DNA of 64,000 nucleotides, taken from assembly GCF_902506425.1 (NCBI RefSeq), contig NZ_LR732469.1:2408770-2472769 (forward strand), read 5' to 3'. The translations under genes were made by a program, and so were the position numbers. Within the stretch, counting starts at the first letter, position 1. Every line of letters begins with the position of its first letter. Under the pieces are notes generated by a model. It was not told the origin of the DNA. It saw nothing but the letters and a program-made list of their open reading frames with translations, and did not search any database. The stretch is from Novosphingobium sp. 9U (lineage in GTDB: Bacteria; Pseudomonadota; Alphaproteobacteria; Sphingomonadales; Sphingomonadaceae). This document shows, piece by piece, positions 1 to 64,000 of the stretch.

Positions 1-1
1 G

Positions 2-1651
2 CCTGCCGGCATCTTCCCGTGCCGCGGTGGCTTCATCTACATCTTCCTGTCGACGCCGGGGCACTGGCAGGCCTTGCGCACCTTGATGGGCGATCCCGAG
101 GAGGTGCGAGAGTTTCCGGCCAATTGGCTGGAAGTGGGCCTGACGCCAGAGCGTATCGCCTTGTGCCGCAAGCACCTGGTGTCCTGGCTGGCGGGGCTCG
201 ACAAGGACGAAGCCGCTGCAATCGCACAGGAGAACGGCATCACGCTGGTGCCCGTGAATGACATGGGAGATCTCGCCCGGTCGCCCCAGGTGCAGCATCG
301 CGGCTACTTTCAAACGGTCGAGCACCCCGAGGCGGGGCCCACGCTGTACCCGACGGTGGGCTACAAGCTTGGTGCGTCTCCGGCCAAGATCGAGGCACCG
401 GCTCCGAAGCTGGCCAGCACGACGGCGGCTGCGCAGCGACCCGCGCGATCGCGCACTTTGCAGGCGCCGGGCAAAGGACCACTCGCGGGTGTTCGGGTGT
501 TGGAATTGACCAAGGTCTGGGCTGGTCCCTTCGCCGGCAAGCTGCTCGCCTTCCTGGGGGCTGAGGTGATCCGGGTTGAAAGCCGGGGGTCGCTCGATGT
601 GACGCGCACATTCGGGGTGAGCGACATGAACAAGGCGCCTGGCTTCATGGCGGTCAACCCGCAGAAGCTGTCCGTGCAGATCGACATGAAGAGCAAGGAA
701 GGCCTGGCGCTGCTCAAGCAACTGGCCGGCACGTGCGACATCGTCATCGAGAACATGCGGCCCGGCGCGCTCGAGCGGCTGGGGCTGGGGTACGAGGCAT
801 TGAAGGCGGTACGTCCTGACATCATCCTCACCTCGATGAGCATGTACGGAGCGGAGGGTCCGCTTGCCTACCAGACGGGATATGCACCGTGCTTCGTGGC
901 GCTCAGCGGGCTGAGTTCGCTGGTCGGCTATGAAGGCGAGCCTCCTTCGGGCATGAACATCCGCTACTCCGATTCCAGCTTCGGCGCGGCGGCGGCGTTC
1001 GCGTCGTTGGTAGCGTTGCGGCACCGCGAGGGCGTCGGCGAGGGACAGTTCGTCGACGTTTCCGCGGTGGAGATCCTCACCAGCCTGATCGGCGACACGG
1101 TAATGGACTTCAGCCTGAACGGGCGCGCTGCGGCATGCGACGGCAACCGCCACGCCGACATGGCCCCGCATGGGCTCTATCGCTGCACCGGCGACGACTG
1201 GATCGCGATCGCGGTACAATCGGATGCGCAATGGCGGGCGCTTGCAACCGCCATCGGCATAGGCGCCGATCCGCGGTTCGAGACGCTTGCCTGCCGAAAG
1301 GAAAACGAGGCGGAGTTGGACGCGATCGTGTCGGGCTGGACACGTGATCGGGAAGCGGGCCCCCTCTCGGGCGAGCTGCAGGCGCTGGGGATTGCCGCGG
1401 CAAAGAGCGCCAACTCGGTCGATCTGATCGGTGATGGCCATCTCTGGTCGCGCGGGTTCTACCGGCATGTCGATGACCAGGACGGTGAGGCGCGCGCCGT
1501 GCTCGGTCCTTCGTGGCGGATGAGCGACGAGGCCGAGATCACCCGCCCCGCACCGCGCTTGGGCGAGCACAACGCCTACATCCTGGGCGAGGTCATGGGG
1601 CTGGGTGCGGAGGAGCAGGACCGGCTTCGTGAAGCCGGGGCGCTGCGATAA
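2..1651 (+). CDS. Tandem class III CoA-transferase (CaiB/BaiF), 5' end outside window
   Basis: The frame is open from the first base, so the gene starts to the left. The visible part is about 549 residues. Its first ~150 residues read as the C-terminal half of one CaiB/BaiF unit (a small-domain segment ending near a QVQHRGYF motif). A fresh unit then begins at the GPLAGVRVLELTKVWAGPFA motif (near base 475), continuing with an LGAEVIRVE strand and the ENMRPGALERLGLGY helix typical of the family. It is therefore a head-to-tail double CoA-transferase rather than the usual ~400-residue single unit. Family knowledge: these enzymes move CoA between acids without a covalent enzyme-thioester of the type I kind. 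Its place at the edge of an aromatic/terpenoid-like catabolic island suggests activation of a carboxylate intermediate. The acyl substrate is unknown. Confidence 0.88.
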   Translation, partial: PAGIFPCRGGFIYIFLSTPGHWQALRTLMGDPEEVREFPANWLEVGLTPERIALCRKHLVSWLAGLDKDEAAAIAQENGITLVPVNDMGDLARSPQVQHRGYFQTVEHPEAGPTLYPTVGYKLGASPAKIEAPAPKLASTTAAAQRPARSRTLQAPGKGPLAGVRVLELTKVWAGPFAGKLLAFLGAEVIRVESRGSLDVTRTFGVSDMNKAPGFMAVNPQKLSVQIDMKSKEGLALLKQLAGTCDIVIENMRPGALERLGLGYEALKAVRPDIILTSMSMYGAEGPLAYQTGYAPCFVALSGLSSLVGYEGEPPSGMNIRYSDSSFGAAAAFASLVALRHREGVGEGQFVDVSAVEILTSLIGDTVMDFSLNGRAAACDGNRHADMAPHGLYRCTGDDWIAIAVQSDAQWRALATAIGIGADPRFETLACRKENEAELDAIVSGWTRDREAGPLSGELQALGIAAAKSANSVDLIGDGHLWSRGFYRHVDDQDGEARAVLGPSWRMSDEAEITRPAPRLGEHNAYILGEVMGLGAEEQDRLREAGALR

Positions 1652-1679
1652 CCAGGTTACCCGCGGCGCTACCTCGTAT

Positions 1680-1711
1680 GACCTCGCCCACCTCTCAGAG
1701 CGGGCGAGGTC
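1680..1711. terminator. Bidirectional hairpin terminator between convergent genes
   Basis: A perfect 10-bp inverted repeat, GACCTCGCCC and GGGCGAGGTC, separated by 12 nt, lies between the CoA-transferase stop (1651) and the leftward hydantoinase stop (1718). There is no strong T tract on either side, so termination could be partly Rho dependent. Position between convergent stops is the main support. Confidence 0.6.
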
Positions 1712-1717
1712 GGAAAC

Positions 1718-3796
1718 TCAGGTACGGTCCCGCACGAGTTCGTAGTCTCCGGCATCGTCCACCACGGCTCTCCAGCCGCCATATACGACGATGGTGGTGA
1801 AAGTCTCTTCGATGATCGCGGGCCCGGTGATCTCGTGTCCAGGGGCAAGCGTAGCACCGGCGTAGATCGGCGTTCCGCTGAACCCCTGGCCCAGGTTCGC
1901 GCGGCGCAGCTTGGCTGGCTCGGGCGTTCGCGGCGCCACACTCGTGCCTTTGAGGACCGCAGGGGAGGGCGTCTCGACGAAACTGGCAAGGCGCACGCCG
2001 GTGATCTCGGGCAACTCGTGCTCGCGGATGTGGCCGTACTCTTCCTGGTGGCGCCGGTTGAACAACTCGATCGCACGCGTGGAAATCGCGTCGTCGATGA
2101 AGCTCGAGTCGCCCAGACCCTTCCCCACATGCACATCGAAGGTGAGGGCGAAGTTCTGGCCCGGATAGCGCATGTTCATCTGGTAACGCGCGGTGATCTG
2201 GTCGGGCTCAAAGTTGGCTGCCTTGAAGTATCGGACTGCCCGGTCCGACAGGTCTTGCCACATCGCCGTCAGCCGCGCCGTGTCGGCCGACATGACCGGC
2301 ACGATGTACGAGCGCTCCTCGTCGATGCTCGGATTGGCGACCAGCGTGCCCAGCGCCGAGAACGTCGGGGATGCCTTGGGCACCAGGACGCGCTCAATGC
2401 CCAGATCCTCGGCCTGGATCGCGGCGAACACCGGTCCATTGCCTCCGTAGGCGAGCATGACCATTTCCGATGGGTCGATGCCCTTGCCGGCGGTGATCCG
2501 GCGCACGCCTTGCGACATGTTGGCATTGACCACGCGCCAGCAATCGAACGCCGCCTCCTCCGCGCCGTAGCCCATCTGCCGTCCAATCTCGGCGAACGCC
2601 TCTTCGACGCCGGCGCGGCGCAGCGAGAAACTGCCGCCAGCGAAGCCTTCGTCGGTCGAGAGGATGCCGAGCATGACCAGCGCATCGGTAATCGTCGGCT
2701 GGGTGCCGCCCCGGCCATAGCAGATCGGCCCCGGTTCCGATCCGGCCGACGCCGGGCCGACCTGCAGTGCGCCGTTGTCGACGTGGCAGATCGAACCGCC
2801 ACCGGCGCCCAGCGTCTCCACCTTCACCATCGGCACGCCGATCAGATAGCGGTGGTGCATGTTCCACCCCGCCTCGGCCGGAGCCTTGCCGCCGATCACG
2901 ACCGAGATGTCGTAGGAGGTGCCCCCCATGTCGACGCACAGGATATCGTCGTAGCCCTTGGCCGACCCGACGTGGGCCGACCCGATCACGCCGCCGGCCG
3001 GGCCCGACGCCAGCACGCGGATCGGTGAGCCTTCGATGTAGTCGACGGTCATCACGCCGCCGCTGGCCTGCATGACCATCAGCTGGTTGGTGTAGCCCGC
3101 GTCACGCACGCGGTGCACCAGCTTTTCCAGATACGAATAGACGCGCGGCGCCACGTAGGCGTTCACGATGGTGGTGCTGGTGCGATCGTACTCGGGCGCG
3201 CGGGGCAGCACTTCGTGGCTGGTGGACACTTGTACGCCGGGCATCTCCTCCGCGACGATCTGCGCGATGCGCTTTTCGTGCGCCGGGTTCACGAACGAGA
3301 ACAGGAGCGAGATGGCGACCGACTCCACGCCCTGCTTGCGCAGCCGGGCACAGGCTTCGCGCACCGCAGCCTCATCGAGCGGCTTGTGCACCGAGCCGTC
3401 GTGCAGCACGCGCTCGGGCACGGTCAGGCGGCGACGACGTGGCGTGATCTGCACGGGGGGCTCCAGGCGGACATCCCAGATGTCCTCCTTGAAGCCGCGC
3501 CGATACTCGATCTCGTCGCGAAACCCCTCGGTGGTGATGAGGCCCGTCACCGCACCGTTCATCTCGATCAGGGTGTTATCCGCCACCGTGGTGCCGTGGA
3601 CGATCGCGTCGCACTGTCCCAGGAACTCGGCGAGCCCAAGTCCCTCCATCTCGGCGAGCTTCTGCAGCCCCGTCATCACCCCGATCGAGCGATCTTCCGG
3701 CGTGGACAGGTTCTTGTGAAGTCGAACTTGTGTTCCCTTGAGCAACGCGAAATCGGTAAACGTCCCCCCGATGTCGATGCCGACGCGATAGCCCAT
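1718..3796 (-). CDS. Hydantoinase A / oxoprolinase / acetone-type carboxylase ATPase subunit (HyuA family)
   Basis: This 692-residue protein has the actin-like ATPase signatures of the family: DIGGTFTDFALLKG at residues 8-21, and a second phosphate-loop motif DMGGTSYD near residue 287. Length fits HyuA/ApcA proteins (about 650-720). The start is placed at ATG 3796, preceded by AGGGGG at 6 nt; a TTG one codon earlier is less likely. It lies 30 bp behind the HyuB-like gene and is surely co-transcribed. Family members either open hydantoins/5-oxoproline or, as acetophenone/acetone carboxylases, carboxylate ketones with ATP. Given the catabolic surroundings a ketone carboxylase or an amide-ring opening role are both possible; the sequence alone does not decide. 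Confidence 0.9.
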   Translation of the reverse strand: MGYRVGIDIGGTFTDFALLKGTQVRLHKNLSTPEDRSIGVMTGLQKLAEMEGLGLAEFLGQCDAIVHGTTVADNTLIEMNGAVTGLITTEGFRDEIEYRRGFKEDIWDVRLEPPVQITPRRRRLTVPERVLHDGSVHKPLDEAAVREACARLRKQGVESVAISLLFSFVNPAHEKRIAQIVAEEMPGVQVSTSHEVLPRAPEYDRTSTTIVNAYVAPRVYSYLEKLVHRVRDAGYTNQLMVMQASGGVMTVDYIEGSPIRVLASGPAGGVIGSAHVGSAKGYDDILCVDMGGTSYDISVVIGGKAPAEAGWNMHHRYLIGVPMVKVETLGAGGGSICHVDNGALQVGPASAGSEPGPICYGRGGTQPTITDALVMLGILSTDEGFAGGSFSLRRAGVEEAFAEIGRQMGYGAEEAAFDCWRVVNANMSQGVRRITAGKGIDPSEMVMLAYGGNGPVFAAIQAEDLGIERVLVPKASPTFSALGTLVANPSIDEERSYIVPVMSADTARLTAMWQDLSDRAVRYFKAANFEPDQITARYQMNMRYPGQNFALTFDVHVGKGLGDSSFIDDAISTRAIELFNRRHQEEYGHIREHELPEITGVRLASFVETPSPAVLKGTSVAPRTPEPAKLRRANLGQGFSGTPIYAGATLAPGHEITGPAIIEETFTTIVVYGGWRAVVDDAGDYELVRDRT

Positions 3797-3826
3797 CAAT
3801 TCCCCCTCAAGCGGCCGCAGCCCCAG

Positions 3827-5635
3827 TCAGTCAACGGTGGCCAACTCACGGCGCAGCGCATCCGTGGCGGCGTGATCGACAGCGATGTCGTAGTCCTCGA
3901 TGCTGCCGGTGAGCACCACACCGTACTTGGCGCGCGCAGCCTCGATGCTGACGTATTCGTCCAGTACGTCTTCCTTCACGGCTTCCACGTCACGCTCCAG
4001 CGGGCGGCCAAAGCCGGCGCCGCCACCGTGCTGGTAGGCGATGACCGCGCCGGCCGGCAGCATGGCCTGCGCCGTCTGCTCTATCTTGCGCTCGTTCGGC
4101 GTCCCGACTTCGAAGTGGTTGGAGTAGGGGATGGCATCGTCGCCACCGCACATGCCGCGCAAAGGGTGGTCGGCGGAGACCATCCACGCCATCGCGGTGG
4201 TGGGTTGCAGCACCTGCTTCACGTTGAGACTGCCCGGAGCGCCGCGCCACTGCCCAGCGCCGCCGCCGTCCGTCTTCATCTCGCGGCTGATGTTGAGGAT
4301 GGGGAAGCGCGTTTCGGCATCCTCGGCCTCGGAAAGGATGAGGCTGCCGAGACTTACCGGGCACGAGCCCCACCCGTCGATCCCCGGAACGGCTGAGACG
4401 TCCATCGAGCGGCAGTCGACGCCCTGGTCCATCCACATCGTCCCGGTTTCGTCGAAGCCGATGACGGCGTTGGGCATCCCAATCTTGTAAAGCTGGGGTG
4501 CGGAGCGCTCCGGTGCGACGTTGCTGAGCGCGAGGCACACCGCCTCGGTGATCTCGCAGGCCGGGTGGAAAGACCCGAGCGCGGCGGGCTTGTTCGGCGG
4601 CGGCTGGGCGATCGACCCTTCCGGAATCACCATGTCGACGGCGTTGAAGTAGCCTTCGTTCTTGACGATCTGCGGGTCCATCGCGGCCACGACCTGCGTC
4701 ATGATGTAGCTGCGCGTGTTGGCGAAGGTATTCCACACGCCCACCAGGTCGGGGCGATCGTCGGTTCCGGTCAGGTCGACCGTCAGCTGGTCGCCTTCGA
4801 TGCGGCACGTGACCTGGACCTTGATGTCCTTGGTGCCGGCCGTGTCATGATCGATGAAGACGACCGCTTCGTAGGTACCGTCCTTCCATCGGGAGACCTC
4901 CTGGCGGCAGCGAGCCTCGGTGTGGTCGATCGAGTGGTTGATCGCGGCCTTGACCGTTTCGGACCCATACTTGCGGATCAAGGCCTGGAGCCTCGTCGCA
5001 CCCTTTTGTACGCCGGTGACCATCGCGGCGAGGTCTCCCGCAAACGAGGGGAAACGGTTGTTCCGCTCCACCATGCGGATCACGTCCAGGCGCTTCTCGC
5101 CGCGATGGACCAGCTTCAGGCACGGGTAGGAAACGCCTTCGGTGAAGATATCGGTTGCCTCGAGAGTGAAGCCGCCCGGATCCTTGCCGCCGGTGTCGCC
5201 CTGGTGCGCCTGCAGCGTCTGCACCACGATCAGCTCGCCGGCATCGTCGAACACCGGGGCATAGACGCAGTAATCCGGCAAGTGGCCACCGCCGTGGTCG
5301 GGATCGTTGGCGACGAAGACATCGCCTGGACCCCAGTCGTATGTGTCGAAGTTCAGCAGGCCCCAGCGGACCATCATCTGATTGACGAACGTCAGGTGCG
5401 GGGTGCCGATGGCGCCCATGGCAAGGCGTCCGTTGGCATCGACGATAGCGGCGTTGCGCTCGTTCGACTGGTTGATGATGGGCGAGGAAGCGGCCCGGCC
5501 GAGATGGGTGGCTGCCTCGAAACAGACAGTCTCGAATGCGCCGCGGATGATGTCGGCGGTGACCGGATCGATGTTGGCCCCGGTCTTCAGTGCCGGAGGC
5601 TTGGCCGCGAGCTTGCGATTGAGTTCAAAGGACAT
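3827..5635 (-). CDS. Hydantoinase B / oxoprolinase / acetone-type carboxylase second subunit (HyuB family)
   Basis: The product (about 602 residues) matches HyuB proteins in length and motifs, including INQSNERNAAIVDANGRL near the N terminus, a NDPDHGGGHLPDY metal/active-site-like stretch and a GGGGAGQWRG-type glycine loop (seen as DGGGAGQWRGAPG). The start is chosen at ATG 5635 rather than the in-frame ATG 5644: an AGAAAGG Shine-Dalgarno abuts the upstream ATG with no spacer but sits 9 nt before the downstream one. It heads the HyuB-HyuA pair. HyuA and HyuB proteins act as a cytoplasmic complex, sometimes with a small third subunit; a short open frame ends just upstream (5651-5893). Confidence 0.9.
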   Translation of the reverse strand: MSFELNRKLAAKPPALKTGANIDPVTADIIRGAFETVCFEAATHLGRAASSPIINQSNERNAAIVDANGRLAMGAIGTPHLTFVNQMMVRWGLLNFDTYDWGPGDVFVANDPDHGGGHLPDYCVYAPVFDDAGELIVVQTLQAHQGDTGGKDPGGFTLEATDIFTEGVSYPCLKLVHRGEKRLDVIRMVERNNRFPSFAGDLAAMVTGVQKGATRLQALIRKYGSETVKAAINHSIDHTEARCRQEVSRWKDGTYEAVVFIDHDTAGTKDIKVQVTCRIEGDQLTVDLTGTDDRPDLVGVWNTFANTRSYIMTQVVAAMDPQIVKNEGYFNAVDMVIPEGSIAQPPPNKPAALGSFHPACEITEAVCLALSNVAPERSAPQLYKIGMPNAVIGFDETGTMWMDQGVDCRSMDVSAVPGIDGWGSCPVSLGSLILSEAEDAETRFPILNISREMKTDGGGAGQWRGAPGSLNVKQVLQPTTAMAWMVSADHPLRGMCGGDDAIPYSNHFEVGTPNERKIEQTAQAMLPAGAVIAYQHGGGAGFGRPLERDVEAVKEDVLDEYVSIEAARAKYGVVLTGSIEDYDIAVDHAATDALRRELATVD

Positions 5636-5650
5636 GAGGCGCATCCTTTC

Positions 5651-5893
5651 TCACTGTTCGGTCGGCCAGGTGCCGGCGGCAGATTGCTGGGCAAGCGGCG
5701 AAGTGGTGTCGCCGATCTCGAACAGCGAGCCATCCTTGTCCTTGCCATAGACGGAGAGCGCGAGGCCGAGATCGACGGCGCTGACCGAGGAGTGCTTCGC
5801 CTGCTGAGAGGCAATGCCGCCATTGCCGGAGTCCGTTCTGGGGCTTCGCCGCATCGCGCAATTCTCCCGAGCGCCGCCCATCGTGACGTGCAT
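5651..5893 (-). CDS. Small hypothetical protein upstream of the hydantoinase pair
   Basis: An open frame of 80 codons ends 15 nt before the HyuB start and could be the first gene of that operon. A better-supported start may be the third ATG (residue 14), which has GGGAGA about 8 nt upstream, giving 67 residues. I do not recognise the product: it is polar, has one cysteine before that later start, and has no clear signal peptide or membrane segment. Some HyuA/B-type carboxylases carry a small extra subunit, so a structural role is conceivable, but nothing in the residues proves it. It could also be a chance frame in high-GC DNA. Confidence 0.35.
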   Translation of the reverse strand: MHVTMGGARENCAMRRSPRTDSGNGGIASQQAKHSSVSAVDLGLALSVYGKDKDGSLFEIGDTTSPLAQQSAAGTWPTEQ

Positions 5894-5918
5894 CTTCAGC
5901 CTGCTCGCTAGGCCGCGT

Positions 5919-5961
5919 CCGGATGGTCCGCAAGGTGCGGCACCGCTGCTGCCACATCCGG
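5919..5961. promoter_or_regulatory. Nested inverted repeats in divergent promoter region
   Basis: In the gap between the leftward small ORF/hydantoinase genes and the rightward Rieske ferredoxin, CCGGATG (5919-5925) and CATCCGG (5955-5961) form a 7-bp inverted repeat that encloses a tighter one, CCGCA-agg-TGCGG (5928-5940). The location fits an operator for a divergent promoter; the AraC gene nearby is a possible regulator. Chance occurrence is not excluded. Confidence 0.25.
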
Positions 5962-6050
5962 CAAGACACAGTGCAGCGTGAGCACAGCGCAGCCGGCGTC
6001 ATGCGTGCTAGCGCCGATGCCGGTATTGCGAACGAACGGACGATGTTTCT

Positions 6051-6365
6051 ATGGGCGACCCGACCTTCCTGCGAATCCTGCCGCAGAGCGAACTGCAGAC
6101 GGGCGAGAAGAGGGCGGTCGACGTCGCCGGCAAATCCATCCTCATCTGCCATGTCGGCGACAAGCTGTTCGCCGTCTCCAACATCTGCTCGCATGCGGAC
6201 GAGAAGCTGGAGTGTGGGCGCTTGGGCAACGGCTGGATTGCTTGTCCGATCCACGGTGCCCGGTTCGACCTGGCGAGCGGCAAGGCAAAGAACCCGCCAG
6301 CCAAATGGCCGATCGCCACGTATCGGATACGCGTCGTGGACGAATGGATCGAAGTCGCGGTGTAG
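6051..6365 (+). CDS. Rieske-type [2Fe-2S] ferredoxin (non-haem oxygenase electron carrier)
   Basis: A 104-residue protein with a complete Rieske cluster motif: C46-x-H48, then C65-x2-H68 in the CPIHGARFDL context. Size and lack of any other domain match the small Rieske ferredoxins that shuttle electrons to ring-hydroxylating oxygenases, or the NirD-like/biphenyl-dioxygenase BphF type. A Rieske oxygenase alpha subunit lies 11 kb away (17196-18623) and could be the partner. No matching reductase is present in the window. It is divergent from the hydantoinase genes and followed by the convergent AraC gene. Confidence 0.92.
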   Translation: MGDPTFLRILPQSELQTGEKRAVDVAGKSILICHVGDKLFAVSNICSHADEKLECGRLGNGWIACPIHGARFDLASGKAKNPPAKWPIATYRIRVVDEWIEVAV

Positions 6366-6426
6366 ACAAGGCCCCGACTTGCGACTGGGTGACCTGAAAG
6401 CCCGCCTGAGCGACGGAACGGAAGTG

Positions 6427-7401
6427 CTATGCCAACGCGGGCACCTGGCGCCCGCGGAACTCGCGCGGGGCAACGTTGTAGCGTGACTTGAACATGCGGC
6501 TGAAGTGGGCGCTGCTCTTGAAGCCGGCGAGATAGGCGATCTCGCTGATGGCGTAATGCTGCATCTTCTCGTCGCTCAGCCAGTCGTGCGCGGTGGCCAT
6601 GCGCTTGTCCCAGACGAGGGTCGAGAACGACAGCTCGCTCTTCTTCAGCACGTGACACAGGTAGCGCAGCGAGATCCCGCAGCTGTCCGCGACCATCCGC
6701 GCATTGAGATCCGGATTGGCGAAGTTCTGATTAATGTACCGCGTGATGTCGCCGATCCGCTTGTCGGAGATGGACTCGCGCGCCGGCGGATTGCCGGAGA
6801 GACGCGTGATGGTCTTGCTGATCCCGGTGAGCAGCGCCTGCACCAGTTGCTCGGCCATGTCCTGGTCGATCTGGTCATCCTGCTCGAACACCAGGTCGAG
6901 GATGCGATCGGTCAGCGCCAGTTCGCCGCTGGATGTCGGGAAAGGACGGCCGACTTCGATGTTGTCGCCCAGTACGGCGTAGATCTTGTGGGAAGGCACG
7001 ACGACGTGCATCACCTCAAGCTCGCCGTTCTCGGGTGGAACCAGTTCCATGTAGAACGGCCGGGTCGAGCGGGTGATGGCGCACTCGCCCGCGTGAACGA
7101 CATGGCGCCCGGCGGCATGGGCGATGCTCATGTGCCCGCGCCGCATGAACCAGAAGATCACCAGGTTCGTCTTGTCGTTGCGGATGTGCCCCCAGGACCG
7201 GCGGAACGCGAGCCCCGACCGCGACACTTCCTTGCAGATGGCATACTCGCCCGCGAGGCTCTTCTCGATGCGCACGTCGACGTTGTGCGACGACAAGGGC
7301 TTCAGATCGCCGTCGTAGTAATCCGCCTTGTTCCGGCCGCGGAACTCGAACCGCCGCGATTCGTGGTTAGCGGTCGTCATGTCGAATGCGAGCACAGGCA
7401 T
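6427..7401 (-). CDS. AraC-family transcriptional regulator
   Basis: This 324-residue protein has an N-terminal AraC-binding-like cupin region (about residues 40-190) and a C-terminal double helix-turn-helix (about 215-320), ending in the family signature ISEIAYLAGFKSSAHFSRMF followed by Y-x-V-A-P-R-E-F. The start ATG at 7401 has AAGG 9-10 nt upstream. Genes on both sides (Rieske ferredoxin, TonB receptor, P450 operon) are likely targets. The effector is presumably the compound degraded by the island, which is an inference from position. Confidence 0.93.
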   Translation of the reverse strand: MPVLAFDMTTANHESRRFEFRGRNKADYYDGDLKPLSSHNVDVRIEKSLAGEYAICKEVSRSGLAFRRSWGHIRNDKTNLVIFWFMRRGHMSIAHAAGRHVVHAGECAITRSTRPFYMELVPPENGELEVMHVVVPSHKIYAVLGDNIEVGRPFPTSSGELALTDRILDLVFEQDDQIDQDMAEQLVQALLTGISKTITRLSGNPPARESISDKRIGDITRYINQNFANPDLNARMVADSCGISLRYLCHVLKKSELSFSTLVWDKRMATAHDWLSDEKMQHYAISEIAYLAGFKSSAHFSRMFKSRYNVAPREFRGRQVPALA

Positions 7402-7484
7402 ATTCTTATCCTTCTCCAGGAACGCTCTTACGGCGTGATGCCACGATAGAGTGCCTTCCGATCCGAGTCACGGTGTAAGGGGGC

Positions 7485-9902
7485 TCAGAAGGCGAACGAC
7501 AGCTCCATACCGTACGTGCGCGGCTTGCCGACGACCGCGCCATTGTGGCCGAGCGCAACCGCCAGCTGCATGCCGCCCACGAAGTACTCCTCGCCCAGCA
7601 GGTTCTCGCCAAAGAGCGCCGCCGAGAAGTTCGATCCCATGATCTCCTTCCAGCTTAGCCGCCCGTTCACCAGCGCATAGCCGGGCAGGCGGGTGCGGGG
7701 CGACACACTTGCCGCGGCGTTCGAGAAGTACTGCCCCGATTGCGCATAGACCTCGCCTCGTAAGGTGATCTCGCCCGCATCCTGCGTGCCTGGCACGGTC
7801 AGTTCCGCCCATGCAGTGCCCGACGCTTTGGGCGTGTCGCCAACGGGGCCATAGGAATAAGTACTGCCGAACAGCTCCACCCGGTTCTTGGTGAAGTCGG
7901 CGTCCGTCAGTGCAAGCTGGCCGCCCAGCCTGAGCCAGTCCGCCGGGATGAGCGTTCCCTCCGCCTCGATGCCGCGCACGCGTTCTGCCGGCACGTTGGT
8001 GGTGAAGGCGATTGAGGCGAGGGGGCCTGCCGGGCCGTCTGGATCGGGGAATTCGACCCGTTGCACATCCTGGATCCACTGGTTGAACAGGGCCAGGCTC
8101 AGCGACGCGGGCCTGCCGAAGGCGCGACCGCTGAACTTGATGCCGCCTTCGATGTCCTGCGTCGTCTCCGACTTGAAGAAGTTGCTGCCCCCCAGCGTGA
8201 CGATGCCGACTGGATCGAGCGTGCCGTTGTAGCCGCCGCTGCGGAAGCTCCCCCGCGTCTTGAGATAGAGCAGCAGATCGGGCGAGGGCTTGTACTCCAG
8301 GCCGACTTCCCAGCTCGGATCCTTGTAGGTGCGTTTCTGCTGGGGCGGGCCGAAGTTGTCCGAGCCGGCAAGCTGCACGCCGAAGACCCGCTCCCGCGTA
8401 TAGCGCAGGCCTGCTGTCAACTTGAAGCCGGGCGCGCCGATCCGCTCCAGGTCGTAAGTACCCTGCGCATAGAGCGCGTCGGTGTAGTTCTTGATCCGGA
8501 AGTGGTTGATTGCATACGTCGGAAATCCGGGGTTCGGCGCAAGGTCGAAGTACGTCTGCGGATAGAGCGATCGGTTCTTCTGCCGCTGAAGGTACAGGCC
8601 AACGATGAACTCGAGCGCGCCATCGGCCGCTTCGCCCTGCAACTGCAGTTCTTCCGAATAAGATCGCAAGTCTTCGACGTTGCCGAACTCGCCCACTGCG
8701 GCATTCGCCGTCAGAATGGTCGCATAAGGCGCGCCGAGTTGGGGTTGCTGTGAGTCCGTATAGGAGTCGACCAGGCCGAAGATGTTGCGCAGGCGCAGCC
8801 CGGCGCCGAGGTCGACCTCAGTCGTGTTGGAGATATTCCAGTTCTCGCCGAAGTGGTTTGCACCGCTGGGGTGGTTGGTCCGGTAGGGACCCAAGCGCCT
8901 CTGCTCGTCGACATAGGCCAGCAAGCCAGGCGCATAGGCATTCGGGTGCGCCGCCAGGTATCGCGCCCAGGCACCGGGCCCCAGCACGGTGTCGAGCGTG
9001 GGGCCGAACAGCAGACCCGCGCTGCACGATAGCGTAAAGCCGTTGTTGGTCTCGCCACAGCCATAGACGCTGTAGGTGTACGAGGCGCCGGTGTTGGTGC
9101 CGCGGCTCTTGGCGTATTGCACGACCGTGGTGTTGACGATGTCGGGGGTCGGCTTGAGCGTCAGGGACAGCCGGCCACTCTCCCGGTTGATCTTGCCCAG
9201 GTCCTCACCTGTATACAGGTTCCGGATATAGCCGTCGGCATAGGAGAGGTTGAACGCGCCGCGCAGCAGCACCTTGTCATCGACGAGCGGGATGTTGATC
9301 GCGCCTTCGGCCTCCCGCCGATCATAGTTGCCGTACCGGCCGCGCACGAAGCCTTCCAACGCATTCGTCGGTTTTGCCGAGGTGAACAGCACCGCGCCGC
9401 CGGTCGCGTTGCGGCCGAACAACGTGCCCTGGGGACCCTTGAGCACTTGCACGGATTGCAGGTCGAAGAAGCTGGACGAGCCGCTGACGGGCATCGGCAC
9501 TTCGTTCAGGTACGTCACCACCGCGGACGGCGAGCCGCTGAAGATGTCGGCGCTCTGCCCCCGCAGCGAGTAGGTGAGCGAGTTGTTGCCCTGCGTCTGG
9601 CGGATGGTGAGGCCGGGAACGGTGCGTTGCAAATCGGCATCGGTGACGACTGCACGCGTCACCAGATCGTCGGAGCCCAAGGCCGTGATCGAGATCGGAA
9701 CATCCGCGAGGCTCTCTTCACGGCGGCGCGCGGTGACGACGATCGGTTCCGAACCGTGATCATCGGCCACCCCGGCCTGAGGAGCGGCGCCGTCGTTCGC
9801 ACCTCGCTGCGCGAACGCGGGCGATGCAGCCAATGCCAGAGCGGTGGCGAGTGCCGAGCCAACGCCAAACTTGCGCCCCGATCCGTTGCGGTTGAGCTTC
9901 AC
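7485..9902 (-). CDS. TonB-dependent outer-membrane receptor
   Basis: 805 residues starting at GTG 9902 with a strong GGAGG 7 nt upstream. A signal peptide ends at about residue 31 (ALAASPAFAQ). A TonB-box/plug region follows (EPIVVTARRR, then DVPISITAL), with plug motifs QTQGNNSLTYSLRGQ and GPQGTLFGRNATGGAV. The rest is a beta barrel ending in the aromatic LSFAF C terminus expected for BAM-inserted proteins. Sphingomonads use many such receptors to import aromatic or terpenoid substrates rather than iron alone. It lies back to back with the SDR-P450 operon, which supports a role in taking up that pathway's substrate. Confidence 0.95.
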   Translation of the reverse strand: MKLNRNGSGRKFGVGSALATALALAASPAFAQRGANDGAAPQAGVADDHGSEPIVVTARRREESLADVPISITALGSDDLVTRAVVTDADLQRTVPGLTIRQTQGNNSLTYSLRGQSADIFSGSPSAVVTYLNEVPMPVSGSSSFFDLQSVQVLKGPQGTLFGRNATGGAVLFTSAKPTNALEGFVRGRYGNYDRREAEGAINIPLVDDKVLLRGAFNLSYADGYIRNLYTGEDLGKINRESGRLSLTLKPTPDIVNTTVVQYAKSRGTNTGASYTYSVYGCGETNNGFTLSCSAGLLFGPTLDTVLGPGAWARYLAAHPNAYAPGLLAYVDEQRRLGPYRTNHPSGANHFGENWNISNTTEVDLGAGLRLRNIFGLVDSYTDSQQPQLGAPYATILTANAAVGEFGNVEDLRSYSEELQLQGEAADGALEFIVGLYLQRQKNRSLYPQTYFDLAPNPGFPTYAINHFRIKNYTDALYAQGTYDLERIGAPGFKLTAGLRYTRERVFGVQLAGSDNFGPPQQKRTYKDPSWEVGLEYKPSPDLLLYLKTRGSFRSGGYNGTLDPVGIVTLGGSNFFKSETTQDIEGGIKFSGRAFGRPASLSLALFNQWIQDVQRVEFPDPDGPAGPLASIAFTTNVPAERVRGIEAEGTLIPADWLRLGGQLALTDADFTKNRVELFGSTYSYGPVGDTPKASGTAWAELTVPGTQDAGEITLRGEVYAQSGQYFSNAAASVSPRTRLPGYALVNGRLSWKEIMGSNFSAALFGENLLGEEYFVGGMQLAVALGHNGAVVGKPRTYGMELSFAF

Positions 9903-10208
9903 GTGATCCTCCCGGATTGCCCTTGCTGGGCATTCTCTTGTGCCGGGTCACCTTAAGTTGCCTCAGAGTGCCATGCCATGTCTGCACGAGCAGCCGGACG
10001 CGCCTGTGGGCGAGATGCCTCATCGGCCCCGCGCCGCTTTGCCCAGGACTGACATGGCACTTGCTCTTGTCTGTCAGCAGAATGCAATCGCTCCTTTTGG
10101 CTTGGCGGGCTGCTCCCGGCTGGGTCTATGTGGAGCGACAGGCCGTGCAGCTGGCGTCGACCCACTGCCCTGAGCCGCAGACGATCCAAGAGCGGAGTGG
10201 GATTGGGA
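9903..10208. promoter_or_regulatory. Divergent promoter region, TonB receptor / SDR-P450 operon
   Basis: A 306-bp gap between two divergent starts. It contains GTGCCATG followed at once by CCATGTC (9968-9982) and, in inverted orientation, GACATGGCAC (10051-10060), i.e. two copies of a GTGCCATGTC-like element about 80 bp apart. These could be regulator sites for the divergent promoters. No confident -35/-10 pair or RNA element is evident. Confidence 0.3.
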
Positions 10209-11060
10209 ATGGGCGAGCATACGGTCTTGGGTATGGGGTCGGTGCAGGACCCGACTGCGAGGCCGGTTGTCCTCATCACCGGCGCGAGTGCGGGCATCGG
10301 AGAGGCGATCACGCGACGTTTCGCGGCAGCGAATTACCGGATCGTCGCCATCGCGCGGCGTCCGGAGAAGCTCGCCGCCCTCGCGGACAGTCTGGCCGGG
10401 CAGGCCGAAGTCGCGACCCTTTCGCTCGATGTGGCCGAGCCGGACAGCGCGGCACGCGCCATCCGCTTTGCCATCGACACCTTCGGTCGGCTCGACTGCC
10501 TGGTGAACAACGCCGGATCAGGGCGCTGGGCTCCAGTTCACCAGACCGATGACGCGGCCATGGACGAGGTGATCGACATCAGCCTGAAGGCCACGTTCCG
10601 CTTCTGCCGCGAAGCGGTGCCGGTCTTGCGTCCCGGCTCGGCGATCGTCACCGTAGGTTCGACTTTCGGCCTCATCGGCGGACTGGACGGCGGCATCTAT
10701 TGCGCGGTCAAGGCCGCCTTGGTGGGGCTGACCCAGACGCTCGCAGCGCAGTATGGGCCGCAGGGCATCCGCTCCAACCTGGTTGCGCCTGGCGTGATCA
10801 AAACGGACATGACCAAGGACTATTGGGACGCCCGCGGCTTTCAACGCTTGAACCACGAGATGACCCCCTTCGATCGCGAGGGTACGCCCGAGGACGTGGC
10901 CAATGCCGTGTACTTCCTGGCCTCGCCCGAAGGCAGCTACATCAACGGCCAGTCGATCGCTCTCGACGGTGGCTGGACCACCACCAAGTTCCTGGCGACC
11001 GACGCTCTGGTGTCGGATCGCGTTCCCCCGCAAGCGGCCAGCGCCGCGGTGAACGGCTAA
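10209..11060 (+). CDS. Short-chain dehydrogenase/reductase, first gene of P450 operon
   Basis: About 283 residues from ATG 10209. The cofactor loop TGASAGIG is at about residues 24-31, NNAGS follows, and the catalytic Y164-x3-K168 sits in GIYCAVKAAL with the partner Ser about 14 residues earlier. A classical SDR using NAD(P)H to interconvert a hydroxyl and a carbonyl group. It is 13 bp upstream of the P450, so it probably acts on the P450 substrate or product. An ATG at 10233 is an alternative start; both leave the Rossmann fold complete. Confidence 0.9.
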   Translation: MGEHTVLGMGSVQDPTARPVVLITGASAGIGEAITRRFAAANYRIVAIARRPEKLAALADSLAGQAEVATLSLDVAEPDSAARAIRFAIDTFGRLDCLVNNAGSGRWAPVHQTDDAAMDEVIDISLKATFRFCREAVPVLRPGSAIVTVGSTFGLIGGLDGGIYCAVKAALVGLTQTLAAQYGPQGIRSNLVAPGVIKTDMTKDYWDARGFQRLNHEMTPFDREGTPEDVANAVYFLASPEGSYINGQSIALDGGWTTTKFLATDALVSDRVPPQAASAAVNG

Positions 11061-11073
11061 TCGGAGACACGAC

Positions 11074-12381
11074 ATGTCTGCCACTGACACCCAGACCGCA
11101 CGGCAGTGCCCCGTCCCGCACGGATCGGACCTGCTGCAGGACGCCTCGCTGATCGACCCGGTCATCTCGGCACAGCCGACCGCCTATTACACCGCGATGC
11201 GCGAAGCGGACCCGGTCCACTATGACGAGAAGCTGGGCATGTACCTGATCTCGCGCTACGAGGACATCCAGACGGTTCAGCGCGATCCCATCACCTACTC
11301 GGTCGAGCATGGCTACAAGGCGCAATATGCCGCCGGGTTCTTCGCGGAGTTCCAGGAAATCCTGGAACGGGAAGGGCAGGGCTTCTTCCCAGACGCCATC
11401 ATGTCCGATCCGCCCTATCACACGCGTATCCGCAAGCTGATGGACAATGCGTTCTCCGCCCATCGCGTGCGTCAGCTGGAGCCGCTGATCGAGGACATCG
11501 TTCGCGAGAGTATCGACGAGTTCGTCGACCGCGGCGAGTGCGATGGCGTGAAGGACTTCGGTGTTCCCGTCACCATCCGCGTGATCTGCAAGCAGCTTGG
11601 CATCGAGGTCTACGATGCGGAGAAGATCCAGCGCTGGTCGCACGCGGTGACCCAGCAGATCGGTCGCATGCAGGACCGCGAGCAGATGGTCGAGAACGCC
11701 CGCGAGATTTGCGATCTGCAGAACTTCCTGATCGCGCAGATCCGCGACCGTGAGGCGAACCCGAGGGAGGACATGATCTCCGATCTCGTCCACGCGCGGG
11801 CTGAGGGCGAGGAGAACCCGACGCTGACCTTCGCGGAAGTGGTCTCGCTGGTCCGCGCGCTGATGATCGCGGGCAATGAGACGACCGCGACGGCGATGTC
11901 GAACCTCCTCTACATCCTCGCCACCCAGCCCAAGGTCGCGCAACTGCTGCAGGATGCGGCGGACGATGATCGCCTGCTCGGTCGCTTCGTCGAGGAACTG
12001 CTGCGGATCGAGCCGCCGGTGCGCGGCCTCTCGCGCATGACGACCAAGGAGGTCGAACTGGGCGGCAAGACCCTGCCCAGCGGCGCACACTTGCTGCTGA
12101 TGTATGCCTCCGCGAACGATCAGGATGACGTCTTCGCCTGCCCGCGCGACTTCGACATGGAGCGCAGCAATCTGGGCCGCCACGTGTCGTTCGGCGGTGG
12201 TCCGCACCGCTGCATCGGATTGTCGCTGGCACGCATGGAGATCCGCGTCGCGGCGCGTGAGGTGATCCGCAAGCTCCAGGACATCAAGCTGGCGGTCCCG
12301 GTCGAGGAGTTGCGCTACCTGCCCACGGTCGCCACCCACTCGCTCGCGAGCCTGCCGATCACGTTCACGAAACGGGCATAG
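11074..12381 (+). CDS. Cytochrome P450 (bacterial, class I type)
   Basis: A soluble 435-residue P450 with all hallmark motifs: oxygen-binding I-helix AGNETT near residues 266-271, ExxR-region EELLRIEPPVRG, and the haem loop FGGGPHRC with the thiolate ligand at Cys380. No membrane anchor. It is in a tight operon with two SDRs and a putidaredoxin-like ferredoxin (13282-13611), matching class I systems in which a [2Fe-2S] ferredoxin delivers electrons. The ferredoxin reductase is not in the window. Similar P450s in sphingomonads hydroxylate terpenoids, steroids or fatty acids; the substrate here is unknown. Confidence 0.96.
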   Translation: MSATDTQTARQCPVPHGSDLLQDASLIDPVISAQPTAYYTAMREADPVHYDEKLGMYLISRYEDIQTVQRDPITYSVEHGYKAQYAAGFFAEFQEILEREGQGFFPDAIMSDPPYHTRIRKLMDNAFSAHRVRQLEPLIEDIVRESIDEFVDRGECDGVKDFGVPVTIRVICKQLGIEVYDAEKIQRWSHAVTQQIGRMQDREQMVENAREICDLQNFLIAQIRDREANPREDMISDLVHARAEGEENPTLTFAEVVSLVRALMIAGNETTATAMSNLLYILATQPKVAQLLQDAADDDRLLGRFVEELLRIEPPVRGLSRMTTKEVELGGKTLPSGAHLLLMYASANDQDDVFACPRDFDMERSNLGRHVSFGGGPHRCIGLSLARMEIRVAAREVIRKLQDIKLAVPVEELRYLPTVATHSLASLPITFTKRA

Positions 12382-12428
12382 TCCCCGCGCGTGCCGGATC
12401 GCAGTTGAACCCAAGGAAAGAGCGAGAT

Positions 12429-13274
12429 TTGAGTCAGGAACTGGCAGGCAAGGTGGCGATCGTCACCGGTGCGGCGTCCGGGATCGGGCGCGCGACCGCG
12501 GAACTGTTCGTGGCGGAAGGCGCCCGCGTGGTCATCGCCGACATCAACGATGGGGCTGGCGAGGCAACGGCTCGCGAACTGGGTGATGCCGCGTTCTACC
12601 ATCGCGCGGATGTCGGCGTGGCGGAAGACATCGACGCCCTGGTGGCGGCCGCCGTCGATCGGTTCGGCGGCTTGCACGTGATGTTCAACAACGCCGGCGT
12701 GTCCTGCAAGCCCAGCGTGAACTTCCTCGACGACGAGTTGCCGGATTTTGCGCGGGTCATGCAGGTCAACGTGCTTGGAGTGATCTGGGGGACGCAGCGC
12801 GCGGCCCGGCATATGGCCCGCAATGGCGGCGGTTCGATCATAAACAACGCTTCGATCGCCGGGCTTATCCCGGGTCTGGCCATGCTTGCGTACCGCACGT
12901 CGAAGGTGGCGGCGATCCACGCCAGCAAGTCGATGGCGATTGACTTGGCCCAATACGGTATTCGGGTGAATTGTCTGGCGCCAGGGCATATCCCGACCGA
13001 TCTCAACGCGTTCGCGCCTCCTGGCGCCACCGTGCAGCAGGCCGAGCGGATCCAGGTGGCGATGAAGCCGGTCTGGGACGCCAACAAGCCGCTCAAGCGC
13101 CAGGGCGTGCCCCACGACGTGGCCCAGGCGGCGCTGTTCCTGGCCGGCGATCGTGCGGCGCAGATCACCGGCACCGTGCTCGCAGTTGACGGCGGCATCT
13201 CGGCAGGCGACCCTGTCAATCACTTCAAGGAGCTGATGGACGCGCGCGCCTCGGCCATGGCGGACGGAGAGTAA
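12429..13274 (+). CDS. Short-chain dehydrogenase/reductase, third gene of P450 operon
   Basis: About 281 residues. A TTG start at 12429 is chosen because AAGGAAAGAG lies 7-8 nt upstream; another TTG at 12405 lacks a good site. TGAASGIG is at residues 13-20, NNAGVS follows, and the catalytic Y155-x3-K159 is in MLAYRTSKVAA. A classical NAD(P)-dependent SDR. Its location between the P450 and its ferredoxin suggests oxidation of the hydroxyl group made by the P450; that is inferred only from position. Confidence 0.9.
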   Translation: MSQELAGKVAIVTGAASGIGRATAELFVAEGARVVIADINDGAGEATARELGDAAFYHRADVGVAEDIDALVAAAVDRFGGLHVMFNNAGVSCKPSVNFLDDELPDFARVMQVNVLGVIWGTQRAARHMARNGGGSIINNASIAGLIPGLAMLAYRTSKVAAIHASKSMAIDLAQYGIRVNCLAPGHIPTDLNAFAPPGATVQQAERIQVAMKPVWDANKPLKRQGVPHDVAQAALFLAGDRAAQITGTVLAVDGGISAGDPVNHFKELMDARASAMADGE

Positions 13275-13281
13275 GCAGAAA

Positions 13282-13611
13282 ATGGGTGTTACGGTCACTT
13301 TCGTGGAGGAAGATGGGACGGAACGGACGTTCGAGGACGTGAGCACGGCGCAGTCGCTGATGGAAGTCGGCCGCACCAACAGCGTCGCCGGCATCCTGGC
13401 TGACTGCGGTGGCGCCTGCGCTTGCGCGACGTGCCACGTCTACGTCGATGATGCCTGGATGGAGAAGGTAGGAGCACCGGACGCCATCGAGGAAGAAATG
13501 CTGGATCTCGTATCCGAGTTCTACAAGTCGAATAGCCGCCTAGCCTGTCAGATCAAGCTGAGCGCCGAACTCGATGGTCTCAAGGTGGCAGTGGCGCCGA
13601 CCGGCTACTGA
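13282..13611 (+). CDS. [2Fe-2S] ferredoxin, putidaredoxin/adrenodoxin type
   Basis: 109 residues with the vertebrate-type ferredoxin ligand set C42-x5-C48-x2-C51-x37-C89 (an extra Cys46 lies inside the loop). Acidic surface segments precede the last cysteine, as in P450 redox partners. It starts 7 nt after the SDR stop and is the last gene of the SDR-P450-SDR operon, so it is most likely the electron donor of the P450. Confidence 0.95.
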   Translation: MGVTVTFVEEDGTERTFEDVSTAQSLMEVGRTNSVAGILADCGGACACATCHVYVDDAWMEKVGAPDAIEEEMLDLVSEFYKSNSRLACQIKLSAELDGLKVAVAPTGY

Positions 13612-13648
13612 ACGCCCGCAAGCAATCCATCGCGCGCCACGCCGCCGC

Positions 13649-16600
13649 TCAAGCAGCGACCTGTCGGTGTGGCGGCGCTGCCGTTTCCGTTTCGAGCCGT
13701 GCCAGCAACTCTGCCAACTGCTTGCGGTAAGCGGCGACACCCGCTTCCTTGACCGGACCGAAGCCGGCGACCAGCGCCGCAGCGTCGGCGATCTCGGTGC
13801 AGAGTTCCAGGTTCTCCTGCGTTGCGCGATCGGCAACGGACAGGATCAGCGCCCGATACTCGCCGATGAGCGCGCGCTCCATGCGGCGTTCCGCAGTCAT
13901 GCCGAACACGTCGAGCGGCGTCCCGCGCAGCCCCTTCATCCTTGCGAGCAATCCGAAGACGGGAAAGATCCAACGCCCCATCGCGATCTTGCGCGGGCGC
14001 CCGGTCTTGAGGTCCTTGCGGAAGGCGAGCAGCGGCGGAGCCAGGTTCACTTCGATCTTGTAATCGCCGTCGAACTGGGCGGCGACGCCCGCCTTGAACT
14101 CGGGCGCGCTATAGAGGCGCGCGACCTCGTACTCGTCCTTGTACGACATCAGCCGCGACAGCTGCGCGGCGACTGCCATGAGGAAGGGTTCAGCCGCCTC
14201 GACCTTGCGGGCACTGAGCCGTGCCGTGACGTCATCGAGGAACGCACGATACTGCGCCGCGTAGTTTTCGCTCTGGTAGCCTGCGAGATGCCGGCTGCGG
14301 CTCTCGACCGTCGCGGGCAGGTTCTCTGGTTCGGGCAGGGCGGGGTCGAGCTGGGCGAAACGCTCCATCTCATCGGGAAACGCCGCGGCGATCCGACCCA
14401 GGGTCAGCGCAAGCAGGTTCGCCTCCACGGCCGTGCCGTTGAGCCGGACTGCTTGTGTGATCGCATCGATCCCGATCGGCAGAAGCCCGGTCTGCGCTGC
14501 GTAGCCGACCATCAGCAGATTGGTGAAGATCGTGTCGCCCATCAGCTTGGCGGCGAGCGCGTTGGCGCGCACCAGAGCGATGTTCTGCCCCTCGACCCGG
14601 CGGCTGATGGCGGGAACGAAGGCGGCGGCGCGAAAATCCAGGTCCTTGCGCGTCTGGAACTCACCCGTCGGCACCACGTCTTCGTTGGCGATCACGTGGC
14701 TGTCAGCGCGCACGGTCTTGGCGACGTCCGGGCCGGCCGCGACGACGAGGTCGCAGGCGATCAGCAGGTCCGCTTGGCCGACGCCTAGTCGTGCGCTGGG
14801 GATCCGCTCGGCATCGTCGGCGAAGCGGATGTGGCTCATCACGCCGCCGCCCTTCTGGGCCATGCCGGTCATGTCGAGTACCTTGGCGGCCTTGCCTTCG
14901 ATGTGCGCCGCCATGCCGAGCACTGCGCCGACGGTCAGCACGCCGGTGCCGCCGATGCCGGTCACCAGCATGGCATAGCTGTTGGACACGTCGACGATGC
15001 GAGGGTCACGCAGCCTGGCGATTAGCGGCTCCAGCGCCCCAATGTCAATCGCGCGCTTGGCGATCCTGGCACCCCGTACGGTGACGAAGGAGGGGCAGAA
15101 GCCTTTGACGCAGCTGTAGTCCTTGTTGCAGTTCGACTGATCGATCGCACGCTTGCGGCCGAACTCGGTCTCGAGCGGCGTGATGCTGACGCAATTCGAT
15201 TGACGCGAGCAGTCGCCACAGCCTTCGCAAACGGCGGGGTTGATGTAGAGCCGCATGTCCGGATCGGGGTAGTTGCCGCGCTTGCGGCGGCGGCGCTTCT
15301 CATTGGCGCAGGTCTGCTCGTAGATGATGGCGGAGACGCCCTTCACCTCGCGCAGCTCGCGCTGCAGCGCGTCGAGGCGATCGCGTTCGAGAACGCGGAC
15401 TTCGGCAGGAAGCTTGCCTGCCCATTTCTCCGGCTGGTCGCTGACCATGACCACTGGCGTCACACCCTCGGCGATTAACTCCGCGACGATCTGGTCGGGC
15501 TGGATGTTGCCCTCCAGGGGCTGGCCGCCGGTCATGGCCACTGCATCGTTGTAGAGGATCTTGAAGGTCACGTTAGTTTTGGCGGCCAGCGCCGCCCGGA
15601 TCGCTAGGATGCCGGAATGGGCGTAGGTGCCGTCGCCCATGTTCGAAAAGACGTGCTCGGTTTCCGTGAAATGCTGCGCGCCGAGCCAGGGCAGACCTTC
15701 GGCGCCCATGCCCACGACGTTCATCGTCCGGCGCTCGGGCATGAAGGCGGCGAGACCGTGGCAGCCGGTGGCGCCCATCGCCAGGCTGCCATCGGGCACG
15801 TTCGTGCTGGTGTTGTGCGGGCATCCCGAGCAGAAGTAGGCGGGCCGAACGGCGCCGGCCGGAGCGATGGCGGCGGACTCCATGGTCGCCAGCCGCTCAC
15901 CAGCAGCGCGGGTAGGGGCATCGAGAACGCCAAGGCCATCCAGACGGGAGACGATCGTCCGGCGCACGAGGCCGGCGTCCAACACGTTGTCGAGCGGCAG
16001 GAGCACGCGTCCCTGCTCGTCGCGCTTGCCGACGATCGTGGGGCGAGCGCCAGGCATGGCGAAGAGCGCGGAGGCAAGCTGCTCTTCGATGACCGGGCGC
16101 TTTTCCTCGACGACCAGGACCTCGCGCGCGCCGGCGCAGGCGCTGCGCAGGAAGTCCTGATCCATCGGCCAGGTCATGCCCAGCTTGACCAGCGATATCC
16201 CGAGCACGCGGCAGCGCGCTTCGTCCAGGCCGAGCGCCAGAAGCGCCTCGCGCACGTCGAGATAGGCCTTGCCGGCGGTCAGGATGACGAGGTTGCGCTG
16301 CTCGGGCGCGATCACCACGCGGTTGAGCCCGTTGGCCCGGGCGAACTGTACCGCAGCCGGTAGCCGCTCGTTCACCACCAGGGATTCCTGCACCAGCGGC
16401 GGCAAGCTGCGGCGGATGTTGAGCTGTGCGCCAAGCGGCAGTTCAGGGTGTACGATGGAGATTTCGGGCAGCGTCACCGAGGAGGTCAGGTCGAGGGTGT
16501 CGGTCACCGCCTTGAGGCTGACGTAGAGGCCGCTGAAGCGCGACATCTCCCAGCCGAGCAGTCCGTAGGCGATGATCTCTTCGGTCGTGGATGGCGCCAG

Positions 16601-17110
16601 GATCGGCAGGAAGCCGGCGATCAGCGTGTGCTCGGACTGGTGCGCGGAGGCCGAGGATTTCGCCGCATGGTCGTCACCCGCGACGACCAGCACGCCTCCC
16701 TTTTCGTGCGTGCCCTCGAAGTTGGCGAGCTTCAGCGCCTCGCAGGCGCGGTCGACGCCCAGGCCCTTGGCGTACCACATCGCGAAGACGCCTTCGAAGC
16801 GCGATTTGCCGAACCAGTGCACCTGTTGCGCGCCGCGCAGGCTGGTAGCGGCAAGCTCCTCGTTGAGGCCCGGCTCGAAATGGATGTCGTGCGCATCGAG
16901 CAGTATCTTTGCGGCCCACAGTTGCGCATCGAGAGTGGTGATCGGCGATCCGCGGTAGCCGGTGACATAGCCGCCGGTCTTCAGTCCGGCGGCACGATCG
17001 CGCCGCGCCATATCGAGCGGCAGGCGAACGAGCGCCTGCATCGAAGTGAGGAACACTCGCCCGGAGGTCTGCTCCAGGCGATCCTGCAATGTCACGACGG
17101 TTTTGGTCAC
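13649..17110 (-). CDS. Indolepyruvate ferredoxin oxidoreductase family protein (fused alpha-beta, 2-oxoacid oxidoreductase)
   Basis: One 1153-residue polypeptide joins the parts that are separate IorA and IorB subunits in archaea. The N-terminal half has a pyrimidine-binding region and the thiamine-diphosphate motif beginning GDGTYAHSG and ending in YNDAVAMTGGQP. An iron-sulfur segment follows (CEGCGDCSRQSNC plus CNKDYSCVKGFC), then the gamma-type domain starting at VTGIGGTGVLTVG. Such enzymes oxidise aryl or branched 2-oxoacids to acyl-CoA and reduce ferredoxin. It is convergent with the ferredoxin gene and 85 bp downstream of the Rieske oxygenase in the same direction. Fused forms are common in aerobic Proteobacteria. 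Confidence 0.93.
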   Translation of the reverse strand: MTKTVVTLQDRLEQTSGRVFLTSMQALVRLPLDMARRDRAAGLKTGGYVTGYRGSPITTLDAQLWAAKILLDAHDIHFEPGLNEELAATSLRGAQQVHWFGKSRFEGVFAMWYAKGLGVDRACEALKLANFEGTHEKGGVLVVAGDDHAAKSSASAHQSEHTLIAGFLPILAPSTTEEIIAYGLLGWEMSRFSGLYVSLKAVTDTLDLTSSVTLPEISIVHPELPLGAQLNIRRSLPPLVQESLVVNERLPAAVQFARANGLNRVVIAPEQRNLVILTAGKAYLDVREALLALGLDEARCRVLGISLVKLGMTWPMDQDFLRSACAGAREVLVVEEKRPVIEEQLASALFAMPGARPTIVGKRDEQGRVLLPLDNVLDAGLVRRTIVSRLDGLGVLDAPTRAAGERLATMESAAIAPAGAVRPAYFCSGCPHNTSTNVPDGSLAMGATGCHGLAAFMPERRTMNVVGMGAEGLPWLGAQHFTETEHVFSNMGDGTYAHSGILAIRAALAAKTNVTFKILYNDAVAMTGGQPLEGNIQPDQIVAELIAEGVTPVVMVSDQPEKWAGKLPAEVRVLERDRLDALQRELREVKGVSAIIYEQTCANEKRRRRKRGNYPDPDMRLYINPAVCEGCGDCSRQSNCVSITPLETEFGRKRAIDQSNCNKDYSCVKGFCPSFVTVRGARIAKRAIDIGALEPLIARLRDPRIVDVSNSYAMLVTGIGGTGVLTVGAVLGMAAHIEGKAAKVLDMTGMAQKGGGVMSHIRFADDAERIPSARLGVGQADLLIACDLVVAAGPDVAKTVRADSHVIANEDVVPTGEFQTRKDLDFRAAAFVPAISRRVEGQNIALVRANALAAKLMGDTIFTNLLMVGYAAQTGLLPIGIDAITQAVRLNGTAVEANLLALTLGRIAAAFPDEMERFAQLDPALPEPENLPATVESRSRHLAGYQSENYAAQYRAFLDDVTARLSARKVEAAEPFLMAVAAQLSRLMSYKDEYEVARLYSAPEFKAGVAAQFDGDYKIEVNLAPPLLAFRKDLKTGRPRKIAMGRWIFPVFGLLARMKGLRGTPLDVFGMTAERRMERALIGEYRALILSVADRATQENLELCTEIADAAALVAGFGPVKEAGVAAYRKQLAELLARLETETAAPPHRQVAA

Positions 17111-17195
17111 GGGCTACCTTGAGCGCAGCGCTCGCGCGGGCGCTAGGCACAGCGTGTCCGCTAGCCATGGCGGACAAGTGTGCCTTCCGTTCGGG

Positions 17196-18623
17196 TCACC
17201 ATTCCGGCTTGTAGGGCTCCATCGCCATGTACTTGTCGACTGCGGCCTCGAAGTGGCGAATCCGGATTTCCTGGTAGTTGGCGAGCGTAATGCCGGGCTT
17301 GGCGCTGGCTTCTAGACCCTCTTGCTGGGCGTAGAGGTTGTCCGTGTCCTGGTCGAGGATGCGACCAAAGCCCGGGTCCATGCCCTCCGCCTCCGCGAAC
17401 GACTGGTCGTCGTCGAGGATCTCGACCTCTGCGGTCTCGGGCCGCGGTCCATCCTTGGGGATCGGCCGCATGAACATGACTTCGTAGATGCACCGCCGGT
17501 GATCGCGCGCGTCCGGGCGGAAGCGGTAGAGCATCGGCAGCGAGATACCCGGGAAGACGTAGAGGTTCGGGAACATCGTGTAGGAGTATGTGTCCAGCAG
17601 CTCGGTGTCGGACACGTGGCTGAGGTCGGTGTTTGCCGCCTGCTCGAACATCGACCGGAACATGTCCGCGACCACCTGCCGGGCGCGCTCGCCCTCTTTC
17701 AGTTGCGGCTTGGCACCACCCATTGCGGAGCTATCGCCCATCGTGAAGTTCTCGATGATGTCCTGCTCGGTGTACTTGCCCTCCAGCATCGGACTGACTA
17801 CGCCGAGCGTCGAGATGAATCGGTTCACGTGCTCGCCGTAGACATCGTATTGCGAGTTCACATCGCCATTGGCAGGTTGAACCTGCGGGTGGGTGTCGCC
17901 GACGTGGTAGGCCTCTTGGAACGCCTCGACGGTCAACTTCCAGTTGGCCGGATAGCTCTTCTGCACGTGCAGGTAGATATACCGGTCTTCCAGCCGCCAT
18001 GCCGCAAAGTGCTTCATGATCTCGGGGCCGAAGTACTCCGCCAGCGGTGGCGCGTTCGGGTCCATGTTGATGAATACGAAACCGCCCAGCACTTCGACCC
18101 TCGCATCCGGCAGTCGCATGCGCTCCTTGTCGACATGCGCGAAGTCCCACTGGCATGGGATGGTCTTATTGGTGCCATCGAGGTTCCAGCTCCAGCCGTG
18201 GAACGGGCACTTGATCTGGTTGCCAGAGCCCGTCGTGTTGGACGGCTTCAGCTTGGTGCCGCGATGGAGGCAGGCGTTGAAGTGCGCCTTGATCTCGTTC
18301 TCGGCCACGCGCGTGACGATGAAGCTGTAGGGACCGATGTCGTAGACGTAATAATCGCCGACTTCGGGAATGTGCTCCTCGCGGCAGGCCATCTGCCAGG
18401 TGCGCGTCCACAGCCGATCGAATTCCTTCTTCTGGAACTCGGGATCGACGTAGCGGTCCTTCGAAACGTCCTGACTGCCCAGGTACTCGTAAGATTCCGA
18501 ACGGGCCCACTCCGGAGCGGGCACCTTGTCGCGGGCGATAATTTCCTGGGTGCTTTCCGCAGGGCAGCGCGCCTCTCCCAATACGGCAGGCTTGGGCGCG
18601 ATGGTGCCGGTCTCGAAATTCAT
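17196..18623 (-). CDS. Rieske non-haem iron ring-hydroxylating oxygenase, alpha subunit
   Basis: 475 residues. The Rieske cluster ligands are C118-x-H120 and C139-x2-H142 (NACLHRGTK and CPFHGWSWNLDG). The mononuclear-iron region reads NWKLTVEAFQEAYH-VGDTH, giving His240 and His245. The residue that normally bridges the two metal centres (an Asp four before the first His in dioxygenases) is Glu237 here, as in carnitine-monooxygenase-type enzymes. No beta subunit is adjacent, so it may be an alpha-only oxygenase. Its start overlaps the amidohydrolase stop by ATGA, so the two are translationally coupled. Electrons could come from the Rieske ferredoxin at 6051-6365. Confidence 0.94.
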   Translation of the reverse strand: MNFETGTIAPKPAVLGEARCPAESTQEIIARDKVPAPEWARSESYEYLGSQDVSKDRYVDPEFQKKEFDRLWTRTWQMACREEHIPEVGDYYVYDIGPYSFIVTRVAENEIKAHFNACLHRGTKLKPSNTTGSGNQIKCPFHGWSWNLDGTNKTIPCQWDFAHVDKERMRLPDARVEVLGGFVFINMDPNAPPLAEYFGPEIMKHFAAWRLEDRYIYLHVQKSYPANWKLTVEAFQEAYHVGDTHPQVQPANGDVNSQYDVYGEHVNRFISTLGVVSPMLEGKYTEQDIIENFTMGDSSAMGGAKPQLKEGERARQVVADMFRSMFEQAANTDLSHVSDTELLDTYSYTMFPNLYVFPGISLPMLYRFRPDARDHRRCIYEVMFMRPIPKDGPRPETAEVEILDDDQSFAEAEGMDPGFGRILDQDTDNLYAQQEGLEASAKPGITLANYQEIRIRHFEAAVDKYMAMEPYKPEW

Positions 18624-19921
18624 CCCACGTTCTCCAGGTTCCGCGCGGCCGCGGGTTTGGTGACCCTGCTGGCGCTCTCATTCTTGTGGATCTGCCCGTC
18701 CTTCATGATCAGGACGAGCTTGGAGTGGTCTGACAGCACGGCGACATCCGCCAGAGGATTGCCGTCCACCAGGATCATGTCGGCCAAAGCCCCGTCGGTC
18801 AGGGTGCCGAGATCGCCTTCGGGGCGCATCGCCAGCCCACCATTGCGCGTGGCGCATACGAGGGCGTCGGCCGGGCTGTAGCCGTAGTACTCGACGAAGA
18901 ACTGCAGGTCGCGGGCCTGCTCGCCCTGCTTGCTCCAGCCGAAGCCATAGTCGCCGCCGATCAGGTGGCGCACGCCGCGCTTGCGTAGCTCGGTGTGCGT
19001 GCGGATGGAGTTCTCCATCAGCTCGGGAATGTTCATGTAGCCGCCGACCTCAGGCGTAAGCCCGTGTGCCGAAGCCTCGCCCTGGAGGATTTGGTGGAAC
19101 AGACCAACGGTCGGCACGATGAAGATCCGATCCCGGGCCTCCTCCATCATGTCGAGCAGTTCGTCGTCCGAATACTCGCAATGGAACAGGCCGTCCACGC
19201 CAGCCCGAATGCACGCCTTCGATCCCTCGATCGAGCGGGTGTGCGCATTGATCTTGCGGCCATAGGCATGCGCCGTCTCCGCAGCGACGCGAATTTCCTC
19301 GAAGGTCATCGGCGTGGTATGGCCTGGCGTCGAGGGGTAGAACGGGTCGCCGGATACATCGAGCTTGATGTTGTCCACGCCCTCGCGGCAGTGCAGCCGT
19401 ACCGCGCGACGCATCTCCTCCACGCCGTCGACGATGGTGGCCGGGCCACCGCTGCGAGGATCATGCTCCTTACCCTCGTCACCCATCGCCCCGGTGACGC
19501 TGATCTCCAGCCCGCCGGCGCGGATGCGGGGGCCGGGCAGGCGTCCGGCGTTCACCTCGTCACGCACCGCAACCGCCAGCCGCAGCTTGGCTTCGGAGGC
19601 GCCATAGGCACTGGTAAAGCCGGCATCGAGCAGCGCCTTGGCGCCCCGTGCGGCGGTGAACACCTGCTGCTCTGGCGATGGGGTGATCAGATCCTCGGTA
19701 CGCGTGACGTTCTCGAACGAGAGGTGAGCATGCCCTTCGGTCATGCCCGGCATGAGGAACAGTCCGGTGCCATCGACGATCTCGGCCCCGTCCTGCGCAA
19801 GGCCGCCCGAACCGCGGGATACGGAGCGGATGCGGTTGCCTTCGATGAGCACGTCACCGGCAAACGGATCGCCGCCGGTCGCGTCCCAGATGCTGGCGCC
19901 CCGGATCATTATGCTGCCCAT
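18620..19921 (-). CDS. Metal-dependent amidohydrolase (imidazolonepropionase/prolidase-like)
   Basis: About 433 residues from ATG 19921, which has GAGAGG 9 nt upstream; an ATG 21 nt earlier lacks such a site. The N-terminal sandwich domain begins MIRGASIWDATGGDP. Metal ligands are visible: HAH in GMTEGHAHL, a possible carboxylated Lys in DNIKLDVSGD, His in INAHTRS and in GLFHCEYSDD, and Asp in LIGGDYGF. No signal peptide. It is cotranscribed with the Rieske oxygenase. Members hydrolyse amides, lactams or cyclic esters; a ring-opening step is plausible but unproved. Confidence 0.9.
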   Translation of the reverse strand: MGSIMIRGASIWDATGGDPFAGDVLIEGNRIRSVSRGSGGLAQDGAEIVDGTGLFLMPGMTEGHAHLSFENVTRTEDLITPSPEQQVFTAARGAKALLDAGFTSAYGASEAKLRLAVAVRDEVNAGRLPGPRIRAGGLEISVTGAMGDEGKEHDPRSGGPATIVDGVEEMRRAVRLHCREGVDNIKLDVSGDPFYPSTPGHTTPMTFEEIRVAAETAHAYGRKINAHTRSIEGSKACIRAGVDGLFHCEYSDDELLDMMEEARDRIFIVPTVGLFHQILQGEASAHGLTPEVGGYMNIPELMENSIRTHTELRKRGVRHLIGGDYGFGWSKQGEQARDLQFFVEYYGYSPADALVCATRNGGLAMRPEGDLGTLTDGALADMILVDGNPLADVAVLSDHSKLVLIMKDGQIHKNESASRVTKPAAARNLENVG

Positions 19922-20098
19922 TGGACCGGCCCTCTCTACCATTCGCCTTGCAGCATTTCGCTTTACTGCTTCCCGAGCGCGCGCCCGATGACGTGATATG
20001 CACCGCGACTTGTCTGCCCATGCCAGTGGGCGCCGGCGGTGTTGTTCCGGGTCGGGCGCTCCGGCACCTCACCGCATGCAGACCCCGGAGAGCCCGCC

Positions 20099-20572
20099 AT
20101 GATCAGAGGAATCCACCATGTCTCGATCCACGTTCACGACCTGGATCGGATGATCGCTTTCTATAGGGATGCGTTCGGGTTCGAAGTGGTGGGCGAACAG
20201 TTCAGCTGGAAGGATGAACCTGTTCTCGACAGCCTGATCGACGTGAAAGGCTCCGCGGCGCGAGGCGCCATGCTGCGGGCCGGCAGCTGCTACATCGAAA
20301 TGTTCGAGTTCCAGGCGCCGCAGGGCAGGACAGAGCCTTCGACGCCATACGACAAGGGCTACACCCACTTCTGCGTGGACATCGCCAGCGACATCGAAGG
20401 CGAGTACGAGCGTCTGAAAGGCCTCGGCATGACCTTTGGCGCGCCCGCTCCGATCGACATGGGCCACGTGAAATCGGTCTACGGCCGCGATCCGGAAGGC
20501 AATGTGATCGAGCTGCAGCAGACCGCCGAACATTGCGACTTCCGCCTCGACATGCTCCCGGTAACGGAGTGA
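20099..20572 (+). CDS. VOC-superfamily (glyoxalase/extradiol dioxygenase fold) protein
   Basis: About 157 residues from ATG 20099, preceded by GGAGAG at 8 nt. The fold signature is HHVSIHVHDLDRMIAFYRD at the N terminus, a second module begins near YTHFCVDIAS, and the likely last metal ligand is Glu in EGNVIELQQ. Two beta-alpha-beta-beta-beta modules make one glyoxalase-size unit. Members include isomerases, epimerases and ring-cleaving dioxygenases. It is 16 bp upstream of the kinase-fold gene. The divergent Rieske/amidohydrolase operon is 177 bp away. Confidence 0.85.
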   Translation: MIRGIHHVSIHVHDLDRMIAFYRDAFGFEVVGEQFSWKDEPVLDSLIDVKGSAARGAMLRAGSCYIEMFEFQAPQGRTEPSTPYDKGYTHFCVDIASDIEGEYERLKGLGMTFGAPAPIDMGHVKSVYGRDPEGNVIELQQTAEHCDFRLDMLPVTE

Positions 20573-20588
20573 TCGGGGGCGCAATCGG

Positions 20589-21920
20589 ATGAGCGGTTCG
20601 GGCACACTGACGGCGGAGGCGATCGACCACGCGCGCGGGGACGACACCGGCATCCTGATGCCTGCGCACGAAGCGGCGTTCCGTCGTGGCGGCGAGGCTT
20701 TCCTGACCGAGGCGTTCCGCGCGTTCGGCTCGATCTCGCCAGCGAACAGCGTGACGCGGATCGTTCGGCTGGACCCGTGCCCAGGTGGAAGTACCGGGCA
20801 CAAGCTGTTCCTGTCGGTCGAGTACGCTTTTGACCAGCCGGGCCTTGCGCGTGATCTCTTCGTCAAGTTCTCGCGCGATTTCGCCGACAGCCGGCGCGAC
20901 CATGCCCGCTACGAGATGGAGAGCGAAGCCCGCTTCGCGCCGGTATCTCGCGCGCCAAATTTTCCGATCCGCGTGCCGACTGCGTACTTCGGCGACTTTG
21001 AGCATGCGAGCGGCACCGGATTGCTCATCACCGAGCGAGTGGCCTTTGGTCGGGACGGGATCGAGCCGCAGCACGAGAAATGCTGCGATCACCGGATCGA
21101 CGATCCGCTGCCCTACTATCAGGCGCTGATCACGGCTCTCGCGCGCCTCGCCGCGGCGCACAAGGCAGGGCAGCTCACGGACGATATCGAGCAGCGTTTC
21201 CCCCTGGACCTCGACAAGGCGGGGCCCGATCCGATCGCGTACGACGAGGCGGCGCTGCGCAAGGTGGTAGATGGCGGGCGGCAGTTCGCGCTCGATCTGC
21301 CGCAGCTACTACCGTCCGAGCTGCGAGCGCCCGAGCTCTACGACCGCGTTCTGGCCCATGCCTTGCGGATCCGCGAGCATGGCACTCGGCTGACCGAATA
21401 CCTGGTCGCCGATCGCGACCTTGTTGCCCTGTGCCACTGGAACGCGCACATCGACAACGCGTGGTTCTGGCGAGACGGGCAGGGCGTGCTCCAGTGTGGT
21501 CTGATGGACTGGGGCCGGGTGTCGCAAATCACCTTCGGCGCGGCCCTGTGGGGCTGCCTCAGCGCGGCGCACCTGGACATCGCCAGCAACGATGTCGATG
21601 GGCTGATCGCCCTGTTTGCCGACCAATATCGGGTGCATGGCGGACCGGTCGTCGAGGCGGATCGGCTGAAGCAGCACTTCTTCGTCCACGTCGCAGTCAT
21701 GGGCGTTGCTCGCGTGCTGGCTTTACACAAAGCCGTACGGCTGCGCGTGCCGGGTGCGTCGCAGGCCAGCGGTCCGCTCGACCCGCAAATCGTCGACGAC
21801 GAGGGCGCGCGCACCGTCCTGCACATCTACACGGTCCTGCTCACGCTCTGGTCCAAGTCGGACTTCCAGCATGCGCTCGATGGCGTGCTGGACGCAGCGA
21901 GCGAAGAGGTCAGCCGCTGA
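20589..21920 (+). CDS. Aminoglycoside-phosphotransferase-fold protein with altered catalytic loop
   Basis: 443 residues with the APH/choline-kinase-like C-lobe: a loop CHWNAHIDN followed by the metal-binding segment GLMDWGRVSQ. In active family members the loop reads H-G-D-x-H-x-x-N; here the catalytic Asp position holds Asn285, while both other His/Asn positions and the DW motif remain. It may be a weak or non-canonical kinase or a binding protein. The N-lobe includes an LFVKFSRDF strand with the expected Lys. It is cotranscribed with the VOC gene and overlaps the convergent hydrolase by 11 bp. Not the same subfamily as the APH at 40277-41347. Confidence 0.82.
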   Translation: MSGSGTLTAEAIDHARGDDTGILMPAHEAAFRRGGEAFLTEAFRAFGSISPANSVTRIVRLDPCPGGSTGHKLFLSVEYAFDQPGLARDLFVKFSRDFADSRRDHARYEMESEARFAPVSRAPNFPIRVPTAYFGDFEHASGTGLLITERVAFGRDGIEPQHEKCCDHRIDDPLPYYQALITALARLAAAHKAGQLTDDIEQRFPLDLDKAGPDPIAYDEAALRKVVDGGRQFALDLPQLLPSELRAPELYDRVLAHALRIREHGTRLTEYLVADRDLVALCHWNAHIDNAWFWRDGQGVLQCGLMDWGRVSQITFGAALWGCLSAAHLDIASNDVDGLIALFADQYRVHGGPVVEADRLKQHFFVHVAVMGVARVLALHKAVRLRVPGASQASGPLDPQIVDDEGARTVLHIYTVLLTLWSKSDFQHALDGVLDAASEEVSR

Positions 21921-22776
21921 AGAACTCGGCCAGCATGGGCGTGAGCAGGGGCCAGCGCTCGAACCGGCCGCGGCGGTTCGCCGGGTCCATCGGGAAAGTC
22001 GACACGTAGTTCCACTCGTCCTCGCGCCATGGGGGCTCGACCATCGTGGAGTTCGGCAGCAGCTCGTGCACCCATTCGGAGGTGCGCCGCGTATGTGCCA
22101 TGTCGCTCTTGCCCGAACGGAAGGTCATGACCGGCATTGTCAGGGCAGCGAAGTCCTGCGCACTCAGGCCCGGCATCGGAGTATCGTCACGGTAGCCGAA
22201 AGCCTGGGCCCAGCGCTGCATGGTCTCGATGAAGGTGTCGGCGTCCTGCGCCAAAAGGATGTCGCGGATCTTCGGATTGCGCGCGATCTGGTCGGCCCAG
22301 CTTGGCAGCTGCACCACCGCTTCCATGCCGCCCCTCGATGCTGCGGTGATCTGGTCACCGCAGTAGAACCAGGCGAGGCCGGCCAAGCCGACCGGACCGC
22401 CGCTCAGCCACCAGATCGCGATCTTGCGCACGTTCTGCGGCATGCGCGCGGCCGCCATCAAGGTCACCCGCGATCCGGCCGAGCCCCCGGCCATGCGGAT
22501 ATCCTTCAGGTCCAGCGCTTCGATCAGTCCGACCAGAGCCTGCGCGTTCATCACCGACTCCGATGGCGCGGTAAAGGCGATGTCCGAAGCGCCGCATCCG
22601 GGGCGGTCCCACAACAGCACGCGATACCCCGCTTCGGCCAACTGGGCGCCCAGTTCGGGCACTCCCGCCGTGTCGCGCGCGTAGCGGCCGCCCGGTGTGA
22701 TCACCAGCGGCGGCGCACCTTCGTCACCGATCAGCTCATAGTCGAGCATCAGGCCGTCGACTTCGATCTTCGCCAA
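21910..22776 (-). CDS. Alpha/beta-hydrolase fold protein lacking the usual catalytic histidine
   Basis: 288 residues from TTG 22776, supported by GGAGA 7 nt upstream. The oxyanion/turn segment LWDRPGCGASD and the nucleophile elbow GGSAGS are present, and a DxxxH-like acid region follows at TFRSGKSDMAH. The place where the catalytic His normally stands reads VEPPWREDEWNY and has no His. The enzyme may use another residue, or be a non-hydrolytic member. It is 25 bp downstream of the TauD-type dioxygenase and shares its promoter. Confidence 0.85.
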   Translation of the reverse strand: MAKIEVDGLMLDYELIGDEGAPPLVITPGGRYARDTAGVPELGAQLAEAGYRVLLWDRPGCGASDIAFTAPSESVMNAQALVGLIEALDLKDIRMAGGSAGSRVTLMAAARMPQNVRKIAIWWLSGGPVGLAGLAWFYCGDQITAASRGGMEAVVQLPSWADQIARNPKIRDILLAQDADTFIETMQRWAQAFGYRDDTPMPGLSAQDFAALTMPVMTFRSGKSDMAHTRRTSEWVHELLPNSTMVEPPWREDEWNYVSTFPMDPANRRGRFERWPLLTPMLAEFFSG

Positions 22777-22801
22777 GGGTGATCTCCGCTGTTCTGGAAC
22801 G

Positions 22802-23770
22802 TCAGGCCATGGCGTCGGCGTTCACCGGCTCCACGGGCGTGGTCTCCCAGCGGCCCAGCTTGTAGTCGCCGGCGATGGTCGTGCGATACATCAGCCGCTC
22901 CTCGTCCGGGTTGTTGCCCGAGACACAGTGGAGCATGCGGGTGTTGTCCCAGATCACCATGTCGCCCTCGCTCCATTTGTGGTGATAGCTGCAGCTTGCG
23001 CCGATGCGGTTGATTTCCTGGCAGACTGCTTCGAGCAGCTCGTCACCCTCGGCAGTCTCGTTTTCGACTAGCCCTTCCGCCATGTAGGCCGAGACGTGCA
23101 GCACCTTTTCGCCTGTCGGGCGGGCCCAGACCGCCGGGTGGATGGCGCGAGACATCTTGGCGACCTGCTCATAGAACGAAGCGGGGATCGGCTTGGGCTC
23201 GACCATGCGGTACTGCGCCGGCTTGCCGAACTTGAGCTGGTCGTATTGGGTCGCGAGCTTGTAGACCACTTCGGTGCCCTCGATCCGAACCCGGAGATCT
23301 TCGGGGAACATCCGGTAGAGCGCGACACCGTCCAGAAAGCCGGTGATGCCGCCTTCCTCGACGCGTTCGACCGAACGCAGCACGCCGGCGCGGTTCAGTT
23401 CGTCGTTATAGCAGTGATCGAAGTGCCACGGCAGCCAGTGGGAAAGCTGCTGGCCATCGACTTCGACGATGCCCTGGCCGCGGCGGCTGCGGATCTCGAT
23501 CACGCCGGGCAAGCGGCTGGAATCGACACGGCTAACCGCCTTTACCGGGTGTTCCTTGAGCGGACCGAAGCAGCTGCTGATCGCGAGCTGCATCTCGTCC
23601 GTCTGTTCGACATCCTCGAACACGATCATGCCGTGCTCGATAAAGAGATCATCGATCTGCTTGCGAACGGCCGGGTCATCCAGCTGTGCTCTATCGAGTT
23701 TGCCGATCCGGATGCCGAAGGTCAGCCCTTGCTGCAGAGGCTCCACTGTAAAGGCCTTAGAGTCGGACAT
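22802..23770 (-). CDS. TauD/TfdA-family Fe(II)/2-oxoglutarate dioxygenase
   Basis: About 322 residues from ATG 23770, which has GGAGAG 6 nt upstream. The iron-binding HxD lies in LPWHFDHCYND; the distal His is in TRMLHCVSGNN and the 2-oxoglutarate Arg is probably in ERLMYRTTIAGD. This family hydroxylates sulfonates, phenoxyacids, carnitine precursors and similar compounds, usually cleaving them. It is the first gene of a two-gene operon with the alpha/beta-hydrolase. The IclR gene is divergent, with two tandem operator-like sites in between. Confidence 0.92.
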   Translation of the reverse strand: MSDSKAFTVEPLQQGLTFGIRIGKLDRAQLDDPAVRKQIDDLFIEHGMIVFEDVEQTDEMQLAISSCFGPLKEHPVKAVSRVDSSRLPGVIEIRSRRGQGIVEVDGQQLSHWLPWHFDHCYNDELNRAGVLRSVERVEEGGITGFLDGVALYRMFPEDLRVRIEGTEVVYKLATQYDQLKFGKPAQYRMVEPKPIPASFYEQVAKMSRAIHPAVWARPTGEKVLHVSAYMAEGLVENETAEGDELLEAVCQEINRIGASCSYHHKWSEGDMVIWDNTRMLHCVSGNNPDEERLMYRTTIAGDYKLGRWETTPVEPVNADAMA

Positions 23771-23801
23771 ACGACACTCTCCTTGCACTCGCCACCTAAG
23801 T

Positions 23802-23838
23802 GTGTCACATAGTAACACGTTGTGTTGTATAGTAACAC
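23802..23838. promoter_or_regulatory. Two tandem operator-like sites between TauD-type and IclR genes
   Basis: Two 17-bp near-palindromes lie exactly 20 bp apart (about two helical turns): GTGTCACATAGTAACAC at 23802-23818 and GTGTTGTATAGTAACAC at 23822-23838. They agree at 14 of 17 positions; in the second the arms GTGTT and AACAC are perfectly inverted. They sit just upstream of the GTG start of the IclR gene and about 32 bp from the divergent TauD-type start, where a repressor could control both. Confidence 0.65.
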
Positions 23839-23856
23839 GCATACAGGAGTGCGGTA

Positions 23857-24567
23857 GTGCCGGTCAAGCGCGGTTCGAGTGGTCGGCGCATGCTGGAAGT
23901 CTTCGAAGCCGTCGCGGCTTCGCAGCCCATTGGCGTGAGCGCCTTGGCCCGCTTGCTTGAAGCCGACAAAAGCGCGGTGCAGCGCGATCTCATGACCTTG
24001 GCGGACGCCGGCTGGATCCGCGCGGCTCAATCGGGGTGGGAGTTGACGCCGCGTATCCTGACACTCGCGCGCACGCCGCACTCCAGCAACGATCTGCGGC
24101 AGCGTGCGCGCCCGGTTCTCGAAGCCCTGCGATCTTCTACGGGCGAGACGACCTATCTGACGGTGCCCGATGGCGAGAACTTCGTCGTCATCGACGCCCT
24201 GGAAAGCCCGCAGGTGCTGCGTACGGTTCCACCAATCGGTCTGGTCGTGCCCACGCGCGGCAGCGCGACCGCGCGCGCCGTGCTACCCTACATGGGCGCA
24301 GCCGAGCAAAGACGCTTGCTGGGAGCGGACCCGACGAAGGAACTGCTCGACCAGTTCGCCCACACGCGCTTGCTAGGCTTCGCCGTGAACGACGGCGATA
24401 TCGTGGCCGGCGCCGTCGCCATCGCATCTGCTATCCTGGACACGGGCGATCGTCCGCTCGGAGCCTTGGTGGTCACAGCCCCGGCCGAACGGCTCGATCA
24501 AGAACGACGAGAGCGCATCGGCTTGCAACTGGTCGAGGCGGTGCGGACACTGGGAAGTGAGATGTGA
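23857..24567 (+). CDS. IclR-family transcriptional regulator
   Basis: 236 residues from GTG 23857 with AGGAG 7-8 nt upstream. An N-terminal winged helix (about 10-70, including LEVFEAVAASQPIGVSALAR) is followed by the IclR effector domain (about 80-230). Divergent from the TauD-type dioxygenase/hydrolase operon and flanked by two tandem operator-like repeats, so autoregulation and control of that operon are likely. The ligand is unknown. Confidence 0.92.
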   Translation: MPVKRGSSGRRMLEVFEAVAASQPIGVSALARLLEADKSAVQRDLMTLADAGWIRAAQSGWELTPRILTLARTPHSSNDLRQRARPVLEALRSSTGETTYLTVPDGENFVVIDALESPQVLRTVPPIGLVVPTRGSATARAVLPYMGAAEQRRLLGADPTKELLDQFAHTRLLGFAVNDGDIVAGAVAIASAILDTGDRPLGALVVTAPAERLDQERRERIGLQLVEAVRTLGSEM

Positions 24568-24604
24568 TGCCGGACTGTCCGGTGTAGGCCTGCGCGTACC
24601 GGTT

Positions 24605-25771
24605 TCACCCGTCGTGTCTGGCCGGCGAGCGAACATGACGGCGAGCCAGCGACGCAACGTCGTTTACCCCTGCAAGCGCCAGGGTGCGCTCGAACTCTTC
24701 GGTCAACAGCGTCAGCACGCGGTCTACTCCTGCCTCTCCGCCTGCCGCGAGGCCATAGAGATAAGGGCGACCGATCGAACAGGCGGTTGCGCCCAGTGCG
24801 ATTGCTTTGACGATGTCCGAACCGCGCCGGATGCCACCGTCGCAGATGACGTCGGGTGCATCGCCCACGGCCTCGCGCACGGCGGCAATCTGATCGACGG
24901 GTGCGGGTGCGCCGTCCAGCTGGCGGCCGCCATGATTGGAGACGATCACGCCGGTCGCTCCTGACGCGACCGACCGGCGAGCGTCCTCGGGCGTCATCAC
25001 GCCCTTGATGGCGAGCGGACCGTTCCACTCGCCTGCTAGCCACTCGACATCGCGCCAGCTGACGGATCGGTCGAACTGCCCTCCGATATAGTCGAAGAGG
25101 CTCATGGGACCTGACGCCAGCGCATCCACCTTGTGGCTGACGTTCGCGAGGTCGAACTTAGATCCTGTCAAGGCGGGAATGGACCAGGAGGGGTGGAGCG
25201 CGAAGCTGAGCATGGATCTAAGGGTAAGCTTGGGAGGCAGCGACAGCCCGCTCACCCGGTCGCGCTCGCGATTGCCGGCGACCGGCGTGTCGACAGTGAG
25301 TGCGAGACCGTGGAAGCCCGCGTCCCTGCAGCGGGCCACGAACTCGGCGGTGAGGCCGCGATCCTTGAAGATGTAGATCTGGAACACCTTCGGCCCGGCG
25401 TAGGCTTGCGCCAGATCCTCGAGCCGGGTCGTGCCCATGGTCGACAAGCTGTAGATGAGCCCGTGCCGTTCCGCGGCCTTTGCGACCGCAAGCTCGGCAT
25501 CGCCGTGAAACATGCGGGTCAAACCCGTCGGCGACAGCATCAGCGGCCAGCGCGAGGGTTGGCCGAAGATGGTGGTGCCCGTCCGGATCGCCGACACGTC
25601 GTTCAGCACGTCGGGCAGAAGCTCGTAATGTGCGAAGGCATCGACGTTGCGCCGCAACGAGACTTCATCGTCAGCGCCGCCATCGATGTAGTCGAAGATC
25701 GGCCGTGGCAAACGGCGCCGGGCCATCAGCCGGATGTCGGCGACATTGTTAGCACGTTGAAGCTGCGTCAG
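24605..25771 (-). CDS. FMN-dependent alpha-hydroxy-acid dehydrogenase/oxidase (LldD/mandelate dehydrogenase family)
   Basis: The protein has family landmarks: FDYIDGGADDE near the N terminus, the SPTGLTRMFH FMN-binding strand, and the catalytic SNHGGRQLD segment. The first ATG (25726) would start in the middle of the conserved first helix. Family-like residues (NNVADIRL) precede it in frame, and a CTG at 25771 has AAGGGG 7-8 nt upstream, so CTG is my preferred start (388 residues). The enzyme oxidises an L-2-hydroxy acid to the 2-oxoacid, which could feed the 2-oxoacid oxidoreductase of this region. Convergent with the IclR gene. Confidence 0.88.
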   Translation of the reverse strand: MTQLQRANNVADIRLMARRRLPRPIFDYIDGGADDEVSLRRNVDAFAHYELLPDVLNDVSAIRTGTTIFGQPSRWPLMLSPTGLTRMFHGDAELAVAKAAERHGLIYSLSTMGTTRLEDLAQAYAGPKVFQIYIFKDRGLTAEFVARCRDAGFHGLALTVDTPVAGNRERDRVSGLSLPPKLTLRSMLSFALHPSWSIPALTGSKFDLANVSHKVDALASGPMSLFDYIGGQFDRSVSWRDVEWLAGEWNGPLAIKGVMTPEDARRSVASGATGVIVSNHGGRQLDGAPAPVDQIAAVREAVGDAPDVICDGGIRRGSDIVKAIALGATACSIGRPYLYGLAAGGEAGVDRVLTLLTEEFERTLALAGVNDVASLARRHVRSPARHDG

Positions 25772-26127
25772 GTGCGATCCCCTTCGATCATGATGCCGGC
25801 GACCTGCATAACGCCAAGCGAAATTTTACACTTTGGAGGCGCCATCGGCGATCGTTTCGGGTGTGCAATGCGGCTAGAAGAATATGCCCGGTGATCGGGA
25901 CTGTGCCACGGCAGGTCAGCAACGCGGTGCCCGCGCCGGACCAACGGGAGCGAGGCCACCTGCCGTTTTCCGGCCCTTACTCGCACATGGTTGCGTGTGC
26001 CGGCGACCAGCGCTACTTGGCGGCATTCGCTTGGACCCGGTGAGACTCCGGGTGGCTATTCCGGCCGCCAATCCGCCGGACAACGCACCTGCATCCGACA
26101 TCATGCCCCGGCGGCACAACGGTTGCT
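25772..26127. other. Intergenic region, 356 bp
   Basis: Lies between divergent genes (hydroxyacid oxidase leftward, SulP transporter rightward). A short AT-rich patch near 25822-25840 gives TAAAAT on the minus strand and may be part of the oxidase promoter. No convincing gene, terminator or RNA structure was seen in the rest. Confidence 0.3.
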
Positions 26128-27627
26128 GTGAATGCGGATCAATACATGAACACCCAATCCCTTTCTCGCTATCGTGCCGAGTGGTTCGATGGCGCGCATG
26201 CCGCCCGGCGTGACATCCTGGCCGGTATGGTCGGCACCTTCGCCCTCATTCCCGAAGTCATCGCGTTTTCGTTCGTCGCCGGCGTGGACCCCGAAGTGGG
26301 TCTGTTCGCCTCCTTCGTCATCGGCATTGTCATCGCATTCGCGGGAGGACGGCCGGCGATGATCTCTGGAGCAGCCGGCTCGGTCGCCCTCGTGGCTGCC
26401 GCGCTCGTCCATGCTCACGGGCTGTCGTACTTGCTGGCGGCGACGCTACTCGCCGGCGTCTTGCAGATCGTCTTCGGCCTGCTGAAGCTCGACGTGCTGA
26501 TGCGCTTCGTTTCCCGGTCGGTGCGGACGGGCTTCGTTAACGCTCTGGCGATCCTGATCTTCTCGGCGCAGATGCCACAGATGCTGGGTGTGGCGTGGCA
26601 GACCTATGCCATGATCGCTTTGGGGCTCGCCATCATCTACCTCCTGCCGAAATTGACCTCGGCGATCCCGTCCCCGCTCATCTGCGTCGTCGTGCTGACG
26701 GTCATCAGCGTCGTTTTCCCCATGCCGTTGCGCGTGGTCGGCGACCTTGGACGACTGCCTGGCTCGCTGCCTTCTCTGGCATGGCCCCAGGTTCCGATCG
26801 ACATCGCCACCCTGACGATCATCGCTCCTTACGCGTTCGCGATGGCCGCGGTAGGATTGTTGGAATCGATGATGACCGCCCGTGTCGTCGACGACCTGAC
26901 GGAGAGCACCAGCTCGAAGGCACGGGAGTGCACGGGCCTGGGTCTGGCCAATGTTGCGGCCGGGCTGTTCGGTGGCATCGCCGGGTGCGGGATGATCGGG
27001 CAGACGGTCGGCAACGTGCGCTATGGCGGCCGTGGCCGCTTGTCGACCCTGGTCGCCGGAGTGTTTCTGCTGATCGTCATGGTCCCGCTGCGTCCATGGG
27101 TCGCGCAAGTGCCGGTGGCGGCCCTAGTCGCGATCATGATCATGGTGTCGGTCAGCACCTTCTCCTGGGGATCGCTGCGCGACCTTGCACGCCATCCTAA
27201 GGTCTCCGGTGTCGTCATGCTGGCGACGGTGGCGGTCACCGTGGCGACGCACGACCTCTCGGCCGGGGTCGCCGTCGGCGTCCTTCTGAGCGGTGTGTTC
27301 TTCGCATTCAAGGTCACCCGGCTCATGGCCGTGCACGTCGAGTACGATCCTTCGAGCGACACCCGCATCTACACGGTGTCGGGACAGGTCTTCTTCGCCA
27401 GCGCCGAGATCTTCGCCGATCGCTTCGACCTTCGCGACCCGGCACGGCGCGTCCTCATCGACCTGACGAATGCGCACTTGTGGGACATCACAGCGGTCGG
27501 CGCGCTCGAGGATGTCACCTCGACCATGCGCCGCCATGGCATCGAGGTCGAGGTCGTCGGCTTGAACGAGGCGAGTGCCGTCCTCGTGGACCGCCACGCA
27601 CCGCTGCTGCGGCAGCCGGCGACCTGA
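26128..27627 (+). CDS. SulP/SLC26-family anion transporter with C-terminal STAS domain
   Basis: 499 residues: a hydrophobic inner-membrane core of about 10-12 spans (residues ~25-400) followed by a STAS domain (about 405-495) with VLIDLTNAHLWDITAVGALE. The core carries ISGAAGSVALV and VAAGLFGGIAGCGMIGQTVGN, typical of SulP carriers. Starts at GTG 26128 or ATG 26146; neither has a strong ribosome site. Family members carry sulfate, bicarbonate, dicarboxylates or similar anions. No linked carbonic anhydrase or sulfur gene is visible, so the substrate is open. Confidence 0.92.
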   Translation: MNADQYMNTQSLSRYRAEWFDGAHAARRDILAGMVGTFALIPEVIAFSFVAGVDPEVGLFASFVIGIVIAFAGGRPAMISGAAGSVALVAAALVHAHGLSYLLAATLLAGVLQIVFGLLKLDVLMRFVSRSVRTGFVNALAILIFSAQMPQMLGVAWQTYAMIALGLAIIYLLPKLTSAIPSPLICVVVLTVISVVFPMPLRVVGDLGRLPGSLPSLAWPQVPIDIATLTIIAPYAFAMAAVGLLESMMTARVVDDLTESTSSKARECTGLGLANVAAGLFGGIAGCGMIGQTVGNVRYGGRGRLSTLVAGVFLLIVMVPLRPWVAQVPVAALVAIMIMVSVSTFSWGSLRDLARHPKVSGVVMLATVAVTVATHDLSAGVAVGVLLSGVFFAFKVTRLMAVHVEYDPSSDTRIYTVSGQVFFASAEIFADRFDLRDPARRVLIDLTNAHLWDITAVGALEDVTSTMRRHGIEVEVVGLNEASAVLVDRHAPLLRQPAT

Positions 27628-27693
27628 ATGCCTGGCGGCTCCCGGGTAATCGCAGAAGCTACCTCGATGCCTGGAAGCAGGTCATCGCACGCT

Positions 27694-28755
27694 TCAGGGG
27701 ATCAGTCGCTCAGCCCGCAGCCGCTCGAACAACGCGAAGAACGCATCATCGGTCGGCTGATATGCAGTGAAGCCCAGCCGCCGGCTCTTGCTCATGTCGG
27801 TGACCACCTCGATCGGCCGGCCAAGGTCGGCGTCGGTGTGCCAAGGTGAGGCAAGGCGGCCGAGATCAGGTTCGGCCAAGCCCTCGCGCAAGGCGATCTC
27901 GCGCCACAGTGCGGCGTCCTCCGCCATCTGCTGCTCGAGCGGACGAACGGTGCCGTCGAACGGCGCCGCTTCTACCTCGAACCATCGGGCGATGCGCTCC
28001 CACATCCATTGCCAGCGGAAGATGTCGCCGTTGACGACGTTGAACGCCTGATCGTGCGCTGTCTCTGTCTCCGCAGCCCAGATCAGGTGCCGGGCAAGCT
28101 GACCCGCGTCCGTCATGTCGGTGAGCCCCGACCATTGCGCGGCCGAGCCGGGGAACGTGAAGGGCCGCCCTTTCTCGCGGCAGAGTGTCGCATAGACGGC
28201 CAGCGTCGTGCCCATGTTCATGGCGTTGCCTACGGCCATGCCGATCACGGTGTGCGGACGGTGCACGCTCCAGGTGAAGCCATCGCGCGCTGCAGCGGCG
28301 AACACCTCGTCTTCCTGGGCGTAGTAGAAGTTCTCGACGTCGAGCCGTCCCTGTTCCTCACGGAACGGCGTCTGCGGCAGCGTGCCTTTGCCGTACGCCT
28401 CGAAGGGGCCGAGGTAGTGCTTGAGGCCGGTGACCAGCGCCACGTGCCGCGGCACCGAAGGCTTTGGAAGAGCGTCCAGCAGATTGCGCACCATGGCGGA
28501 GTTCACGCGGATGTTCTCCGCCTCGCTGTCCTGGCGCAACCAGGTGGTGATGAACACCGCATCGGGATTGAGATCGCGCAACGCCGCAGCGGTCGCAGTC
28601 GCGTCCTGAAGGTCCGCTGCGATCGGCTGGACGCCGGCCTGGCCTGCGGGGCGCCGTGCAAGACCGTGGACCGACCAGCCCTGCGCTGCCAACAAGGTCG
28701 ATGTCGCGCTGCCGACGATCCCGCTCGCGCCAACCACCAATGCCGTCTTCGTCAT
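27694..28755 (-). CDS. PRISE-type NAD(P)H-dependent enone reductase / extended SDR (progesterone 5-beta-reductase-like)
   Basis: About 353 residues from ATG 28755 (GGAG 6 nt upstream). A Rossmann loop VVGASGIVGSA opens the protein. The PRISE signature VTGLKHYLGPFE with the functional Lys is present, as is the WSVHRPHTVIG segment. Plant and bacterial PRISE enzymes reduce the C=C bond of activated enones such as progesterone or 8-oxogeranial. It is divergent from an HxlR regulator with 91 bp between starts, a common sensor/reductase arrangement. Confidence 0.88.
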   Translation of the reverse strand: MTKTALVVGASGIVGSATSTLLAAQGWSVHGLARRPAGQAGVQPIAADLQDATATAAALRDLNPDAVFITTWLRQDSEAENIRVNSAMVRNLLDALPKPSVPRHVALVTGLKHYLGPFEAYGKGTLPQTPFREEQGRLDVENFYYAQEDEVFAAAARDGFTWSVHRPHTVIGMAVGNAMNMGTTLAVYATLCREKGRPFTFPGSAAQWSGLTDMTDAGQLARHLIWAAETETAHDQAFNVVNGDIFRWQWMWERIARWFEVEAAPFDGTVRPLEQQMAEDAALWREIALREGLAEPDLGRLASPWHTDADLGRPIEVVTDMSKSRRLGFTAYQPTDDAFFALFERLRAERLIP

Positions 28756-28846
28756 CATGTTCTCCAATCAAAGCTGGAGCTAGGCACGAAAGTCCCGCGA
28801 TTCTAGACGGCACCATTCGCACCCCCAGGAACCAGAAGGTAACCAC

Positions 28847-29227
28847 ATGCAGCCCGGAACGCCGGATGAAGAGTGGAGAGAAGATTGTGCGCCGCGCCGG
28901 GTGCTGGAGCTGTTCGCCACCAAGTGGACCAGCATGGTGCTGCACACGCTGCATGCCCGCCACGACGGTGTCGCCCGCACGGGCATGCTTCAACGCAGCG
29001 TCCCGGGCATTTCCAAGAAGATGTTGACCCAAACGGTGCGCGACATGGAAGCGAGCGGCCTGCTGAGCCGACATGTCCAGAGCACACTACCGCCGATGGT
29101 CGAGTACCGCCTGACGAACTTGGGCCGGCGCTTCGTGGAGCCTGTCGAATTGCTCTACGCCTGGGGCCGTGACAACGCCGACGCGCTGGACCGTCTCAAG
29201 GCCCGCCCCAGCTCACGTCGCACTTAG
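28847..29227 (+). CDS. HxlR-family transcriptional regulator
   Basis: 126 residues, the usual HxlR length. Starts at ATG 28847 with AGAAGG 8 nt upstream. The winged-helix core includes LLELFATKWTSMVLHTL-like and IPGISKKMLTQTVRDMEASG-like helices and the wing segment VEYRLTNLGRRF. A cysteine near residue 10 (EDCAPRR) could serve in redox or electrophile sensing, as in other HxlR proteins. Probably controls itself and the divergent enone reductase. Confidence 0.92.
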   Translation: MQPGTPDEEWREDCAPRRVLELFATKWTSMVLHTLHARHDGVARTGMLQRSVPGISKKMLTQTVRDMEASGLLSRHVQSTLPPMVEYRLTNLGRRFVEPVELLYAWGRDNADALDRLKARPSSRRT

Positions 29228-29312
29228 CCCTACCACGGCGATGCTCCCTTGAGCGGAAGACCTGTCCCAAATGGCGGCTTCACGTCAGCAGCTGCAAGGG
29301 GTGAAATCGGGC

Positions 29313-30451
29313 CTAGGCTGCTACGCGGTCGCGGCCGGCCAGCTTCGCTGCATACAATTGCCGGTCGGCACGGTCGATTGCGTCGGTGAACGACGTGTCG
29401 TGCGGCTCTATGACGGCCAGCCCGGTGCTTACCGTGTACTCGAACGGGCCCGGGCGACTGATCGCCGCCCTCGCGTTTTGTGCAAGGCGCTGCGCCGTAA
29501 GCAACGATGCCTCGGGCATGATCACCAGGAACTCGTCGCCACCCATGCGCACGACGTGCCCCGGACGAAGCGCCTTGCTCTCCTGCGTCGCCGAGGTCAG
29601 CGCCTGCGCCAGACCGACTAGCGCGGCGTCTCCTGCGGCATGGCCGAACCGGTCGTTGATGGACTTGAAATGATCGACGTCGATGTGGGCCAGCCAGGTT
29701 CCGGCTTTCAGGAGTGCGTGCTCGTTGCTCGCCAGCCAGGCGCGGTTGTACACTCTGGTGAGGCCGTCGCGCCACGTGCTCTCACGCAGTGCGGCCAGAG
29801 CAGCCTCGGCAGCATCGCGATCAGGCTCAAGTTGAGCAGCATGAGCAACGATTGATCCGAAAGCGGAGCGGCAATCGCCAGCGTGCTGGGCGTGGCCAGA
29901 TCCAGGACCTCGCCTGCGATCACGTAAAGGTAGCAGGGGATGTACGCCAACATCGCAGATCCCGCGATGGGTCCGCCATATCCCTGCGGCATCGCTCGGC
30001 GGGATTGCCGGATGATGTCGAGCCCGAATAGGCCCATGCCGAACGCGAGACCGAGGGTGGCCAGCACTTGTTCGCTCTGAGCCGGCAGATGGATATCCGT
30101 CGTGCGGGCAAGGTGAGGCAGCAGGAAGCCGATCATTGTCGCCAGCGGCGGCACCGCCATCCACCAGCGCCACAGCGGCTGCTTGGCGAACAGGCGGACG
30201 CCGGTCACCACCGGGATATTGGACGCGGTCAGTGCGGCCAAGAGCAGGGCCCGGATCAGCACGGCGTCGGGCAGGTAGATCCATTCGAGGCCGGCAAGCG
30301 CAACGCAGTAGAGGAGCAGGCTCGCCGCCCAGTGTGCATGGTGCAGCTGATCTTTGCGTCCCCGCCAAAGCGCTACGAAGATGATGACGAACGTGACGCA
30401 CGCGAGCACGCTGCAGAGGCGCAAAGTGGCAAGATCGAGAGAGATGAACAT
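29313..30451 (-). pseudogene. Membrane-anchored GGDEF (diguanylate cyclase) gene split by a frameshift
   Basis: The first ~210 codons (from ATG 30451) encode an integral membrane region with about six spans, beginning MFISLDLATLRL. That frame runs on out of register to a stop at 29708. The GGDEF domain lies in the neighbouring frame and ends at 29313: DGLTRVYNRAWLA, then DVDHFKSINDRFGHAAGD, then the active-site RMGGDEFLVI. The two halves join near 29800-29830, where a one-base loss (or a missed base in assembly) would explain the shift. As written, the cyclase domain would not be translated with its membrane anchor. No slippery heptamer was seen at the junction. Confidence 0.75.
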
Positions 30452-30524
30452 ATCGCGCAGCCGACATACGCGCGATTGCTTAAGAAGGCTTCTATGTTGC
30501 GCAGGCTATGGTCATGCGGATGCC

Positions 30525-31355
30525 TCAGAGCATCTCGAGCGGCCGGCGCTCGCGCGGTCGCGGAAAGGCAGCGTCCAACGCGGCGATGACCGCGTCAGGT
30601 AGTTCGAGGTCGGCGGCGGCGCGGTTTTCGCGGACATGTTCCACGGTGCCGGCCTTGGGGATGGCAATGACGCCCTGCTGCTGCATCGTCCAGGCAAGCG
30701 CAACTTGCGCCGGGGTGGCATCCATCCGCTGGGCCCCGTCGATGAGGGCAGGGTGCCCAAGCAGCCTTCCCTGCTCGACAGGGCTGTATGCCATGATGGG
30801 CATGCGATGATCCTGCAGCCAGGGCAGCAGGTCGTGCTCGGGCCCCCGTCTCGTCAGGTTGTACAGGATCTGGTCGGTAGTGCAGGCGTCGCCTCCCACT
30901 GCGACGAGTTCCTCCATGTCATCCGTGTCGAGGTTGCTGACGCCCCAATGACGTATCTTCCCGGCTCTCTTGAGCGCCTCCATCGCCTCCACTGTTTCGC
31001 CAAGGGGGACAGAGCCGCGCCAGTGCAGGAGATACAAGTCGATCCGGTCGGTGCCGAGCCGCTTCAAGCTGGCTTCGCAGGCAAGAGGCAGGCGCTTGCG
31101 CGAGGCGTTCTGCGGATAGGCCTTGCTGACCAGGAACAGCGTCTCGCGCATGGGCCCGAGTGCCTCGGAGACAAGCGTCTCTGCCGCGCCCTCGCCATAC
31201 ATCTCGGCAGTATCGATCAGCGTCATGCCCAGTTCCACGCCCGTGCGCAGTGCCGCGATCTCGGCCGCTCGCTGATCTCTACGCTCGCCGATCATCCAGG
31301 TGCCCTGGCCGAGCGCGGGTACTCTCTCGCCGCCGGGAAGGAGCACTGTCTTCAT
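30525..31355 (-). CDS. Aldo/keto reductase
   Basis: 276 residues from ATG 31355. The AKR tetrad is visible: Asp and Tyr in LIDTAEMYGEG, Lys in FLVSKAYPQN and His in LYLLHWRGSV. The NADPH-binding C-terminal segment IAIPKAGTVEHVREN is present. This is the YdjG/Tas-like single-domain AKR group, acting on aldehydes or ketones. A much longer open frame extends upstream of the ATG but shows no homology. Its promoter region abuts the divergent DksA-like gene. Confidence 0.9.
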   Translation of the reverse strand: MKTVLLPGGERVPALGQGTWMIGERRDQRAAEIAALRTGVELGMTLIDTAEMYGEGAAETLVSEALGPMRETLFLVSKAYPQNASRKRLPLACEASLKRLGTDRIDLYLLHWRGSVPLGETVEAMEALKRAGKIRHWGVSNLDTDDMEELVAVGGDACTTDQILYNLTRRGPEHDLLPWLQDHRMPIMAYSPVEQGRLLGHPALIDGAQRMDATPAQVALAWTMQQQGVIAIPKAGTVEHVRENRAAADLELPDAVIAALDAAFPRPRERRPLEML

Positions 31356-31590
31356 GATTGTCTCGCCGGATAGTTCACTCGCAGCCCAACGCGCCGAGCG
31401 GGTCTCTGGTTCTCCCGACAGGGCCAATCGCGAGAAGTCGACGCCGCAAAGGGTTTTCAATAGTGGATTGATCGCAGTTGCCAGCCGGTGGAGCAAAGCT
31501 TGCTGCGAACACGCTAGACGCTGTGTTGAACCAGCGCACGATCCTATGCGTTGCTGGTGATGACAACGGCAGGATCGTGAGGAGAGAGCC

Positions 31591-31854
31591 ATGGCCGGCG
31601 GATGGTCGCGCGATGGGGCAGTACAGGATCAGATCGACGACACGGTCACCGATGCCGTCCGGAGCGCACGTGCACGGCTTCCGGGCGGAGACGGGCTGGA
31701 ACACTGCGAGGATTGCGGCGAACGCATCCCAAAGCGCCGACGGGAAGCATTGCCTGGCGTGCGGACCTGCGTCTCCTGTCAGAGCGAACGCGACAAGGCG
31801 GTCATCCACTCGAGCATAAATCGGCGGGGCAGCAAGGACAGCCAGTTGCGCTGA
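31591..31854 (+). CDS. Small DksA/TraR-type C4 zinc-finger protein
   Basis: 87 residues with a four-cysteine finger C39-x2-C42-x17-C60-x2-C63, as in YbiI/TraR-like proteins. Excellent ribosome site AGGAGAGAG ahead of ATG 31591. The acidic coiled-coil tip of full DksA is missing, so it is the short YbiI-like form. A role at the RNA polymerase secondary channel is the family expectation, not something the sequence proves. Upstream of the SOS-regulated dinB by 105 bp. Confidence 0.85.
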   Translation: MAGGWSRDGAVQDQIDDTVTDAVRSARARLPGGDGLEHCEDCGERIPKRRREALPGVRTCVSCQSERDKAVIHSSINRRGSKDSQLR

Positions 31855-31923
31855 CCGCCGTGGCTGCATCAAAGCGGCTAGCAGCAGTTCGCACGTTTGA
31901 AGGGGCAGAACGGCTTTTTCCGT

Positions 31924-31938
31924 GTTCCCACTTCGTTC
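31924..31938. promoter_or_regulatory. LexA (SOS) box upstream of dinB
   Basis: GTTC at 31924-31927, seven bases, then GTTC at 31935-31938. GTTC-N7-GTTC is the established LexA-binding direct repeat of alphaproteobacteria. It stands 21 bp before the dinB ATG, a normal place for a repressor site, and supports the downstream start for dinB. Confidence 0.75.
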
Positions 31939-31959
31939 CTGATCCCGTATGATCAGGTG

Positions 31960-33048
31960 ATGATCGCCGTCACCCGCAAGATCATCCATGTCGACATGGA
32001 CGCATTCTTTGCGTCCGTGGAGCAGCGCGACAATCCGTCACTGCGCGGGCGTCCAGTGGCGGTCGGTCATGCCGCCGCGCGTGGCGTCGTGGCAGCGGCA
32101 AGCTATGAAGCGCGGCAGTTCGGCGTGCGGTCCGCCCTGCCATCGGTGACCGCGCTGCGACGTTGTCCGGATCTGGTGTTCGTGCCGCCCAGGTTCGAGG
32201 TTTACCGCGACGTCTCTCGCCAGGTGCACGAGGTGTTCTCGCGGTACACCGACCTGATCCAGCCTCTCTCGCTGGATGAGGCGTACCTTGATGTGACCGT
32301 CAACAAGCGCAGGATCGAAACCGCCTGGCTTACAGCCAAGGAGATCCGTGCTGCGATCTTGGCTGAAACTGGCCTGACCGCATCGGCCGGTATCTCGTAC
32401 AACAAGTTCCTGGCCAAGCTGGCGTCCGATCATCGCAAGCCCAACGGCCAGTTCGCGGTAACGCCGGACATGGGTGCGGCTTGGGTCGAGACCATCCCGG
32501 TCAGCCGTTTCCATGGTGTCGGGCCAGTGACCGCGCAGAAGATGAAGCGGCTCGGCATCGAGACTGGAGCGGATCTGCGCGCGAAGTCGATGGAGTTCCT
32601 GCAAGCGCACTTCGGCAGCTCTGCCGAGTGGTATCATGCGATCGCGCGTGGCGAGGACGAGCGGCCGGTCAATCCCAACCGCGTGCGAAAGTCATCCGGC
32701 TCCGAGACGACCTTCGATCGCGACCTGACAGAGCCGAGCGAGATCGAAGCGGGTGTGCTGCGGATGGCAGATGACGTGTGGCGCTGGTGCGAGGCGCGGC
32801 AGACCTTCGGCCGCACTGTGACGGTCAAGGTCAAGTACGGCGACTTTCAGCAGATCACCCGCAGCCGCAGCCAGCCTGGGCCGCTCGCGACGTCAGAGGC
32901 CCTCAACCGGTTGGCGCTCGATCTGATCAGGTCGGTGCTGCCCACGCCGAAGGGCATCCGGCTTGTCGGCGTGACGGTGTCCAACTTCTCGGAGCTGCAA
33001 ACCGAGCCAGAGAGCGAGCTGCCGATGTTTGCCCAGGCAGCCGCGTGA
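31960..33048 (+). CDS. dinB: DNA polymerase IV (Y-family translesion polymerase)
   Basis: About 362 residues from ATG 31960. Active-site motifs are HVDMDAFFASVEQRDNP (first metal Asp), ASYEARQFGVRSALP, and SLDEAYLDVT with the Asp-Glu pair. A helix-hairpin-helix thumb (FHGVGPVTAQKMKRLGI) and a little-finger domain follow. An earlier in-frame TTG at 31897 would place the SOS box inside the coding region, so the later start is preferred. The enzyme performs error-prone bypass of lesions. Its regulation by LexA is strongly suggested by the upstream GTTC-N7-GTTC box. It lacks a clear beta-clamp motif that I can assign with certainty. Confidence 0.96.
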   Translation: MIAVTRKIIHVDMDAFFASVEQRDNPSLRGRPVAVGHAAARGVVAAASYEARQFGVRSALPSVTALRRCPDLVFVPPRFEVYRDVSRQVHEVFSRYTDLIQPLSLDEAYLDVTVNKRRIETAWLTAKEIRAAILAETGLTASAGISYNKFLAKLASDHRKPNGQFAVTPDMGAAWVETIPVSRFHGVGPVTAQKMKRLGIETGADLRAKSMEFLQAHFGSSAEWYHAIARGEDERPVNPNRVRKSSGSETTFDRDLTEPSEIEAGVLRMADDVWRWCEARQTFGRTVTVKVKYGDFQQITRSRSQPGPLATSEALNRLALDLIRSVLPTPKGIRLVGVTVSNFSELQTEPESELPMFAQAAA

Positions 33049-33089
33049 CGCATGGCGTGTTGAGGGCAACGCCGGGCGGCGAGGCGGAG

Positions 33090-33989
33090 ATGAGGACGCC
33101 AGCGCCTGATCCCGTCGGTTCGGCCTCGTCCGATGCGGTCACGCCCGATTTCGTGGTTGTCGATGTGGAGACCGCCTGTTCCCGCGTCAGCAGCATCTGC
33201 CAGATCGGGATCGTCGGCTTCAGGAACGGTGTGGAGGTGTTCGAGTACGAGACTTTGGTCGACCCGCTCGACCACTTCTCATCGTTCAACACGCGCATCC
33301 ACGGCATCACCAGCGACCACGTCGTCGGAGCACCGCACTTCGGCCAGATCCACGCAGTGATCGACCGGCACCTCTCCAGCCGGATCACCGTCGCGCATTC
33401 GTTCTTCGACAAAGGTGCACTCGGGGCTGCCTGCGCGATCCACGACCGGGCTGTGATCGAGACCACGTGGCTCGACAGCGTCCGAGTGGCCAAGCGGGCA
33501 TGGCCCGAACTGCCCAGCCACCGGTTGAACGTGCTGACCAAGTTCCTGGGCGTCCGGCACAAGCACCACGACGCGCTCAGCGACGCGCGCGCCGCGGGGA
33601 TGGTGATCGTGCGCGCCATCGAGCATACCGGCATCGAGCTCGCGGCGTGGCTGTCATCGAACAACACACGCCGCGGCCGGGCTCCGGTCGCGGCCGAAAC
33701 CGGACCGCTCAAGGGTCAGCGGGTGGCGATCCTCGGCGCGGGGCGGGACGGGCAGCTTGCGCGGTCCCTGGCCGCGGCGGGCGCGCGCATCATGTCCTGC
33801 GTCGGTGCGACCACGACCAAGCTCGTCATCAGTGACACTCATCCCTTTGGTCGCTTTGTCACCGCGCACGCGGAGCACCGCCGCGCAGAAGAGTTGCAGC
33901 GCGGAGGAGCGGCGATCGAGATCGTATCTGAGGGAGAGCTGCGCAGGATCTTCGGCTCGACGCATAAGGCTGCGGCTGGCACGGAGTGA
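33090..33989 (+). CDS. DEDDh 3'-5' exonuclease with C-terminal BRCT domain (DNA pol III epsilon-like)
   Basis: About 299 residues from ATG 33090. The exonuclease part (about 15-185) shows Asp-x-Glu in FVVVDVETA, NTRIHGIT, and the HDALSDARAA motif with catalytic His and Asp. A BRCT domain follows (about 205-295), starting GPLKGQRVAILG. Similar exonuclease-BRCT proteins are seen in Gram-positive and proteobacterial genomes and are probably repair nucleases. It starts 41 bp after dinB in the same direction, so it may be part of the same SOS-controlled transcript. Confidence 0.88.
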   Translation: MRTPAPDPVGSASSDAVTPDFVVVDVETACSRVSSICQIGIVGFRNGVEVFEYETLVDPLDHFSSFNTRIHGITSDHVVGAPHFGQIHAVIDRHLSSRITVAHSFFDKGALGAACAIHDRAVIETTWLDSVRVAKRAWPELPSHRLNVLTKFLGVRHKHHDALSDARAAGMVIVRAIEHTGIELAAWLSSNNTRRGRAPVAAETGPLKGQRVAILGAGRDGQLARSLAAAGARIMSCVGATTTKLVISDTHPFGRFVTAHAEHRRAEELQRGGAAIEIVSEGELRRIFGSTHKAAAGTE

Positions 33990-34112
33990 GCGCTTGCTCT
34001 TGAGATGGCGTCAAGTCGGCTCGTCCGGTTTCAGGCGCTCTTCAGAGCGTGCTCGTGCCCGTGCAGTCCATTCCGACTTTGCATTCACGGCAGCCCGGAC
34101 TAGGCGCGCGCC

Positions 34113-34364
34113 ATGATGGACATTCCCTGGGACCAGCCCGCAACGCTGATCGATCTGGATGGCAAGACGCCGATGACCGGATCGATCCTTGACTGCGTGA
34201 CGCACTTCTCGCTTTTTAAGCCATTTGCCAAGGAGCAGGCGCGCATCCTGCTGACGCGGCCCGTGTTTCGCGAAGGCCGCAAGACGCGGACCTGGCTCCT
34301 CAATCCTGATGAGATCGAAAAGCTCGCCGAACGGCTCGATGCCGAGAAGAAGGCGGCTCAGTAA
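34113..34364 (+). CDS. Hypothetical 83-residue protein
   Basis: A short polar protein not recognised as any family. It begins MMDIPWDQPATLIDLDG and ends in a charged helix rich in Glu, Lys and Ala. No cysteine cluster, signal peptide or membrane segment. The start is at ATG 34113 or 34116; the upstream ribosome site is weak. It ends 9 bp before the convergent deacetylase gene stop. Codon use (G/C at third positions) is like its neighbours, which favours a real gene. Confidence 0.55.
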   Translation: MMDIPWDQPATLIDLDGKTPMTGSILDCVTHFSLFKPFAKEQARILLTRPVFREGRKTRTWLLNPDEIEKLAERLDAEKKAAQ

Positions 34365-34373
34365 GCCAGAACA

Positions 34374-35285
34374 TCAGGCGGGATTACTCGCGTCGATCGT
34401 GGCGGAAAGGGTGAGGATCGTGCTCGCATGCCGCAAGGCCACGGCTTCACGGTCCGCGCCATAGCCGCCCCCCAGCGTACTCGCCATGGGTATGCCGCGG
34501 CGTTCTGCCTCTAAAGCCACGAAGCGATCGCGGCCTGCGAGGCCTTCGTCGGTCAAGGAGAGCCGGCCCAGCTTGTCGTCCGCGTGCACGTCGACACCCG
34601 CCTGCAACAGGATCAGCTCGGGCGCGAAGCGATCGAGGACGTTGGGCAGCGATCCAGCCAAGGCGTCCAAATAGCCGGCATCTCCCGTCGCATCGGGCAG
34701 TCCGACGTCCAGAGACGAGCGCACCTTGCGGCTCGGAAAGTTCTTCTCCGCATGAATGGAGAGCGTGAAGATGTCCCCACGCCCTGCAGTCAGCGCTGCG
34801 GTGCCGTCGCCCTGGTGTACGTCGAGGTCGAGGATGAGGATGCGCGAGACGTCTCCCTCCTCGATCAGCCTGTTGGCAGCGACCGCCAGGTCATTGAACA
34901 CGCAATAGCCCGCGCCGGTATCCGCCAGGGCGTGGTGGCTGCCGCCCGCCGCATTTGCCGCGTACCCGTGCTGAAGTGCCAGCTTAGCCGCCAGCCATGT
35001 CCCGCCGGGGGAGAGCTGCGATCGTCGGGAAATCCGCTCATCGATTGGGAAGCCGATCCGGCGCTGCTTGGCTGCCGGTACCATGCAAGCGATCACTTCA
35101 TCGACATAGACCGGGTCGTGGACGGCCTCCAGCCATTCTCGCGGCATGATATCGGGCGCGTGGATCGTCATGGCGACGCCGCTTTGCGACAGCATGCGCA
35201 TGACCAGCGCATACTTGTCGTGCGGGAAAGTGCCCGTGGCTTCGGTGTCGACCACGTAGCCGGGATGATGGACGACATGCAGCAT
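34374..35285 (-). CDS. Histone-deacetylase-superfamily zinc amidohydrolase
   Basis: 303 residues with the HDAC catalytic set: His117-His118 in [11 protein letters not shown], zinc-binding Asp155 and His157 in [12 protein letters not shown], a further Asp in [13 protein letters not shown] and a GGG-Y-like loop near the end (TLGGGYGAD). Bacterial members include acetoin-utilisation AcuC-like, acetylpolyamine amidohydrolase and HDLP types. Length fits the short HDLP-like group. No neighbour points to a particular substrate. Confidence 0.92.
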
Positions 35286-35457
35286 GCGGCTTCAGGTAGG
35301 ACGCGAAAGCCTGCAGGTCGACCTGAACATACGGCCGCTTTCGCAACGTGTGTCGCTATTCACTGGCCGTTCGCACCCGCCGCGGAGGCGCCAGGCTTCG
35401 GCCTAGATGTCGCGCTCGTCGAGGAGGAGTAACTGACGCAGACTGAGGTAATCGTGC

Positions 35458-35925
35458 CTAGTGAACGGCGCAGCGACTGCAGGTACCGCGCACTTCGATT
35501 ACCGGGCGCGCGGCCAGGAAGCCCATCCGACCTGCGGCCTGGCGCACGCCTTCGGAGATCATGTCGTCATCGACGTGCTGAGTTTCACCGCAGGCATCGC
35601 AGATCAGGAAGATGCAATCGTGCCGGCACTCGGGGTGTGCGTTGGCGATATAGGCGTTTTCGCTCTCGATGCGCTGTGCGACATTGGCTGCCACGAAGAG
35701 GTCCAGGATCCGATAGACGCTGTTGGCAGCGATGCGGCGGCCTTCCGATTTCGTCATGGCCTCGGCCACGTCGTAGGCAGACGCGGGCTTCTCGAACCCT
35801 GTCAGTACGCCGAACACGCCCGCCCGCATCGGCGTCCACTGTTCCCCAGCGGCCAGCACGGCATTGCGGGCCGCCTCTTCCAGGTCTTTGCCGCGAAGGG
35901 CCGTGTGCTGATGCGAACTGTCCAT
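35458..35925 (-). CDS. zur: Fur-family zinc uptake regulator (Zur-like)
   Basis: 155 residues with a winged-helix N-terminal half (about 20-85, NSVYRILDLFVAANVAQRIE) and a metal-binding C-terminal half with HDCIFLICDACGE and the two structural zinc pairs C109-x2-C112 and C149-x2-C152. His and Cys at 97-104 (HPECRHDC) are likely regulatory ligands. It is divergent from a ZnuD-like TonB receptor, with repeat elements in the 156-bp gap, which supports Zur rather than Fur or PerR. Under zinc it would repress the receptor. Confidence 0.88.
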   Translation of the reverse strand: MDSSHQHTALRGKDLEEAARNAVLAAGEQWTPMRAGVFGVLTGFEKPASAYDVAEAMTKSEGRRIAANSVYRILDLFVAANVAQRIESENAYIANAHPECRHDCIFLICDACGETQHVDDDMISEGVRQAAGRMGFLAARPVIEVRGTCSRCAVH

Positions 35926-36002
35926 GCCGGCTCATATATTGGCGCAAGCCCCTTGGCGCAATCGGGCTAGGAGGGCACGGCAGCGCGGTAGCGCGGTAGC
36001 GC

Positions 36003-36039
36003 GATATAACGTTACAGAAATTGTTTGATATAACGATAC
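36003..36039. promoter_or_regulatory. Candidate Zur operators in zur / znuD-like gap
   Basis: Two direct copies of a GATATAACG(T/A)TAC element occur at 36003-36015 and 36027-36039, 24 bp apart. The first contains the palindrome TAACGTTA. They lie between divergent zur and the receptor gene, 43 bp ahead of the receptor ATG, in a locally AT-rich stretch. Fur-family regulators bind such AT-rich dyads. An unrelated 8-bp tandem repeat (gcgcggta) sits just before at about 35983-36000. Confidence 0.5.
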
Positions 36040-36081
36040 ATCGAGCATAGTGGCGTCGCATCCGGTCCAGGGAACGTCACC

Positions 36082-38244
36082 ATGAGTCTTATCTTTCGCT
36101 TTTCCGTCAGCTCCCTTGTCCTCGCCTGGGCTATGCCGGTCCTTGCGCAGACGGCGAGCGACCCGGCTGCTCAAGTCAGCGCCCCGTCATCACGCCAGTC
36201 GGCAGTCGGCCGCGAGATTATCGTCACCGCGCCAGTCTCGCGCAGCGAGCAGGACGTGCTGCAGGGAACCTCGGTGCTTGCCGGCGAGGCGTTGACCCGA
36301 AACTTGCGTCCCTCAATCGGCGAGACGCTGGCCAAGCTGCCGGGCGTTTCGGCCACCTCATTCGGCCCCAGCGCCTCGCGCCCGATCCTGCGCGGCTTCC
36401 AGGGCGAGCGCGTTCGCGTGCTGACCGACGGGATCGGATCGGTCGACGTCAGCAACACGTCCGTGGACCATGCCGTGGTGATCGACCCGCTGCTCGCCGA
36501 GCGTGTGGAAGTGCTGCGCGGGCCCTCCGCGCTGCTGTTCGGTTCTTCGGCGGTCGGGGGCGTCGTCAACGTGATCGACACGCGCATACCCCGTACCATC
36601 CCTGGGAACGGCTATCGGGTCAGTGGCATCGCCAGCTACGGCTCGGCGGCGCAGGAGCGTTCGGGCGAGGTCGCCGGCGATGTCGCGCTGGGTGACAAGT
36701 TCGTGGTCCACGCCGATGGTTCGTATCTGAAGACCGACGATCTGCGCATCGGTGGCCATGCGCTTTCACCTACGGCGCGAGCGGCCGCACTCTCGCAAGT
36801 CGGGCTGCCCCAGGACTCGGAAGAGCCAATCGACTTCGCGGGCTCCGCAGCAATCAAGGGCCGGCTGCCCAACAGCGCCGCCAAGACCTGGACCGCGGGC
36901 GTTGGCGCTAGCCTGATCACCGACACCGGACAACTGGGCGTCAGCTACAGCCACTATGACAGCTTCTACGGCGTGCCGGTGCGCTATGCGACGGAAATCG
37001 GGCAGGAGCAGGAGGCGCCGCGGCTGGACCTCAAGCAGGACCGCGTCGACTTGCGCGGGGAGGTGGACACCGGCGGTGGTTTCCTGGATCGCATTCGCGT
37101 TCGTGCCGCCCATGCCACCTACCGCCATTTCGAGCTGGAGGAGAATGGCGAGATCGGCACCGCCTTCTACAACAACGGGCTGGAGGGGCGGCTCGAGTTT
37201 GTGCAGGCGCGCCGCGGGGTCTGGTCGGGCGCATCGGGCGTGCAATACTTCAATCGCCGCTTCAATGTGGTGGGCGAAGAAGCCTTCCTGCCGCGCAACG
37301 AGAGCGACCAGACCGGCCTGTTCACGCTGCAGCAGTTCAACTTCGGTGCGCTCAAGGCCGAGGCGGGCGCCCGGTACGAGTGGTCGAACCTCAAGGCCGG
37401 CAGCGATGAAGACGCGCGTTTCTTTGAAGGGCGGCGCAGCTTTCATGCCTTTTCGGGATCGCTCGGCGCCTCGTACGGGCTGACCGATGACATCCGCATC
37501 GGTGTCAGCGGATCGTACACCGAGCGCGCGCCTTCGGCCGAAGAGCTGTTCGCCAACGGCGGCCATGCCGGCACCCAGGCCTACGAACTGGGCAACCCGA
37601 ACTTCGGCCTGGAGAAGGGCTGGGGTCTAGAGGCGACCCTGCACGCGCACACCGATCGTGTGAGCTTCGACGCCTCGGCCTATTACAACCGGTTCTCGAA
37701 CTACATCTATCAGAACCAGCTGGATCAAGGCGTGTGCGCCGCCGGGGCGCTGCAGTATGGCGCCGTCGGTCGCCAGGTCGATCTGCCGTGCTTCCAGTAC
37801 CAGCAAGCCGATGCGCGTTATTATGGCTTCGAGGCGGACGTGTCGGCACAGCTCCTGACGCTGGGCACGACGAAGATCAACGCCGACATCCTGGGCGACT
37901 ACGTCCGCGCCAACGTCATCGATGAGGGGCCGGTGCCGCGCATCCCCGCGCCGCGTGTGCTCGGCGGTCTTGAAGCACAGGGCGACACCTTCAGTGCCCG
38001 CGCCGAAGTTGAGCATGTGTTCGAGCAGAACCGCACTGCCGACTTCGAGACATCGACCGATGCCTACACGATGGTCAACGCCAGCGTCAGCTTGTCGCCT
38101 TTCGGCAAGGACAACAAGACGCAAGTGATCCTCAGTGCCAACAATCTCTTCGACGTGACGGCGCGCCGGGCGGCGAGTTTCCTCAAGGATTTCGCGCCGC
38201 TTGCTGGGCGGGATCTGCGCGCGACCATACGTTTCGCGATCTGA
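36082..38244 (+). CDS. TonB-dependent receptor, ZnuD-like (probable zinc uptake)
   Basis: 720 residues. Signal peptide to about residue 23 (MPVLAQ). Plug motifs are SIGETLAKLPGVSATSFGP, RPILRGFQGERVRVLTDG and VEVLRGPSALLFGSSAVGG, all typical of the ZnuD/ HmuR-like branch. The barrel ends with the LRATIRFAI terminal strand. Divergent zur and the AT-rich repeats support zinc-responsive expression. In Neisseria and Caulobacter the related receptors import zinc under Zur; this is the family-based assignment here. Confidence 0.9.
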   Translation: MSLIFRFSVSSLVLAWAMPVLAQTASDPAAQVSAPSSRQSAVGREIIVTAPVSRSEQDVLQGTSVLAGEALTRNLRPSIGETLAKLPGVSATSFGPSASRPILRGFQGERVRVLTDGIGSVDVSNTSVDHAVVIDPLLAERVEVLRGPSALLFGSSAVGGVVNVIDTRIPRTIPGNGYRVSGIASYGSAAQERSGEVAGDVALGDKFVVHADGSYLKTDDLRIGGHALSPTARAAALSQVGLPQDSEEPIDFAGSAAIKGRLPNSAAKTWTAGVGASLITDTGQLGVSYSHYDSFYGVPVRYATEIGQEQEAPRLDLKQDRVDLRGEVDTGGGFLDRIRVRAAHATYRHFELEENGEIGTAFYNNGLEGRLEFVQARRGVWSGASGVQYFNRRFNVVGEEAFLPRNESDQTGLFTLQQFNFGALKAEAGARYEWSNLKAGSDEDARFFEGRRSFHAFSGSLGASYGLTDDIRIGVSGSYTERAPSAEELFANGGHAGTQAYELGNPNFGLEKGWGLEATLHAHTDRVSFDASAYYNRFSNYIYQNQLDQGVCAAGALQYGAVGRQVDLPCFQYQQADARYYGFEADVSAQLLTLGTTKINADILGDYVRANVIDEGPVPRIPAPRVLGGLEAQGDTFSARAEVEHVFEQNRTADFETSTDAYTMVNASVSLSPFGKDNKTQVILSANNLFDVTARRAASFLKDFAPLAGRDLRATIRFAI

Positions 38245-38263
38245 CGACCGGCAGGCCTCGGCT

Positions 38264-39517
38264 TTACGGCTGAGTGCCGAGCGGCTGAGTGTCGGGTGCC
38301 ACTTCTTCCGCCTTGCGCCTGCCGTCGAGCAGCAGGAGCAGGGCGGCGCCCGCCAGCACGGCTGTGGCGACGATCCGCAGGTACAGATCGTAGCTTCCGG
38401 TCCTGGCCAGCGTGTAGCTGAGCAACAACGCGCCAGAGGCTGTCGAGAGCGACATGGCCGCCGTCAACAGACCGAGCGTGGAGCTGTAGACGCGCACGCC
38501 GAAGTGGCGGGCAACCAGGAATGCGACGACGTCGCCCTCCGCTCCGAATGCGAAGCCCAGGCAGAAGACGGCAAAGGTGATGACGGCCGGTGTGTCGAAG
38601 CTGGAGGCGAGGAGGAACAGGCCCAGGCTAGGCAAGGCCAGGCTGATGACCGAGGTGAGCCTGGCATTGAACCTGTCCAGCGCTGCTCCAGTCACGAAGC
38701 GGCCGGCCAGCATGCCCACAGACACCGTGCTGAGCATCACCGCCGCATCGCTCCCGCTGATGCCGTTCGCCAGCAGCACCAGCTTCAGCTGCACCAGGAT
38801 GATCGTCTGGGGCAGATTGCATAGCAGCATGGCGCCGAGCAGGATCCAGAACGCCGGCGTACGCAGGATCTGCGGATAGTCCTCGCGCGCGCGTCGCTTG
38901 GGTGCCGCTGCAGTGCCGGCGGGGCGATCGCTCGGCAGCAGCAGGAAGGTTATCAAGCCCGCGACCGCCGTCGCAATCGCCACCGCCTGATAGCTCGCTC
39001 GCCAACCATTCGCTTCGACATAGCCATTCAACAGCGGCGCGATGACGATGCCCGCCAGCGCTGGGCCGGACGCGACGATTGCTAGGGCAAGGCCGCGCGC
39101 ATGGACGATGTGCTGCACCGCCGCCCGGGTGTAGACGGTCGATGTCGTCGTGACGCAGATCAGGCTGTGAAAGGCGAAGATTGTGACATAGACCCACAGC
39201 GCTCCGTCCATCAGGCTGTAGGCGAGGTAGACCAGCGGCAACGTCACCTGGCCGATCAGCGCGGTCCAGCGCACGCCGATGGTATCTGCGAGGCGGCCCA
39301 CGAAGGGGAAGACGAAGGACATCAGCAGCGCCAGGCTACCCACCGCGGCGAACTGGGCCATGGGCCAGCCCGTATCCTTCAGCAGCGTAGGCGCGATAGT
39401 GCTGGTGATCACGCCCACCACTGACATGCCGCTGCCCATGCCGATGGTCGCGGCCAGCAGAGGGCGCCAGTTTCGGCTCAGTTCCGCAAGGTAGGTCAAT
39501 CGCAAGCCTCTCGTCAC
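38264..39517 (-). CDS. Major facilitator superfamily transporter
   Basis: 417 residues, 12 predicted membrane spans. Between spans 2 and 3 it has FVGRLADTIGVRW, the MFS motif A variant, and the central loop is short and basic (APKRRAREDYP). Possibly of the monocarboxylate/oxalate-formate-antiporter-like group. The GTG at 39517 has no good ribosome site; TTG 39499 has GAGAGG 7 nt upstream and may be the true start. It is divergent from the MarR-led operon (269 bp apart), so it may be coregulated and carry that pathway's substrate. Confidence 0.88.
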   Translation of the reverse strand: MTRGLRLTYLAELSRNWRPLLAATIGMGSGMSVVGVITSTIAPTLLKDTGWPMAQFAAVGSLALLMSFVFPFVGRLADTIGVRWTALIGQVTLPLVYLAYSLMDGALWVYVTIFAFHSLICVTTTSTVYTRAAVQHIVHARGLALAIVASGPALAGIVIAPLLNGYVEANGWRASYQAVAIATAVAGLITFLLLPSDRPAGTAAAPKRRAREDYPQILRTPAFWILLGAMLLCNLPQTIILVQLKLVLLANGISGSDAAVMLSTVSVGMLAGRFVTGAALDRFNARLTSVISLALPSLGLFLLASSFDTPAVITFAVFCLGFAFGAEGDVVAFLVARHFGVRVYSSTLGLLTAAMSLSTASGALLLSYTLARTGSYDLYLRIVATAVLAGAALLLLLDGRRKAEEVAPDTQPLGTQP

Positions 39518-39751
39518 GCGGAGCAGTACGCGCTGCCCCGATCTCTACGGTTTCCGCTCGCTCAACTGACGGGCAGACGATGCTGCAGAGAAGCCCGCAC
39601 GCACCATGGTCGACGCCTCCGGCTCAGGCGGGGGCTCGGCGCGCGCAGTCAATCCGAATGCAAGCGCATCATCAAGCTTTGGCAACCAACCGCGGCGGCG
39701 ATGACGCCGTGGCGATATCCCCACATGATCACTGGTTGAGCCTGCGTCTAA

Positions 39752-39769
39752 TTGACACCATCGTGTCAA
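39752..39769. promoter_or_regulatory. Perfect 18-bp palindromic operator, MarR gene promoter
   Basis: TTGACAC-CATC-GTGTCAA: two perfectly inverted 7-bp arms around 4 bp, 17 bp upstream of the marR-family ATG. The TTGACA arm could also be a -35 element, so binding would block the promoter. MarR dimers bind such 16-20 bp dyads, so autorepression is likely. Confidence 0.7.
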
Positions 39770-39786
39770 ACTGACATCTGAGCACC

Positions 39787-40275
39787 ATGTCGACACGCTG
39801 GAAAGCAAGGCACCCGCTGGCGGGACTCTCGGACGAGGTGATCCGCCTGAACGGCCGCCTCAAGAGCCTGTTTGCGGATGCGCGGCGGCCCGACGGGCTT
39901 GGCGACTCCGAACTGACTGTCCTCAACGCTGTGGTCGAGGCGGAGCGGCCGCCGACCGTTTCTCAGATCGGCCGCTCGCTCGGGCAGCCAAGGCAGATCG
40001 TACAGCGTGCCGCGAACTCGCTGATCGACGCCGGTCTGATCGAGACGCAACCCAACCCGGATCACAAGCGCGCCGTCCTGCTCTGCCCGACTAAGCTGGG
40101 CACCGACAAGAAGCGCGCATTCGATGCGCGGGCCGATGCGCTGGCCGCCGCGATCGCGGGCGGAATGGATGCGCAGCAGATCGAGGCGGCTGCCGCGGCG
40201 CTGCGGGTCCTGCGCAAGGACCTCGAAGTGCGGCTTCGCGAATACGAGCGCGCCAACGACGCGGTGGGAGCCTGA
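39787..40275 (+). CDS. MarR-family transcriptional regulator
   Basis: 162 residues. The winged helix-turn-helix spans about residues 35-105 (VSQIGRSLGQPRQIVQRAANS recognition region, then the wing near NPDHKRAVLLCPT). The last helix ends in a charged dimerisation tail. It is the first gene of an operon: the next gene begins 2 nt after its stop. A perfect palindrome precedes it. It likely senses a substrate or CoA ester of the operon's pathway. Confidence 0.92.
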   Translation: MSTRWKARHPLAGLSDEVIRLNGRLKSLFADARRPDGLGDSELTVLNAVVEAERPPTVSQIGRSLGQPRQIVQRAANSLIDAGLIETQPNPDHKRAVLLCPTKLGTDKKRAFDARADALAAAIAGGMDAQQIEAAAAALRVLRKDLEVRLREYERANDAVGA

Positions 40276-40276
40276 C

Positions 40277-41347
40277 GTGGACGCCGATCTCGACAAACTT
40301 GCACCCACAGGGCCGCTGACCGAATGGCTCGACGCGAACGTACCGGAGCTTGGCTCGGGCCCGCTTCGCTCCTCGCTCCTGTCCGGGGGCACTTCCAACG
40401 TGGTGCTGACGCTAGATCGTGGCGAGAAGCCGATGGTGATGCGCCGCCCGCCCGCCGTGCCGCCTCCAGGCGCCGAGAAGGGCGTGCTGCGCGAGGCGCG
40501 GATCCTAACCGCTCTCAAGCAGACCGACGTGCCGCATCCAATCTGCTACGGCGCCTGCGCGGACGATAGCGTCGTCGGCGCGCCGTTCTACGTGATGGAG
40601 AAGGTCGAGGGTTGGGCGCCCAACTTGCGCGACGAGAAGATCCACAACGAGCCGCCGTTCGATCGCATGCCTTACGAGTATGGCATCCCCTTCGCGATCG
40701 TCGACGGGCTGATCGCGCTCGCCAATGTCGACTACGAGGCGATCGGGCTGGGCGACTATGGCAAGCCGGGCAAGTTCCTGGAGCGGCAGGTCGATCGCTG
40801 GGCTGGCCAGCTCTCCAGCTATCCAGAGAGATACAAGGGTTATGAGCGGCGCGAGCTGCCGGGCTATGCCGAGACCGAGGAGTGGCTTCGTGGCTCGACC
40901 CTGCCCACCGAGGTGCGCGGAATCATCCACGGCGATGTCGGCACGCCCAATATGATGTTCCATCATGGACCCCCGGCGCGGCTGGCGGCGATGATCGATT
41001 GGGAGCTCTCCACCATCGGCGACCCGATGATCGACATGGGCTGGTTCACCGGCGGCATGCGCGACGAGGACGATCTCGGCCGCACGTTTCCGACCGCACT
41101 GAACAACCCGGAGCACTTCCCGACGCGGCAGGAGCTCGGGCGCTATTATTGCGCCGGCACTGGCCGCGACATTCGCGACTTCGACTGGTTCAGCGTTTTG
41201 TCGAAGTTCAAGTCGGGATGCCTGCTGGAATACAAGGTGGCCCAAGCGGAGGCGGGCATTCTGCCTAAGGACGTCGGACGGTTCTTCGCGCGCATCGTCG
41301 AGAGCTGCTTTGTGGACACCGCCAAGATGGTGAAAAGACTGAAGTGA
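40277..41347 (+). CDS. APH-fold kinase of the acyl-CoA dehydrogenase-associated type (ACAD10/11 N-domain / LvaA-like)
   Basis: About 356 residues from GTG 40277, with GGGAG 7 nt upstream inside the marR end. The catalytic loop is intact: HGDVGTPNMMFHH, followed by the metal segment AMIDWELSTIGDPMIDMGW. This subgroup (cd05154-like) accompanies acyl-CoA dehydrogenases and in animals is fused to one (ACAD10/11). In Pseudomonas putida LvaA of this family phosphorylates the 4-hydroxyl of 4-hydroxyacyl-CoA. The next gene here is an acyl-CoA dehydrogenase, so the same chemistry is a good inference. Confidence 0.92.
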   Translation: MDADLDKLAPTGPLTEWLDANVPELGSGPLRSSLLSGGTSNVVLTLDRGEKPMVMRRPPAVPPPGAEKGVLREARILTALKQTDVPHPICYGACADDSVVGAPFYVMEKVEGWAPNLRDEKIHNEPPFDRMPYEYGIPFAIVDGLIALANVDYEAIGLGDYGKPGKFLERQVDRWAGQLSSYPERYKGYERRELPGYAETEEWLRGSTLPTEVRGIIHGDVGTPNMMFHHGPPARLAAMIDWELSTIGDPMIDMGWFTGGMRDEDDLGRTFPTALNNPEHFPTRQELGRYYCAGTGRDIRDFDWFSVLSKFKSGCLLEYKVAQAEAGILPKDVGRFFARIVESCFVDTAKMVKRLK

Positions 41348-41349
41348 TC

Positions 41350-41376
41350 CTCTCCCGCAGGGGAGGACTGGGAGAG
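41350..41376. repeat. REP-like GC palindrome covering the ACAD ribosome site
   Basis: CTCTCCC (41350-41356) pairs perfectly with GGGAGAG (41370-41376). An alternative, tighter hairpin CTCCC-gcag-GGGAG uses the same left arm. The right outer arm is the Shine-Dalgarno of the following ACAD gene. Similar CTC(T)CCC...GGGGAG elements are scattered in alphaproteobacterial spacers; a related one is at 43468-43489. Confidence 0.5.
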
Positions 41377-41379
41377 ACC

Positions 41380-42705
41380 ATGATTGATTTTTCCATCGAA
41401 CCCGAATTCCAGGCCAAGCTCGACTGGATGGACCGCTTCGTCCGCGACGAGTGCGAGACGATGGACTTGCTGTTCCCCGAGCAGGGCGCACAGTTCGATC
41501 CCGGCTACAAGGCGGCCAAGCGCCACCTGAAGCCGCTGCAGGAGCAGGTGAAGGCGCAAGGCTTGTGGGCCTGCCACCTTGGCCCACACCTGGGCGGACC
41601 CGGCTATGGCCAGGTCAAGCTCGGCCTGATGAACGAGATCATCGGCCGCTCGACCTGGGCGCCGACCGTGTTCGGCACCGCCGCGCCCGACACCGGCAAT
41701 GCCGAGATCCTGGCGCTGTTCGGCACGCCTGAGCAGAAGCAGAAGTATCTCGGGCCCCTGATGGCCGGCGACATCGTCTCGTGCTTCTCGATGACCGAGC
41801 CGCAGGGCGGCGCCGATCCCGACGTGTTTACGTGCCGAGCCACGCTGGACGGTGACGAGTGGGTGATCGATGGTGAGAAGTGGTTCTCGTCCAATGCCCG
41901 GTTCGCCAGCTTCCTGCTGGTCATCGCGGTGACTGATCCCGAAGCTGCGCTGACCGAGCGGATGAGCATGTTCATCGTGCCCGCCGAGACGCCCGGCATC
42001 GAGATCCTGCGCAACGTCGCCATCGCCGGCGACTTCGACCCCGAGAACGGTCACCACGCGCACATCCGCTACAACCAGGTGCGCGTGCCCCTCGACCACA
42101 TGCTGGGCGAGCGTGGCGGTGGCTTCAAGGTGGCGCAGGCGCGGCTGGGCGGCGGGCGCATCCACCATGCCATGCGCACCGTCGGCATGTGCAACCGTGC
42201 GCTCGACATGATGCTGGAGCGTGCCGCGTCGCGCACCACCAAGGGCAAGCCGCTGGGCGAGCACCAGATGGTGCAGGCCAAGATCGCGGACTCGATCATC
42301 GAGCTCGAGCAGTTTCGCCTGTTGGTGCTTAAGACCGCCTGGCTGATCGATGAGATCGAGGCCGGCCGCATGAAGCACGGGGCCGCGCGCAAGCACATCG
42401 GCATGTGCAAGGTAGCGATGGCCTCGGTCTACGCCAACGTCGTGGGGCGGGCGCTAGAGATCCACGGATCGCTGGGGATCAGCCTCGATATGCCGCTCGC
42501 CAAGTGGTACGGTGGCAACATGGCGCTGGCCTTCGCCGACGGCCCGACCGACGCGCACCGCAGCCAGCTCGCCCGTGCCTACCTCAAGCGCGCAAAGCCT
42601 GCCGATGGCGTGTTCCCCTCCGAACACATCCCCACCCGCACCGCCAAGGCGCTGGAGCGCTACCCCGATGCGCGCAATCCTGAGATCGTGGCGGAGACCG
42701 TCTGA
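41380..42705 (+). CDS. Acyl-CoA dehydrogenase (ACAD10/11- / LvaC-like)
   Basis: 441 residues from ATG 41380 (GGGAGAG directly upstream). FAD/acyl-CoA motifs include FSMTEPQGGADP, WVIDGEKWFSSNARFA, and GGRIHHAMRTVGMCNRALDM; the C-terminal helical domain contains the ALEIHGSLGIS stretch. Length and motifs match the ACAD10/11-like subgroup. Directly preceded by the APH-fold kinase, the arrangement expected for conversion of 4-phosphoacyl-CoA by elimination to a 2,3- or 3,4-enoyl-CoA. An ordinary alpha,beta-dehydrogenase role cannot be excluded. Confidence 0.93.
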   Translation: MIDFSIEPEFQAKLDWMDRFVRDECETMDLLFPEQGAQFDPGYKAAKRHLKPLQEQVKAQGLWACHLGPHLGGPGYGQVKLGLMNEIIGRSTWAPTVFGTAAPDTGNAEILALFGTPEQKQKYLGPLMAGDIVSCFSMTEPQGGADPDVFTCRATLDGDEWVIDGEKWFSSNARFASFLLVIAVTDPEAALTERMSMFIVPAETPGIEILRNVAIAGDFDPENGHHAHIRYNQVRVPLDHMLGERGGGFKVAQARLGGGRIHHAMRTVGMCNRALDMMLERAASRTTKGKPLGEHQMVQAKIADSIIELEQFRLLVLKTAWLIDEIEAGRMKHGAARKHIGMCKVAMASVYANVVGRALEIHGSLGISLDMPLAKWYGGNMALAFADGPTDAHRSQLARAYLKRAKPADGVFPSEHIPTRTAKALERYPDARNPEIVAETV

Positions 42706-43461
42706 GTGGACCCGCTGTTCGACTTCACCGGCAAGGTGGCGCTGGTCACCGGCGGCTCGCGCGGGCTGGGCTACCAGATGGTGCGTGCCTTTGCCGAGCG
42801 CGGGGCGAACGTCATCGTCGTCAGTCGCAAGCTGGAGGCGTGTGAGGCAGTCTGTGAGGAGATGCGGGGGCTAGGCCGGACGGCTCTGGCGATCTCCGCG
42901 CACGTCGGCCGCTGGGACGAGTGCGATCGGTTGGTCGAGGAAGGCTATGCCGCATTCGGGCGTGTGGATATCCTTGTGAACAACGCCGGGATGAGCCCGC
43001 GAGCGCCCAGCCACGAGGTTACGGAAAAGCTGTTCGATTCCGTGCTGAACCTGAACTTCAAAGGGCCGTTCCGGCTATCCAGCCTGATCGCCAAGCGCAT
43101 GTTCGATGCTGGCGAAGCTGGAGAGGCGGGCGGGTGCATCATCAACGTCACCTCCTCAGGCTCGATGATGCCGTTGCCGCAGGTCGTTCCCTATGGCTCG
43201 TCCAAGGCGGCGTTGAACGCGATGGGTCGTAGCCTCGCCTGGGAGTACGCGCCACACGTGCGGGTCAACACGCTCTCGCCTGGCGCCTTTCGCACCGACA
43301 TCGTGGAGGCTTGGCCGGACAAGGGCAGGGGACCGATCCCGATCCCGCGCGGCCATGCCGCCGAGCCCGAGGACATTGTCACGGCGGCACTGTTCCTGGC
43401 GAGCCCGGCTTCAGCGAACGTCACTGGCTCGATCGTACGGTGCGATGGCGGGCAGCATTGA
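42706..43461 (+). CDS. Short-chain dehydrogenase/reductase in MarR operon
   Basis: 251 residues, GTG start at 42706 immediately after the ACAD stop, so translation is coupled. TGGSRGLG is at about residues 15-22, NNAGMSPR follows, and catalytic Y163-x3-K167 is in PYGSSKAAL. An NAD(P)-dependent classical SDR. In the P. putida levulinate operon an SDR (LvaD) accompanies the kinase and ACAD and makes the 4-hydroxyacyl-CoA from the 4-oxo compound; the parallel is suggestive. Confidence 0.92.
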   Translation: MDPLFDFTGKVALVTGGSRGLGYQMVRAFAERGANVIVVSRKLEACEAVCEEMRGLGRTALAISAHVGRWDECDRLVEEGYAAFGRVDILVNNAGMSPRAPSHEVTEKLFDSVLNLNFKGPFRLSSLIAKRMFDAGEAGEAGGCIINVTSSGSMMPLPQVVPYGSSKAALNAMGRSLAWEYAPHVRVNTLSPGAFRTDIVEAWPDKGRGPIPIPRGHAAEPEDIVTAALFLASPASANVTGSIVRCDGGQH

Positions 43462-43467
43462 CCGACT

Positions 43468-43489
43468 CCCCTCTCGCTTGCGGAAGGGG
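43468..43489. repeat. REP-like GC palindrome in operon spacer
   Basis: CCCCT (43468-43472) and AGGGG (43485-43489) flank a 12-nt ctcgcttgcgga loop. The layout CCCCTCTCGCTTGCGG...AGGGG is of the short palindromic repeat type found in sphingomonad spacers and resembles the element at 41350-41376. It may attenuate or stabilise the operon transcript. Confidence 0.4.
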
Positions 43490-43525
43490 GGACGTGACCA
43501 TATCCTTTGTCCTTGGGAGTTTTGG

Positions 43526-44500
43526 ATGCCCCTAGCCGTCGTCGCCGACGCATTCGGCCCCCCGGAAAGCTATGAACTGCGCGAGTTCGATCCCGGCCCA
43601 CCGAAAGCCGGAGAGGTGCGCGTGAGCATCAAGGCGGCGGGCGTGTCCTACGTGGATGTGCTCACCGCCATGGGCCAGTACCAGTTCAAACCGCCCCTGC
43701 CGTTCATTCCGGGCAGCGAGGCCGCCGGCGTGGTCGAGACCTTGGGCGAAGGCGTGACCAACCTGCAGGTCGGCGATCGCGTGTTCTGCGGCGGCATCGG
43801 CGGGCTGTTCGCGCACGCCAACAACTTCGTCGCGGAGCGCATGGCGAAAGTCCCCGATGCCATGTCGCTGGAGACCGCCGCGGTGTTTCCGGTCAATTAC
43901 ATGACCGCGCACTATGCGCTGGCCGATCGTGCGCGTGCTCGTGCGGGCGAGACGCTGCTGGTGCTCGGTGCCGCGGGCGGAACGGGCTACGCCGCGGTGC
44001 AAGTCGGCAAACACCTTGGCCTGCGCGTGATCGCCTCCGTGTCCACACCAGAAAAGGCAGCCGCTGCCCTGGCCGGCGGCGCCGACGCGGTGGTCACGAC
44101 GGGAGCGGACGACTGGCGCGAGCAGGTCAAGGCAGCCAATGGCGGCGAGCCGATCGATATCGTGTTCGACCCCGTAGGCGGTGACCTGACCGAACTCGCC
44201 TTCCGCAATCTGGGCTATGACGGTCGGCACCTGATCATCGGCTTTCCGGCCGGCATCGCTGCCCTGAGGACCAACTTGCCGCTGCTCAAGAGCGCCAGCC
44301 TGATCGGCGTGCAGATGCGCGATCATGCGCTCAAGCGTCCGGCCGAGGCGGAGGAGAACCGCCGCCAGGTCATGGCGCTGGCGGAGAAGGGCACGTTCCA
44401 ACCGGAGATCGCGCAATGCTACCCGCTGCGAGATTACGCCCAGGCCATGCACGCGGCGTTTTCCGGCAAGGCGGCCGGGCGGCTCGTCCTGCAGATGTGA
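43526..44500 (+). CDS. NADPH:quinone oxidoreductase-like MDR enzyme
   Basis: 324 residues from ATG 43526 (GGGAG 7 nt upstream). Medium-chain dehydrogenase/reductase fold: GSEAAGVVETLGEGV near the N terminus and the NADPH loop LGAAGGTGYAAVQVGK. No zinc-binding cysteine set, so it belongs to the quinone-oxidoreductase/enoyl-reductase side of the family. Fifth gene of the MarR operon, so an enoyl-CoA or enone reductase role is plausible. Confidence 0.9.
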   Translation: MPLAVVADAFGPPESYELREFDPGPPKAGEVRVSIKAAGVSYVDVLTAMGQYQFKPPLPFIPGSEAAGVVETLGEGVTNLQVGDRVFCGGIGGLFAHANNFVAERMAKVPDAMSLETAAVFPVNYMTAHYALADRARARAGETLLVLGAAGGTGYAAVQVGKHLGLRVIASVSTPEKAAAALAGGADAVVTTGADDWREQVKAANGGEPIDIVFDPVGGDLTELAFRNLGYDGRHLIIGFPAGIAALRTNLPLLKSASLIGVQMRDHALKRPAEAEENRRQVMALAEKGTFQPEIAQCYPLRDYAQAMHAAFSGKAAGRLVLQM

Positions 44501-44536
44501 GGCGCCCAGCGGCTTGAAAGCGGGTAGAGGGGTAGC

Positions 44537-45343
44537 ATGCGCAGCTTGGGCATCGACTACATCAGCATCTTCGGGCTGCCGCCGGTGGCATTCGTCGAAC
44601 TCGCGGCTGAGCTTGGGTGCGACAGCATCAGCTTCGGGCTCAACCTGTCGAACACCAATCCCGAAGGCTTCCCACGCTACGCGATCCGCGAAGACAAGGC
44701 GCTGCGCTGCGAGATGAAGGCGGCGCTGCAAGCAAACGGCATCCACATCGCATTGGGCGAGAACCTGCCGGTGCTGCCCGATGTGGACGGCATGGACACG
44801 TGGCGCGCCAGCCTCGACGTGCTGAGCGAACTGGGCACGCGGCGGATCAACTCGGTCAGCCTGGAGGCCGACTTCGCGAGGAACGTGGACCAGTACGGGC
44901 GGCTCGCCGAAGCCTGTGGCGAGTACGGGATCGTACCGCTGATCGAGTTCGTGCCGATCTTCGGCATCGCCGATCTGCCCGGTGCTATGTCGGTGATCGA
45001 GGCGGTGGGCGCGCCCGACCTTGGCCTCATCATCGACACCATGCACTGTGCTCGCACCGGGCTTACCGGCGCCGACCTCGCGGCGGTGCCGAACGAGCGC
45101 GTGGGCTACATCCAGCTATGCGACGCACCGCTCGCATCCGATGCGGACTACATGGACGAGGCCATGCACGAGCGGCAGGCGCCCGGTGATGGCGAGCTGC
45201 CGCTGGCGGAGTACCTGGTGGCTTTGCCACGCGACGTGGTGTTGAGCCTTGAAGTCCCGCAGCTCTCGCGGGCGAAGGCGGGCCAAGGACCAAGGGAGCG
45301 GCTCGCGCATTGCGTGGCAAGGGCGCGCGAGTTGCTACGCTGA
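44537..45343 (+). CDS. Sugar-phosphate isomerase/epimerase-like TIM-barrel protein
   Basis: 268 residues from ATG 44537, with a RAGGGG-like site (AGAGGGG) upstream. Xylose-isomerase-like TIM barrel: IPIEFV-type strand (VPLIEFVPIF), a DTMHCARTG segment with a likely metal Asp/His pair, and the GYIQLCDAP strand. Close relatives include AP-endonuclease-2-fold isomerases of unknown substrate. It is the last gene of the MarR operon. Confidence 0.85.
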   Translation: MRSLGIDYISIFGLPPVAFVELAAELGCDSISFGLNLSNTNPEGFPRYAIREDKALRCEMKAALQANGIHIALGENLPVLPDVDGMDTWRASLDVLSELGTRRINSVSLEADFARNVDQYGRLAEACGEYGIVPLIEFVPIFGIADLPGAMSVIEAVGAPDLGLIIDTMHCARTGLTGADLAAVPNERVGYIQLCDAPLASDADYMDEAMHERQAPGDGELPLAEYLVALPRDVVLSLEVPQLSRAKAGQGPRERLAHCVARARELLR

Positions 45344-45395
45344 ACGCCAGGTTCCTTGCATATGCGCTATGTAGTCGGAGGTCGCAGCAGAGGGC

Positions 45396-46265
45396 TCAGC
45401 GGATCACCAGCGGGTGGTGGACGTGTGGCACGACATTGTGCGTGTCGCGATAGGAGGGGGGCTGGCGCCCGCCTTCGTCCTGGATGCCGTACTTGACCGC
45501 CAGTTCCGCGCCGATCAGCGTTCGCCCGCTCAGCGAATGCAGTTCCGGGTCGCTGTGAAGCGCCCAGATCACGTGACCGGTGAATTCGGGAGTCTCGATC
45601 TGATCGCGCAGATAGCCGAACTTGTCAGGATCGGCCTCCATCATGGCAAGCAGGCGATCGGTGGCAAGCGCGCCCATCCAGATCGACAGCGCGGCAACGT
45701 TCGCGCCGGCGTCGCGGAAGTCGACGGCCATGTCGAACGCCATCTTGTCCATGCCCGCCTTGTGCGCGCCGTAGGCCGGTCCCATGGAATAATGCGCCGC
45801 GCCGGATGCTGAGGTGAAGACGATCAGCCCATGATCCTGCGCCACCATCATCGGTGCCGCCAGCCAACTGGCGACGTAGCCGCTGCGCAGGCCGACATCG
45901 ATCATGTCACCCAGCTTCAGAGGCTTTTCCCAGAAGTTGCCCGGCATGCCGAGCTCGTCGTAGATGGCGGCGGCATTGTTGACGAGGATGTCGAGGCGGC
46001 CTTGCTCCGCCCGGACCTGGTCGAACAAAGCCTGGACCTGCGCATCGTCGGAATGATCGCAGCGCACCGCGATGCCGGTGCCGCCTGCCGCGGTGACGGC
46101 TTGCGCGGTCTCGTAAATCGTCCCGGGCAGAGCATGGTCGCCCACTTTCTCCGATCGGCCAGTCACATAGACGGTGCAGCCATGGCTGCCGAGAGCCACG
46201 GCGATGCCGCGTCCGGCGCCGCGGCTGGCGCCGGTGACGATCGCGACCGGTGCTGTGTCGGACAT
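45396..46265 (-). CDS. Short-chain dehydrogenase/reductase (DHRS1-like)
   Basis: 289 residues from ATG 46265, with GGGGAGAG 8 nt upstream. TGASRGAGRG at residues 11-20 is the unusual cofactor loop of the DHRS1-like group, with NNAAAIYDE in place of NNAG. The catalytic Tyr/Lys are in GPAYGAHKAGMDK. A longer in-frame extension upstream is only the antisense-frame shadow of the SMP-30 gene, not a fusion. Downstream of SMP-30 by 47 bp and likely cotranscribed. Confidence 0.9.
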   Translation of the reverse strand: MSDTAPVAIVTGASRGAGRGIAVALGSHGCTVYVTGRSEKVGDHALPGTIYETAQAVTAAGGTGIAVRCDHSDDAQVQALFDQVRAEQGRLDILVNNAAAIYDELGMPGNFWEKPLKLGDMIDVGLRSGYVASWLAAPMMVAQDHGLIVFTSASGAAHYSMGPAYGAHKAGMDKMAFDMAVDFRDAGANVAALSIWMGALATDRLLAMMEADPDKFGYLRDQIETPEFTGHVIWALHSDPELHSLSGRTLIGAELAVKYGIQDEGGRQPPSYRDTHNVVPHVHHPLVIR

Positions 46266-46312
46266 GCTTTTACTCTCCCCGTTGATCTTGTGTGCAGCGG
46301 CGCTGGCGGCCG

Positions 46313-47212
46313 TCAGCGCAGCTGGAAGCGCGTGGGCTCCAGCTTGAGGCCCGGCGTTTCCGAGCGGCCGCGGAACAGGAAGGAGTCGCCGGCCTTGATC
46401 TCGCCGCCGTCCTTCAAGGTGTCCCCGCCGTCCGCCGGTACCGAGTTGAAGTAGATGTCCCGCATGTCCGCGCCTCCGAAACGCAGTTGCGTGATGGAAC
46501 CGCCGGGCGTGGGATAGTCGGGAAGGCGGATTCCTTCGGTCGTCAGGCGGGTGAAGAAGTTCGAGCGGAAGCCGGTCACCCACAGGTTCCCTTCTGCGTC
46601 GAGGCACATGCCGTCCGCGTCTTCCTTCTCGATCACCATGCGACGGTTGGAAAGGCTCAGATCGGCCGCCACGTCGAATGCCCAGGTGCCATGGAACGTA
46701 TCGTTGCAGTAGAAGCGCTGACGTGTCGCGTCGAACATGATGCCGTTCGTGAAGCCGAGGCCGTCGGCAAGCTTGGTCAGTTCGCCCTCGACAGAGAGAC
46801 GGTAGAGCTGGGTCGGGCGTGGCGCCTTGCCCTCGATCACCATCTCGATGTCGTTGGTGCCGAAGAAGAGCCCGCCCATGCCATCGGGCATGAGTTCGTT
46901 GATGCCGTTGATCGGCTTGCCGTCGATCTCCTGGAGCAGCCAGCCCGACTTGCCGGTGTCGGGATTGTTCCACATGATGCCGCCCTGACCGGTGGAGAGC
47001 ACCGATCCATCCGCGTTCATCGCCACGCCGCCCGTCCACATCCGTTCGGGATTGAGGGTCGCGACCTTGGTGCCGTCCGGCTTCACGCCGTGGATGCCGC
47101 CGGCGATCACGTCGCTGTACCAGATGAGGTCGCGTTCGTGGTCGATCGCCAGACCTTCGATGTAGACGCCCGAGGACACCTTCTCGAAGGCGTCCGTCTC
47201 TGCCTGTGTCAT
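46313..47212 (-). CDS. SMP-30/gluconolactonase-like lactonase
   Basis: About 299 residues, start ATG 47212 with GAGGTG upstream. A six-bladed beta-propeller of the SMP-30 family: metal Glu in YIEGLAID, Asn in FTNGIMFDAT and Asp in the DADGMCLDAEGNLWVTGF blade. These enzymes hydrolyse lactones with a divalent metal. Here the lactone may be an intermediate of the same regulon, because the promoter carries copy A of the 20-bp motif shared with the TetR gene and the SDR at 47339-48106. Confidence 0.9.
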   Translation of the reverse strand: MTQAETDAFEKVSSGVYIEGLAIDHERDLIWYSDVIAGGIHGVKPDGTKVATLNPERMWTGGVAMNADGSVLSTGQGGIMWNNPDTGKSGWLLQEIDGKPINGINELMPDGMGGLFFGTNDIEMVIEGKAPRPTQLYRLSVEGELTKLADGLGFTNGIMFDATRQRFYCNDTFHGTWAFDVAADLSLSNRRMVIEKEDADGMCLDAEGNLWVTGFRSNFFTRLTTEGIRLPDYPTPGGSITQLRFGGADMRDIYFNSVPADGGDTLKDGGEIKAGDSFLFRGRSETPGLKLEPTRFQLR

Positions 47213-47270
47213 CCGCACCTCACCCGCTGCGTTTCGGCCCACTCGCTCGATGACGGGGAACCTTTTTGTC

Positions 47271-47290
47271 GTTCGTCACAGTGTTAGCGC
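47271..47290. promoter_or_regulatory. Shared 20-bp motif, copy A (SMP-30 promoter)
   Basis: GTTCGTCACAGTGTTAGCGC. It matches copy B (48126-48145) at 18 of 20 positions. It lies 59-78 bp upstream of the SMP-30 start. Proposed binding site of the TetR protein encoded at 48280. Confidence 0.6.
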
Positions 47291-47338
47291 CACCTTGCCC
47301 TGTCAAGCGACATGGATCGTGGCACCCCAGGGGACGGC

Positions 47339-48106
47339 TCAAAGCATCACCGCGCCGCCCTCGACGCCGATCGTCTGGCCGGTGATGAAGTTAGACGCGT
47401 CGCTGGCCAGGAAGACGGCGGCGGGCGCGATATCTTCGGGCGCGCCGAAGCGTCCCATCGCGACCTTGGCGAGTTCCTGATCGTAGGTCTTACTCTCTTC
47501 CAGGTACCAGACCGCCTTGGGCGAAAGGGCGCTCGGCAGGATCGTATTCACGCGGATGCCATGCTTGCCCCACTCGCGCGCGGCGGTCTTGGTGAGGGTG
47601 CGGATGGCTTCCTTGCTGGCGGCATAGGCCAGGAAACCCGGCTCGCAACGGATGCCGTAGCTCGATCCCATGTTGATGATCGAGCCGCTGCCTTGGTCGC
47701 GCATGTGCGGAAAGCACTGCTGCATCAGCTGGAGCGAGCCGAAGAAGGCGGATTGGAAATCGACCTTGCAGTGCTCTTCCATTCTCGGGTCTTCGAGCGG
47801 GAGAAAGTCGGTGAAGGAGTGGGCGTTGTTCACCAGCACGTCGACGCGGCCCCAAGCGGAAACCGCGTTTGCGACCGTGGCCTCGGATTGCTCTGCTTCG
47901 CCGGCAACGGCATCGAGGACGATGCACTCGCCGCCGGCTTGCTTAATCTTGGCGGCGACGGTTTCCAGCTTGCTCAGCGTACGCCCAGTGATGAGGACCT
48001 TGGCGCCCGCCGCGGCATAGCCGAGTGCGATCGCTTCGCCGATGCCCTGGCCCGCTCCGGTGACGATTGCCACTTTGTCGGCCAGCGGCTTGCCTGCGTC
48101 CCCCAT
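47339..48106 (-). CDS. Short-chain dehydrogenase/reductase
   Basis: 255 residues from ATG 48106, with GGGAAGAGG upstream. TGAGQGIG at residues 16-23, NNAHSF, and YAASKEAIRT with the catalytic Tyr/Lys. C-terminal GQTIGVEGGAV is typical of classical SDRs. Its own promoter holds copy B of the shared motif, so it is probably in the TetR regulon together with the lactonase operon downstream. Confidence 0.92.
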   Translation of the reverse strand: MGDAGKPLADKVAIVTGAGQGIGEAIALGYAAAGAKVLITGRTLSKLETVAAKIKQAGGECIVLDAVAGEAEQSEATVANAVSAWGRVDVLVNNAHSFTDFLPLEDPRMEEHCKVDFQSAFFGSLQLMQQCFPHMRDQGSGSIINMGSSYGIRCEPGFLAYAASKEAIRTLTKTAAREWGKHGIRVNTILPSALSPKAVWYLEESKTYDQELAKVAMGRFGAPEDIAPAAVFLASDASNFITGQTIGVEGGAVML

Positions 48107-48125
48107 GTCGCCTCTTCCCTTGTTG

Positions 48126-48145
48126 TTCGTCACGTTGTTAGCGCG
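48126..48145. promoter_or_regulatory. Shared 20-bp motif, copy B (SDR promoter)
   Basis: GTTCGTCACGTTGTTAGCGC, centred on ACGT and 18/20 identical to copy A. It lies 20-39 bp upstream of the SDR start, in the divergent SDR/TetR gap. Confidence 0.6.
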
Positions 48146-48192
48146 GCGCCGCCAGGCGGTCAATTCCGCGCTGCGGATGCTGTTTGCATGGC

Positions 48193-48212
48193 TGTCGTCA
48201 GGTTGTTAGCAG
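48193..48212. promoter_or_regulatory. Shared 20-bp motif, copy C (TetR promoter)
   Basis: TGTCGTCAGGTTGTTAGCAG shares 15 of 20 positions with copy B, including the core TCGTCA-x-GTTGTTAGC. It lies 68-87 bp before the TetR ATG, consistent with autoregulation. Confidence 0.5.
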
Positions 48213-48279
48213 CCTGGGTTCGTGGCAGAACGCCGGTGGGCGCCGGTATAGGGCGCGGGCGTTTGATGAACGGGGCCGC

Positions 48280-48873
48280 ATGGACACGAAGCAGGAGGTG
48301 GCCGGCAGGCGCATGGGGCCGGTGGGGTCCGACAACTGGCACGCCATGCTTGATGGAGCCGAGACGATCCTGCGCGAAGAGGGGCATGCCGCGCTGACAT
48401 CCCGGCGCATCGCCGAGCAGATCGGCGTCAAGCAACGGCTGGTCTACTACTACTTCCGCACGATGGACGACCTGATCGTCGAGACCTTCCGCCGCATGTC
48501 GGCGCGCGAGTTGGCCCGCCTGAGCGCGGCGCGCGAGTCAGCGCAGCCCTTGCGCGAAATCTGGGCCGTGTGCGTCCACACCGCCGATGCCAGGCTGGTG
48601 TCGCAGTTCATGGCGCTGGCGCATAGGATCGACGACCTAAGGCGCGAAGTCGTGCACTTCATCGACGCCTCGCGAAGCATTCAGGTCGAGGCGATTGCCG
48701 AGGCCATGGAGCGTTCGGGCACGAAGAGCCGCGTCTCGCCGGCAGGGCTGACGCTTCTGGCGACCAGCGTTGCCTTGGCGATAACGCGGGAGAGTGCGCT
48801 CGGGATCACCACCGGACATCACGATGTCCGCACGGTGATATTCGCGCTTATGGATGATCTTGAGCCAGGCTAG
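48280..48873 (+). CDS. TetR/AcrR-family transcriptional regulator
   Basis: 197 residues from ATG 48280. The N-terminal HTH is clear: LTSRRIAEQIGVKQRLVYYYF at about residues 36-56, followed by the long ligand-binding helices. The gene is divergent from an SDR and its promoter, that SDR's promoter and the SMP-30 promoter share a 20-bp motif, so it probably represses all three. Ligand unknown, perhaps an acyl-CoA or lactone of the pathway. Confidence 0.93.
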   Translation: MDTKQEVAGRRMGPVGSDNWHAMLDGAETILREEGHAALTSRRIAEQIGVKQRLVYYYFRTMDDLIVETFRRMSARELARLSAARESAQPLREIWAVCVHTADARLVSQFMALAHRIDDLRREVVHFIDASRSIQVEAIAEAMERSGTKSRVSPAGLTLLATSVALAITRESALGITTGHHDVRTVIFALMDDLEPG

Positions 48874-48899
48874 CCCCCGGTCGAGAGGAGGGCTAGCCT
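48867..48899. terminator. Bidirectional hairpin terminator between tetR and SnoaL-like genes
   Basis: AGGCTAGCCC (48867-48876) and GGGCTAGCCT (48890-48899) form a perfect 10-bp stem with a 13-nt loop. The stem includes the TAG stop of the TetR gene and ends 4 bp before the convergent gene's stop. Confidence 0.65.
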
Positions 48900-48903
48900 C
48901 GGC

Positions 48904-49458
48904 TTACCAGCGTGCGCCTGCTCCACCGATCTCGTAGGGCCGGTGGTAGGACAAGTCCTCCCGATCGCGCGTGCCCTTGAGGAAGCCCTTGACCGGCGGC
49001 GTATGCAGCCAGGAGGCATCTCCCTGGATCGCAGCCTCGACCGTCGAGCGGCGCCACAGGATACGCCACTCGCCGTCGCGTCGCTCGAGCTGATCCATGT
49101 AGCGGCCCGCTGCCATCGTGCAGGTCAGTCCGTCGTGCGACAGCAGGGTGCCAATCACGTACGTCTCGCAGTAAGCCGTATCGCCGTCGATCTCGCACGT
49201 GTGGTTGGCGAGGTTGTGCTGGTTCATCGCGAACGCGTGCGCATGCCCGCGATTGGCGATTTCCGGGTATTCGGTCGCCGCGAAGGGCACCGGGCCATGC
49301 TCGTCCGCACCTTCGGGCCAGTAGCAGCTTGCCGTCAGGTCCGCATCGTGGCGGTCGCGCCCGCGCGATTCGCGGACGATCACGTCCAGGATGTCCTGCC
49401 GGTCCTGCAGCCGTTGAACCTGCGCCGCGATGCGGGCGATCTCGCTCTCGTTGTTCAT
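48904..49458 (-). CDS. SnoaL-like / NTF2-fold protein
   Basis: 184 residues from ATG 49458 with AGGAG 7 nt upstream. A cone-shaped NTF2-like fold is suggested by the N-terminal helix (LQDRQDILDVIVRESRGRD) and the sheet with YMDQLERRDGEWRILWRRST. This family includes dehydratases, isomerases, ring-hydroxylating oxygenase beta subunits and limonene-epoxide-hydrolase-like enzymes. Short polypeptides of this type often occur in terpenoid/steroid catabolic clusters. Specific activity unknown. Confidence 0.85.
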   Translation of the reverse strand: MNNESEIARIAAQVQRLQDRQDILDVIVRESRGRDRHDADLTASCYWPEGADEHGPVPFAATEYPEIANRGHAHAFAMNQHNLANHTCEIDGDTAYCETYVIGTLLSHDGLTCTMAAGRYMDQLERRDGEWRILWRRSTVEAAIQGDASWLHTPPVKGFLKGTRDREDLSYHRPYEIGGAGARW

Positions 49459-49510
49459 TGGAGCACTCCTCTCGCGCGCCGGAGTGCCCCAGTTCTTCGC
49501 GGCTGGGAAG

Positions 49511-50869
49511 TCAGTCCAGGATCACATAGACCCGGTCGCCGAGGAACATCATGTCCGCGTCGAGCGCGGGAGGCGTCTTCTGCGAGCCGAACGCGAAGAA
49601 CTTGCGCTCGGTCCGCCCGTCCGGCTGCGTCATCGTGATGGTGTAGTTCTTGATCTGGTAGCGGCCGGCGCTGGCATTGCTGCCGTGAACGCTGACGCCG
49701 ACGCCACTCGTCGCACCGGTGTTCATGCCGCCGCCACTGCCCTTGCGACCGAAGCTGCCGTCCGGGGAAAAGGTCAGATCGGTTCGCCCGCCGACGATCA
49801 CGTCGCCGCCCAGTGCCGTGTTGCCGCCACCGGAGACGCGTGAGTAGGTGGCCGCCAGCTTGCCGCCACTCGCCTCCGCCGGGAACGCCTTGAAGAACTG
49901 GCCGTCCTGGAGTGCCACCGGATCCGATCTGCCATCCTTGTCGTCATCGTCGACCAGCGTGTAGCGGGCGCCGGTCTTCTGCCACTTGCCGAAGTGGCCC
50001 GGCTTGGCGGCGTGCTCCGCGGCAAGGTCGACATCCTCGAGCGCCGCTTCGTCGATCGCGTAGTACGTGCCGTCACGGAACAGCACGAGTGGCTCGAACT
50101 CCTGCACCATCATCCCGCCAACGCCGAAGGTGAACGCGGAGCGGAAGTAGACGCCTTCGACGTTCTTCCAGTTCTCGGGATGGAGGGGTGCCACCCCGGC
50201 CGGCACAGGCGCAGTGCGGGCGCTCGGCCGATTGCCGGCGCTCGCCGGCGTCTTGGGTGTGAAGCCTTGCGGGGTGAGCGTGACCGCGCGCAGATCGGTC
50301 TTGAGCATCTGCTGCGCCTCGCCCGCGATCGCGTCGCTCATCTGCTTGCGCTGTGCGGCCGGCTGCTTGGCGACGGCCTGCATGCGGGCATCGACCAGCA
50401 GGCCCTGGATGATCATGGTGTCGGCGATATCCTGCTTCTGCGCGTCGGTCATCTTGGCCAGGGCAGGGTTCTTGGCGAGCACACCGGCGATCTGCCGCCG
50501 CGCGCCCTGAACCAGAGCGCGGTCGGGCTCACGGCCAACTAAGCCGTTGGCGGCCTCCCAGGCATTGACCCAGTAGACGGTGGTCATGTCCGCCACGTCG
50601 TCGGGATCGAGCCCGACCGTGCGCAACTGCGGCGCGATCTGGGCGATTATGTCCTGGCTAAAGGCTTTCTGCAGCGCGTCCGCCATCGCCGGGTTCTGCG
50701 CCCGGGTCGCTGCGATCAGCTCCTGCTCCTTGGCGGCCAGCAATGCCGGATCGCGGGTGAAGTGGGTGGGGGAGGGAGCCTGCGCCAGAGTCGCGCCGGG
50801 CCAGGCGAGCGCGCCGGCTATTGGCAACACGTGCAGCGCCAGCGCGCAAACGGGATCACGGAAGTTCAT
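49511..50869 (-). CDS. Exported protein with DUF6683-like domain
   Basis: 452 residues. Signal peptide to about residue 30 (GALAWPGATLAQA). The first half has ADMTTVYWVNAWEAANG, which I associate with DUF6683 proteins, and a helical ladder. The second half is a beta-rich region with an FRDGTYYAIDE segment and glycine-rich GKLAATYSRVSGGGNTAL. Start ATG 50869 has GAGG 7 nt upstream. Divergent from the DUF11 surface operon, so it may be part of the same cell-surface programme. No enzyme motif is evident. Confidence 0.75.
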   Translation of the reverse strand: MNFRDPVCALALHVLPIAGALAWPGATLAQAPSPTHFTRDPALLAAKEQELIAATRAQNPAMADALQKAFSQDIIAQIAPQLRTVGLDPDDVADMTTVYWVNAWEAANGLVGREPDRALVQGARRQIAGVLAKNPALAKMTDAQKQDIADTMIIQGLLVDARMQAVAKQPAAQRKQMSDAIAGEAQQMLKTDLRAVTLTPQGFTPKTPASAGNRPSARTAPVPAGVAPLHPENWKNVEGVYFRSAFTFGVGGMMVQEFEPLVLFRDGTYYAIDEAALEDVDLAAEHAAKPGHFGKWQKTGARYTLVDDDDKDGRSDPVALQDGQFFKAFPAEASGGKLAATYSRVSGGGNTALGGDVIVGGRTDLTFSPDGSFGRKGSGGGMNTGATSGVGVSVHGSNASAGRYQIKNYTITMTQPDGRTERKFFAFGSQKTPPALDADMMFLGDRVYVILD

Positions 50870-51224
50870 CGGCGGGCCTCCTCTCCCCGAACGGAGATCA
50901 GGAGATTATGGCACCTGGCTTGCGAGCGAACCGATCTGCGGTAAGTCGTGCGTGCCTGCGGGATGAGCAGCACGAATGGCGAGCCCACACGGCGCATTAG
51001 CTGACACGAAGCGTGCAGTTGCGGCGCTGCGAAAAGTTCGATCGACTGGGATCCGACGGTGAGATCGAGAGCATAGGCAATGCGACGCCGTTCCTTACGT
51101 GCTATCCCTTAGTGAAGCTAACCTATTAGACCTTAGTCTAAAAATCGAAGTTTGCTGGGGCACTCTGAAGCATCGTTAACTGTCTCGGCGCCAACTGCAC
51201 CTCGCGAGCAGGGGTGCGAGTAAC
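50870..51224. promoter_or_regulatory. Divergent promoter region of the surface operon, with inverted repeat
   Basis: A 355-bp gap between the divergent DUF6683-like and DUF11 genes. The right part (51100-51170) is clearly AT-richer than its surroundings and holds TTAGAC-ctta-GTCTAA (51126-51141), a perfect 6-bp inverted repeat followed by an A run, and a nearby TTAG-tgaag-CTAA. These may be an operator or promoter. No open frame or known RNA motif was found. Confidence 0.35.
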
Positions 51225-52199
51225 GTGATAGGGGCGATCTGCAAAGGCAGTGGGAAGACTTGGGCCAGCGCTATCGCTGCGGTCCTGGCCCTCCTGCCTG
51301 CCGCACGCGCCGTCGCCGCAATCGCGGCGGGCGAGCCTGTCGTCAACACCGCACGCGCCACCTACGAAATGGACGGCGCGAGCGGTTCGGTCTCCTCGAA
51401 CACAGTATCGACGACGGTGCCCGAGGTTCTGGATCTGACGCTGCTCAACACAGCGCTGGAACCGCTTCCGATCGAAGGCCAGGACCCGGCTACGTTCGGC
51501 ATCCCTTTCGTCCTGACGAATACCGGCAATGGCAACGAAGCCTTCCATGTGGAGGCAGCGGCGCCACGCCAAGAAGTTGCCCCGACGGTCGCAATAGATG
51601 TCGACGGAAACGGGGCGTACGACCCCGCCGTCGACATCACCCTTTCCGCGGATCAAGCCACTCCGATCCTGGCACCCGGTGCGCAGCTCAAGCTGCTGCT
51701 GCGCTTCGCCAAGCTGCCGACAAGTGCGGGCAGCGCCACCATCACCGCCCGCGCGGTGACCGGCAGCGGCGTGCCCGGGACGCTTTTTGCCGGTGCTGGG
51801 GACAGCGGCAGCGACGCCCTGGTGGGCCGCACGCATGCCGAAGCGACGCTGCCGATCGCCTACCAGCTGGGCTCTGCAGGACCTGCCGCGCAGCTCATCA
51901 AGTCGCAGATGGTACGAGCGCCCGATGGCGGCGCCACTCCCGTGCCGGGAGCCGTGATCACCTACCGTCTGGCGCTCACCGCCGGCGGTGATGCGCCATT
52001 GTCCGACGCCGAGATCGTCGACCCCATTCCGGCCGGCACGGCTTTCGTGCCCGGCTCCATCCAGATCGAGGACGTCGCCGCCAGCGATGTCGCCGATGCC
52101 GACGCCGCCTTCTTCGACGGCCAGGCCATTCACATCGCCCTTGGCGAGATCAGCCAACCCACGACCCGCGTCGTGACCTTCCAGGTGACCATCCTATGA
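51225..52199 (+). CDS. Exported DUF11-like protein, first gene of surface operon
   Basis: 324 residues from GTG 51225. Signal sequence to about residue 30 (ALLPAARAVAA). A sandwich module with the NTGNGNEAF signature follows, then an EF-hand-like acidic loop DVDGNGAYDPAVD (residues 125-137), and a DUF11-type module near PGAVITYRLALTAGGDAPLSD. The stop overlaps the next start by ATGA. DUF11 modules act as surface Ig-like repeats, so a secreted/surface protein is likely. No LPXTG or pilin motif. Confidence 0.82.
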   Translation: MIGAICKGSGKTWASAIAAVLALLPAARAVAAIAAGEPVVNTARATYEMDGASGSVSSNTVSTTVPEVLDLTLLNTALEPLPIEGQDPATFGIPFVLTNTGNGNEAFHVEAAAPRQEVAPTVAIDVDGNGAYDPAVDITLSADQATPILAPGAQLKLLLRFAKLPTSAGSATITARAVTGSGVPGTLFAGAGDSGSDALVGRTHAEATLPIAYQLGSAGPAAQLIKSQMVRAPDGGATPVPGAVITYRLALTAGGDAPLSDAEIVDPIPAGTAFVPGSIQIEDVAASDVADADAAFFDGQAIHIALGEISQPTTRVVTFQVTIL

Positions 52200-52678
52200 T
52201 CAAGTCCATCCACTTCGCGATCGGGAGCAGTGCGCTGGCTGCTCTTGCAAGCATCGCCGTGATCGCCCCGGTGCAGGCTAAGACCAGCGGCGTGACGCTG
52301 AACAACAGCGTGCTGGTGCAGCAGAAGAGCGCCGCAGCCGACGGCACCACGCGCGTGGCGCTGGTGCCCGCCAAGCGCGTCGTCCCCGGCGACCGCGTGG
52401 TCTTCCGCATCGCCTACAAGAACAATCTGGGCCAGCCCGTCAGCGGCATGGTCGTCAGCAACCCGGTTCCGCCCAACTTGTCCTACCGCGGACCAGCTGA
52501 GGGTTCTCCCGCTCCCGAGGTGTCGATCGACGGCACTCACTTCGCACCGCTCTCGGCGCTCAGCACCGCAGGACAGCCAGCCCGGCCCGATCAGGTCCGC
52601 GCGGTTCGGTGGAACGCCAAGGGAGCGGTGCCGGCCGGAGGAGCAGGTCAGTACTCCTACGAGGCATCGGTCAAGTAA
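52196..52678 (+). CDS. Exported DUF11/CARDB-like small protein
   Basis: 160 residues from ATG 52196 (ATGA overlap). Signal peptide to about residue 28 (VIAPVQA). One Ig-like module: PGDRVVFRIAYKNNLGQPVSG with the VVSNPVPPNLSY strand. No cysteines, so folding would not depend on disulfides. Second gene of the operon; probably a structural or adapter component alongside its larger neighbours. Confidence 0.78.
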   Translation: MIKSIHFAIGSSALAALASIAVIAPVQAKTSGVTLNNSVLVQQKSAAADGTTRVALVPAKRVVPGDRVVFRIAYKNNLGQPVSGMVVSNPVPPNLSYRGPAEGSPAPEVSIDGTHFAPLSALSTAGQPARPDQVRAVRWNAKGAVPAGGAGQYSYEASVK

Positions 52679-52732
52679 CGGCATCAACAACAACGCAGCA
52701 TAACCACCACAATCGCACTGGATTTATTCAAA

Positions 52733-53821
52733 ATGCGCAACACGATGATCAAATCCGCGCTGCTATGTGGCAGCGTGACACTCTTTGCTTGGGCCAGCAG
52801 CGCGCAAGCTGCAGGCACTGAGGCTGGCACCAGCATCCCCAACCAGGCCAGCGTCAGCTACTCGGTAGGCGGTACGACGACGAGCGTGGACTCGAACGTC
52901 GCCACCTTCGTCGTCGACAAGAAGGTTAACCTGACGGTCACCGGCGGCGTGATCACGCAGACCGCGATCGGCACCAGCGATCAGGTGACCGCGTTCCAGG
53001 TGACCAACCTCACCAACGCCACGCAGGACTTCCATCTTTCGCCCGACCAGCAGAACCTCTCGATCCCGATCCTGGGTGCGGACAACTTCGACGTGTCGAA
53101 CCTGCGCGTCTTCGTCGACGTCAACGGCAACGGTACGTATGAAGCGGGCATCGACACGGCGACCTACATCGACGAGCTCCATCCGGAAACCTCGGTGACC
53201 GTGTTCCTGGTCGGTAACATTCCCAACGTGCCGGGTGAGGACATCGCGATCGTCTCGCTCTCGGCGCAGGCTGCGGCCGGCGGTTCGGTCGGTACGGAAG
53301 GTGCGACGCTGGTGGCAACCTCGCTGCTGCAGGCGGACTCGCCTTCGACCATGGACATCGTGTTCGCCGATGCGAGCGGCACCTTCGACCTGGCGCGCGA
53401 CGGTATCGGCCGTGCGTTCAACGCCTACAAGATTGGCACGGCGGCCGTGTCCATGACGAAGACGGCGCGCGTTCTCTCCGATCCGGTGAACCTGCTCGTC
53501 AATCCGCGCGCCATTCCGGGCGCGGTGCTGGAGTACTGCCTCACCGTCAGCAATGCCGGTCCGGGCATCGCGACTGGGGTCAACCTGACTGACCAATTGC
53601 CCGCAGGCACCACCTACGTGCCTAACTCGCTCAGCGTGGGCGGCGTCGGTTCGGGCGGCCAGTGCGTGCTGAACGGCACCACCGAGGACGACGATACCAC
53701 GGGTGCGGATGAGACCGACCTCTATGGCGGTTCTTTCGACGGCACCGTGGTACGTGGCACCATCCCGACACTTCTGGTGGGAACCTCGCTCACCGCGGCG
53801 TTCCGCGTCACCGTCAACTGA
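52733..53821 (+). CDS. Exported DUF11 protein with calcium-type loop
   Basis: 362 residues from ATG 52733 (or 358 from ATG 52745). Signal peptide MIKSALLCGSVTLFAWASSAQA. An acidic loop DVNGNGTYEAGID at residues 129-141 matches the loop in the first gene. The C-terminal DUF11 module has AIPGAVLEYCLTVSNAGP, GVNLTDQLPAGTTYVPNSL and FRVTVN. Two cysteines (in EYCLTV and GGQCVLNG) could form a disulfide. Paralogous in design to the first gene, suggesting a multi-component surface structure. Confidence 0.82.
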   Translation: MRNTMIKSALLCGSVTLFAWASSAQAAGTEAGTSIPNQASVSYSVGGTTTSVDSNVATFVVDKKVNLTVTGGVITQTAIGTSDQVTAFQVTNLTNATQDFHLSPDQQNLSIPILGADNFDVSNLRVFVDVNGNGTYEAGIDTATYIDELHPETSVTVFLVGNIPNVPGEDIAIVSLSAQAAAGGSVGTEGATLVATSLLQADSPSTMDIVFADASGTFDLARDGIGRAFNAYKIGTAAVSMTKTARVLSDPVNLLVNPRAIPGAVLEYCLTVSNAGPGIATGVNLTDQLPAGTTYVPNSLSVGGVGSGGQCVLNGTTEDDDTTGADETDLYGGSFDGTVVRGTIPTLLVGTSLTAAFRVTVN

Positions 53822-53885
53822 CCTCTCGACAGCGCTGAATACCAAACTCCGGCGGGCAGGGCGCTCGCTGGAGCAAGGAGAAGTC

Positions 53886-56800
53886 GTGCTCCATCTCCGC
53901 CGCATTCTGTGCCTTGCCGCAGCCCTCATGGGTTTGACGAGCGGGATCGTCGCGCCCGCGGCAGCACAGACGCGCGTCGAGAACACGGCGCGTTTTCAGT
54001 ACAGGATCGCAGGCAGCGGCGCCCTGCAGACTATCGCATCCAACACGACGATCCTGGACGTGCAGGCGGCCGCCACGCGACAGAAACGTCCGACCAAGCT
54101 CAGCTTCCGGCGCATTGGCAACTACACCTTCAAGCCGGACGATCCGGCCGATTGCCGGGCCGGCCCGCCTGTGCAGTTCACTCCGAGCGACGTGAGCGAG
54201 GATGAACTGAACGACCAAGCCGAACTGGCATCGCTCGACATCAGCGATCCTTTCATGATCGTCCTCGACAACGAAGGCGGCAACCACGATCCAAACGTGC
54301 GCGAGACCGCATGGATCACAGCGAGCGCCGTCGAGACGATCCAGATCGTGCTCACTGAAACAGGTCCGGACACCGGCGTCTTTGCCGGGGCTCTGCCTTC
54401 AGGCGAGGCGGCCAATCGCGCCGAGGCCATCAACAACCCCTGCAATATCCACGTCGACCAGGCGAGCAGGTTCACCCTGAAGTTCACCGAAGACGATTTC
54501 AGCTACGGCTCTGAAGACTCGATGATGATCGATCCGCTCGGCTTTGTCTTTGATTCCACCACCGGCACAGTCGTCGAAGGCGCCACGGTCAGCGTCGTCG
54601 ACGACGCGACCGGTGCCCCGGCGCCGGTGCTGGGCGACGATGGCGTCAGCGCCTATCCGTCGAGCCTGGTCGTGGGGGCGCGGATCAAGGATGCGAGCGG
54701 GTTCGAGTACCAGCTCAAGCGCGGTCAGTTCCGCTTCCCACTGATGAACCCGGGCACGTATCGCCTCATTGTCACTCCTCCCGTCGGGTATCGCGGTCCG
54801 TCGACGGCGAGCCCGGCGCAGTTGGCGGGGTACAGCGGGCCGAATGGGCGGTACCACATCAGAGATGCCTCGTTCAGCCGCAGGTTCGTGCTGAACTCGC
54901 CCGAGCCGCTCAGCGTCGATATCCCCGTCGATCCCGATGTCAGCGGCGAACTCCTGCTGGAGAAGACGGCCTCGGCTCGAACCGCTTCGCCCGGTGACAT
55001 GGTCGAGTACCGCCTCCGCCTGACCAATCGCGATACGAAGCGTACGCTTGCCCCTTCGACAATCGGCGACAGCCTGCCGGCCGGGCTGCGCTATCGGCGG
55101 GGCAGCACGCGCGGAGCCGACGAGCCGCAGGTGTCTGGCGACGGCAAGACGCTGACCTTCAAGGCGCGCGCGCTAACCGGCGCTGCCGCTCTCGACATCC
55201 GCTACGTCGTCGAAGTCGCCCCAGGTGCGTCGCAGGGCGAGGCGATCAACCGCGCGCAGGCGACTTCGGGGCGCGCGACCAGCAACGAGGCGATCGCATC
55301 GGTCCGCATCAAGCCACTGCTGTTCAGCGACGCCATGACGCTGATCGGCCGCGTGACGGAGGGCGACTGCGCCGATCCACTGCAAGGCCGCAAAGGCGTG
55401 CCCGGCGTGCGCATCATGCTGGAGGACGGCACCCTGACCGTCACCGACCGCGATGGCCTCTACCACTTCGAAGGCGTGAAGGCCGGCACCCACGTCGTCC
55501 AGCTCGATCGGCAGAGCATCGCAGCGACGCATCAGCCCGTGGCCTGCGACCGCGACACGCGCCAGGCGGGCAGCGCGATCTCCCGCTTCGTCGAGGCGAG
55601 CGGCGGCAGTTTGCCGCGCGTGGACTTCCAGCTGCGTCGCACCGGGAAGGCCGCTGCAGAGACCTCCGCAAGGCCGATCGCCGTCGCCACCGACGCCGAT
55701 GCTGCGGGCAGCAACCGCGAGTGGCTGAAGGACGCGAGGCCCGGCATCGACTGGCTCTTCCCGGCCATGGACCACAATCCGCGCGCACCGGCGCTGCGTG
55801 TGGTCGTCAAGCACAAGCCCGGCCAGCGCGTTGCGTTGCGGGTGAATGGGCAGGCGGTCGATCCGATCAACTTCGATGGCATCACCAGCGACGAGGCGCG
55901 CGGTGCCGCGGTGTCGGTCTGGACCGGCGTGCCCCTCAGCCAGCGCGACAACCTGCTCGAAGCGCGCGTGCTCGAAGCCGACGGCGCTCTTGCCACCACG
56001 CTGACCCGGTCCGTCCATTTCGCAACCGAGCCGGTGCGCGCCGAGTATGTCGCCGAGCACTCGCGCCTGGTCGCCGATGGTTTGTCCCGCCCCCTGATTG
56101 CCGTGCGCGTGACCGATCGCGACGGCAAGCCAGTGCGTGCAGGCACTGCGATTGGGTTTCGGGTCGATCAGCCTTACGTCACCGCGATCGAGAGCGACGT
56201 GCAGGCGCGGCGTCAGCTCGCCGGGCTGGAAGGCGCGCCGGCCGTCGCCCGCGTCGTCGGCGACGATGGTCTGGCATTCCTCGCGCTCGAGCCAACGATG
56301 CAGGCCGGCGCCGTGAAGCTGACGGCGCTGCTGGACGAGAGCGGCAAGACCAAGGAGGTCCCGATCACCTCTTGGCTGACGGCTGCGGCGCAGGGCTGGA
56401 CCGTGGTTGGCTTCGGCAAGGGCACTCTGGGGTACAACACGCTGCGCACGCACTCGTCGGCGCTGAGCGGCAAGGGCAGGCACGATGTCGTTACCGATGG
56501 CGAGCTGAAGTTCTATGCCAAGGGGCGGATCAAGGGCAGCTGGCTGCTGACCCTCGCCTACGATAGCGACCGCAAGTACGATCCCGATCGCGGTCTGCTC
56601 GGCACCATCGATCCCGATCGCTACTACACTGTCTATGGTGACGGCTCGCGCCAGATCTTCGACGCGGCGACCACCCGCAAGCTTTACCTGCGGCTGGAGC
56701 GCAAGGAGTTCCGCGCTCTGTTCGGCGACTTCGAGACCGGCATGACCGAGACGAACCTGACACGGTACAACCGCACCTTGAACGGCGTGCGCGCCGAGTA

Positions 56801-58907
56801 TCACGGCAACCGCGTCACCTTCACCGGCTTCGCCGCAGAGAACAGCCAGCTGTACGGCCGTGACGAGATCCAGGGCAACGGACTGTCCGGCCCGTATCGC
56901 CTCAGCGGCGAGGGCATCGTGCCCAACAGCGACAAGGTTCGCCTCGAAACCCGCGACCGCTATCGCTCCGAGAAGATCGTGGCGACGCAGGAGCTGACCC
57001 GGCACATCGACTACGACATCGATCCGGACGCCGGGACCTTGCGCTTCCGCGAGCCCGTGCTGAGCCGCAACGCGGACCTGAACCCAATTTTCATCGTCGC
57101 CGAGTACGAGACCGCGCAAGGCCGCTCCAAGACCAAGGTCATGGGCGCTCGCGCCGCGGCTCGCTTCGCGCACAACCGCGTGGAAGTGGGCGCCAGCGTC
57201 CTGCGTGACGAGAGCACGCCGGCTGCGACCGTCGCCGGCACCGACCTCAAGGCCAAGCTGGGCCAAGGCACCGAGCTGCACGCCGAGGCCGCTACGGGTG
57301 GCCGCCGCGGCTTCACGCAGGATCGCGCCTTCGAGGCCGAGGTGCTGCACCAGAGCCGCACCGTCGATGCCAGCGCCTATGTGCGCCAGCAGGACAGCGG
57401 CTTCGGCCTCGGCCAGCAGAACGGCGTGGAGGCAGGCACTCGCAAGATCGGCATGGATGGCAAGGTGCGCCTGACCGATCGGCTGTCCTTCGCCGGCTCC
57501 GCCTGGCACCAGGTCAACCTCGACGACGAAGGCCGCCGCATTGCCGCCGATGCGCGGGTCGAATATCGTGCACTGACCGGCACGCTCTATGCCGGTGCAC
57601 AGCTCGCTTCCGACACGGGCCTCAGCGGGCGCAAGCGCGACTCTCGCCTGCTGACCCTCGGCGGCAGCCAGCGCCCGTTCGGCCAGGCGTTGGAGATCTT
57701 CGGCGAGACGCAGCTGGCGGTCGGCGGCAAGGACGAGAGCATCGACTTCCCGGTCCGTCACAAGCTCGGCCTCGCCTACCAGGTCAAGCAAGGCTTCCGC
57801 CTGATCGCCGAGCATGAGATCGCCGCAAGCGACGTGAAGGCGCACCAGACCCGCGTCGGCGTCGACGTCGCACCCTGGGCCGGCGGCAAGCTGCTGGGCA
57901 CCGTGGCGCAGGAGGCCATCGGCGAGAACGGCGCGCGCACGTTCGCGCAGTACGGTCTCGACCAGTCGATCCCGCTCGGCAAGCGCTGGACGGTGGATGC
58001 CACATTGGACGCCACAACCACCGTCAGCGGCACCGTCGCGCCCGACGACGTGATCGACCCGCTGCACCCGCGTGCGACCGGTGGCACGCTCGACCGCGAT
58101 AGCGGCAACGGCGACCACCAGGCCTTCACGCTGGGTGCGACCTACCGCCAGGACACCTGGACCTGGAACGGCCGTGCCGAGTATCGCCACGGCTCGCGCT
58201 CGAACCGCTGGGGCGTGACCAGCAGCGCCTTGCGCACACTGGGCGAGGGCAAGACCCTTGCCGCCGGCCTGCGCGCCTACGAAGTCAAGGAGCGCGACGG
58301 CGGCGTCGCAGCCTTCATCTCGGCCGACATCGCCCTGGCTTTGCGACCGCTCGACAGCCGCTGGTCGGTGCTGGAGCGGCTGGAACTGCGCCGCGAGCGT
58401 GCCGATGCCGATGTCCAGTTCAGCAACCTGCTGGGCAGCGCCAACGTGATCGGCGACGGGCAGATCTCGACGCGGATCGTCAACAACCTGGCGATCAACT
58501 ACCGCACCGGTGTCGAGGGTGACGGCCATGGCTGGGAGGCGAGCCTCTATCATGGCGCCAAGTACGTCATCGGCCGCTTCGGCGACGATCGCTACACCGG
58601 CTTCATCGACGTGATCGGGTTCGACTTGCGCAAGGATTTGGGACCGCAGTTTGACTTCGGCCTGCAGGCGAGCCGGCAGCATAGCTGGTCGAGCCACGCC
58701 ACCAGCTACAGCGTGGGGCCCTCGCTCGGCTTCTCGCCCGGCAACGGCATCTGGATGAGCGCGGGCTACAACATACGGGGTTTCCACGATCGCGATTTCG
58801 CCGGGGCGCGCTACACCCGGCAGGGACCTTTCGTGACAATGCGGATGAAGTTCGACCAGCTTTCGCTCAGCGCGGCGGCGCGGCAGGTGATGGGAGCAGC
58901 GAGATGA
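53886..58907 (+). CDS. Giant outer-membrane protein: DUF11/SdrD-B modules plus C-terminal beta barrel
   Basis: About 1673 residues from GTG 53886, which has AAGGAG 6 nt upstream; earlier in-frame starts overlap the previous gene and lack a site. Signal peptide to about residue 28 (GIVAPAAAQ). N-terminal sandwich region (~30-280), SdrD-B/CNA-B-like module ~ 270-350, DUF11 module ~ 370-480 (SPGDMVEYRLRLTNRD), another SdrD-B/carboxypeptidase-regulatory module ~ 500-560 (GVPGVRIMLEDGTLTVTDRD). From about residue 850 on it is a very long series of alternating strands, with R-Y-x-aromatic patterns, that reads as an outer-membrane barrel. It could be the export/anchoring channel for the smaller DUF11 proteins. 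The stop overlaps the next gene by ATGA. Confidence 0.85.
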   Translation: MLHLRRILCLAAALMGLTSGIVAPAAAQTRVENTARFQYRIAGSGALQTIASNTTILDVQAAATRQKRPTKLSFRRIGNYTFKPDDPADCRAGPPVQFTPSDVSEDELNDQAELASLDISDPFMIVLDNEGGNHDPNVRETAWITASAVETIQIVLTETGPDTGVFAGALPSGEAANRAEAINNPCNIHVDQASRFTLKFTEDDFSYGSEDSMMIDPLGFVFDSTTGTVVEGATVSVVDDATGAPAPVLGDDGVSAYPSSLVVGARIKDASGFEYQLKRGQFRFPLMNPGTYRLIVTPPVGYRGPSTASPAQLAGYSGPNGRYHIRDASFSRRFVLNSPEPLSVDIPVDPDVSGELLLEKTASARTASPGDMVEYRLRLTNRDTKRTLAPSTIGDSLPAGLRYRRGSTRGADEPQVSGDGKTLTFKARALTGAAALDIRYVVEVAPGASQGEAINRAQATSGRATSNEAIASVRIKPLLFSDAMTLIGRVTEGDCADPLQGRKGVPGVRIMLEDGTLTVTDRDGLYHFEGVKAGTHVVQLDRQSIAATHQPVACDRDTRQAGSAISRFVEASGGSLPRVDFQLRRTGKAAAETSARPIAVATDADAAGSNREWLKDARPGIDWLFPAMDHNPRAPALRVVVKHKPGQRVALRVNGQAVDPINFDGITSDEARGAAVSVWTGVPLSQRDNLLEARVLEADGALATTLTRSVHFATEPVRAEYVAEHSRLVADGLSRPLIAVRVTDRDGKPVRAGTAIGFRVDQPYVTAIESDVQARRQLAGLEGAPAVARVVGDDGLAFLALEPTMQAGAVKLTALLDESGKTKEVPITSWLTAAAQGWTVVGFGKGTLGYNTLRTHSSALSGKGRHDVVTDGELKFYAKGRIKGSWLLTLAYDSDRKYDPDRGLLGTIDPDRYYTVYGDGSRQIFDAATTRKLYLRLERKEFRALFGDFETGMTETNLTRYNRTLNGVRAEYHGNRVTFTGFAAENSQLYGRDEIQGNGLSGPYRLSGEGIVPNSDKVRLETRDRYRSEKIVATQELTRHIDYDIDPDAGTLRFREPVLSRNADLNPIFIVAEYETAQGRSKTKVMGARAAARFAHNRVEVGASVLRDESTPAATVAGTDLKAKLGQGTELHAEAATGGRRGFTQDRAFEAEVLHQSRTVDASAYVRQQDSGFGLGQQNGVEAGTRKIGMDGKVRLTDRLSFAGSAWHQVNLDDEGRRIAADARVEYRALTGTLYAGAQLASDTGLSGRKRDSRLLTLGGSQRPFGQALEIFGETQLAVGGKDESIDFPVRHKLGLAYQVKQGFRLIAEHEIAASDVKAHQTRVGVDVAPWAGGKLLGTVAQEAIGENGARTFAQYGLDQSIPLGKRWTVDATLDATTTVSGTVAPDDVIDPLHPRATGGTLDRDSGNGDHQAFTLGATYRQDTWTWNGRAEYRHGSRSNRWGVTSSALRTLGEGKTLAAGLRAYEVKERDGGVAAFISADIALALRPLDSRWSVLERLELRRERADADVQFSNLLGSANVIGDGQISTRIVNNLAINYRTGVEGDGHGWEASLYHGAKYVIGRFGDDRYTGFIDVIGFDLRKDLGPQFDFGLQASRQHSWSSHATSYSVGPSLGFSPGNGIWMSAGYNIRGFHDRDFAGARYTRQGPFVTMRMKFDQLSLSAAARQVMGAAR

Positions 58908-59953
58908 GCCGGTCATTCCGCGCACGCCTGTCGCGTCTCGTGGCGCTCTTCGTGGCCATCCTGCTTGCCCTGGGAGCAGGTGCGGCGCAGGCGTGCACGA
59001 CGACGCCGTCAATTTCGACGGACTTCGGCACGTTCTCGGCACAATCGGTCAAGCAGGGCGCGATCCCATCGCAGTTCAGCCGCGCCGGACTCAACTGCCC
59101 GACGAGCGCCGTGGTCTTACTCGGCATCAACTACATAAGGGCCAAGTTCCAGAGCAAGAACGGCATGAAGCTGATGAACGGCACCAATGCGATTGCCTAC
59201 ACAGCATCGGCCGACCCGGCCGGCACCACGCAGTTCACGCAGAACGGCACCATCGACTACATGCAGAACAATCTCTTGAACGTGCTCGGCCTGCTCGGCG
59301 GCAGCAACGCGGACATGCCGATCTACGTCAAGCCGGCGGGTGGCACGCTGCCTGCGCAGGGCGTCTACACGGACAGGATCACGATCACCTGGAATTGGTA
59401 CTTGTGCCCCGGGGTGAATGCCCTGATCGTCTGCGTGGGAACTCCGGACCAAGGCGCGAACGTGACGTCGGTCATAGACGTGACCTTGACGGTAGGAGCG
59501 AAGTCGGTGCTGCTAACCACCTCCACCGGCACCACTTGGGACCCGGTGAACGGGACGAGCAACCCCAAGGCTCTGCCCGGAGGCAAGCGGCGCATGATCG
59601 TCAGCGTGACCAACCCCGATCTCGTGCCCGTCGACAACAACACGCTGGGGCTGAACCTGGCGGTGCCTGCGGGCACCAGCATGGCGCTGGATGGTGACGG
59701 CACCGGCTCTGGCGCCTTCCTGATCTTCACTGACGGCACACCGGCTTCGTCTCTGGCGCTGACCTACACGGCTCCGGGCAGCACCACCGATGACGTGGAT
59801 TTTTCGTCCGATCGCGGGGTGAGCTGGACTTATGTGCCAGTGGTCGGCGACACCGTCTCGCAGGCAGCGATCACCAACGTCCGCGTGCGACCGCGAGGAG
59901 CGATGGCGGCGGGCTCTCGCTTCAGCTTGTCGGTCTCCCTGAAGACGAAGTGA
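58904..59953 (+). CDS. Exported spore-coat-U-like (SCPU) protein, last gene of surface operon
   Basis: 349 residues from ATG 58904 (ATGA coupled). Signal peptide to about residue 30 (ALGAGAAQA), followed at once by CTTTPSISTDFGTFSAQSV, a SCPU/secreted-pilin-like start with one early Cys and several later ones (NCPTS, YLCPG, IVCVG). The C-terminal third has a DUF11-like sandwich. SCPU domains occur in Csu-type chaperone-usher pilins. No chaperone or classic usher gene is adjacent, which makes the operon unusual. Confidence 0.8.
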   Translation: MSRSFRARLSRLVALFVAILLALGAGAAQACTTTPSISTDFGTFSAQSVKQGAIPSQFSRAGLNCPTSAVVLLGINYIRAKFQSKNGMKLMNGTNAIAYTASADPAGTTQFTQNGTIDYMQNNLLNVLGLLGGSNADMPIYVKPAGGTLPAQGVYTDRITITWNWYLCPGVNALIVCVGTPDQGANVTSVIDVTLTVGAKSVLLTTSTGTTWDPVNGTSNPKALPGGKRRMIVSVTNPDLVPVDNNTLGLNLAVPAGTSMALDGDGTGSGAFLIFTDGTPASSLALTYTAPGSTTDDVDFSSDRGVSWTYVPVVGDTVSQAAITNVRVRPRGAMAAGSRFSLSVSLKTK

Positions 59954-59996
59954 GCGCCGCTGACGAGCCCGAGAATGTCGCTTCGATTTACTTCTT

Positions 59997-60021
59997 GGAA
60001 CCTGCGGACTGCTGAGCAGTT
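59997..60021 (+). promoter_or_regulatory. EcfG-type (general stress sigma) promoter of glsB-like gene
   Basis: GGAAC (59997-60001), 16-nt spacer, then AGTT (60018-60021). The alphaproteobacterial EcfG consensus is GGAAC-N16/17-CGTT. It is 30 nt ahead of the GTG start. GlsB/YeaQ genes are often in the general stress regulon. Confidence 0.55.
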
Positions 60022-60051
60022 TCTCCTACACCAAGTCTAGGGAGAATATCT

Positions 60052-60321
60052 GTGACACTCATCATCGCAATCATCGTCGGCGGCATCATCGGCTGGCTCG
60101 CCAGCATCATCATGCGCCGTGACGCTCAACAGGGCATTTTTCTGAACATCGTCGTCGGGATTGTCGGTGCAGTGCTCGCCGGTTTCCTGCTTAACCCGCT
60201 GATCGGCGGCGGCAACATCATGGCTGGCGACTTCAGCCTCAGCTCGCTGCTGGTTTCGCTGCTCGGCGCCGTGATCCTGCTCGCGATCGTCAACCTGTTT
60301 ACCCGCCGTTCGGTGCGGTAA
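60052..60321 (+). CDS. GlsB/YeaQ/YmgE-family small membrane protein
   Basis: 89 residues from GTG 60052 with AGGGAGA about 7 nt upstream. Three membrane spans: IIAIIVGGIIGWLAS with the family-typical early Gly pattern, IVVGIVGAVLAGF with a short polar loop, and LLVSLLGAVILLAIVNL. This family is wide-spread in proteobacteria and stress-induced; its molecular role is not settled (once called transglycosylase-associated). Regulation by EcfG is suggested upstream. Confidence 0.92.
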   Translation: MTLIIAIIVGGIIGWLASIIMRRDAQQGIFLNIVVGIVGAVLAGFLLNPLIGGGNIMAGDFSLSSLLVSLLGAVILLAIVNLFTRRSVR

Positions 60322-60340
60322 CTCCAGAGGCTTCGCGTGG

Positions 60341-60361
60341 GGGAGGGTTCTCCCGCCTCCC
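60341..60361 (+). terminator. Weak hairpin after glsB-like gene
   Basis: GGGAGG (60341-60346) and CCTCCC (60356-60361) can pair over 9 nt; a shorter alternative GGGAG-GGTT-CTCCC also fits. No T tract follows. Plausible intrinsic-like terminator of the glsB transcript, but weak. Confidence 0.3.
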
Positions 60362-60468
60362 GCGCAAAGCCGCTGTACCTGATGGGCGTGTCACCTCACG
60401 GTGGCACGCCTTCTTGCTTGTATGGCCTTAGGCGCATCAGCCGAAGGCCGTCGCGAGCCGGAAATGCA

Positions 60469-60496
60469 AAGGGCCGCCTCTTGCAAGGCGGCCCTT
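60469..60496 (-). terminator. Strong hairpin terminator of the microprotein transcript
   Basis: AAGGGCCGCCT (60469-60479) and AGGCGGCCCTT (60486-60496) form a perfect 11-bp stem with a 6-nt loop. On the minus strand it is followed by TGCATTTCC, a loose T-rich tail. It stands 25 nt after the stop of the 24-residue ORF. It also works as a stem on the plus strand, but there is no T tract there. Confidence 0.6.
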
Positions 60497-60521
60497 CCAT
60501 TGTCCTGCTTGACGCAGCAGC

Positions 60522-60596
60522 TCAGTCGAGCCGTGCCCCCGGGACGGAGGCCGAACTCACATGATCCGCTGCGTGCGGCATTTGACAATGAGACAT
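60522..60596 (-). CDS. 24-residue microprotein with near-perfect Shine-Dalgarno
   Basis: ATG at 60596, stop TGA at 60522-60524, too short for usual gene finders. An AAAGGAGG sequence ends 7 nt before the ATG (AGGAGG at 60604-60609), the strongest ribosome site in the window. The peptide begins MSHCQMPHAADHV and ends SVPGARLD; it has one Cys and three His close together near the N terminus. A heat-shock-like promoter is upstream (60633-60661) and a strong hairpin is downstream, so the unit is a self-contained transcript. It might be a stress microprotein or a leader/decoy sRNA. I do not recognise a homologue. Confidence 0.5.
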   Translation of the reverse strand: MSHCQMPHAADHVSSASVPGARLD

Positions 60597-60632
60597 CAGA
60601 CCACCTCCTTTCAGTTGTTGAACGATGACCGG

Positions 60633-60661
60633 AATGTGGGGGTGTGCCAGCCGGTTTCAAG
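60633..60661 (-). promoter_or_regulatory. Heat-shock (sigma-32-like) promoter of microprotein gene
   Basis: On the minus strand CTTGAAA (60661-60655), 13 nt, then CCCCACATT (60641-60633). The classical heat-shock consensus is CTTGAAA-N11-15-CCCCATNT; the -35 matches fully and the -10 at five of eight or nine positions. A transcript would start near 60625 and leave about 30 nt before the ATG. Confidence 0.45.
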
Positions 60662-60791
60662 GTCCAAGCTATTGGTTTTCGTCACGATTTGTTGGCGTGC
60701 CGAGTGGGTCGCCGCGCTCTGACCGCCACCTGCAGCAACTCTGCCAATTGCGCGCAATCGATGGCACAATCGTGTTGATCCACTTTAAGCG

Positions 60792-60807
60792 CCGCACCTT
60801 CGTGCGG
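60792..60807 (+). other. Perfect 6-bp hairpin in the leader of the ClpP-like gene
   Basis: CCGCAC-cttc-GTGCGG, a stem with a C-T-T-C tetraloop, lies 75-90 nt before the ClpP-like start. It may mark an RNA leader or the end of an upstream transcript. A GGAAC follows within the 3' side but no matching -10 for EcfG is seen. Confidence 0.3.
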
Positions 60808-60881
60808 AACGCGGTGGTTGTCCGCGCATTCTCGCAACCGCAAGGCACCCAAGTGCCACACGAAATACAAGGAAACGACCG

Positions 60882-61460
60882 ATGGCAACCCCGACCAGCA
60901 ACACGCTGGAACCCGTGAACTTCCTCAATCCTGCCATCCTGCTTTCGGGAACGGTCGACTACCAGATGTACGGCAACTTCCGCCAGCAGCTCGCCAACGC
61001 GCCGACTTCCGGATTGATCGTGGTGGAGCTTACGACACTGGGCGGAGATCCCGAGGTTGCGCGCATCATGGGCGAAGACGTACGCTTCCACAGCGAGGTC
61101 ACGCCCGAGCGCCGCTTCGTGTTCCTGGGCAAGGCGGCAGTCTACTCCGCCGGCACCACCTTCATGAGCTTCTTCACGCGTGAGAACCGCTACCTGACGC
61201 GGGGCACCCGGGTGATGATCCACGAGCGCAAGATGAACTCCCAAGTGCACGTCGAAGGGCCGCTGACCACCTGCATCGCCAGTCTGCAAGCGACGCTCAA
61301 CGAGATCAACGAGTCCATCGCGATCCAGAACGAGGGGTTCGAAAACCTCATCCGGGGTTCGCAAGTCGCCATGGATGAAGTGCTGCAGAAGGCTCCTTCC
61401 AACTGGTACGTGGAAGCTCGCGAGGCTCTGGAACGTGGCCTGATCGCGGGCATCATCTAA
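60882..61460 (+). CDS. ClpP-like serine peptidase without Clp ATPase partner nearby
   Basis: 192 residues from ATG 60882, with AAGGAAA 8 nt upstream. Crotonase/ClpP fold: the oxyanion GGD at residues 54-56 (TTLGGDPEV), the nucleophile Ser89 in AVYSAGT and His114 in VMIHERKM. The third triad residue is not assigned with confidence. It is shorter and divergent compared with housekeeping ClpP, and no ClpX/A gene is adjacent; a stand-alone or phage-derived-like ClpP paralogue is likely. Lies in the stress island between glsB and the EcfG-promoted small gene. Confidence 0.8.
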   Translation: MATPTSNTLEPVNFLNPAILLSGTVDYQMYGNFRQQLANAPTSGLIVVELTTLGGDPEVARIMGEDVRFHSEVTPERRFVFLGKAAVYSAGTTFMSFFTRENRYLTRGTRVMIHERKMNSQVHVEGPLTTCIASLQATLNEINESIAIQNEGFENLIRGSQVAMDEVLQKAPSNWYVEAREALERGLIAGII

Positions 61461-61536
61461 GCCGTAGGGGCGACCTGCGTCTCGCTGATATGGATTAATT
61501 CCCCAAGGTAATCAGCCGATTAAGCTTTGGTGATCA

Positions 61537-61561
61537 GGAACCATCGGGCGGCAGCTAAGTT
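61537..61561 (+). promoter_or_regulatory. EcfG-type promoter of small hypothetical gene
   Basis: GGAAC (61537-61541), 16-nt spacer, AGTT (61558-61561): the same layout and the same -10 variant as the promoter at 59997-60021. It is 32 nt ahead of the ATG at 61594. Confidence 0.5.
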
Positions 61562-61593
61562 GTACCGGCAAAGACCTGAAGGAGCTGGAGAGT

Positions 61594-61881
61594 ATGCACG
61601 CCGTCACAGACGCCGATCGGGACGCTGCCGAGGAACTGCGCGTGCTTCTGGCGGACGTTTCGGGCTTTTGGCACACGCACGGCGATACCGGGCCGATCTG
61701 CATGGCTCTGGCTCGCCATCGCGAACTTGCAGAGCGGCGCCTGCTGGAGAAGATGGGGCAGGCGGCCCCGAGCGCATCGGTCGTCTCGATCGTAGCGCCG
61801 AGCCGGGATCGGAGGACGAGACGTCATGCTCGTTCGAGCGCATCCGAGAGGGTTGCCACTCCGTCTCTTGCGGCCGGCTGA
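61594..61881 (+). CDS. Small hypothetical protein, probable general stress gene
   Basis: 95 residues from ATG 61594; AAGGAG and GGAGAG lie within 15 nt upstream. The first ~55 residues form predicted helices (DADRDAAEELRVLLADVSGF, then ICMALARHRELAERRLLEKM). The last ~35 are Arg/Ser-rich, low complexity and possibly not conserved. No family recognised. EcfG-like promoter directly upstream. Ends 13 bp before the convergent cobU stop. Confidence 0.55.
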   Translation: MHAVTDADRDAAEELRVLLADVSGFWHTHGDTGPICMALARHRELAERRLLEKMGQAAPSASVVSIVAPSRDRRTRRHARSSASERVATPSLAAG

Positions 61882-61894
61882 CGAGCCGCCAACC

Positions 61895-62401
61895 TCATTT
61901 CAGCGTCAGCGGCAAACCTGCCGCAACAAGAACGGCTTCATGCGCGGCTGCGGCGAGCCGTTGGTTGAGCCATCCGGCCTCATCGCGATAGCGGCGCGCC
62001 AACTCGTTCATCGGCACGATACCGCCCCCGACTTCGTTCGAGACGATCGCTAACGGTACCAAACACCGGTCCATCGCCGTCACAAAGCCCTCCGTGGAAG
62101 CGGCGACATCGCGTTCGGCCAGCATCAGGTTCGACAGCCACAACGTCATGCAGTCGATCAGGATGGCGTCGGCCTCGCGGCTCGCCCGATCGAGAGCATC
62201 GGACAGCTCGAGCGGAGCCTCGTAGGTGCTCCAGCGCGATCCCCGATCGGCGCGGTGGCGTGCGATACGGTCGGTCATTTCGGCGTCGTGCGCCTCGGCC
62301 GTCGCGATGAAGGCGAGTCTGCCGGGCTGCGCCTCGACGCGCTGTTGCGCATAGCGGCTCTTGCCCGAGCGCGCTCCGCCGACGACGAACAGCGTCCGCA
62401 T
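61895..62401 (-). CDS. cobU: Bifunctional adenosylcobinamide kinase / adenosylcobinamide-phosphate guanylyltransferase
   Basis: 168 residues from ATG 62401, overlapping the cobQ stop by 1 nt (TGATG). The P-loop GGARSGKS is near residues 8-15, and RHRADRGSRW is the guanylyl-transfer region with the family His. Called CobP in aerobic-pathway organisms. It phosphorylates adenosylcobinamide and attaches GMP to give adenosyl-GDP-cobinamide in B12 nucleotide-loop assembly. Confidence 0.95.
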   Translation of the reverse strand: MRTLFVVGGARSGKSRYAQQRVEAQPGRLAFIATAEAHDAEMTDRIARHRADRGSRWSTYEAPLELSDALDRASREADAILIDCMTLWLSNLMLAERDVAASTEGFVTAMDRCLVPLAIVSNEVGGGIVPMNELARRYRDEAGWLNQRLAAAAHEAVLVAAGLPLTLK

Positions 62402-63858
62402 CAATCCGCCTTGCCCGCAAGTGCGATCAGCGCGTCGATGTCGAGGCAGGCTTCCAGGTCGCGTGCCAGTTCATCGAGCGCTGTGTCGACGATATGGTGA
62501 TGGTCCGCTGCGTCGCTCGCGGCGCCGATCCGTTCCAGCAGCGCTCGCCTCAGCGCGCCAGACGCGAGCAGGCCATGACAGTACGTGCCCATGACGTTCC
62601 CGTCGGGAGAGATCGAGCCGTCCGGTCGGTCTTCTTCCAAGAAGGCAAAGGCTTGCGCGCCGGCAGGCACCGCAGTCGAGCCCATGTGCATCTCGTACCC
62701 CTCGAATGGGTGATCCAGAGCAGTTCCGCTCACCCGGCGTAGGGTCTTGCGTTCGCCCAGCACGGTCTCTCCCTCCAGCAGGCCGAGGCCCGCGGTGCCG
62801 CTTGGCGCACCTTCGATGCCGAGCGGATCGCTGATCGTGCGCCCCAGCATCTGGTACCCGGCGCAAATGCCCAGGATCATGCCGCCGCGTCGATGGTGCG
62901 ACGCGATGTCGATGTCCCATCCTTGCGAGCGCAGGAAGCGCATGTCCGCGATTGTCGCCTTGGAGCCTGGCAGGACGATCAGCGCGGCATCGGCGGGGAT
63001 GGGCCGGCCTGGCGGCACCATGACCAGATCGACGTCGGGCTCTGCCTTGAGCGGATCCAGGTCATCGAAGTTGGCAATGCGCGGCAGCATGGGGCAGGCC
63101 ACCAGGACCCGGCCTTCGCTGCGCTGAGCATTTCGCTCCAGCACGACGGCGTCCTCGCTCGGCAGGCGAGCCACGCAAGGAAGCCAGGGCACGAGGCCGA
63201 AGCCACGCCACCCGGTGCGCTGCTCGATCGCGGAATACCCGTCGGCGAAGAGGGCGGGGTCGCCGCGGAACTTGTTGACGATGAAGCCTTGGATCATCGC
63301 TGCGTCTTCGGGCTCAATGACGGCGCGCGTGCCGACGAGCGAGGCGATGACGCCGCCGCGGTCGATGTCGCCGACCAGCACGACCGGCACCCGGGCAGCG
63401 CGGGCAAAGCCCATGTTGGCGATGTCCCCCTCTCGCAAGTTGATCTCGGCCGGGGAGCCCGCGCCTTCGACGACGACGATGTCGCATCGTGCCCGCAGTC
63501 GCTCCCAGCTTTGCAGCACATCGGGCAAAAGGCTGCGGCGCCCCTCACGAAAGTTGGAGGAGCCCAGCGTGCCGCGCACCTGGCCGTGGACGATCAGTTG
63601 CGAGGTGCGGTCCGCCTGGGGCTTGAGCAGCACCGGGTTCATGTCGGTATGCGGCTCGGCCCTGGCGGCGAGCGCCTGCAGTGCCTGCGCGCGGCCGATC
63701 TCGCCGCCATCGACGGTGACCGCCGCATTGTTCGACATGTTCTGCGGCTTGAACGGCAGCACCCGCAGGCCCCAATTGGCCAGCGCGCGGCACAGTCCTG
63801 CGACCAGCACCGATTTGCCGACGTCCGACCCTGTTCCCTGCAGCATCACAGCAGCCAC
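62401..63858 (-). CDS. cobQ: Cobyric acid synthase
   Basis: 485 residues from GTG 63858, with GGGAGGTG 4 nt upstream and overlapping cobD by 13 bp. The N-terminal ATP part opens LQGTGSDVGKSVLVAGLCRAL. The C-terminal glutamine amidotransferase part has the nucleophile in ILGICAGYQMLG and a downstream THCH-like GTYCHGLL segment. It amidates adenosylcobyrinic acid a,c-diamide at four side chains using glutamine and ATP. Part of a cobD-cobQ-cobU operon. Confidence 0.96.
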   Translation of the reverse strand: MAAVMLQGTGSDVGKSVLVAGLCRALANWGLRVLPFKPQNMSNNAAVTVDGGEIGRAQALQALAARAEPHTDMNPVLLKPQADRTSQLIVHGQVRGTLGSSNFREGRRSLLPDVLQSWERLRARCDIVVVEGAGSPAEINLREGDIANMGFARAARVPVVLVGDIDRGGVIASLVGTRAVIEPEDAAMIQGFIVNKFRGDPALFADGYSAIEQRTGWRGFGLVPWLPCVARLPSEDAVVLERNAQRSEGRVLVACPMLPRIANFDDLDPLKAEPDVDLVMVPPGRPIPADAALIVLPGSKATIADMRFLRSQGWDIDIASHHRRGGMILGICAGYQMLGRTISDPLGIEGAPSGTAGLGLLEGETVLGERKTLRRVSGTALDHPFEGYEMHMGSTAVPAGAQAFAFLEEDRPDGSISPDGNVMGTYCHGLLASGALRRALLERIGAASDAADHHHIVDTALDELARDLEACLDIDALIALAGKAD

Positions 63859-64000
63859 TCGACACCTCCCGTCGCGATCCAGGCTAGCCCGCATGCGCGG
63901 ACGAACACGCGGCGCGCTTGTTGCATTGTCGCCAGATTTGCCTCGCCGCCATCGCCGATCCACGGCTTGGCAACCAGCATGCCGTCGTAGCGGATCGGAC
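63846..64000 (-). CDS. cobD: Adenosylcobinamide-phosphate synthase, C-terminal end (partial)
   Basis: Only the last ~50 codons are in the window. The frame ends RYDGMLVAKPWIGDGG...ATGGVEWLL at stop 63846-63848. The RYDG-x-LV-x-KPWIGDG motif is typical of the C terminus of CobD/CbiB membrane proteins, and overlap with cobQ (13 bp) fits a B12 operon. The gene start lies beyond the right edge. Confidence 0.8.
   Translation of the reverse strand, partial: PIRYDGMLVAKPWIGDGGEANLATMQQARRVFVRACGLAWIATGGVEWLL

Follow-up and report, generated by a model that had tools for sequence, protein, structure and literature searches.

Chaperone-usher pili, including the archaic SCPU/Csu type, are built from subunits with an N-terminal donor segment and an incomplete C-terminal Ig-like domain, and their tip has two parts, a head and a pilin-like domain. 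SpyTag/SpyCatcher was engineered by splitting a natural isopeptide domain, and the two pieces join separate chains. In structure 9IFR, the two sheets of the CLIPPER (DUF11, PF01345) domain together have nine strands, the last of which follows Asn806; Lys715 is bonded to Asn806, and Asp748 is the putative catalytic residue. The domain is CnaA-like, and its bonds are described as intramolecular in the part of the source available (PMC12617251). Archaeal threads (Saci_0406) form a head-to-tail donor-strand fibre with a proposed cap protein and a proposed inter-subunit isopeptide bond from Asn57 to the N-terminal amino group of Asp24 in subunit n+2 (PMC9715654, available part).

We analyzed a window of 64,000 nucleotides from Novosphingobium sp. 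9U, the plus strand of which carries five open reading frames between positions 51225 and 59953, all present as called (g1 to g5). In our reading, to which we assign a probability of about 0.66, this operon would encode a surface fibre of the donor-strand kind that needs no usher and whose basis is a split DUF11/CLIPPER domain. The operon shares the CLIPPER family by sequence, the triad columns match, and g4 has a complete copy, but in the operon the domain is cut ahead of the Asn strand, and the hairpin with the Asn is N-terminal on the same or another protein. With chaperone-usher pili it has in common, at the sequence level, a donor segment and an incomplete Ig domain, together with a two-part tip and an SCPU head (g5); it differs in having no usher or PapD match, a different Ig family, and a hairpin with the isopeptide Asn as the missing piece. 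A split isopeptide domain that links chains recalls SpyTag/SpyCatcher, but the operon would have a split that arose naturally, within a CnaA-like domain. Two-gene giant-DUF11 systems have a homologous barrel and also a DUF11 stalk, but as a single giant polypeptide instead of subunits. Compared by description, the proposed fibre would resemble the archaeal threads in being head-to-tail and donor-strand, with a possible isopeptide bond and a candidate cap, whereas the threads have an archaeal envelope, no barrel and another bond (PMC9715654, available part). No earlier description of such an operon was found in the titles and abstract openings among the matches listed for open-licence literature on DUF11, CLIPPER, isopeptide, donor-strand and Sphingomonas fimbriae, and the apparent split of a DUF11 domain across the operon proteins is a new finding. 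The features of the locus are as follows.

51225..52199, plus strand: g1, 324 aa, candidate stalk subunit A and paralogue of g3; from N- to C-terminus a signal peptide, donor hairpin, Ig-like domain and C-terminal truncated DUF11 (putative acceptor)
51327..51422, plus strand: putative donor hairpin of g1, Asn41 at 51345-51347; the piece absent from the truncated DUF11
51870..52196, plus strand: putative acceptor of g1, Lys226 at 51900 and Asp266 at 52020; stops ahead of the Asn strand
52196..52678, plus strand: g2, 160 aa, small DUF11-like protein, acceptor only
52733..53821, plus strand: g3, 362 aa, candidate main stalk subunit with donor hairpin, Ig-like domain and acceptor
52832..52912, plus strand: putative donor hairpin of g3, Asn37 at 52841-52843
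53447..53818, plus strand: putative acceptor of g3, Lys243 at 53459 and Asp287 at 53591; AAFRVTVN, then the stop codon
53886..58907, plus strand: g4, 1673 aa, candidate base with N-terminal donor hairpin, surface-type domains and a predicted outer-membrane barrel
53967..54065, plus strand: putative donor hairpin of g4, Asn33 at 53982-53984
54951..55319, plus strand: internal complete DUF11 of g4, with Lys360, Asp395 and Asn455 in one chain
55383..55556, plus strand: CarboxypepD_reg / SdrD_B-like domain of g4 (Pfam)
56400..58853, plus strand: beta-meander of g4, about 40 predicted strands
58904..59953, plus strand: g5, 349 aa, candidate tip with SCPU head and C-terminal acceptor, without a donor
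58976..59389, plus strand: SCPU head of g5 (Pfam)
59492..59950, plus strand: putative acceptor of g5; the Lys and Asp positions hold Thr and Leu

All five proteins begin with type I signal peptide-like N-termini as judged by eye, and ATGA overlaps join g1 to g2 and g4 to g5, in agreement with the preliminary description of five exported genes with two such joins. The start codon of g4 is GTG, with AAGGAG upstream; the longest g4 frame would begin at 53703. A minus-strand frame at 55173-59042 (1289 aa) was taken as a shadow of g4. The g1 product is a paralogue of the g3 product (E 7.6e-13), and the C-terminal region of g5 is in part similar to g3 (E 3e-4). The two "large" DUF11 proteins announced earlier are in fact this paralogous pair, with 324 and 362 aa. 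Pfam matches above cut-off were DUF11 (g3, g4), CarboxypepD_reg (g4) and SCPU (g5). For PF01345 (cut-off 24.6 bits), g3 and g4 scored 33.9 and 26.8, g1 and g2 scored 13.6 and 18.5, below the cut-off, and the Pfam scan gave no DUF11 match in g5. With the NCBIfam DUF11 repeat TIGR01451 (cut-off 24), g1 passed at 38.1 bits, as did g3 and g4, and g2 fell below at 20.5 bits. The SdrD_B module, also named in the preliminary description, was just under its Pfam cut-off in g4 (27.5 against 29.7).

In each of the acceptor-bearing proteins (g1, g2, g3 and g5), the fold stops short of its last two strands. From a common Phe column to the chain end, five residues were counted in g1 (21/21), g3 (23/23), g5 (19/19) and g2 (22/22), against 36-40 residues beyond the same column in the complete DUF11 copies of g4 (25/25); these counts come from alignment, and aligners tend to match up chain ends. 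The g3 counts cover 23 of 25 loci (L034, which has an assembly gap, was dropped and L020 left out), the g2 counts 22 of 25 (L020, L027 and L037 left out), and the fifth-gene counts 19 (L020 and L031 left out; none identified in L027, L030, L034 and L043). Without alignment, a Phe was found at position -6 in 118 of 120 g3 homologues. The acceptor profile matched complete DUF11 (E 1.4e-15) over columns 5-101 of its 142 and then broke off. With the Asn presumably on the eighth strand, the cut would fall between strands 7 and 8. Longer relatives with several DUF11 copies showed the same end point: their C-terminal copies that were profile-matched to the end all stop at the break (5/5; L033, L035, L037, L041 and L101, the last with one extra residue past it), and, as judged by eye, internal copies with a readable tail kept the Asn strand in 6 of 7, the seventh having Asp.

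The isopeptide triad of g1 and g3 occurs as split halves, with Lys and Asp in the C-terminal half and Asn in the N-terminal one. The Lys was present in 283/283 C-terminal halves and the Asp in 282/283, the remaining one being a gap, and both were kept in g1 and g3 at every locus counted (21/21 and 23/23). Among 106 aligned g1 and g3 rows, Lys243, Asp287 and Asn92 (domain 1) were the only invariant columns. The internal DUF11 of g4 is a built-in control for the triad: it aligned to 9IFR (E 0.03) with all three triad residues present, and Lys and Asp were kept in 24 of 25 complete g4 copies, the exception being L043 with Arg/Glu.

The mature g1, g3 and g4 proteins open with a hairpin that matches the piece absent from the acceptors. 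Its Asn was found in 282/283 N-terminal hairpins of g1 and g3, and the N-terminal motif of g4 was recovered by pattern in 116 of 120 homologues; three of the four misses had a late given start, and one had the Asn without the following Ala. By eye, the donor Asn was replaced by Ser or Gly in g1 of L043 and L107 and in g4 of L106 and L101. The donor profile fell on columns 111-132 of 142 of complete DUF11; the match taken by itself was weak (probability 3%, one-to-one E 0.015). Hairpins for this profile were picked in 65 of 69 proteins, with seven mispicked or odd ones removed, and alignment A2 took in 69 of 120 homologues.

We propose that the N-terminal hairpin of each subunit would complete the C-terminal domain of its neighbour. 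Sequence-based tests of this docking gave weak signals. In chimeras scored against PF01345, true donors gained 2.7-6.5 bits and the N-terminus of g5 gained 0 and 0.9 bits; the N-terminus of g2, also a control, gained 3.1 bits, inside the true-donor range. A donor HMM was rejected as proof: some matches lay at the expected position (for example, in L033, L037 and L041), but reversed controls were equal or better, the reversed arrays peaking at 6.8 bits where real DUF11 arrays gave 1.0 at most. When covariation was scored by asymmetric pseudolikelihood, hairpin strand 1 had 15 of its top 20 couplings with the C-terminal domain, strand 2 was even (10/20), and the two strongest hairpin couplings pointed to domain 1. 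The mean-field top 60 contained three pairs of hairpin and C-terminal domain (9-256, 20-233 and 9-323) against one of hairpin and domain 1, and the top 120 contained four against six. Furthermore, when the g3 model was aligned with integrins, several of the alignments spanned hairpin and domain 1 together.

Because covariation is blind to the difference between intramolecular and intermolecular contacts, such couplings would also fit a self-closing arrangement, in which the hairpin of g1 or g3 fills the gap in the C-terminal domain of its own chain, giving a circularly permuted DUF11, and stapled monomers decorate g4. Both proteins do hold the two halves, with Lys, Asp and Asn conserved within one chain. 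However, the hairpin of g4 comes without a terminal acceptor, and the acceptors of g5 and g2 come without a hairpin, so that partners from other chains are needed; no PF01345 match was found in the genome beyond g3 and g4, and the g1/g3 profile matched only g1 and g3 (6 of 24 candidates scored). Since both searches matched only operon genes, the partners of hairpins and acceptors should be operon-encoded, leaving room for a weaker DUF11-like partner encoded elsewhere. We consider self-closing unlikely. Docking of the split DUF11 appears well supported by the sequence comparisons.

The distribution of halves suggests an order for the proposed fibre. Since g4 is donor only (no terminal acceptor), g1 and g3 have both halves, and g5 is acceptor only (as is g2), the chain would run from a g5 tip through a g3/g1 stalk to a g4 base; the tip would present a variable head, and the base would offer its hairpin while its barrel secures it in the outer membrane. 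At joints where Lys and Asp are retained, a Lys-Asn isopeptide bond might form spontaneously between subunits, and such covalent locking is plausible at slightly less than even odds.

The fifth-gene products (19 examined) were variable at the N-terminus and constant at the C-terminus. In a Pfam scan of the window protein and 11 others of these 19, the heads above cut-off were SCPU (window), P-domain (L035, L041), GEVED (L040) and SpaA_3 (L039), and the L033 protein had two DUF11 stretches, likewise above cut-off; Calx-beta (L036), NIDO (L029) and MAM-like (L026) heads scored under cut-off, and the scan gave no head family in L019, L028 and L038. The L019 and L025 proteins (173 and 170 aa) are barely more than a signal peptide and the C-terminal domain. 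The position of the gene also varied, being upstream in L035 and L041 and on the opposite strand in L039 and L042. A changeable head on a fixed tail is how a tip protein would be expected to look. The Lys and the Asp were each kept in 15 of 19 fifth genes; g5 of the window and that of the closely related L021 have lost both, so the tip joint there would be non-covalent.

The small g2 gene was present in 25/25 loci with enough flank. Its isopeptide residues were nearly absent (Lys 0/22, Asp 1/22), with an Asp also seen by eye in L105 and L106, so g2 could accept a hairpin but would hardly lock it. It would most likely serve as a chaperone in the periplasm, where it would reversibly cap donor hairpins; a cap is the candidate alternative.

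The C-terminal part of g4 was predicted to be a very long beta-meander resembling outer-membrane barrels, which agrees with the earlier account of a protein of about 1670 residues that ends in a barrel. The approximately 40 strands (DSSP) are a predicted count and are not claimed to form one closed barrel; around residues 1017-1054 the meander is interrupted by a conserved segment that contains four short strands. The model had a mean pLDDT of 73.4 and a pTM of 0.63, and Foldseek gave TM-scores of at most 0.20 by query length among the matches listed. We propose that this barrel may anchor the fibre in the outer membrane and might double as its export pore.

Another possibility is an ordinary set of DUF11 fibrillar adhesins, in which g4 would be autotransporter-like with its own barrel, g1, g2, g3 and g5 would be periplasmic or loosely attached accessories, and the C-terminal end point would be a habit of the family. 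DUF11 stalks are frequent in fibrillar adhesins according to the available part of the source (PMC12617251), and many homologous barrels adjoin a separate giant DUF11 protein in two-gene systems (L044, L045, L088-L094 and others). L044 and L045, both ends of which were read, show no split: the barrel protein lacks a donor hairpin, and the giant does not end in the DUF11 manner; for the other two-gene relatives the comparison covered the C-termini. L094 has two extra proteins beside the pair, both ending DUF11-style, so the border between the five-gene and two-gene kinds is not sharp. An adhesin set leaves unexplained, however, the invariant Lys and Asp without a C-terminal Asn strand in cis, the Asn hairpin that opens three different proteins, and the truncation of C-terminal copies against intact internal ones, and we rate it as a little less probable again than self-closing. 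A role as T11SS cargo was also considered and rejected; DUF11 appears in a different context in the available part of PMC12282271.

The SCPU (PF05229) match in the N-terminal domain of g5 reached 41.4 bits (cut-off 22.4) and was the only one in the genome. The SCPU head noted in the preliminary description is therefore real, but SCPU is not the theme of the operon, since the fifth genes of relatives bear other heads; the unifying element is, as far as sequence can tell, the split DUF11 domain. The absence of an usher and a chaperone, noted in the same account, held genome-wide: there were no matches to usher PF00577 or PapD-like chaperone PF00345 in the organism's own genome (completeness 100), and E. 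coli positive controls for both were detected. With both families at zero, membership in the chaperone-usher class was rejected, and a degenerate version of it, with g2 as chaperone, g4 as usher and g5 as SCPU pilin, is highly improbable.

The gene order g2-g3-g4 was identical in 25/25 loci with enough flank (the window, L019-L031 and L033-L043), and g1 was present in 21 of these, with none found in L019, L020, L023 and L025. L020 and L023, which almost duplicate each other (96% in g4), are both counted; L032 (85 residues of g4), L011 (a contig with g4 alone) and the two-gene L044/L045 were kept out. Its range took in sphingomonads as well as Asticcacaulis, Methylotenera and Sulfurovum. The five-gene order is thus old and beyond chance, and this neighbourhood comparison supports reading the genes as one linked system. 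With g4 as the query, matches were found in 14 of 61 genomes (own counted; G015 and G027 are of the two-gene type), in 58 of 398 genomes of a phylum sample (own counted; many two-gene relatives), and at 14 loci of a species-representative collection, searched with six short peptide patterns that reach close relatives only. Named hosts in that collection were Sphingomonas, Sphingobium, Novosphingobium and Asticcacaulis, and further hosts were MAGs labelled Methylotenera, Rhodospirillales and Sulfurovum. In a sample of 296 genomes of the order, 81 matched the g1/g3 profile. Outside the class, five other families contributed six more loci with longer or rearranged variants (L101 and L103-L107, in genomes G688, G609, G394, G568, G328 and G368). 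In total, 1560 g4-like proteins were found at E <= 0.001 (7995 candidates scored), possibly including two-gene relatives.

We tentatively suggest, with somewhat less confidence than an even chance, that these loci represent a widespread class of Gram-negative fibres that polymerise through a natural split isopeptide domain, free of sortase and usher, with hairpins that lock neighbours, g2 as chaperone, interchangeable g5 tips and a g4 barrel for export and anchoring. If this is true, Gram-negative bacteria would have an additional pilus-like assembly route, in effect a natural tag-and-catcher polymer, and engineered tag/catcher pairs would have natural intermolecular counterparts in a CnaA-like fold. 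It would also propose a function for proteins named merely "DUF11 domain-containing" or "TIGR01451 repeat".

The PilZ-domain gene that adjoins the operon in three of the related loci in other genomes (L-numbers below) hints at control by c-di-GMP, and response-regulator-like genes flank the operon in five.

Genes and open frames neighbouring or overlapping the operon
L023 15498-16148: PilZ-domain gene directly 3' of the operon, Pfam-confirmed
L019 15517-16176: PilZ-domain gene, same place, by similar start
L020 15498-16148: PilZ-domain gene, same place, by similar start
L031 6287-6973: flanking response-regulator-like gene, LuxR type, the only one Pfam-confirmed
L020 16825-19985: stretch with flanking response-regulator-like gene, by eye
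L023 16824-19984: likewise, by eye
L025 16046-19263: likewise, by eye
L028 6559-7239: likewise, by eye
Window 49511-50869 (-): DUF6683 protein upstream of the operon
L021 5660-7018 (-): 452-aa ORF in the equivalent place, with a start similar to that of the window DUF6683 protein
L026 (Methylotenera MAG) 15001-16008: OmpA-family protein between g4 (the proposed base protein, with the barrel) and the fifth gene
Window 55173-59042 (-): 1289-aa open frame antisense to g4

In L020, L023 and L025, the response-regulator-like gene was followed by a protein of about 830 aa. The OmpA-family protein may be an additional peptidoglycan anchor. The antisense frame is most likely a shadow ORF of GC-rich DNA.

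L105 and L106 are variants, each with two subunits carrying both donor and acceptor, which differ in detail from the candidate stalk subunits g1 and g3; L105 also encodes a 1942-aa multi-DUF11 protein with an acceptor at its end. In the two-gene type (L044, L045, L088-L100 and L102), a g4-type barrel homologue adjoins a giant DUF11 protein, the largest being 3762 aa within the sequence stretches examined; one open frame among these relatives reaches 4360 aa. In L094 (11487-15213), the pair is adjoined by two more DUF11-type proteins, both with the truncated type of C-terminal end, and these possibly represent a link between the two-gene kind of system and that of the operon.
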